Shown here: piece after piece, positions 1 through 24,453 of the stretch | Layout of the letters: each line of letters begins with the position of its first letter | Position numbering within the stretch: the first letter of the stretch is position 1 | IMG/VR virus record: IMGVR_UViG_3300010367_000087 | Span: 1 to 24,453 of that record | Reading direction: 5' to 3' (one strand) | Origin: a virus | DNA length: 24,453 nucleotides | Notes under the pieces: model-generated | What the model saw: the letters and a program-made list of their open reading frames with translations, nothing else | Told to the model about the DNA's origin: nothing | Databases searched by the model: none | Made by a program: the position numbers and the translations under genes

Positions 1-159
1 CCGCTGAAGTTCACGGAATCCACAAGGGGCGAAAGATATCTTCGCCAGCGCCTTGACGAATGGCTGGCGTCTCTCGATCCAAACAAGCAGGATGCCGCCC
101 CGAAGCGGAAATTCGGGGAGCGGCTCTATGGTGGTCAAAGTGAAGCTGGAAGGGCTTAA
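1..159 (+). CDS. Excisionase/AlpA-like DNA-binding protein, 3' end only
   Basis: An open frame runs from the window edge to a TAA at 157-159 and reads as 52 residues of a protein C-terminus (key run RYLRQRLDEWLASLD, then a basic tail). The Arg-rich helix followed by DEWL is the usual ending of small helix-turn-helix excisionase/AlpA-like proteins that precede integrases in rhizobial prophages. It overlaps the integrase start by 32 nt, as expected for a translationally coupled xis-int pair. The N-terminal HTH is outside the window, so the family call is inference from context and style. Confidence 0.55.
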   Translation, partial: PLKFTESTRGERYLRQRLDEWLASLDPNKQDAAPKRKFGERLYGGQSEAGRA

Positions 160-1198
160 CGTCATCAAGGCGCGCGGGAAGTGGTACGTCTATGTCCGCG
201 CCACCAAGGAGAAATTGATCGGAGGCTTCGATGGAACGCGGGCCGATCTCGAAAAGCGCATGGCGATGCCAGACTTCATCGGTGTCTACAATGGCCGCCG
301 GAAGCTGACGGAAAAGCGGACATACGCTGACGGTACGCTCGGAGCCCTCGTCTACTGGTTCGAAAACGATTGCCCGAAATATCAGACGCTCGCCGACGCT
401 ACGAAGAAGGACTATACCGACGCCTTCGGCTGGCTGCGGCCGGAGTTCGATTATCCCCTCGACGACATAGAGCAGGCCGATATCTACGACATCCGCGATC
501 GATGCGCCAAAGAGAAATGGCCGCGGTTCGCTGACCAGATGGTCGCTGCGCTGTCATCGATGTTTAGCCAGGCCGTCAAGCGCCGCAAGATGCGCGCCAA
601 CCCCGCCAAGGGGCTCGACAAGGCCCACACGTCAGATCCCAACGCCAATCGGGAATGGTTCGCTCAGGAATGGGCGTATGTGCGCGACAATGCGCCTCGA
701 TACCTCCTCACCCCGATGATCATCGCCAGATACGCCGGTTACCGCGGGCAGACGCTCGTCAAGCTCCGCTGGCCCGACTACGGCCCTCACCCGCAGCACG
801 GTTGGAAATGTTTCCGTAAGGTGGCGAGGAAGAATCAGGAAAACACGATGGTTCCTGCCGTCGAGGAGTTGCAGGAATATATCGACAAGCTGGACAAGAC
901 TGCCTTGGAGATTTGCACCCGCCAGGACGGCACGCCTTGGGAGGACGAGAAGCAGATGCAGACAGCGGTCAGCCACTATCTGCGCGATCTGGAGCGTGAC
1001 GGGAAGATTGGCGCGGGGACCACGCTGCACGGCCTGCGAACGACCTATGCTGCCGACCTTAGACGGGCGGGTGTCGAGATCGGCGATGTCGCCGCTGCGC
1101 TTGGTGACCGGTCAGAGCGGATGGGCGCTCACTATACCCGGCACGTCGAGAATGAAAGCAAGGTGGTCCGTGCCTTCAACAGCAAAAAGAAGCGCTGA
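128..1198 (+). CDS. int: Tyrosine recombinase / phage integrase
   Basis: Site-specific recombinase that would integrate and excise the phage at attP/attB. I use the ATG at 128 (356 aa): GGGGAG lies 7 nt upstream, and the extra upstream codons from 53 look non-coding. The N-terminal part (about 1-60) looks like the arm-binding region, followed by a SAM-like core-binding domain (about 75-170) and the catalytic domain. Catalytic residues visible are the first Arg in AGYRGQTLVKLRW, Lys in the RKVARK beta-hairpin, H301-x-x-R304 (HGLR) and nucleophile Tyr336 (AHYTRH). The usual LGH is LGD here (D327), a substitution I believe occurs in other phage integrases. The gene ends 2 nt before the first arm-type repeat of the putative attP, and it overlaps an excisionase-like gene at its start. 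Confidence 0.95.
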   Translation: MVVKVKLEGLNVIKARGKWYVYVRATKEKLIGGFDGTRADLEKRMAMPDFIGVYNGRRKLTEKRTYADGTLGALVYWFENDCPKYQTLADATKKDYTDAFGWLRPEFDYPLDDIEQADIYDIRDRCAKEKWPRFADQMVAALSSMFSQAVKRRKMRANPAKGLDKAHTSDPNANREWFAQEWAYVRDNAPRYLLTPMIIARYAGYRGQTLVKLRWPDYGPHPQHGWKCFRKVARKNQENTMVPAVEELQEYIDKLDKTALEICTRQDGTPWEDEKQMQTAVSHYLRDLERDGKIGAGTTLHGLRTTYAADLRRAGVEIGDVAAALGDRSERMGAHYTRHVENESKVVRAFNSKKKR

Positions 1199-1200
1199 AA

Positions 1201-1262
1201 TGTTTTGCAAATCTCGCTTTGTTCCATCGTTTTCGGTCGTAAAATCCGGCATGTTTTGCAAA
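1201..1262 (+). repeat. Left pair of arm-type direct repeats
   Basis: TGTTTTGCAAA occurs exactly at 1201-1211 and again at 1252-1262, 51 bp apart (about five helical turns). The first copy starts 2 bp after the integrase stop codon. They are probable arm-type integrase binding sites. Confidence 0.6.
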
Positions 1263-1290
1263 GTAAAATCCTGCAAATCAAGGATTTATA

Positions 1291-1334
1291 AGGGATTTTA
1301 AGTCCCTTGCGTCTACCAGTTTCGCCACGCCCGC
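1291..1334 (-). other. 5' half of tRNA-Leu(UAA), probable att core
   Basis: Read on the minus strand from 1334, the sequence gives a 7-nt acceptor 5' strand GCGGGCG, U8-G9, a D arm with the invariant GG of the D loop, and an anticodon stem AGGGA/UCCCU. The stem closes the loop CUUAAAA (1302-1296), so the anticodon is UAA. Similarity stops just after the anticodon stem; there is no variable arm, T arm or acceptor 3' strand. This is not a functional tRNA. The symmetric anticodon stem-loop is a typical crossover site for tyrosine integrases. A TTGACG -35-like hexamer lies upstream on the same strand (1371-1366), but the -10 is poor. Confidence 0.7.
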
Positions 1335-1376
1335 GCGGCTTTCAGATCAACGACTTGAGCGGATTCGTCAAGAGAA

Positions 1377-1408
1377 TGTTTTGCAGCTTTTCCGTCGCGT
1401 TTTGCAAA
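1377..1408 (+). repeat. Right pair of arm-type direct repeats
   Basis: TGTTTTGCAG at 1377-1386 and CGTTTTGCAAA at 1398-1408 are near copies of the left arm repeats, in the same orientation and about two helical turns apart. They lie on the other side of the tRNA-like core, which is why I read this as attP rather than attL or attR. Confidence 0.55.
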
Positions 1409-1502
1409 ATGGGTTCTGGCGATGTTCTTCCGGAGTGGTCGACGGGAATGCCTGAGGGGCGCTATGCTTGGCGAACCGTCTACCTTTAAAAGGAGAATCA
1501 GC

Positions 1503-1697
1503 ATGCCAAGCCTCGCGCAAATGACCGGCTCACTCCACATCCACAATTTCTATATTGGGAAGTTGAAAGCCAAGCAGGAGCAGCTTTTTGAGAGCGACCC
1601 TGACTTGGCCCAGCTTCTCGACAATGTTGCTGAGGTTCTCAGCGAGCACGCAGTCACCTTGGCCGATGAAATAGCCGAACTGGAATATGAAGAGTAA
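1503..1697 (+). CDS. Small acidic helical protein, unknown function
   Basis: 64-aa protein starting at the ATG at 1503, with an excellent AAAGGAG Shine-Dalgarno at 1488-1494. It has a short N-terminal segment (TGSLHIHNFYIGKL), a helix with KAKQEQ, and an acidic helical C-terminus ending ELEYEE. I do not recognise the family. The strong ribosome binding site and the position just beyond the putative attP suggest an early or accessory phage gene on the rightward strand. No membrane segment or DNA-binding motif is apparent. Confidence 0.55.
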   Translation: MPSLAQMTGSLHIHNFYIGKLKAKQEQLFESDPDLAQLLDNVAEVLSEHAVTLADEIAELEYEE

Positions 1698-1722
1698 ACA
1701 GCGGACGCACCGAGGCGAATAC

Positions 1723-1905
1723 ATGATGAGCTCACCGGACACCGCCCCTACTCGAAGATGCTGCCGACCGGATGGCATCCTGGTAAATGATGGCGCGCCC
1801 AGTCATGGCTTGATCGAAAAGGTGGACCGGCTAGCCCCGCGTGATCGGATGCCCGAACTTAGCGATCAGCCGGTAAAAGCTCTGGGGATGCGCGTCTTTT
1901 TCTGA
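1723..1905 (+). CDS. Possible small protein, unknown
   Basis: A 60-aa frame can start at the ATG at 1723, which has GAGG at a workable distance upstream; an earlier ATG at 1687 overlaps the preceding gene's end. The sequence contains a CC pair and basic residues (TRRCCRPDG) but no recognisable domain. The following 1906-1994 stretch shows nothing I can name. It may be non-coding; I keep it only because it is open, same-strand and has a plausible ribosome binding site. Confidence 0.25.
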   Translation: MMSSPDTAPTRRCCRPDGILVNDGAPSHGLIEKVDRLAPRDRMPELSDQPVKALGMRVFF

Positions 1906-1994
1906 ATGCGTGGCTTCCTCGACTCAAGGCAGTATGCATTGCTTAGCCAACGCAATTGCAGACTGAACACCGGCATTTTAAGAGGTAGGCTGCA

Positions 1995-2819
1995 GTGATA
2001 CGAATTTCGATCCCCTGGGTTATCGACGTCGTTGCGGCGGTGAACGGCCTTGATAACTTGACAGTAGGAGCTGAAAGAGCTGCTGTCTGGGGCCATGCGT
2101 ACAGCGCATCCTCCCAACTCGATGCGTTGATCAGTCAGAGCCTCTACAGTGACTCCCTGGTGGCGTGCCGAGCGGCCGCGGACAAACTTCGAACCCAGCT
2201 CGGAACCATTATTGCGCCGCCTGTTGAGGGCGAAGTATCACCATTCCACGTTTGGAATGTAAAGGAGGCAAGCAGAGAGTTTAAGACTATCTTCCTAGCG
2301 GAACTCGCAACGCTTCCAGCATTCTTCGTCACTTCGAAACGGCCATTGGACCGCGAATCCCTGATTTCAGCTGGCGAATCGCTGATGCCTGAAGAGCTCC
2401 TCAGGAAGGTGCCTGAGGCAATTCGCGACGCACAGGAAGCCGCGCTCTGCTTGGCGTTCGACCGAGCGACCGCTGCAGCATTTCATCTCTTTCGAACTCT
2501 CGAGGCTGTTGTAAGAGCGTACCATCGAACTGTTTGCCAAGGCAGCGCTCCACCAAAGCAGAGAAATCTCGGTGTTTACATACGGGTTTTGAAGGACGCT
2601 GGAGCGAACCCGAAAGTAATCGCTGCCCTCACTCAGCTTAAAGACCTCCACAGAAATCCAATTTCCCACCCTGAGGCTCTGATAACACCTGATGAGGCAA
2701 TAGGTATTTACGGAGTAGTTCGAAGCGCGGTGGCCGCTATGCTAGCGGAGCTACCTGAGCTGCCACTAAACACGACTTTTCCAACGTCTTCTTTGGAGAC
2801 GACGCTTGACCGCATCTGA
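1995..2819 (+). CDS. HEPN-like protein, unknown function
   Basis: 274 aa from a GTG at 1995, preceded by AGAGG at 1981-1985; no other Met occurs before about residue 117. The protein is mostly alpha-helical. A helical half with the segment FDRATAAAFHLFRTLEAVVRA is followed by the motif HRNPISHPE. Within it R220-x4-H225 fits the Rx4-6H signature of HEPN-fold proteins, many of which are RNases in toxin-antitoxin and anti-phage systems; DUF4145-type HEPN proteins look similar. No partner antitoxin is adjacent. Base composition looks lower in GC than the structural genes. It could be a lysogen-expressed defence or exclusion gene, but enzymatic activity is inference from one motif and predicted helices. 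Its end lies 15 bp from the convergent ligase gene. Confidence 0.65.
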   Translation: MIRISIPWVIDVVAAVNGLDNLTVGAERAAVWGHAYSASSQLDALISQSLYSDSLVACRAAADKLRTQLGTIIAPPVEGEVSPFHVWNVKEASREFKTIFLAELATLPAFFVTSKRPLDRESLISAGESLMPEELLRKVPEAIRDAQEAALCLAFDRATAAAFHLFRTLEAVVRAYHRTVCQGSAPPKQRNLGVYIRVLKDAGANPKVIAALTQLKDLHRNPISHPEALITPDEAIGIYGVVRSAVAAMLAELPELPLNTTFPTSSLETTLDRI

Positions 2820-2834
2820 GCACCGGTTGCGTGT

Positions 2835-3875
2835 TCATTCAACGCTGTAAATTCCGGCGTTATCCTGCTCTTCGCGCAGCCCCTTATAGGACGCGTGCCG
2901 AAGCTTGCCGTCATGCGTCCAAGCTCGATACTCGATCTCGGCAACAAGCTCCGGCCGGACGAACACCGCATTCCGCTTCCTCCCGGTGTCAACCGCAGGC
3001 TTGCTGATGATCAGCTTGTCCATCTGCTCGCGAAGCTCGAAGGCGGATCGTGCATTAAAGCCAGTCCCCACTCCCCCGACATAGACGAGATCTTCTCCCT
3101 TGCGCGCGGCGAGCAGCAGCCGCCCGATGCCCCCGAACGATGCCGTCGACTTCTCATATCCGACGATCGCGAAGCCGTCGCTCTGGACACATTTGATCTT
3201 CAGCCACTCGCCGCCGCGACCGCTGCGATAGGTGCTCCTTCGATCCTTCGCGATGATCCCTTCCAAGCCGTGCTCGCAGGCGATGCGCAACAGCACGTCC
3301 CCATCCGCCTCGATCTCCTCGGACAATCGGATGGCCTCCTCCCCGCCGGCCGGCACCAGCCCATCGAGGAGATGCCGCCGCGCGGTGAGTTCGGTTCCCG
3401 TAAGGTCCCGTCCGTCGAAATAGAGCAGGTCGAACGCCATGAGAACCGAATCCCGGGACGCCCTCTTGCCACCGCGGCCGCCGAGCGATTGCTGAAGCCT
3501 GCCAAAGTCCGACCGGCCACGCTCGTCGAAGACGACGGCCTCGCCATCGAGAATGGCGGTGGCTACAGGAAGGCGGCGTGCTTCGGCGGCGATCGCGGGG
3601 AAACGATCCGTCCAGTCATGGCCGCCGCGCGTCAGGATGCGCACGCGGGACGGCTCGATGTGAACCGCCAGGCGATAGCCATCCCATTTCACCTCGAAGG
3701 CCCATTGCGGGCCTTTGGGCGGTTTCGGCTTGAGGAGAGCGAGACAGGGATCGAGGCGATCCGGCATCGGATCGAGGGGAAGGTTTGGCTGCGCGGGATT
3801 TCGCGGCTTGCGCGGCCGGGATCGAACCGGCTTATCATCCTGCAGGAGCAGCTTTGGTTTCGGCGGCTTTGTCAT
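2835..3875 (-). CDS. ATP-dependent DNA ligase, LigD ligase-domain type
   Basis: 346-aa stand-alone ligase that would seal DNA nicks using ATP. It has a short basic Pro-rich N-terminus (1-35) and then the nucleotidyltransferase domain with motif I EVKWDGYR (adenylated Lys63). Motif III is LDGEAVVFD (about 109-117), IIIa is MAFDLLYFDG, motif IV is EGIIAKD and motif V is EWLKIKC. A C-terminal OB-fold carries GFAIVGY and the YVGGVGTGF run. It is the ligase module of bacterial NHEJ LigD proteins without polymerase or phosphoesterase domains. Start is the ATG at 3875, with a weak GGGATGG upstream. It lies opposite to its neighbours in the accessory region. No Ku gene is visible. It could be phage cargo or a captured host gene. 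Confidence 0.93.
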   Translation of the reverse strand: MTKPPKPKLLLQDDKPVRSRPRKPRNPAQPNLPLDPMPDRLDPCLALLKPKPPKGPQWAFEVKWDGYRLAVHIEPSRVRILTRGGHDWTDRFPAIAAEARRLPVATAILDGEAVVFDERGRSDFGRLQQSLGGRGGKRASRDSVLMAFDLLYFDGRDLTGTELTARRHLLDGLVPAGGEEAIRLSEEIEADGDVLLRIACEHGLEGIIAKDRRSTYRSGRGGEWLKIKCVQSDGFAIVGYEKSTASFGGIGRLLLAARKGEDLVYVGGVGTGFNARSAFELREQMDKLIISKPAVDTGRKRNAVFVRPELVAEIEYRAWTHDGKLRHASYKGLREEQDNAGIYSVE

Positions 3876-3972
3876 GCCACCATCCCATCAGCAATGTCTT
3901 AAAAAGCAACTGCCTAATACGAGTTATTGACTTCGGCCAGGACGAGAACATTTAGCCAATCGCTCGACGGTA
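3869..3972 (+). repeat. Diverged ~100-bp direct repeat, copy 1
   Basis: This segment aligns along its length with 4217-4321. Shared blocks include CATCAGCAA, AAAAAGCAA, ATTGAC, CGAGAACAT and CTCG in the same order and spacing. It covers the ligase start codon and upstream region and a promoter-like element pointing right. The copies differ by scattered substitutions, so the duplication is not recent. Confidence 0.6.
3927..3954 (+). promoter_or_regulatory. Candidate sigma70-type promoter (repeat copy 1)
   Basis: TTGACT at 3927-3932 is followed after 16 bp by CATTTA at 3949-3954. The -35 is near consensus and the -10 is weak. The same arrangement is better preserved in the second repeat copy. 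It would drive rightward transcription toward the terminator at 4119-4146. Confidence 0.35.
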
Positions 3973-3976
3973 GACG

Positions 3977-4120
3977 ATGGATCACTCGCAGATTTGCGAG
4001 TCGAAGAAACGAACTCAAAAAAATCTGTCGGCACGGGAACAATATGCTCCGTTGATCGTAAAACCTTCGGGCCGTGCGGAGATTCGTTACACTTCGCTAT
4101 GCGGCCCACCTCAACCTTAG
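3977..4120 (+). CDS. Possible 47-aa peptide or small RNA between promoter and terminator
   Basis: An ATG at 3977 opens a 47-codon frame ending with TAG at 4118-4120, exactly at the foot of an intrinsic terminator; a promoter-like element lies just upstream. The peptide is basic and has no recognisable domain (starts MDHSQICESKK). The ribosome binding site is poor. The same stretch contains a perfect 6-bp hairpin (ACTCGC at 3984-3989, GCGAGT at 3996-4001), so the unit could instead be a small RNA of about 190 nt. I cannot decide between the two. Confidence 0.3.
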   Translation: MDHSQICESKKRTQKNLSAREQYAPLIVKPSGRAEIRYTSLCGPPQP

Positions 4121-4146
4121 CCCCGCTCCGTAGTGGGGCTTTTTTT
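4119..4146 (+). terminator. Rho-independent terminator
   Basis: AGCCCC (4119-4124) pairs with GGGGCT (4135-4140) across a 10-nt loop and is followed by a run of seven T ending at 4146. It would stop rightward transcription before the second repeat copy and its promoter. Confidence 0.8.
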
Positions 4147-4216
4147 GTGTCTGCTGTTTCGCCAGACTTGCAGCGCACCTTCGTGCGGCAGCGGTTTTGG
4201 AGGCATGCGAGGTGCC

Positions 4217-4321
4217 TTGGTCACGCCGCCACTTCATCAGCAACGTCCCAAAAAAGCAAATGACCCATACGTGTCATTGACACCAGCCACAACGAGAACA
4301 TATTAGCAACCTGCTCGGGCG
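4217..4321 (+). repeat. Diverged ~100-bp direct repeat, copy 2, with ligase-start-like remnant
   Basis: This is the second copy of the 3869-3972 segment. On the minus strand it keeps a GTG at 4224 followed by codons for T-K, like the M-T-K start of the ligase, and then diverges; that frame stops near 4117 without any ligase motif. It also carries the better-preserved copy of the rightward promoter. Confidence 0.55.
4277..4304 (+). promoter_or_regulatory. Candidate sigma70-type promoter for the Zn-ribbon genes
   Basis: TTGACA at 4277-4282 is a perfect -35 and CATATT at 4299-4304 a 4-of-6 -10, with a 16-bp spacer. The next gene starts at 4375 on the same strand, leaving a leader of about 60 nt. 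Strong terminator upstream, promoter here and coupled genes downstream make a self-contained transcription unit. Confidence 0.5.
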
Positions 4322-4374
4322 GGAGCAAACCCAATTCATCGACATGCGGCGGTCGATCCTTGCGAGGATGAACC

Positions 4375-4614
4375 ATGCGCAGATTTCAGCGAATACCAGA
4401 TTGGTCGCCGGGATATCTCAACGTCACGCCACAGCATGTCGAGATCATGGCAGAATGTCAGGCGTGCGGAGAGCAGAGGAAGTTCGACCGGAGGTCCGTG
4501 CCGGCGAGCATGCGGCAGCATCTCATCAGCGAGATCGAACAGCACCTGAAGTGCGCCGCTTGCGGGGCGAAGGCGGGTAAATTGAGATTTGGGTCTTTTA
4601 TGGAGGAAGACTGA
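4375..4614 (+). CDS. Small zinc-ribbon protein, unknown function
   Basis: 79 aa from the ATG at 4375, with GAGGAT at 4364-4369. Two CxxC pairs are visible (CQAC near residue 24 and CAAC near residue 61), separated by a helical segment with SEIEQHL, which is the pattern of a zinc ribbon. The N-terminus RIPDWSPGYLNVTPQ is distinctive but I cannot assign it to a named family. Small proteins of this kind are common in phage accessory regions. The stop overlaps the start of the next gene by one base, so the two are probably co-translated. Confidence 0.6.
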   Translation: MRRFQRIPDWSPGYLNVTPQHVEIMAECQACGEQRKFDRRSVPASMRQHLISEIEQHLKCAACGAKAGKLRFGSFMEED

Positions 4615-4859
4615 TGCGATGGCGGCCGACGAGGATCGACGACACCACTCCGCAGTTGGGCAAATGCTGCGGTGTTAAGCCGAGTTTGCTCCATGGTCTC
4701 CCGCCAACGCAGGTATCCTGTCCGAGATGTGGAGAGACGATCTCCACCGAGCCAGCACCGTTCTTTCGCAACGCCGCCACGCAGCTGGATCACGAGATAT
4801 GGCGAGCGGCGGCTCGGTGGAATGAAAGGCGGGAGCCGATTAAGACAGGAAGGTCGTGA
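4614..4859 (+). CDS. Small Cys-rich protein, Lar/restriction-alleviation-like
   Basis: 81 aa. The ATG at 4614 overlaps the preceding stop (TGATG) and has a strong GGAGGAAG at 4602-4609. It carries one clear CPRCGE knuckle, an upstream CC pair and the C-terminal pattern HEIWRAAARWNER. A CxxC knuckle followed by a W..A...WN motif is the look of Lar-like phage proteins, which in lambdoid phages alleviate host type I restriction. The match is only by pattern, so the role is tentative. Its 3' end overlaps the convergent membrane-protein gene by 20 bp. Confidence 0.5.
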   Translation: MRWRPTRIDDTTPQLGKCCGVKPSLLHGLPPTQVSCPRCGETISTEPAPFFRNAATQLDHEIWRAAARWNERREPIKTGRS

Positions 4860-5316
4860 GGCTGATGCCGGAGATCAGCCCGGCAATAAACAGTGCTGTC
4901 CCCAAACGCAGCAAGCTTGCGTTCGCCACCCGCCCGTTATCGACATCTGGCGCCATCGATACCATCGCCGACGCGATCATCAGCATCCACGAAATAAACG
5001 GCGAGACCGGAGAGTTCACCAGATTTTCTGGCCGGCCGTAGAGATCGAGCGTGATCGCCCAGACCCTTTGGCCGAACAGAATTATGAAGGTCAGGTAAAC
5101 GCCGGCGATGAGGAAGTGGTACCCCTCTCGACCATCCCGCAGGGCAAAGAAGGCATCGCGAGTGTAGCGGACCAGAACCGCAAAGACCGCCCCCAATGCG
5201 AGGCTATACGAGACCTTGGTCAGCTGGTCTTGTGGCAGGATCCAGTAAAACCCCCAGAATGACATTACGGCGGCGAGGACGCCCCAAGCTGCTAGGCTCT
5301 TCTTGAACCTCCTCAT
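4840..5316 (-). CDS. Polytopic membrane protein of the lysis region
   Basis: 158 aa with about five hydrophobic segments (roughly residues 10-26, 36-48, 68-85, 104-122 and 136-155) and charged linkers, so an inner-membrane protein. I choose the ATG at 5316: AGAAGGG is 8 nt upstream, while the GTG at 5322 would be only 2 nt from it. The gene begins 2 nt after the stop of the preceding 60-aa gene and is last in the lysis operon. It could be a holin, an antiholin or an unrelated phage membrane protein; topology alone does not decide. Confidence 0.6.
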   Translation of the reverse strand: MRRFKKSLAAWGVLAAVMSFWGFYWILPQDQLTKVSYSLALGAVFAVLVRYTRDAFFALRDGREGYHFLIAGVYLTFIILFGQRVWAITLDLYGRPENLVNSPVSPFISWMLMIASAMVSMAPDVDNGRVANASLLRLGTALFIAGLISGISLTTFLS

Positions 5317-5318
5317 CG

Positions 5319-5501
5319 TCACTGCCCTTCTCTCATGCTTTTTATGGCCTGCTCAGCAATTTGTTGCACACGGTGCCGCCGGCGCTCAAAGGTGACGGAG
5401 GCTTGCGCCAGTTCCGCCAGAAGCTCTCGCGTCTCTTGTTCGATCTGCTTCACCTCGTGATCAACCTTCGGCTTCCGGCTTAGCCATGAAGACAAGCTCA
5501 T
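5319..5501 (-). CDS. Small coiled-coil protein in the lysis operon
   Basis: 60 aa, highly charged and predicted all-helical (EVKQIEQETRELLAEL then FERRRHRVQQIAEQ). No signal peptide or membrane segment is visible. The start overlaps the preceding holin-like gene's stop by 4 nt (ATGA), showing translational coupling. It may be a cytoplasmic partner of the adjacent membrane proteins; the function is unknown. Confidence 0.55.
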   Translation of the reverse strand: MSLSSWLSRKPKVDHEVKQIEQETRELLAELAQASVTFERRRHRVQQIAEQAIKSMREGQ

Positions 5502-5764
5502 CCCTGCCTCCTGTCGAGGTTCCGCATCAAGAGGGGAAGAACCGTGTCCATGGTGGTGGTCAGCTTCTGCACCAGAGGAAGGATGATTTTCAGGGTTTCG
5601 ACATTCGCCAACTGAGCTTGCTTTAGCTCATCGTCGAAATCTTCCCTGTCCTTGGTCCGTCCCTTCCGCTCGTAGACGTAGAGGCCGGTCATGATCAGGG
5701 CCAGGACCCCGATCGGCCCCTGCGAGACGAGAAAGGCGCCTAGTTCCCCGCTGATTTGTTCCAT
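5498..5764 (-). CDS. Holin-like single-span membrane protein
   Basis: 88 aa with one N-terminal transmembrane segment (about 10-30, GPIGVLALIMTGLYVY), then the basic stretch ERKGRTK and a long helical cytoplasmic tail (LKQAQLANVETLKIILPLVQKL). One-span proteins with a charged helical tail beside endolysin and spanin genes are common holin candidates. Family sequence conservation is too poor to be certain. The gene starts 6 nt after the o-spanin gene and is coupled to the next one. Confidence 0.5.
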   Translation of the reverse strand: MEQISGELGAFLVSQGPIGVLALIMTGLYVYERKGRTKDREDFDDELKQAQLANVETLKIILPLVQKLTTTMDTVLPLLMRNLDRRQG

Positions 5765-5770
5765 TCTATG

Positions 5771-6028
5771 CTACCGCTTCGATGCGTCGCCGTGCGCACG
5801 GCACTCCGCAGAGGTCCAAATTCCGGCTCCGCAAAGGCCGGCCGCGGTATCGTCGATCTTCTCTTGATCTCGTGGCGTTGCACCCCGAGCCCCGATAAGG
5901 GACGTCCCGACGATCGACCTAGTCGTTCCCGACAGGTTTTGCTTCGACACACTCACCCGTGTCGTAGTGGTACATGCCGCCGCGCTCAGAGCACAGGCGA
6001 CGACGAACGCGAGCTTGATCAGCTGCAT
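5771..6028 (-). CDS. Outer-membrane spanin-like lipoprotein (Rz1-like)
   Basis: 85 aa with an N-terminal lipoprotein signal. A hydrophobic run (about 3-18) ends in LSAAAC with Cys19 as the lipidation site, followed by a Thr/Ser-rich mature region and a Cys near the C-terminus. The lipobox has Ala at -3, which is acceptable but not ideal. Its first 110 nt overlap the i-spanin candidate in another frame, the classic embedded or overlapping Rz/Rz1 gene arrangement. The o-spanin would fuse with the inner-membrane partner to disrupt the outer membrane at lysis. Unlike lambda Rz1 it is not proline-rich, so the call depends on the gene layout. Confidence 0.65.
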   Translation of the reverse strand: MQLIKLAFVVACALSAAACTTTTRVSVSKQNLSGTTRSIVGTSLIGARGATPRDQEKIDDTAAGLCGAGIWTSAECRAHGDASKR

Positions 6029-6209
6029 TGCTCAATTCTCCAATTGCTTTGTTGGTGGCGGCCGTCAGATCGGCGGACTCCAGTTCGCGCCCATGCTTCT
6101 CAGCCGCAGGGAGCCATAGGAGCGCGTTCAGCGTTCCGTAGATGGCGAAGGTCAGCAGAGCGCCGCAAATCGCTCCTACGCCGATTTTGAGAATGTCTCC
6201 GATGCTCAT
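5919..6209 (-). CDS. Inner-membrane spanin-like protein (Rz-like)
   Basis: 96 aa with an N-terminal membrane segment (about 9-32, GVGAICGALLTFAIYG), then a helical periplasmic region (EKHGRELESADLTAATNKAIGEL) and a Cys-containing tail. This N-in, one-span, helical layout is that of i-spanins. The start overlaps the endolysin stop by 4 nt, and its 3' third contains the lipoprotein gene in a different frame. Endolysin-Rz-Rz1 in that order is the standard lysis module of Gram-negative phages. Confidence 0.7.
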   Translation of the reverse strand: MSIGDILKIGVGAICGALLTFAIYGTLNALLWLPAAEKHGRELESADLTAATNKAIGELSNAADQARVRRRLCSERGGMYHYDTGECVEAKPVGND

Positions 6210-7246
6210 CGCCGCTCACCCGATTGAAAAGCTTCCACACCCTTCTTCTCGCCGTGCCGCGCCACAAGGTAGACACCGCCGGCAACCGCCACCACCGCGC
6301 CCATCCAGACGTAGCCAGGCACGTCGGCCGCATAATCCTTGACGTTGTCGACATAGCCTCGAGCAATCCCGAGGTTGGCAACGATACCGTCGAAGAAGGC
6401 GCCGACACCGGAGAATGCACCGGCAATCACGGCGCCGATCTTCACCAGCCAGTTGGAACGGACTTCCGGGACCGCCTGGCGAACCGTCTGGGGCGATGCA
6501 TCATTGCGAGCGAGCTTCCGAGCCGGCGCGGTGTCCAGCGCGTTGAGCAGGTCCTGGTCGATGAAGTCGCCGGGCGGCAAGTCGTTCTCCTGCCGGAAGA
6601 CAGTAATGGCTCCGCGCGTCATCTTGCCCATCTCGCCATCGAAAGAACCGTCGGCGCGGCGGCTGCCAACTTCGGTGTAACCCTTCTCGAAGAGCTTGCG
6701 CTGAACGATCTCGACCGTGGTCTTGTCTGTCTTCGTTTCGGGGATAGAGATGAGTGCAGCGGGCTTAGGAGGGGCTGCCGGCGCTTCGGAGAGGAACTGC
6801 ACGCGCTCAGCCTTCCGGCGCTTCGTGAGTCCGTCTATAGCGACAAGCTTGCCGTTGACGTTTCCCTTGTTCCAGACGAGGAACTGGTTGGCCGCAGCGC
6901 CGAAGTCTCGCGCGTTCAGTTTCTTCAGAAGCGTGGACTTCGCGAACTTCGTGCCGCCGATGTTGAAGACCAGCGATACGAGAGCGTCGAACTGGCTTTG
7001 ATTGAGCGGAACCTTGACGGCCTTGTTGATCGAAGCCTCGACGTCGGCCAGGTCGCGCGTAAGGATCTGATCGGACTCTGCCGCCGAGATCCGCATACCC
7101 TTCTTGACCACCGGGGGGCCTGCGGCCGTGGTGTGTCCAACTCCGATTGTCAGAATGCCGACGCTATCGAGATAGGCAATCAGCTTATTGCCTTCGCGTT
7201 GCGCAATAGCCTTGCGGCCCGCAGCGCTGGTGCGCATCGAGGTCAT
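6206..7246 (-). CDS. Endolysin: T4-type lysozyme with PG-binding domain and membrane tail
   Basis: 346-aa muramidase that would cut the glycan of host peptidoglycan. The GH24 catalytic triad fits E-8aa-D-5aa-T exactly: E18, D27, T33 (REG...LD...LTIGVGHT). The lysozyme domain spans about 5-155, followed by a Pro/Ala linker and a peptidoglycan_binding_1 domain (about 176-237, DGSFDGEMGKMT). Two hydrophobic segments close the protein (about 268-291 and 312-329). I use the ATG at 7246, with GGAG 6 nt upstream; the frame extends 78 codons further but that part lacks domain features and reaches into the divergent promoter region. First gene of the leftward lysis operon. Confidence 0.93.
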   Translation of the reverse strand: MTSMRTSAAGRKAIAQREGNKLIAYLDSVGILTIGVGHTTAAGPPVVKKGMRISAAESDQILTRDLADVEASINKAVKVPLNQSQFDALVSLVFNIGGTKFAKSTLLKKLNARDFGAAANQFLVWNKGNVNGKLVAIDGLTKRRKAERVQFLSEAPAAPPKPAALISIPETKTDKTTVEIVQRKLFEKGYTEVGSRRADGSFDGEMGKMTRGAITVFRQENDLPPGDFIDQDLLNALDTAPARKLARNDASPQTVRQAVPEVRSNWLVKIGAVIAGAFSGVGAFFDGIVANLGIARGYVDNVKDYAADVPGYVWMGAVVAVAGGVYLVARHGEKKGVEAFQSGERR

Positions 7247-7330
7247 GGATATCTCCAGATTGTCAGAGGTTTCGTTGAGGTATGAGCGGTTGCTGAAACC
7301 AGTCGACCGACATTGCGCCAGAATAGCAGC

Positions 7331-7359
7331 TTGCCGCGGGGCGCTGGCTTCCATATTAC
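7331..7359 (+). promoter_or_regulatory. Candidate promoter of the ABC ATPase gene
   Basis: TTGCCG (7331-7336), a 17-bp spacer and TATTAC (7354-7359) form a plausible sigma70-type promoter reading right. It lies between the divergent endolysin (start 7246) and ABC ATPase (start 7404). Its own promoter against the late-operon direction suits a gene expressed in the lysogen. Confidence 0.45.
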
Positions 7360-7403
7360 TCGCGCGCACGGCCTTGTGGCCGCCGTATGAAAGGTTTCCG
7401 CTG

Positions 7404-8726
7404 TTGACAGAAAGCCGCGACGTCGCCATCCGGGTGACAGGTCTCTCCAAATCGTTCCCGATGTTCGGCTCCAACGCCAAACGACTTGCGCACTATGCTT
7501 TACCGGGGAACCTAGGCGCGCCAGCAAAATTCGTTGCACTAAATGATGTGTCGTTCGAAGTGCCGCGGGGCACCACTTTCGGCGTCATGGGGCGCAACGG
7601 CAGTGGCAAAAGCACCCTTCTTCAAGTTATTGCCGGCATTCTCCAACCAAATGCAGGCCACATCGAAGTTGCAGGGCGCGTAGCAGCACTCCTTGAACTA
7701 GGGTCAGGGTTCAATCCCGAATTCACCGGCATCGAGAACATTCGCCTAAATGCTGCACTGCTCGGTCTTTCGAAAAAAGAGATAGATGCGAAACTCGACG
7801 CCATTCTTGACTTCGCGGATATCGGCGATCACGTCCACCACCCGGTGAAAACCTACTCCAGCGGTATGATGGTGCGGCTTGCTTTTGCCGTTCAGGTCGC
7901 GATCGACCCGGACATCCTAATTGTTGATGAAGCACTGGCTGTCGGCGATGCGGCATTCCAACTCAAATGTTTTCGTCGGATCGAGCTTCTCAAGAACCGA
8001 GGGACGACAATCTTGTTCGTTTCCCATTCCACCGAACAGATTCGATCAGCTTGCGACAAGGCTCTTGTTCTCGAAGCGGGGCAGATAATCTTTCAGGGCG
8101 ACGTGCGAAGCGCGACCGTCAAATACCTCGAAACGATGTTCCCAGAAGAGCATGCCGGATCATTTAGTGAGGCTACCCACGAGCAACGGGTGGAACACCC
8201 TCCTGTGCTCGACGAGAATGGTGACATCGTCATAAATGACATCTCTCAGTTCTCTACCAAGACGTTTGGCGCGGGAGGAGCCTCCCTCACCCGTCTCCGC
8301 ATTTCGGGAGTCGATCACAACGGGGCATTTGCAGGCGGCAACAAAATGACCGCGATAGCCGATTTTCAATGGGATCGTGAGGCTGTCGCGCAAGTCATGA
8401 AGAAGGACGGAGTTGAACCCAATATCACCCTCGGCATCACTCTTTCAAATGCGAAGGGTCTGTACATTTTTGGAATGAACGGCTTCGATAAAGAGCTTCG
8501 CGTCGACTGCCTAAATACCGACAAGGCCACATTCAAGTTCGACTTCGAAATGCCATCACTTGCTGATGATGAATATCATCTGAGTGTTGCCATCGCGCTC
8601 GGCAATTTGGCACAACATGTTCAACTCCGATGGTACGATGCGTTCCTCCCGGTCCATTGTAAGCCACGCGGCACTGCCGCCGGACTGTTTCATGTCGATT
8701 GCACCGTAGAACTGGTCAGCGCTTGA
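7404..8726 (+). CDS. Wzt-like O-antigen ABC transporter ATPase with C-terminal glycan-binding domain
   Basis: 440 aa from the TTG at 7404 (GAAAGG at 7389-7394); earlier codons overlap the endolysin region and do not look like ABC protein. ATPase features: Walker A GRNGSGKST (63-71, Lys69), signature YSSGM (151-155), Walker B ILIVDE (171-176) and switch His208. The segment VAALLELGSGFNPEFTGIENI is typical of the Wzt/RfbE/TagH polysaccharide-export subfamily. Residues about 270-440 form a beta-rich domain matching the place and size of Wzt_C, which in known systems reads the capped end of the O-antigen chain. No Wzm-type permease gene is present, so it would need a host permease. Composition is poorer in GC than the tail genes (29 of 60 at 8401-8460 against 41 of 60 at 14041-14100). 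Its end overlaps the convergent glycosyltransferase by 11 bp. Confidence 0.92.
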   Translation: MTESRDVAIRVTGLSKSFPMFGSNAKRLAHYALPGNLGAPAKFVALNDVSFEVPRGTTFGVMGRNGSGKSTLLQVIAGILQPNAGHIEVAGRVAALLELGSGFNPEFTGIENIRLNAALLGLSKKEIDAKLDAILDFADIGDHVHHPVKTYSSGMMVRLAFAVQVAIDPDILIVDEALAVGDAAFQLKCFRRIELLKNRGTTILFVSHSTEQIRSACDKALVLEAGQIIFQGDVRSATVKYLETMFPEEHAGSFSEATHEQRVEHPPVLDENGDIVINDISQFSTKTFGAGGASLTRLRISGVDHNGAFAGGNKMTAIADFQWDREAVAQVMKKDGVEPNITLGITLSNAKGLYIFGMNGFDKELRVDCLNTDKATFKFDFEMPSLADDEYHLSVAIALGNLAQHVQLRWYDAFLPVHCKPRGTAAGLFHVDCTVELVSA

Positions 8727-9717
8727 GTGAGCGCACCAGGCTTCGTGCCTTTGCGTAGCGTTGATACGCGAGATTCAGAAAGTGCATCTTCGCAGCGTAA
8801 GACTTCGACCGAAACTCGGTACTGATGTAGCCATAGAGCGTGCTGTGCGGATAGATATGCCGCGCGATAGGGTAGAAGTATCGTCCGAGCGGTAGTTCAT
8901 CCCACCGATACTCAAACAGCACCTCCCAATGCCTGTGCCACTCAGGGACGGTCGCGAATGCCTGCGCGTAATATCCGTATAGCCTAGAACGGCCGAAGCG
9001 GATCCACCATCGCTTCGCTGCATCCTCTGCCCTGATCTTGGCCATATAGTACATAAGCTGCGTCATGATCTCGTCAGGGTCGAGGGATTTCAGCTCATTC
9101 CCGGTGTGTGTCCTGATCGCGCACGTTTCGATGTCAATTCCGTGTACGATATAGTCACGCGATATGCGGCGCCATAAGTCGGTGTCCTCAAACCTTGTCT
9201 GAGCTATATCGAACTTACCGACGGCCGCGACGATCGGCGCGCGGACCATTACCGTTGGCAAAGCGATTGTTACGGGACGGAAGAACGCAACCTTGTAGTA
9301 AATATCCCCCGACACCGTCGCATCATAACGACCAGGCAACTTGTTGCCGGCGTGATCGATGTGCATTGCAGCGGTATAGGTCATCGCGACCTTCGGGTTC
9401 TCCCGCATGTACTTAACCTGCATCTCCAGCTTGCCGGGCAAATACAGGTCATCGCTATCGTTGAATGCGATGAACTCTCCTGTGGCGAATGCCAGAGCCA
9501 TATTCCGCGCGCTCGATCGCCCATGGTTGACACTCGGATACACTCGAAGGCGCTTGTCCTTGATCGTGGATAAGACAGTCAGCGTGTCATCCGTAGACCC
9601 GTCATCCACAACCAAAACCTCAATGTCCGTGAACGACTGATCCAGGACGCTTTGAACCGATTCACGGATAAGATCCGCGCGGTTATAGGTGGGAATGATG
9701 ACACTGACTGCTGGCAT
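8716..9717 (-). CDS. Family 2 (GT-A) glycosyltransferase
   Basis: 333-aa transferase of a nucleotide-sugar onto a glycan acceptor. The GT-A domain is clear: VSVIIPTYNRADLI at the N-terminus, VVDDGSTDD (36-44), NHGRSSARN (64-72), metal-binding DSD (87-89, in FNDSDDLY) and ED (177-178, in RFEDTDLW) at the catalytic-base position. The C-terminal 100 residues are aromatic- and Arg-rich with no clear membrane span, so it is cytoplasmic or peripheral. The ATG at 9717 has a near-perfect AGGAGGGG. It sits between the Wzt-like and methyltransferase genes but on the opposite strand, the same strand as the late operon. Donor sugar cannot be read from sequence. Confidence 0.92.
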   Translation of the reverse strand: MPAVSVIIPTYNRADLIRESVQSVLDQSFTDIEVLVVDDGSTDDTLTVLSTIKDKRLRVYPSVNHGRSSARNMALAFATGEFIAFNDSDDLYLPGKLEMQVKYMRENPKVAMTYTAAMHIDHAGNKLPGRYDATVSGDIYYKVAFFRPVTIALPTVMVRAPIVAAVGKFDIAQTRFEDTDLWRRISRDYIVHGIDIETCAIRTHTGNELKSLDPDEIMTQLMYYMAKIRAEDAAKRWWIRFGRSRLYGYYAQAFATVPEWHRHWEVLFEYRWDELPLGRYFYPIARHIYPHSTLYGYISTEFRSKSYAAKMHFLNLAYQRYAKARSLVRSLKR

Positions 9718-9812
9718 TTCGCCCCTCCTACGGTTGCAGCGTTACCGATAAAGGATTGCATGCGGCGGTCAATATCCTTATGCATCCCCTCATATTCACC
9801 TTCGAGGCTCCG

Positions 9813-10607
9813 ATGACAGTTACCGCGCCAGCAAAGCAGATCAATGTCAGCCGTGATGCGTTTCTCAGCACAGCTGCCAAAGCTATCAAGACAACCGATG
9901 TGGTTCTCGATGTTGGATGCGGCATTCGTCCGATGAACTACTTTCGGCCCAAGCTCCATTTCATGGTCGAGCCTTGGAAGGAATACGCGGACATCCTTGC
10001 CTACCGCTATCGCAACGACAAAAGCGTAATGATCTTCCGTCAGGGCGCGCTCGAAGCCCTGCAAAGCCTAGGCGACAAGTCGGTCGACAGCATTTTCCTC
10101 CTCGACGTCATAGAGCACATCACAAAAGAGATAGGTCTTGCGGTTGTTGCCGAATGCGAACGCGTAGCCCGCGAGCAGATCGTTATCTTCACTCCCCTCG
10201 GGTTCATGCCTCAGCATATGGAAGACGGCCAGAAGGACGGGTGGGGCCTGTCTGGTGCATCCGTTCAGGAGCATCTGTCCGGATGGACGCCTGACGACTT
10301 CGGGTCCGAATGGACTCACTACATTTGCCCAGATTTTCACCAACACGATTTCAAATCAGACACGCTCCAAGACGCGTTCGGAGCGTTCTTCGCTATCCGG
10401 GACTTCGATCACAAACCGGCAGAAACCGCAGCGCCGGCGCCGGAGCTTCAAGAAGCCCTGCCGACGGAACTCGAAGCGGGTCAACTGCGCGGAGAAGTGG
10501 CGGCACTCACAGCGAATGCCACCAACCTTAAGATAGCGCTCAACGGACTGCTGAACTCCAGATCGGTCAAGACAATCAGGGCCATCAGATCGATCGGCAA
10601 TAAGTGA
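9813..10607 (+). CDS. SAM-dependent methyltransferase of polysaccharide-biosynthesis type
   Basis: 264 aa from the ATG at 9813 (GAGG at 9804-9807); upstream TTG and ATG codons at 9756 and 9780 lack a good ribosome binding site. Class I fold: motif I VVLDVGCG (30-37), acidic E53 after beta-2, and LDVIEH (97-102). Residues about 205-264 form an Ala/Leu-rich coiled coil (LRGEVAALTANATNLKIAL) ending in LNSRSVKTIRAIRSIG. That tail resembles the LxSRSWR-type endings common on O-antigen and capsule enzymes. In WbdD-type enzymes a methyltransferase caps the chain end and a coiled coil sets chain length; here the coil is short. Substrate is inferred from context with the Wzt-like gene. It ends 2 nt from the convergent tailspike gene. 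Confidence 0.85.
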   Translation: MTVTAPAKQINVSRDAFLSTAAKAIKTTDVVLDVGCGIRPMNYFRPKLHFMVEPWKEYADILAYRYRNDKSVMIFRQGALEALQSLGDKSVDSIFLLDVIEHITKEIGLAVVAECERVAREQIVIFTPLGFMPQHMEDGQKDGWGLSGASVQEHLSGWTPDDFGSEWTHYICPDFHQHDFKSDTLQDAFGAFFAIRDFDHKPAETAAPAPELQEALPTELEAGQLRGEVAALTANATNLKIALNGLLNSRSVKTIRAIRSIGNK

Positions 10608-10609
10608 CG

Positions 10610-11644
10610 TCAGATCACAATATTGAACGACGTTCGGTTTGCATCAGCGCCCAGGCTTCCAGAGGTATCGGTCATGCCGGCTATTGCGTATGCCGCGACG
10701 TAATTATCCGCGGTGTTGCATCGCTTGGTGGTGCCGTTCAGCACGATACCGTAGTTAGACCCCGTGACACCACCACCGTCTCCGCCGTTGATGGTGTTTT
10801 TCTCGATGTGGCAATTATAGCTGTTGAATACGGTCAACTGCGACTGAACTCGCCCGCTAGAGAAGTTTCCGATGTAGGCCGGATGCTCCATCCAATTGCG
10901 TTGGATAATCGCCTGGCCGTGACCATCAAGGAGGATTTGCCCACCAAGTGCGGTGAAGTTGTTATCCTCAATGACGGTCTGACGAGCCCCAGCAGATATG
11001 CTAGACAAATCCAGAGCGATGCCGGGGCCATTGTTGACGACATTTTTCAAAAACTTGTTGCTGTCCCCTATCTTGTCGCCGTGGATACCGGCCCAAGATC
11101 CTGGCGAAAGCTGGCAGCCTTCCAGAAGGCCCGTTGCAAATCCCGGACCCTCGGCGCTGTTATCGAGGTAAATCGCTGACGTCCCGAAGCGATGGATATC
11201 TTCAAGGTCGTTGAAGAGGTTGAAAATTCGCCACTTGCCGAAGTAGCCTGATGATCCGGTGATCTGAATGTGAACCCCGTGAGTGCCGCCATTATTCACC
11301 TGATGGTTAAGCGTGAAATCGCCAATGACTGTGCCAAAGTTGGTATCTGATACAGTGAGGTGGAGGCCAGCAGTGGTTGATATAGAAGTAAGGCGAGTTT
11401 TTATCCCGCAGCCGACGAGGTAAACCGGACCTTCGTATTCCACCTTGTCGATGGTGTAGCTCTTGGCCGGAATCAACACCGGAGCCCCAGCCGCCGCAGT
11501 GAGCGCTGCGCCCAGTGCCGCCGCATTGACGGAACCAGACGCTGCCGTATCGAAGCCGTAACTCTCCGGGTTGATGAAGCCGCTGCCAGCGCCGCCTCCA
11601 CCGCCGCCCACGAGAAGCGCATTCGGAATCTTTGTCGTGGTCAT
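10610..11644 (-). CDS. Tailspike-like right-handed beta-helix protein
   Basis: 344 aa. A short N-terminal attachment segment with a poly-Gly run (VGGGGGGAGSG) and the pectate_lyase_3-like entry GFINPESYGFD leads to many Asn/Gly-rich short repeats with hydrophobic spacing (IEKNTING, VIEDNNFTALGG). That is the texture of a parallel beta-helix. Such phage proteins trimerise at the tail tip and bind or cleave host surface polysaccharide. I cannot assign catalytic residues, so depolymerase activity is unproven. It is the last gene of the leftward tail operon and lies directly beside the polysaccharide-modification genes. AAGG about 8 nt upstream supports the ATG at 11644. Confidence 0.8.
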   Translation of the reverse strand: MTTTKIPNALLVGGGGGGAGSGFINPESYGFDTAASGSVNAAALGAALTAAAGAPVLIPAKSYTIDKVEYEGPVYLVGCGIKTRLTSISTTAGLHLTVSDTNFGTVIGDFTLNHQVNNGGTHGVHIQITGSSGYFGKWRIFNLFNDLEDIHRFGTSAIYLDNSAEGPGFATGLLEGCQLSPGSWAGIHGDKIGDSNKFLKNVVNNGPGIALDLSSISAGARQTVIEDNNFTALGGQILLDGHGQAIIQRNWMEHPAYIGNFSSGRVQSQLTVFNSYNCHIEKNTINGGDGGGVTGSNYGIVLNGTTKRCNTADNYVAAYAIAGMTDTSGSLGADANRTSFNIVI

Positions 11645-11647
11645 GTG

Positions 11648-13135
11648 CTAAGCCTTTATTTCTTCAACAACGAGGGTTGCAGCAGATGCCCCGCCGAATA
11701 GCGCCGTTCCAACGGCACCGTTGAATGCAAGCGAATTTGGAGAATTATTGTGCCCAACTCGCACCGTGAAGGTGATTGGCGATGTGCCGCCCGCAACGAT
11801 GTCGGTTTCAATCACAAGCGGGAACGCCTGCAGCGACGTCGCAATTTGACCGTACGTTGTGGCGATCGCGTCGTTCTGCCCGACCTTGTGGATTGATGCC
11901 ACGGCTAATCCGTTCGCGGCGTTGATCGACGCCTGCCCCCTAAATCGAAGTCGCAAAACGCTCGTCGACTTCTGCGGAGTAATCGTCACCGTAAGGATCT
12001 GCGTCCCTTCGGTTATCTGAGGAATGGTGTTATCGACCGGGATAAGAGACGAGATACTCGTGTTTGCGGTATAAGGTGTCGCCGCAACGCTTTGAACTAC
12101 CGAGCCAGCAGGCAGGAAGAGGTCTCGGAGTTCCGCCGCGCTGATCTCCTCCGCGTCACCCGCGCCCGCCGTCTTCCTACCAAGTAGCCGGAGCGTTGCG
12201 CTGATATTCTGCATCTTGGCATAGGTGACGGAGTCATCCGCCAACTTCGCGGTGATAATGCTGGCGTCGGCGGGAGTGCCGACAGCGATCCGGAAGCCCA
12301 TCTCCGCTTCAAAAGCCACGCCGTTCGGCGGCGCCTCGCTAAAGCGAAGTGTCGGAACGGTGCTGACATAGACGAGCGAGTAAGATGAGTGCAACTGAGA
12401 TGCACCATTCATGTTCACCCGAATGTTGTTGGCGCTCCCAGGGTCGACCGTGAGCGTGAAATCTGTCGTTGATCCATTGCCTGTGAATGGGTTGATGACC
12501 ACGTCATTGCGCGCGAGCGCTGCGTAGCCGGCGGCTGCGGCTGCCGCAGCTTCGGCGGCTGCTTGGATGGCAACGCTGGCCTGGTCGGTCACCAGCCGGA
12601 ACGTCGATCCGATTTTGACGCCCATCACGATACCTACGAGCCCTTGATCTACCGGATCATTCCCGCTGTTCGTCTTGATCGTCAGCGGTGCCGATCCGTT
12701 AAAGGAAACGGTTACGGGGCCAGGGCCATTGGGCTCGAAGACATTGAACCAGATCAGCGCAGATTCAGAAATTGGTATGGAGCTTGTCGCCTGAATGGCG
12801 TTTGGCGTGCCAGCACCGACGTCGTTCGCTACGATGAACGAATATGGAAGATCAGCGACGCGAGTCCAAACACCGGATCCCGCCGCGCCATTCTTTTGAT
12901 AAATTCCGTTGTAGGCGGTCGTTGGATCGGAAATGACCCAAGCCATTGTCTTATCCGACTTGGTCAGGTCAAGGTACAGGAAAGCTCTGGTTGTATAAAC
13001 GAAACCACCATTCGAGCTTATTGCCGACAGAAAGGACTCAATCCAGGTGCCCCATGCACGGATGCGGCTCTTTTCCGGCTCATAGGCCTCAGAGGCAGGG
13101 CCGTCAGCCCAGATTACATTTGCAGTTTCCGCCAT
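11648..13135 (-). CDS. Tail fibre protein
   Basis: 495 aa from the ATG at 13135 (GGAG 6 nt upstream); the open frame extends upstream but there it overlaps the J-like gene. The N-terminal part (ANVIWADGPASEAYEPEKSRIRAWGTWIESFLSAI) is of the type found on rhizobial phage fibres that dock on the tail tip. A long Ala-rich stretch (AIQAAAEAAAAAAAGYAALARN) is probably a trimeric coiled coil. The rest is Thr/Ser/Val-rich beta sequence. Placed between the tip protein and the tailspike, it probably forms a fibre or an adaptor for the tailspike. Confidence 0.8.
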   Translation of the reverse strand: MAETANVIWADGPASEAYEPEKSRIRAWGTWIESFLSAISSNGGFVYTTRAFLYLDLTKSDKTMAWVISDPTTAYNGIYQKNGAAGSGVWTRVADLPYSFIVANDVGAGTPNAIQATSSIPISESALIWFNVFEPNGPGPVTVSFNGSAPLTIKTNSGNDPVDQGLVGIVMGVKIGSTFRLVTDQASVAIQAAAEAAAAAAAGYAALARNDVVINPFTGNGSTTDFTLTVDPGSANNIRVNMNGASQLHSSYSLVYVSTVPTLRFSEAPPNGVAFEAEMGFRIAVGTPADASIITAKLADDSVTYAKMQNISATLRLLGRKTAGAGDAEEISAAELRDLFLPAGSVVQSVAATPYTANTSISSLIPVDNTIPQITEGTQILTVTITPQKSTSVLRLRFRGQASINAANGLAVASIHKVGQNDAIATTYGQIATSLQAFPLVIETDIVAGGTSPITFTVRVGHNNSPNSLAFNGAVGTALFGGASAATLVVEEIKA

Positions 13136-13149
13136 GATAGCTCCGTTGG

Positions 13150-15351
13150 TTAGACAGTGACCGTCGCCGATGCCCGGGCTGCAGATGGAATACCGGAGCC
13201 ATTTTCGGCGCCGCACCAGTATTTCCAAGTGCCCGCGCCCGGTGGGTCGGTGATGGTGATGACCTGGTTTGCCACTACATTGCGTGTGGCGATCTGCGTT
13301 GCCGCGGCGTAGGTTTGCCCAGTCGTGCCACGCTTGAAAATCAGCACCTTGGTGTTGTCGTTCGCTGCTTGGGCGCTGATGGTGACAGTACCGGAAGCAT
13401 TGACGGCGGTCATATTGATCGGCGCCCCGGGAGCGACCGGATCAACGGTAGACGTGACGTTCGCCGTGATCGACCACGGGCCATAGTCGCCGTCGGAAGC
13501 GATGAACGCCACCTGGATGTCATGAAGCTTGTTCGACGGCACGATGTTGGTGCTCATGTCGATAAAGCCGCCGGCCGGAACCGGATTCGGGAACCGCTGC
13601 TCTATCCACGGCCCTGGCGAGCCAGAGCCTGCATCTGCAAGCCGATACCTGACAACCGGAATAAGGGTGTTGTCGTCGGGATCGATGATGACCACCCTGA
13701 TATAGACGCTGTCGCCATTTGGCCGCGCCTGCACCAGATTGATCACCGGCGTCAGAATTCCGCCCGGGTCGGTCTTGGGAGGCGTTGACGGCATCTGGCC
13801 TTCATCTGTCGCCGGGTTCCAGTCGTCGATGTTGTCGGGGTGCTTCATGATGTCCATGACGAACCCGCCCTGAAGCAGCGACAGCACGGACTTTCTGTTC
13901 TCGACGATCTTGCCGTCCAGCTTCGGCAGCATATTGGGCGTCACAAGCCGCACCCACCGGCTGTAGACCGAGTTGATCCCGGACAGCCTCACATTGAGTT
14001 GGCCGGTCACCTTCTCCTGAAGGCGCAACCAGTCGCGCTTGCCCAGGCGCCTTGCCTGCCGCCACTGCTGCACCCACTGATAATTCGCCTCCTGCGCCAG
14101 GACCCGGCCGGAGACCAGCTGCGCCGCCGTGTCCTCGAAAAAGTCGGTATCGGACGTGGCATATCCGATCTCAGGAAAGTTGAACTTCGGGATCAGGCGA
14201 TTGCACTCATCCTCGAAGAGCACATCATATTCGACCTGGTGCCCGACAATATCGGCGTCAGTCAGGGTCGTGATGTACTTGCCGCGGAACTTGCCGACGA
14301 TGAAGAGAAGCGCCCCGTCGCCGCGCTCGCATATCCAGCCATCGCATGAAGCTAGGATCGCATTGGTGGCGGCCTTAGGGTCGTTCTCCGTCGTGTCGAT
14401 GCCATTGCATTCATAGCGGCGCTCGAAGCCGCCGCCTGCGAGCGGCACGAACTCATCGCAGACGTCCGCTTCTTCCTGCCACATATCAAGCACAGGCAGG
14501 ATCGCCCGCCGGTAGTTTCGTCTGTGACCGAACTCATTGAAGCACTGATGCCATGCCATGATAACCGCGGAATTGCGGGTCCACTGCCATGTGGCCGGGT
14601 TCTCAGGATCCTGTAACGGGTCGCGAAAATCCCAGCAAAGAGCGAGATCCGCCTCGACGGAGAGTTGGGGCACCCCATACGGGAACGTCTTGTTCTGACG
14701 CTCCGCCTTGTCGCTCGTGGCTATCATTGCGATCGATGCCTGGCCATCTCCTCGGTGATTATTGGTCCAGACACCTGCAGCCGACAAAGCGGCGACTATG
14801 CCGGCATAGGACGTTTCCGGGACAAGCCCGAGCCGACTAGCGATCTCCACATTGGTTCGGTAGTTGGTCCCAGTGACGACGATACCGTTGCTGTCAAGCG
14901 TTACTTCATCATCATGGAGCCAGTAGCGATTGATCGACTTTATGCGGTGGCCCGCGATAGCCTGTACGGCGTAAAGATGCTTTCCAACAGCTTCCCACAG
15001 CATGTACGCGCCGGCCACACGGTTTCGTCCAACGCCCCATTGGCGATAGGGGATTGACTGCACCTTCGGGACTTTGCCGTCTTCCGGTTTCGGAGGCTTC
15101 GGGGCGAGAAGCGCCTGAATACCGATTGCAATGGCAGTTGTCGCGATCGCAGCAGCACCGGCGCCGAGCAAAGCAGCCGTGCTCGCGGAGAAACCGATAG
15201 ACGTGAACAGAGCCGTGAATAGCGGCGTGAAGATAGGATCGTAAAGCGCCGTGCTGCCACGCAAAAAGCGATCTTGCCATTCTCGGTGGTGCGCATCGAA
15301 ATAGTGCTCCGCTTCACTCGGGACGCTCTCATACGTCGCCTTCAGGCTCAT
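13150..15351 (-). CDS. Tail tip / host-specificity protein, lambda J-like
   Basis: 733 aa from the ATG at 15351, whose ATGA overlaps the preceding stop; the GTG at 15366 has no ribosome binding site. The N-terminus contains an Ala-rich hydrophobic segment (about 54-84) of the kind seen in lambda I/J-type tip proteins. The sequence IPYRQWGVGRNRVAGAYMLWEA follows, with beta-rich hub domains and FNIII-like modules at the C-terminus (DPVAPGAPINMTAVNASG). It would form the distal tail hub and contribute to receptor contact. Its length is shorter than lambda J (1132 aa). Confidence 0.85.
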   Translation of the reverse strand: MSLKATYESVPSEAEHYFDAHHREWQDRFLRGSTALYDPIFTPLFTALFTSIGFSASTAALLGAGAAAIATTAIAIGIQALLAPKPPKPEDGKVPKVQSIPYRQWGVGRNRVAGAYMLWEAVGKHLYAVQAIAGHRIKSINRYWLHDDEVTLDSNGIVVTGTNYRTNVEIASRLGLVPETSYAGIVAALSAAGVWTNNHRGDGQASIAMIATSDKAERQNKTFPYGVPQLSVEADLALCWDFRDPLQDPENPATWQWTRNSAVIMAWHQCFNEFGHRRNYRRAILPVLDMWQEEADVCDEFVPLAGGGFERRYECNGIDTTENDPKAATNAILASCDGWICERGDGALLFIVGKFRGKYITTLTDADIVGHQVEYDVLFEDECNRLIPKFNFPEIGYATSDTDFFEDTAAQLVSGRVLAQEANYQWVQQWRQARRLGKRDWLRLQEKVTGQLNVRLSGINSVYSRWVRLVTPNMLPKLDGKIVENRKSVLSLLQGGFVMDIMKHPDNIDDWNPATDEGQMPSTPPKTDPGGILTPVINLVQARPNGDSVYIRVVIIDPDDNTLIPVVRYRLADAGSGSPGPWIEQRFPNPVPAGGFIDMSTNIVPSNKLHDIQVAFIASDGDYGPWSITANVTSTVDPVAPGAPINMTAVNASGTVTISAQAANDNTKVLIFKRGTTGQTYAAATQIATRNVVANQVITITDPPGAGTWKYWCGAENGSGIPSAARASATVTV

Positions 15352-15764
15352 GAGGGCAATCTCCACGCGCAGATGAATTCGGCCGGTGTCGCGCGGATGC
15401 CGGCGGGATGAATGCAGGCCCAGAGCGGGCCGAAACGGATGGCGCCGATATGCGTCTCGACCTGGTCAGCCGCCGTCTCTCCGGTCATGGCTTTAATCAA
15501 GCCGATATCGCCGGTCTCAGGATGTTGGACGCGCTTTGCGCCGATCTTGACCAAGTGCCTATCCATGAACGCAAGTTCGCCTCCATGGCTGTCGACGATG
15601 GCGTGGGCTTCGGCCTGCGTCCGATACGTCCCGCGAAGATCCTCCGCCGGATCGATTCCGATGCACTTCAGTGCCCAGGACGCCGGGAAGGTCATACAAT
15701 CGTCGCCGCCCACCCCGCCCCACCTGAACCGGTGCGGCAGCGCAAGAAAATGATGGATATCCAT
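15348..15764 (-). CDS. NlpC/P60-like tail tip protein
   Basis: 138 aa. The motif GGVGGDDCMTFPASWAL puts Cys23 where NlpC/P60-type peptidases have their nucleophile. A later ETHIGAIRFG stretch may supply the His, though I am not sure of it. This compact form (DUF6950-like) is common just before J-type genes in siphoviruses and gene transfer agents, where it would cut peptide cross-links during DNA entry. Coupled to the J-like gene by a 4-nt overlap. Confidence 0.75.
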   Translation of the reverse strand: MDIHHFLALPHRFRWGGVGGDDCMTFPASWALKCIGIDPAEDLRGTYRTQAEAHAIVDSHGGELAFMDRHLVKIGAKRVQHPETGDIGLIKAMTGETAADQVETHIGAIRFGPLWACIHPAGIRATPAEFICAWRLPS

Positions 15765-15770
15765 GGAACC

Positions 15771-16385
15771 TCAGCTAAATACCGGCCACTTCGGCTGAAT
15801 GCCGCGCGCCAATCGGCCCGTCCCGCTACAGAAGGCATCGGTGGGATAAAGCGACCGCTGCATGGCGTCGGACCAGAGCGCTTTTGACGGGCGCGATCTC
15901 GTGTTTTCCCCGGCGACGACCGCCAGGCTAAGTGAAAGGGTTGCCGTCTCCCCCTCCCGGATCGGCGGCCGGGATTCCTTCGGATGCGACGCGACCCCTG
16001 TCCAGATCGGTATGACCCGGCTCATCGGCTGATAATATTGGTCAAGCGTAGTCAACCCGACCTGAACCAGCTTTCCCCGCACGGTGGGAATACTATCGAG
16101 CATGGCCGCGCCGGTCGCCGGGTCGATGCCGGAGACGGAGAAGTCCACCGCATCCGACGTGCCGTTGACCAGGACCTCGAGCGATGGCACGCCGATCAGG
16201 CGGCCGCCGCCAAGATAGACCGTGCCATCCGGGTCGATCCCATCGAAGCCGATCGGCACGTCATTGATCCCGAACCACATATGCAGCGGCGGGTCGGTAT
16301 CGATGCGAAGGAAGATCCCGAGCTGATGGCTGCCGCGCATCTCCTCGATGACAGAAGCCGGCACGTATTCGACTGAGTAGGCCAT
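15771..16385 (-). CDS. Minor tail protein (baseplate hub position)
   Basis: 204 aa beginning MAYSVEYVPASVIEEM, beta-rich, with Asp/Gly-rich turns (FDGIDPDGTVYLGGGRL) and the stretch PIREGETATLSLSL near the C-terminal half. I do not recognise a named domain. By position, between the tape-measure side and the NlpC-like and J-like genes, it takes the place of lambda L or the DUF2163-type hub proteins. Start is the ATG at 16385, whose codon follows directly the stop of the upstream tail gene. Confidence 0.7.
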   Translation of the reverse strand: MAYSVEYVPASVIEEMRGSHQLGIFLRIDTDPPLHMWFGINDVPIGFDGIDPDGTVYLGGGRLIGVPSLEVLVNGTSDAVDFSVSGIDPATGAAMLDSIPTVRGKLVQVGLTTLDQYYQPMSRVIPIWTGVASHPKESRPPIREGETATLSLSLAVVAGENTRSRPSKALWSDAMQRSLYPTDAFCSGTGRLARGIQPKWPVFS

Positions 16386-17120
16386 TCAGAACGCTTCCGT
16401 GAACTGGACGGTCGGGCGCGACGAATACCACCCGGAATATTCCCATGGGATTGTCACGCCCTTCGGCAGCTTCATCACACACCGTGGACGAGCAAGCTCG
16501 ACGCGAGTGCCGGCAGTCACCGCCTCCCGCAATGGAGGAGCCAGCGCGAGCCGATAGACCGGATCATCTTCCTCGGTCTTGTCGATCAGTTCCCATGACC
16601 GGTAAACCCGCCATCCCTTCGTCGGATGGTAGATCGAAAAGAAGTCCGACCATCTGAAGACACCGCGGGCGGCGCCGTAAACGCGCATCGAGAGAATGCC
16701 GGCATTGAGGGCGGCATCCTCCGTCACCTCGCCGTATACCGTCGCTTGCGAGTATCCGGACCCATCCGAGAACAATGAGCCATCGGAATGCGGGATGCCG
16801 GTGATGATCGGCCGGCGCGTGCCTCTGATCACCGGGAAAGGCCCGATCTTGTCGTTGACGACAGGCACGTTGATAAAGCGGAAGCCGCCATTGAGACGGG
16901 CGCCCAGCCAGTTCAGCACTTCGAAGCGCTCGTCCGGACCTTCGAGCACCATCTCCGAATAGGTGGCAGTTATGATCCCGCCACCCGATGTTTCGATGCT
17001 GATAGGCTCGCCGATGCCGTTGACGCCACCGTCGAAGCCACTGCCCGGGTTATCGAATCGCGCCTGCTTCGGTCGCAGGAAATCCACGGGGAACATCGGC
17101 TGATTGATATAGACGGCCAT
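16386..17120 (-). CDS. Minor tail protein (distal tail position)
   Basis: 244 aa, first gene after the tape measure in the direction of transcription, with a 2-nt gap. It begins MAVYINQPMFPVDFLRP and has beta-rich sequence with many Gly and aromatic residues (FEVLNWLGARLNGGFRFINVPVV). In siphoviruses the gene at this place usually encodes a distal tail protein or lambda M-like component. No named domain is recognisable, so the role is inferred from order. Confidence 0.7.
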   Translation of the reverse strand: MAVYINQPMFPVDFLRPKQARFDNPGSGFDGGVNGIGEPISIETSGGGIITATYSEMVLEGPDERFEVLNWLGARLNGGFRFINVPVVNDKIGPFPVIRGTRRPIITGIPHSDGSLFSDGSGYSQATVYGEVTEDAALNAGILSMRVYGAARGVFRWSDFFSIYHPTKGWRVYRSWELIDKTEEDDPVYRLALAPPLREAVTAGTRVELARPRCVMKLPKGVTIPWEYSGWYSSRPTVQFTEAF

Positions 17121-17122
17121 CC

Positions 17123-19981
17123 TCAGCCCACCCGCGAATTGAATTTCTTCTGCGTATTTCCGAAGCCGCCGCGCGTCTGGTCGATCTTGTCCTGATAGAG
17201 TGCTTCTTGAGCGCCCTGCCTGGCAAGCTCGCGGACATGCTCGTCACCGCTTCCGCCGTGCACGTGCACTTCCAGCTTCCGAGGCGCAGACGACGCCGCG
17301 TTGTCGTTGCTGCCGCCCATCATCTGAGCGCTGCGGTTCGTGTTGAAGACCTGCGAGCCCTGCGGAAGGTTCACCAGTTCCGGACCGCGCTCGCCGACGA
17401 TCGCCATGCCGCCGGGGGCATAGTTCGTGCCGTCGGCGAACAGGCCTGTGATGCCACCGGACGCAGCGAGAGTTGCTTGCGCGCCAATCGGCTTGAAACC
17501 GCCGAAGAGACCACCTAGCCAGGAGAACAGGCCGCCGCCCCCGCTGCCACCAGACGCGGCGGGAGCAGCGGGGAAGAAGCTGGTGGACAAGGTCTCACCG
17601 ATCTTTCCGAGTCCGCTTCCAAAGCCGCCCAGGTTCTCAGTTGCCGATCCCAGGGCATCGTTGAACTTATCGACATAGCCAGAGCCGGTGGTGCCCAGTA
17701 CATCGGCTGCGCCGGCACCTTGGGCGAGCGGGCGGCCGGTGAACCAGACAGAGGCCGCATCCTGCGGATTGCCGTATTTCGAGACAGACGCGCCGAAATA
17801 CTTCTCGAAAACAGCGTCCTGGGCGCTCTTATTGCCAAGGAACTCGCTCGGCGACAGCGAGCTACCGGTGGCTCCCTTTGTCCAGCTCGGGATATTCGCG
17901 CCCATGACCTGATAGGCACCATATGCCCGGTCGCCGGTACGCGTCAGAGGTCCAAGGGCGCCATAGTTTCCGCCGCTCTCGATAGACTGGATAGCCTTGG
18001 CGTAGGCGGAAATATCCCCCAGCGGCCCGCGCGTGACAGAGGTGACCGGAGCCTTCCCCATATTGTCGTTCGCCGCGCTGCCGACAACAGCCGCCGCAAC
18101 GCCACTCAGGCCTGAGGTCGACGATCCGCCGCCCTTGCCTCCTGTAATCATGCTGGCGAATATATTGCCGATGCCATCGAAGAATTTCTCCCAGAGCTTC
18201 GATGCCTCACTCGTCAGAGCGGATTCGAAGCCCTTCAGGAAAGCCTTGCCGATGTCGTGGCTTCCTGAGATCAACTCGCTGCTGAAGGCATCGCCGAAGC
18301 CTTTGGCGAGATCCTTCGCCTGCTGGCCGCGCAATTGTTGGCGGATAGCCTGTGCCTCAGGCGAGTTCAGATCCTCATTGAAGCCGTACCGATTGAGGGT
18401 GCCTGCCACCTGCTGATCCATGGCGCTGCGCTCGGACTGGCGCTGCTGAAAGCCGATGTCGAGCCAGAAGTCAGCCTTTGCCTCCTGCGCGCGTCGATAT
18501 GCCTTCTCGAGGTCGTCGACCTTTTCCGTCTGATCCTCGATTTCGAAGAAGTTCGGCTTTTGCCCGGGCACCGGAACATTCGTCAGACGACCATCGCCAT
18601 TCAGGATGGTGGGGGCGCCCGGATCTTGGTCGAGATCGAGAGGCCGGCGCCCTGGCACAGGAACGTTCGACGGAATGAAATCAGAGGGGCGATAAGTGCG
18701 TCCGCCGTCGGTGAAGGTCGACCCAGACACAATGTCCTGCACATTCGAGCCGCCAGCAATCGCCTTGATCCATTCGGTGCGCGCCTTCTGGGCTGCCTCG
18801 ACGCCGCGATAGATGGAATCCGTGACCTTGTCGAAGGCGTCACGGAAGTCCAGAACAGCCGGAACGCCATATTGCGAAACCGCATTCGACAATTCCAACT
18901 GAACGCGGTTTAGATCGGCCATCGAGGCCGTGCCGTCATTCAGTCGGTCACGCAGATCGCCCCACGCCTCACGCAGATCGCGAATGACGACTGCATTGTT
19001 CGGGTCGCCCTGCAAGGCGCGGAAAGCAGCCACGCCCTGCTTCTGGATAGTGTCCAGATTTGCGGAGAGACCATCAAGCTCGCGACCAGCGAGGATTTCG
19101 CCAGCCTCGCGGCCCTGCGTGAGCTTGTCGGCTCGGTCTAGCTGGTCGACATAGGCTTTAAGCGCCGGGGTGGCATCGCCCCAGAGTTCGGCAGCACGTC
19201 TGATGACCTCGTTCTGCTCCTCGAAGAGCTTGCTGGTCTTGCCGGTACCGCTTTCAGCAGTCGTAAAATACTGGACGAGCGCCGCAACGCCGGCCGTGAG
19301 GCCGATCGTCACCAGCGATACGGGATTGATGAGCGAACCGAACGCAGCAGCAAGACCCGCCACAGGGCGCTCCATTGTGCCGAGCACGGAAGCGAGCTGC
19401 GTGCCCTGCTGAAGGCCGATCATCAGTGGATTCATGCCCATGGCGGCCGTGACCGCAATATCCTGAAACTGGTAGCCAGCATTGATGCCGGCAGCGCGCT
19501 GAGCGCCGGAAACGCCATTGTTGCTGTTGGCCGCCTTCACGGCTGCGCCGGCGGATGCAGCCGACGTGCGCAGCTTCTCGAAGGCCATTCGCTCGCGATC
19601 GAGGGCTTGCGTCATCTGCTGGGCGTTGATCGCCCCGAGCTTATGAGCGCGCTCTATCTCGCCGATCGCAGCCTCATAATTCCGCGTTGCCTGTGCGAGC
19701 GGCTGATACTTGAGCGTGAGGCGCTCGACCTCCATCCGGAAGGCGCGAACGTGATCGTCCTGGTCGGCCAGAGACTTCGCCATGCGCTCCATGGAAGGCG
19801 CGGCTTTGCTCGCGCCGTCTGCCGCGCGGGAAAGAGAGCCGCCAAGGGCAGCAGCCTCAGTTTCGAGCTTATCCGCCGCCTGCTGGGTGCGCGCCGCTGC
19901 AGCCGTGAGCCGGTCCAGATCGGCGGCAGCAGACGATGCCTGCGAACTATCGATCTTGAAGCCAAGCGTTGCGTCGGTCAT
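17123..19981 (-). CDS. Tape measure protein with lytic transglycosylase domain
   Basis: 952 aa, the longest gene in the window. The N-terminal third is coiled coil (SSQASSAAADLDRLTAAAARTQQAADKLE), followed by a hydrophobic region (about 205-260, PLMIGLQQGTQLA to GLTAGVAALVQYF) and more helices. Residues about 655-770 form an SLT-like transglycosylase domain: catalytic E668 in SIESGGNYGALGP, then AYGAYQVMG and the QDAVFEKYFG helix. The C-terminus is Gly-rich with the GERGPELVNLPQGSQVFN signature of phage tape-measure proteins. It sets tail length and would open peptidoglycan during injection. At about 0.15 nm per residue (a rule of thumb) it suggests a tail near 140 nm. Confidence 0.95.
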   Translation of the reverse strand: MTDATLGFKIDSSQASSAAADLDRLTAAAARTQQAADKLETEAAALGGSLSRAADGASKAAPSMERMAKSLADQDDHVRAFRMEVERLTLKYQPLAQATRNYEAAIGEIERAHKLGAINAQQMTQALDRERMAFEKLRTSAASAGAAVKAANSNNGVSGAQRAAGINAGYQFQDIAVTAAMGMNPLMIGLQQGTQLASVLGTMERPVAGLAAAFGSLINPVSLVTIGLTAGVAALVQYFTTAESGTGKTSKLFEEQNEVIRRAAELWGDATPALKAYVDQLDRADKLTQGREAGEILAGRELDGLSANLDTIQKQGVAAFRALQGDPNNAVVIRDLREAWGDLRDRLNDGTASMADLNRVQLELSNAVSQYGVPAVLDFRDAFDKVTDSIYRGVEAAQKARTEWIKAIAGGSNVQDIVSGSTFTDGGRTYRPSDFIPSNVPVPGRRPLDLDQDPGAPTILNGDGRLTNVPVPGQKPNFFEIEDQTEKVDDLEKAYRRAQEAKADFWLDIGFQQRQSERSAMDQQVAGTLNRYGFNEDLNSPEAQAIRQQLRGQQAKDLAKGFGDAFSSELISGSHDIGKAFLKGFESALTSEASKLWEKFFDGIGNIFASMITGGKGGGSSTSGLSGVAAAVVGSAANDNMGKAPVTSVTRGPLGDISAYAKAIQSIESGGNYGALGPLTRTGDRAYGAYQVMGANIPSWTKGATGSSLSPSEFLGNKSAQDAVFEKYFGASVSKYGNPQDAASVWFTGRPLAQGAGAADVLGTTGSGYVDKFNDALGSATENLGGFGSGLGKIGETLSTSFFPAAPAASGGSGGGGLFSWLGGLFGGFKPIGAQATLAASGGITGLFADGTNYAPGGMAIVGERGPELVNLPQGSQVFNTNRSAQMMGGSNDNAASSAPRKLEVHVHGGSGDEHVRELARQGAQEALYQDKIDQTRGGFGNTQKKFNSRVG

Positions 19982-19984
19982 CGG

Positions 19985-20380
19985 TTATTTCCGTTTGGTG
20001 GGGAAAATGGCATCGAACAGCCTGCTTGTGAGCGGTCTCTCCGATACCTGCTGTTCTGGCTCGTTCTTGTCGGCCGCCTTCTGGGCAACCACCTCACGAC
20101 GCTTCAAGTCCATGGCGATAATGGCGTCTAGTTGCCATTGCAGGAGAGTGATGCCGCGGAGGCGAGACCACTCCCCTATTGCCTGAAATCCCAAGGCATT
20201 CGGCCCGAAGCCGTTGCTGGTGCGCTGGCAATCAAGCTCGCGAAACCAGTACCAAACCTGCTCACCGGCGGCCGGGACCGAAATCTTCTTGCCGTTGTGC
20301 TGATCTTCGATCAGTCGGCAGAGGCCGGAGATGAGCTTTTGGTAAAAGAGCTGCGGCGGACTGCCCTCACCTCTACTTGC
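19985..20380 (-). CDS. Tail assembly chaperone, frameshift extension (T part)
   Basis: The -1 frame relative to the upstream chaperone is open from 20380 (after a TGA at 20383-20381) to 19985. It reads as good protein from QLFYQKLISGLCRLIEDQ onward, including VWYWFRELDCQRTSNGFGPN and LQWQLDAIIAMD, which resembles tail-chaperone T parts. It has no ATG; the first usable start would be a TTG at 20194, which would discard half of the protein-like sequence. It is therefore best read as the downstream part of a G-T fusion made by -1 frameshifting near the TCTTTT at 20349-20344. Such a fusion would be about 253 aa. Confidence 0.7.
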   Translation of the reverse strand, partial: ASRGEGSPPQLFYQKLISGLCRLIEDQHNGKKISVPAAGEQVWYWFRELDCQRTSNGFGPNALGFQAIGEWSRLRGITLLQWQLDAIIAMDLKRREVVAQKAADKNEPEQQVSERPLTSRLFDAIFPTKRK

Positions 20381-20745
20381 TCACGGATGATCCGGAATTT
20401 GGAATAGAGGTTGCGGACATTTTCTTCCGAGAACGGAATTACCTGGCCACCGATCTTCGGGTTTGGCGTCCAGTGGGTGGTTGCCTTGGCGAGGATCGCG
20501 ATCATGCGGCCGTCGCCATCATCTGGTGCAGCCTCGAGACTCCCACGCTCGGCCGCTGCCTTGGCGAACTCGGCGGTGACATCGCGCATCGCCTTCTGCA
20601 TGCGATCGCTATCCGGGCCGACAATGCCGATCTTGAGACCGATCGGCTTGCCCTGTTCATTGAGGATTTCGACCTCGATCCCCACCTCCTGAGACTGGAG
20701 AAGAGTTTCGAGGCCGGAGAGGTCGGCGAATGCTTCAGTGGTCAT
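20311..20745 (-). CDS. Tail assembly chaperone (G-like)
   Basis: 144 aa located between the tail tube and tape measure, where siphoviruses encode their tail assembly chaperones. It is a mixed alpha/beta protein with EVGIEVEILNEQGKPIGLKIGIVGPDS and a charged helical middle. The C-terminal residues after about 134 (Ser/Ala-rich) are unlike a conserved ending, consistent with being the unshifted tail of a frameshifting gene. The ATG at 20745 overlaps the tube gene's stop by one base (TAATG). Confidence 0.75.
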   Translation of the reverse strand: MTTEAFADLSGLETLLQSQEVGIEVEILNEQGKPIGLKIGIVGPDSDRMQKAMRDVTAEFAKAAAERGSLEAAPDDGDGRMIAILAKATTHWTPNPKIGGQVIPFSEENVRNLYSKFRIIREQVEVRAVRRSSFTKSSSPASAD

Positions 20746-21485
20746 TAAGCACCGCCTACAGGAGCCACGGTGATGACCGGGCTGTTGATTTCGACATTAC
20801 CCTGCAGGAGGCGAGCCGTATTCGCGCCGCCGCCGTTCTCCTGGGCCGTCATGACGATGCCATAGAAGAACTTGGTGGTGCCGGCGGGGACCGTGGCGAT
20901 CGTATGAACGCCCGACTGCGTGCCGGTGGTCGTGATCGCCGCGCCGCCCGGAGTGGCCGACAGTGTGATCGTATTGGCGTCGGTGACCGTCTTCACATAG
21001 TAGGTCGTGCCGGCAGTAAAACCAGTCGGCAGGGCGCCGGTGGTCGAGAACTTGACCGGGTCGTTGACAAGGCGGCCGTGTCCCGTCCAGGTGACAACAC
21101 CCGGCGCAGCGATCGTGATCGTTGCCACGCCGGAAACGACCGGGGGAGCATCATCGAATGCGAGCTTGAACGGATAATTGAAATCGGTGTTCTCGGCGGC
21201 GATGAGCGCGATCTGGCCGGGATCGTTCGGCATGATGATGAAGTTGTTCTGCATCGAGCCGGCATTGCGCGTGCCCTTTGCCTTCAGCGTGCGGCCGGAG
21301 GAAATCACGTCTTCCGAGATGAGCGTCGCGGCATCGCCGATCGCGCCCATCGTCTGCCAGCCCTTGAGCTCGGTCCATGTGACGGAAGCGAAATCGGTAG
21401 CATCGATGTCGGCATCGTCGGGGACTGTATTGACGGCAGGGCCGATATAGATCTTGGCACCTGCAACCGGGTAAAGCTGCGGCAT
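20745..21485 (-). CDS. Major tail tube protein with inserted beta domain
   Basis: 246 aa. The N-terminal half (YPVAGAKIYIGPAVNTVP, TWTELKGWQTMGAIGD) and the C-terminal end (TKFFYGIVMTAQENGGGANTARLLQGNVEINSP) together make a tail-tube fold. Between them, about residues 115-195, is a self-contained beta module (APGVVTWTGHGRL...TTGALPTG...ATPGGAAI). This module recurs in many unrelated phage structural proteins and is probably displayed on the tail surface. The gene stands immediately before the chaperone pair, as expected for a major tail protein. Confidence 0.85.
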   Translation of the reverse strand: MPQLYPVAGAKIYIGPAVNTVPDDADIDATDFASVTWTELKGWQTMGAIGDAATLISEDVISSGRTLKAKGTRNAGSMQNNFIIMPNDPGQIALIAAENTDFNYPFKLAFDDAPPVVSGVATITIAAPGVVTWTGHGRLVNDPVKFSTTGALPTGFTAGTTYYVKTVTDANTITLSATPGGAAITTTGTQSGVHTIATVPAGTTKFFYGIVMTAQENGGGANTARLLQGNVEINSPVITVAPVGGA

Positions 21486-21542
21486 GTTGATAACCTCTCA
21501 TGTCTGATTGCGCTTGCCGAAGGCGCGAACACGGCAGGCCAA

Positions 21543-21974
21543 TCAGGCCGGAACTTGCGGATAGCAGAGCCACCGCGTGGTGATGGGTATGTTGTGGTGC
21601 GTCTCACCGGTGACGAGGACGCCGATCTCCGGATCCTCATCAATGCGGATTTGGGTATCGACGCGGAAGAGCTTGGTGCCGCGGCGGAAGTTCGCGCGAA
21701 GCTGGCCCGCGAGGTTATAGCCGTCGACGATCGCCTGCCCTTTCGGCCACATGACGTTGGTGCGTATGAAGCCTTGCCTGATCGGGTCCATCTCAAGCGA
21801 GAGATCTGTCTCGACCGAGCGGTTGAAGTGGACTTCGACGCTGACGAACTTGCTTTGAGCCGTCGGCGTGAACGTCACGCCTGGCAGAACAATCGTGACG
21901 CCCGCCGGCGGGACAAACTCCTGGCACCGCAAAAGCAGCGCCTGATAGATTTTCATTTCCACGGTGTCGGCCAT
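21543..21974 (-). CDS. Tail terminator/completion protein, gpU-like (DUF4128-type)
   Basis: 143 aa from the ATG at 21974 (AGAGG 8 nt upstream); the upstream ATG at 21992 in the same frame has weaker support. The sequence MADTVEMKIYQALLLRCQEF, then a beta-rich middle (FVSVEVHFNRSVE) and RGTKLFRVDTQIRIDEDPEIG, fits the DUF4128 tail-terminator family. Position between the gp10-like and tube genes agrees with a tail-completion role. Confidence 0.75.
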   Translation of the reverse strand: MADTVEMKIYQALLLRCQEFVPPAGVTIVLPGVTFTPTAQSKFVSVEVHFNRSVETDLSLEMDPIRQGFIRTNVMWPKGQAIVDGYNLAGQLRANFRRGTKLFRVDTQIRIDEDPEIGVLVTGETHHNIPITTRWLCYPQVPA

Positions 21975-21991
21975 TCTGATACCTCTGGCCA

Positions 21992-22195
21992 ATGGCCGAA
22001 AATCACCCGCTCAGCGACGAGGAAGTCTATGACCTGATCCATCAGGCGCTGATGCTATTGAGCAAGAAGACCGTCCGGACCGAGAGCGCCCATTCTGTCC
22101 TGAGCGCCGCGGTCGCCAATCTGGAAGTCCTTCAAAAAGCCCTGATCATCATGACTGAGGGGCGGGACCCGCTTCGAACCGACCGCGTACCTTAG
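21992..22195 (+). CDS. Small helical protein on the opposite strand (moron candidate)
   Basis: 67 aa on the + strand inside the leftward late operon, filling most of a 174-bp gap between the gpU-like and gp10-like genes. It is predicted all-helical (DEEVYDLIHQALMLLSKK, VLSAAVANLEVLQKALIIM) with a sensible protein-like amino-acid mix. No clear Shine-Dalgarno precedes the ATG. It overlaps the end of the gp10-like gene by 47 bp. I do not recognise the family. It is probably real because the gap is otherwise unexplained. Confidence 0.5.
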   Translation: MAENHPLSDEEVYDLIHQALMLLSKKTVRTESAHSVLSAAVANLEVLQKALIIMTEGRDPLRTDRVP

Positions 22196-22625
22196 TTTCC
22201 GCCTGGGCGACGATCTGCGGCCAGCGCTGCGCGACTGCGTCGACGAAACCATATCCGACCTGATTGTAAGTCCTGCCGAGCGAGTCCGTGCCGACGAAGC
22301 CGTAGTTCATGCGAGCGGCATAGGCTGCCTGAAAGCCGAGGTAGATCGTGCTGCCGAGCTCGGCGCCCGCGATGATCATCTCGATGCCACTGTCCGAAAA
22401 CGTTGTCTTGCCCTCTTCTATCCTCGGCATGTCCGACGTCGATGCCATCAGCGAGCGACGAAGATTGCCGGTCTTGAGCGGCATCCGCCCGCCTTCCGCC
22501 ACAGGCGTTCGGACCTCGTTGGCCACTTCCTGCGCGGCGGTCTGGAAAACCGCCTCACTTCGCTCCAGCTCTGCCCTCGACCATTCCGATACCTGGGCGG
22601 CGAATGATAAATTCTCCGTGGCCAT
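22149..22625 (-). CDS. HK97 gp10-like head-tail / tail completion protein
   Basis: 158 aa from the ATG at 22625, overlapping the upstream stop by one base (TGATG) with GAGG 6 nt away. It has the N-terminal helix FAAQVSEWSRAELERSEAVFQTAAQEVANEV, then the TPVAEGGRMPLKTGNLRRSL segment that is the signature of gp10-like proteins. A later IYLGFQAAYAARMNYGFVG motif matches the family's YA..E.Y pattern. It connects the head completion proteins to the tail. Confidence 0.85.
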   Translation of the reverse strand: MATENLSFAAQVSEWSRAELERSEAVFQTAAQEVANEVRTPVAEGGRMPLKTGNLRRSLMASTSDMPRIEEGKTTFSDSGIEMIIAGAELGSTIYLGFQAAYAARMNYGFVGTDSLGRTYNQVGYGFVDAVAQRWPQIVAQAETKVRGRFEAGPAPQS

Positions 22626-23677
22626 CAGCGGCCTCGCGAGCGGGCATAGGCTTCGGCAAAGTCGAAATTGTATTCGACGTCGCAGCGGCAGGCGACGACC
22701 TCGGAAGCGCCGGCGCCGAGGGACGTGTCGCCGGGATAACGCAGCAGCACGCCGCTCGGAGACTGGAAAGCGAGATCCATGCCCCTCACCTCTTGGCCGT
22801 TCAGGACCTCGTGAGTGTGCCGGACCTTTCTGTCGCCGGCCGATCGCCACTTGCGGGTGACAAGCGTGGCATCCCTGCCCGACTTTGACAACGCCTGCTG
22901 AAATGCCTCATGCTTCGAGGACATGACTGCTGTGACGGTCTCTGTTCTTGCGATGGTCTCGCCCCGCAGGCGCAGGTTCCGGTCTCGGAGGCGCATCAGC
23001 ACCTTGTCGAGCGTGTCCTTATCCAGCGGCTTGCCGGCGGCGATCGCGCGCTGGACTGCCTTGTCGAGGCGCTTGTCGCGGGTCTTGAGCGTCAGATACT
23101 TCCGCATCAGCGCCGGGTCGCCCGACAGCAGATTGATGCCGGTGCGCTCGATAAGCTCTGCCTGCGGCCCGTTCAGACCGATGATGCCGCCTTCCCGCTT
23201 GCCGGTGGTTGCCGACTTCCGGCCGACGAGATCGAGAGCGATCTTGTTCGGGCCAGCGCCCTGCGAATAGGCTTCGACGATGGTCTGCCGAGCTGCCGCG
23301 ACCGTCTGCTCGCTGATGTTGGTGATCATCGTCGACGACAGATTGCGGATGTTCGCCTCTGCCCCCTGGTTGCTCACGTCCCAGCGGAAGACGATGCGGT
23401 TTCCGAAGGCATCGGCCAGCCGTGGCATGTTCTGCGACGTCAGCAGTCCGCCTGCGTCGTATGCCTGCCTCATCGCCTCGGACAGCGGCCGGAAGGCGGC
23501 TGGATCGAGATGCAGCGCCAGTATGGCGCCCTCGACGTCACGTGCCTCAAGCTTCGCCACTACTTCCCGCAGCACGATTTCGCTCTTGATGTCGTCGATC
23601 GCGTCGAGGAAGGCTTTCTCAAGCGTCGGAGACAGCTTGTCGACGAGCTCAAGGAGCTGCTGGCGAAGGTTGGCCAT
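22625..23677 (-). CDS. Phage Mu F-like / SPP1 gp7-like head morphogenesis protein
   Basis: 350 aa. The N-terminal helical region is followed by the MuF-type C-terminal domain: IARTETVTAVMSSKHEAF, KWRSAGDRKVRHTHEVLNGQ and the final VVACRCDVEY. These are the family's Arg-Thr-Glu, W-x-D-x-R-x-H and Cys-x-Cys blocks. Minor head proteins of this family are usually encoded right after the portal; here the gene stands after the head-tail connector and before the gp10-like gene, which is unusual. Coupled to both neighbours by 1-nt overlaps. Confidence 0.88.
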   Translation of the reverse strand: MANLRQQLLELVDKLSPTLEKAFLDAIDDIKSEIVLREVVAKLEARDVEGAILALHLDPAAFRPLSEAMRQAYDAGGLLTSQNMPRLADAFGNRIVFRWDVSNQGAEANIRNLSSTMITNISEQTVAAARQTIVEAYSQGAGPNKIALDLVGRKSATTGKREGGIIGLNGPQAELIERTGINLLSGDPALMRKYLTLKTRDKRLDKAVQRAIAAGKPLDKDTLDKVLMRLRDRNLRLRGETIARTETVTAVMSSKHEAFQQALSKSGRDATLVTRKWRSAGDRKVRHTHEVLNGQEVRGMDLAFQSPSGVLLRYPGDTSLGAGASEVVACRCDVEYNFDFAEAYARSRGR

Positions 23678-23841
23678 TATTCGGCGTCGGAGCCCTTACC
23701 GGCCTTCTTCGGCGCCGGCTGCTCTTCCTTGAGGATTTCGCCAAGGCCGAGCGTGACAAGGCCGTTTGCCTCGTTATCGGGGAGGTCAAGGATCTCACCC
23801 GGCTTGCGGGCCTTGTATGAGCGATGCAAAAGAACTTTCAT
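23677..23841 (-). CDS. Small acidic structural-operon protein, unknown
   Basis: 54 aa, starting at the ATG at 23841 with AAGGA 8 nt upstream and ending with a TAA that overlaps the MuF-like start (TAATG). It reads MKVLLHRSYKARKPGEILDL then DNEANGLVTLGLGEI, with a charged Lys/Glu tail. Short proteins with the pattern K..Y.pGe..dl....A..L...G.a.. occur in many phage head operons between head and connector genes. Tight coupling supports expression; the exact role is unknown. Confidence 0.75.
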   Translation of the reverse strand: MKVLLHRSYKARKPGEILDLPDNEANGLVTLGLGEILKEEQPAPKKAGKGSDAE

Positions 23842-23868
23842 CGTTGAATCCTTTCGTGGAGTGATACC

Positions 23869-24096
23869 GTGTATTCAAAAGGAAAGCCGGTCATCTTACG
23901 TGATGTGCGTTCTGCCGACATCTCTGAGGTAAGTAAAATCCTCGGGAAGTATGGAGGCACCTATGTATTGACCGCGCCAGAATCCGGTCGAACATTGGCC
24001 GTTGACATCATTTGCACGTTGCGCGCGCCGTCCAACAAGCCCGCCTTCAGGAAAGATTGGGACAAGTTCCTTACGCAATCCTACCTTGACAGATGA
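23869..24096 (+). CDS. Small protein on the opposite strand (moron candidate)
   Basis: 75 aa from a GTG at 23869, with a clear GGAG at 23858-23861. It lies against the direction of the late operon, between the 54-aa gene and the head-tail connector, whose end it overlaps by 26 bp. The sequence is mixed and basic (SADISEVSKILGKYGG, TAPESGRTLAVDIICTL, AFRKDWDKFL) with no domain I recognise. Good start signal and gap-filling position support a real gene. Confidence 0.6.
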   Translation: MYSKGKPVILRDVRSADISEVSKILGKYGGTYVLTAPESGRTLAVDIICTLRAPSNKPAFRKDWDKFLTQSYLDR

Positions 24097-24436
24097 AGAC
24101 GACATTGACCTGGCCGTCGTAGTTGTTCGGATCGTCATAGACGATGTGATATTCCGTGCCGTCGGAGCCGATCGCGAGATCTCCGACCTTGGGCGAGACG
24201 CCGATCCCGATCGAGCCGATGTAAAGCTGCTTGTCGGACGCGAGGATGTTGGTCCCGTCCACGTAGCGCCGGTCATAGGTGGCCGGAAACAGGCGGCAGG
24301 GATAATCCGTCGGCGTGCCGTTCCCACCAGTGACCGGATCAGGCGGCGCGATACGGCGGATGGTGCCAGCCTGCCCGTACTTCTCGATGAGGCGCTGCGC
24401 GGTCGCCTGCAGGCGGATGAAGAGAGCGTTTGCCAT
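24071..24436 (-). CDS. Head-tail connector / joining protein
   Basis: 121 aa. The protein has an N-terminal helix (LFIRLQATAQRLIEKYG), then beta-rich sequence with IRRIAPPDPVTGGNGTPTDYPCRLFP and KVGDLAIGSDGTEYHIVYDDP. This is the layout of phage head-closure proteins of the SPP1 gp16 / HK97 gp7-9 type. The first codon overlaps a TAA from the upstream frame (TAATG), which supports the start although no Shine-Dalgarno is visible. Confidence 0.7.
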   Translation of the reverse strand: MANALFIRLQATAQRLIEKYGQAGTIRRIAPPDPVTGGNGTPTDYPCRLFPATYDRRYVDGTNILASDKQLYIGSIGIGVSPKVGDLAIGSDGTEYHIVYDDPNNYDGQVNVVFICQGRIA

Positions 24437-24453
24437 TAGACTACGAGTATCAC
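24436..24453 (-). CDS. 3' end of upstream gene, probably a connector
   Basis: The last 18 bases read on the minus strand as five codons (VILVV) and a TAA overlapping the next gene's ATG. It is only the tail of a gene entering from the right edge, so nothing can be said of function except by position in the head-tail connector region. Confidence 0.3.
   Translation of the reverse strand: MILVV

Follow-up and report, generated by a model that had tools for sequence, protein, structure and literature searches.

The window analyzed here, a viral record of 24.4 kb (24,453 nucleotides), contains a cassette of wzt, GT2 and methyltransferase genes placed between a lysis gene and a tailspike gene, and all of its flanks are phage genes. 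The source phage is temperate, with a tyrosine integrase at positions 53..1198 (+ strand; Phage_integrase in Pfam, integrase in PHROG). An endolysin (6206..7246, - strand; Phage_lysozyme, 140 bits) forms the other border of the slot; its actual start lies near 7246, the homologue in L140 beginning at the equivalent Met. Beyond the tailspike are a tail fibre (11648..13228, - strand; PHROG tail fiber, E 1e-74), whose actual start is probably the ATG near 13141, and a central tail fibre J-like protein (13150..15366, - strand; PHROG tail fiber, E 1e-170). The J-like protein is 89% identical in Rhizobium phage RHph_TM3_3_3 and 63–89% identical across the phiLM21-like / RHph_TM3_3_3 rhizobial prophages, which also have the tail and head-tail genes in common with the record. 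The kin of the phage are rhizobial phages and proviruses, many of them ~40–66 kb long; our 24.4-kb record is a fragment that lacks head, terminase and early genes. The source is a temperate phiLM21-like phage, with Rhizobium as the presumed host genus.

The first gene of the cassette, wzt (7404..8726, + strand), encodes a Wzt-type ABC ATPase of 440 aa and starts at TTG, with a GAAAGG site upstream. Its nucleotide-binding domain (NBD, residues ~1–250) matches ABC_tran over the Pfam cut-off (79 bits) and has intact motifs, i.e., Walker A (GRNGSGKST), Walker B (LIVDE), the signature and the H-loop (VSH). An earlier, sequence-only reading of this DNA described a complete Wzt-type ATPase with a C-terminal beta domain and proposed a Wzt_C profile search of the C-terminal region. 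That search gave a match at residues 288–430 (36.5 bits, Pfam cut-off 30.4), within a cap-binding-type C-terminal domain (CTD, residues ~275–440). The AlphaFold (AF2) model, with a mean pLDDT of 89, has full-length Aquifex aeolicus Wzt as its best PDB matches in Foldseek, across both domains (TM 0.77 by target length), and the description was confirmed. Trp362, which lids the methyl pocket of Aquifex Wzt (PMC9445017), aligns with a Trp in the phage Wzt and three bacterial kin Wzts, a residue conserved in every Wzt aligned. The phage CTD also contains an extra helix near residues 324–336 that is common to the kin Wzts and was not seen in other aligned Wzts, e.g., L038. Judged from sequence and model, the CTD is a true Wzt_C domain, with cap binding and export as its predicted functions. 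The NBD followed by a cap-binding domain is the arrangement of Wzt in Wzm-Wzt cap-dependent O-antigen ABC transporters (A. aeolicus, E. coli O8/O9a, Raoultella terrigena); however, the phage gene is phage-borne, specifies the CTD subtype with the extra helix, and has no adjoining Wzm. No ABC2_membrane permease was found by Pfam in the 24.4-kb record, so the earlier statement that a permease is absent holds for this window only.

In the ABC-dependent systems of E. coli O8/O9a, WbdD caps the chain end, and the C-terminal domain of Wzt binds this cap and licenses export through Wzm. The presumed cap writer of the phage is a SAM-dependent methyltransferase of 264 aa (9813..10607, + strand; Methyltransf_11 in Pfam), with its real start at ATG 9813 and an invariant DxGCGI motif. 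Of the methyltransferase with a coiled-coil tail that had been proposed, the Methyltransf_11 domain stood, while the tail is a C-terminal helix (residues 219–262) predicted in a low-confidence AlphaFold model (pLDDT 46, 3 sequences); it is poorly conserved and, at ~45 residues, short for a chain-length ruler. As with WbdD, which terminates the chain in E. coli O9a, the methyltransferase is encoded with Wzt and has a helical tail, here predicted; unlike WbdD, it is without a kinase domain (no kinase family was found in the 264 aa), and its tail is short. The idea that it is a broken fragment of a two-domain enzyme was rejected, as the bacterial locus L170 carries an intact single-domain form. 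The protein is probably the cap writer and would act at the chain end.

The GT2 glycosyltransferase (333 aa; 8716..9717, - strand; Glycos_transf_2 in Pfam, 120.7 bits) has AGGAGG ahead of its ATG start and the same orientation as the tail genes. Between the divergent starts of GT2 and methyltransferase, a 95-bp gap (9718..9812) holds both ribosome-binding sites; a scan that included this gap found no sigma-70 promoter above chance, using a consensus that is perhaps ill suited to the host. The tailspike (344 aa; 10610..11644, - strand) is 90% identical to the L316/L236 spike and 44% to that of L317. It has no Pfam match; the fold of the "beta-helix tailspike" in the first reading is likely, judged only from a weak Beta_helix match (E 0.0065) of the L317 relative. 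The frames are complete, and the cassette matches are far beyond chance.

Another phage (L236) keeps this spike and, behind it, a GT2 of 75% identity, but has neither wzt nor methyltransferase. DNA homology between the two phages crosses the spike and resumes at GT2, from position 9780 in the gap, and in this comparison wzt and the methyltransferase are precisely inserted around GT2. Since L236 has spike and GT2 and lacks the other two genes, wzt and the methyltransferase appear to be acquired or lost together, around a GT2 that is linked to the spike. The GT2 had been counted as part of an export switch; the domain assignment stood, but its association is not with the export pair alone, given that the gene is oriented with the spike and found with it in L236. 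Because it shares the direction of the late tail genes and is present there without the pair, GT2 may function by itself or during the lytic cycle.

Comparison with related prophages revealed that the slot holds O-acyltransferases, MBOAT/AlgX or glycosyltransferases, with other surface enzymes present in 11/19 related phages sampled, which bears out the description of surface-modification genes beside the tailspike. Most slot genes in relatives run opposite to the tail operon, and so do wzt and the methyltransferase gene. GC3 is 0.57–0.67 in the cassette and 0.72–0.81 in most phage core genes, and the lower values fit acquisition. In its gene content across relatives, the locus is a variable surface-modification slot beside the tailspike. 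In contrast to our record, a search of 50 related records found no Wzt at the slot, where other enzymes occur; two of them contain ABC ATPases, in both cases away from the slot and no more than ~0.6 kb from the end of a contig. The wzt-GT2-methyltransferase trio was found in one record only.

Scans of viral contigs with single query sequences found no relatives of Wzt or of the methyltransferase. In a Wzt profile scan of viral contigs, the only full-length match among the matches listed was L226, which was rejected as a phage Wzt: it is a bacterial cluster for a rhamnose O-antigen, includes wzm and lies next to a provirus. Five "phage" records with Wzt-like matches (unverified, unannotated contigs) were also set aside: in four, the gene directly upstream is wzm-like, and the fifth, Pseudomonas phage Y4, resembles a glycan cluster of bacterial type. 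The proposed neighbourhood search for Wzt without Wzm in other phages thus returned no comparable orphan-Wzt phage among these five records and the matches listed.

Among bacterial Wzts, the phage CTD matches only three well (L170, from the alphaproteobacterial G060, L002 and L003), with identities of 57–60% in the NBD and 35–40% in the CTD. A methyltransferase homologue adjoins wzt at all three high-CTD loci vs 0/88 others (Fisher p 8e-6); one of the three was found through the methyltransferase, and without it the comparison is 2/2 vs 0/88 (~2.5e-4). The order is wzm-wzt-methyltransferase in each, within wecB-wzm-wzt-methyltransferase-GT loci, and a GT2 homologue (42–44% identical to that of the phage) comes next in L170 and L002 (2/3). 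The catalytic domain of the phage methyltransferase is 58–62% identical to the adjoining bacterial proteins. By co-occurrence, this Wzt CTD subtype and methyltransferase family are a linked pair of putative cap reader and cap writer, in line with the two parts, cap and cap reader, of the earlier reading. The arrangements differ, as the bacterial loci contain wzm and have a single transcription direction, whereas the phage has wzt (+), GT2 (-) and methyltransferase (+) without wzm; furthermore, the methyltransferase has two domains at two of the three bacterial loci, and the phage one is single-domain.

The premise that the host has a Wzm is well founded for the presumed host genus, in which 97/120 genomes gave a Wzt-like match and wzm lies directly upstream of wzt in 15/15 inspected loci. 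In R. tropici, wzm-wzt has been reported as an O-antigen transporter (PMC3557214). The phage NBD is ~48–55% identical to Wzts of this genus, and the subtype of its cap-binding domain is, in these comparisons, foreign to the sampled host genus. The phage's methyltransferase does not occur in plasmids, in phage records or in 148 genomes of the genus, and a methyltransferase-domain protein stands behind wzt at two inspected Rhizobium-like loci.

We consider it slightly more probable than not that the cassette serves lysogenic surface-glycan conversion, in which the phage Wzt would most probably use the host Wzm to export a newly capped chain. In the lysogen, GT2 would add or alter a terminal sugar, and the methyltransferase would methylate that chain end as the cap. 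The phage Wzt, via its generic NBD, would displace its host counterpart from the host Wzm, through which chains bearing the phage cap would then be exported. The LPS of the lysogen, or another ABC-exported glycan, would have a different non-reducing end and perhaps a different length, and adsorption of phages with the same spike would be reduced. We infer the Wzt-host Wzm pairing, the cap chemistry and the escape from the phage's own tailspike. A stricter version, judged slightly less likely than not, is that a matched cap writer and cap-reading ATPase take over the host permease, host chains leave only with the phage cap, and the pair is exchangeable around the spike-linked glycosyltransferase. 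This suggests a new form of serotype conversion that acts on the export licence.

It is unlikely that the phage Wzt instead interferes with export, occupying host Wzm without reading host caps, so that less host O-antigen leaves the cell and less receptor is on display; the methyltransferase may divert chains from the host cap. A generic NBD joined to a foreign cap-binding domain would fit this, as would the general rule that a mismatched CBD fails to export (PMC9445017), but retention of the cognate methyltransferase, the intact GT2 and both intact active-site sets would be left unexplained. We regard as equally doubtful that GT2 alone converts the host, or acts late so that progeny avoid sticking to debris, with wzt and the methyltransferase as passengers or fine-tuning. 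The L236 arrangement and the direction of GT2 with the tail genes favour it; however, the two genes are intact, precisely placed and a cognate pair in bacteria, a match that random passengers would seldom show. That a phage wzm completes the transporter from the missing part of the genome is quite improbable: the record is shorter than many relatives, but each of the three bacterial kin loci has wzm immediately before wzt, a place taken by the endolysin region in the phage, and ABC ATPases are rare and off the slot in related records. That the trio is neutral or decaying cargo, or that a host fragment entered the record by misassembly, is very improbable, for although it occurs in one record only, its frames and motifs are intact, its flanks are phage genes, and DNA homology to L236 extends across the spike and begins again at GT2, on which grounds host DNA in the record was rejected.

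Lysogenic conversion of the kind preferred here can be compared with that of serotype-converting phages, in which gtrABC (P22/SfX type) and oac acetyltransferases alter O-antigen subunits or acetylation. D3 replaces the O-antigen polymerase. A phage-acquired Wzy-beta alters the polymerase linkage (PMC4815439). Like gtrABC, oac and D3 phages, ours is temperate, with glycan-modifying genes beside tail/lysis genes and an expected receptor change, but it carries an export ATPase and a cap enzyme in place of subunit, acetylation or polymerase changers. Only GT2 has partial similarity to GtrB-like PHROGs, and no flippase (GtrA) or GtrC-like gene was identified between the lysis gene and the tail. 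Serotype conversion by known phages works through decoration of O-antigen units or through their polymerisation; control at export via a cap reader, if true, would act at another point and would mean that Wzt can be exchanged between systems in nature. The phage pair lends itself to testing how the specificities of cap reader and cap writer are matched. O-antigen matters for nodulation by symbiotic rhizobia, and its change would then be partly under phage control. The related prophages constitute a natural library of surface-modifying cassettes at one slot beside the tailspike.

The window, whose 24,453 bases are the whole virus record, carries an integrase gene at one end and head-tail and tail genes on the minus strand. 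The J-like protein shares 89% identity with its counterpart in Rhizobium phage RHph_TM3_3_3 and 63% with that in Sinorhizobium phage phiLM21, and 44% of the window is alignable to RHph_TM3_3_3 at 81% DNA identity, which points to Rhizobium as the inferred host. Three genes with intact reading frames and motifs lie between the endolysin and the tailspike (10610-11644, minus strand): wzt (7404-8726, plus), GT2 (8716-9717, minus) and a methyltransferase (9813-10607, plus).

Sequence and structural model together indicate that the phage ATPase is a real Wzt of the cap-reader type. Both ABC_tran and Wzt_C exceed the Pfam cut-off, and the best PDB matches of the AlphaFold model (pLDDT 89) are Aquifex aeolicus Wzt across both domains, including the O-antigen-bound form, in agreement with the complete Wzt-type ATPase with a C-terminal domain proposed by the sequence-only reading. 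In Aquifex Wzt, the pocket for a 3-O-methyl cap is lidded by Trp362 (PMC9445017). The position aligned to it, in a weak C-terminal-domain alignment (11.7 bits), is Trp in the phage Wzt and its three bacterial kin; this Trp is kept in every Wzt aligned and therefore supports Wzt_C function, without proving the identity of the cap.

The case for a cap-writer/cap-reader pair gains most from a new observation, linkage in bacterial loci. Scores of bacterial Wzts resemble the phage protein to about the same degree (50–60%) in the nucleotide-binding domain, but the phage C-terminal domain matches three wzt loci, L170 (alphaproteobacterial), L002 and L003, at 127, 126 and 114 bits, with the next best at 69 bits. 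A homologue of the phage methyltransferase (58–62% identity, catalytic domain) adjoins wzt in all three, as against 0 of 88 others, among the 91 loci with enough downstream sequence (p 8e-6); L170 was discovered via the methyltransferase, and without it the count is 2/2 vs 0/88 (about 2.5e-4). Enzyme classes and reader subtype are established at the sequence level. Gene order is wecB-wzm-wzt-methyltransferase in 3/3, with a GT2 homologue next in L002 and L170; the L170 methyltransferase is single-domain, as in the phage, and the L002 and L003 forms are two-domain. Unlike these loci, the phage cassette has no wzm beside wzt, and no ABC-2 permease was found within the 24,453-base record.

A permease would probably be available in the host, as had been claimed. 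Genomes of the presumed host genus, very probably Rhizobium, were reached through the ligase gene (76% ligase identity); the phage Wzt finds a strong match in 97 of 120, and in each of the 15 loci inspected the gene immediately upstream of wzt is wzm. Wzt_C was present in the two host-genus Wzt proteins tested, and methyltransferase domains occur in two of the proteins encoded behind wzt. In R. tropici CIAT 899, wzm-wzt is reported to form an O-antigen transporter (PMC3557214). The phage C-terminal subtype was not found in the sampled host-genus Wzts (best 49 bits), nor the phage methyltransferase in 148 genomes, so the reader/writer pair appears foreign to the sampled genus.

The phage L236/L316, compared with the window, offers a natural INTERMEDIATE: the J-like proteins are 29% identical, and fibre (67%), spike (90%) and GT2 (75%) are common to both. 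DNA homology between the window and L236 runs up to the spike stop and begins again from position 9780, so the window's extra is exactly the methyltransferase between spike and GT2; wzt, behind GT2, is the second. Neither was found in the whole 67-kb L236 record. This argues that GT2 is tied to the spike, and that wzt and methyltransferase were gained here, or lost in L236, as one pair. The claim that GT2 belongs to the export switch thus stands in part, with a homologue in the L002 and L170 loci in its favor and its presence beside the spike without the pair in L236 against it. Between these phages of divergent J-like proteins, fibre, spike and GT2 travel as a set, and form what by sequence is a receptor-recognition and receptor-modification module. 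In L317, whose spike is more distantly related, neither GT2 nor wzt nor the methyltransferase lies near the spike.

GT2 would most likely set the terminal sugar of the chain, the methyltransferase would cap that sugar, and phage Wzt with host Wzm would export the capped chain, altering the lysogen coat and hence adsorption of phages with this spike. Acceptor, cap identity, Wzt–Wzm pairing and adsorption effect are inferred here. The main tension is the orientation of GT2 with the late genes; GT2 may also act in lytic growth.

That phages convert O-antigens is well established, for instance by a phage-acquired polymerase (PMC4815439). Within the accessible open-licence literature, nothing relevant was found on prophage, Wzt and serotype conversion in combination, and more broadly no title or abstract reported a phage-borne Wzt; at keyword level, papers on phiLM21-like and LM21 prophages mention other LPS genes only. 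Wzt-like genes do occur in five unverified, unannotated 'phage' records (OQ572406, OR848236, MT836085, OR846623 and MT835502), and in four the gene just upstream is wzm-like; these records are probably bacterial contamination.

Surface-glycan enzymes occupy the slot between tail fibre and lysis genes in 11 of 19 related phages sampled, the ORFs having been chosen non-randomly, by length. They comprise Acyl_transf_3 (L085, L112, L121, L138 and, in two copies, L140), MBOAT with AlgX (L113), a PMT_2-type membrane transferase (L084), GT2/GT1 with GSCFA (L128), sialyltransferase families (L130), GT2 with Capsule_synth (L134) and RgpF (L117). ABC ATPases, sought in 50 related records, were absent from the slot; only two records had one, near a contig end. 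Behind the tail genes, L130:15773-19463 (L153 is the same) encodes two multi-domain glycosyltransferases (CST-I + GT8; GT29 + GT1) with sialyltransferase-family domains; sialic-acid-type transfer by a Rhizobium phage would be unusual. The four genes at L113:14239-19687, opposite in strand to the tail genes, include two MBOAT acyltransferases and an AlgX-like SGNH protein and resemble an alginate-type acetylation system. L140:14718-18891 holds two different OafA-like acyltransferases (Acyl_transf_3 + SGNH) on opposite strands of one slot, and in L102 the slot is taken by a radical-SAM/SPASM protein (L102:14724-16178, minus).

Elsewhere in the window, a 274-aa ORF of low GC3 (0.54) lies between integrase and ligase (1995-2819, plus), with no match in Pfam or NCBIfam. 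The ligase itself (2835-3875, minus) is a stand-alone NHEJ-type enzyme (LigD ligase domain, 327 bits) whose DNA identity to R. leguminosarum plasmids reaches 89%; it recurs in related phages, and such a ligase is reported for phiLM21 (PMC12429752).
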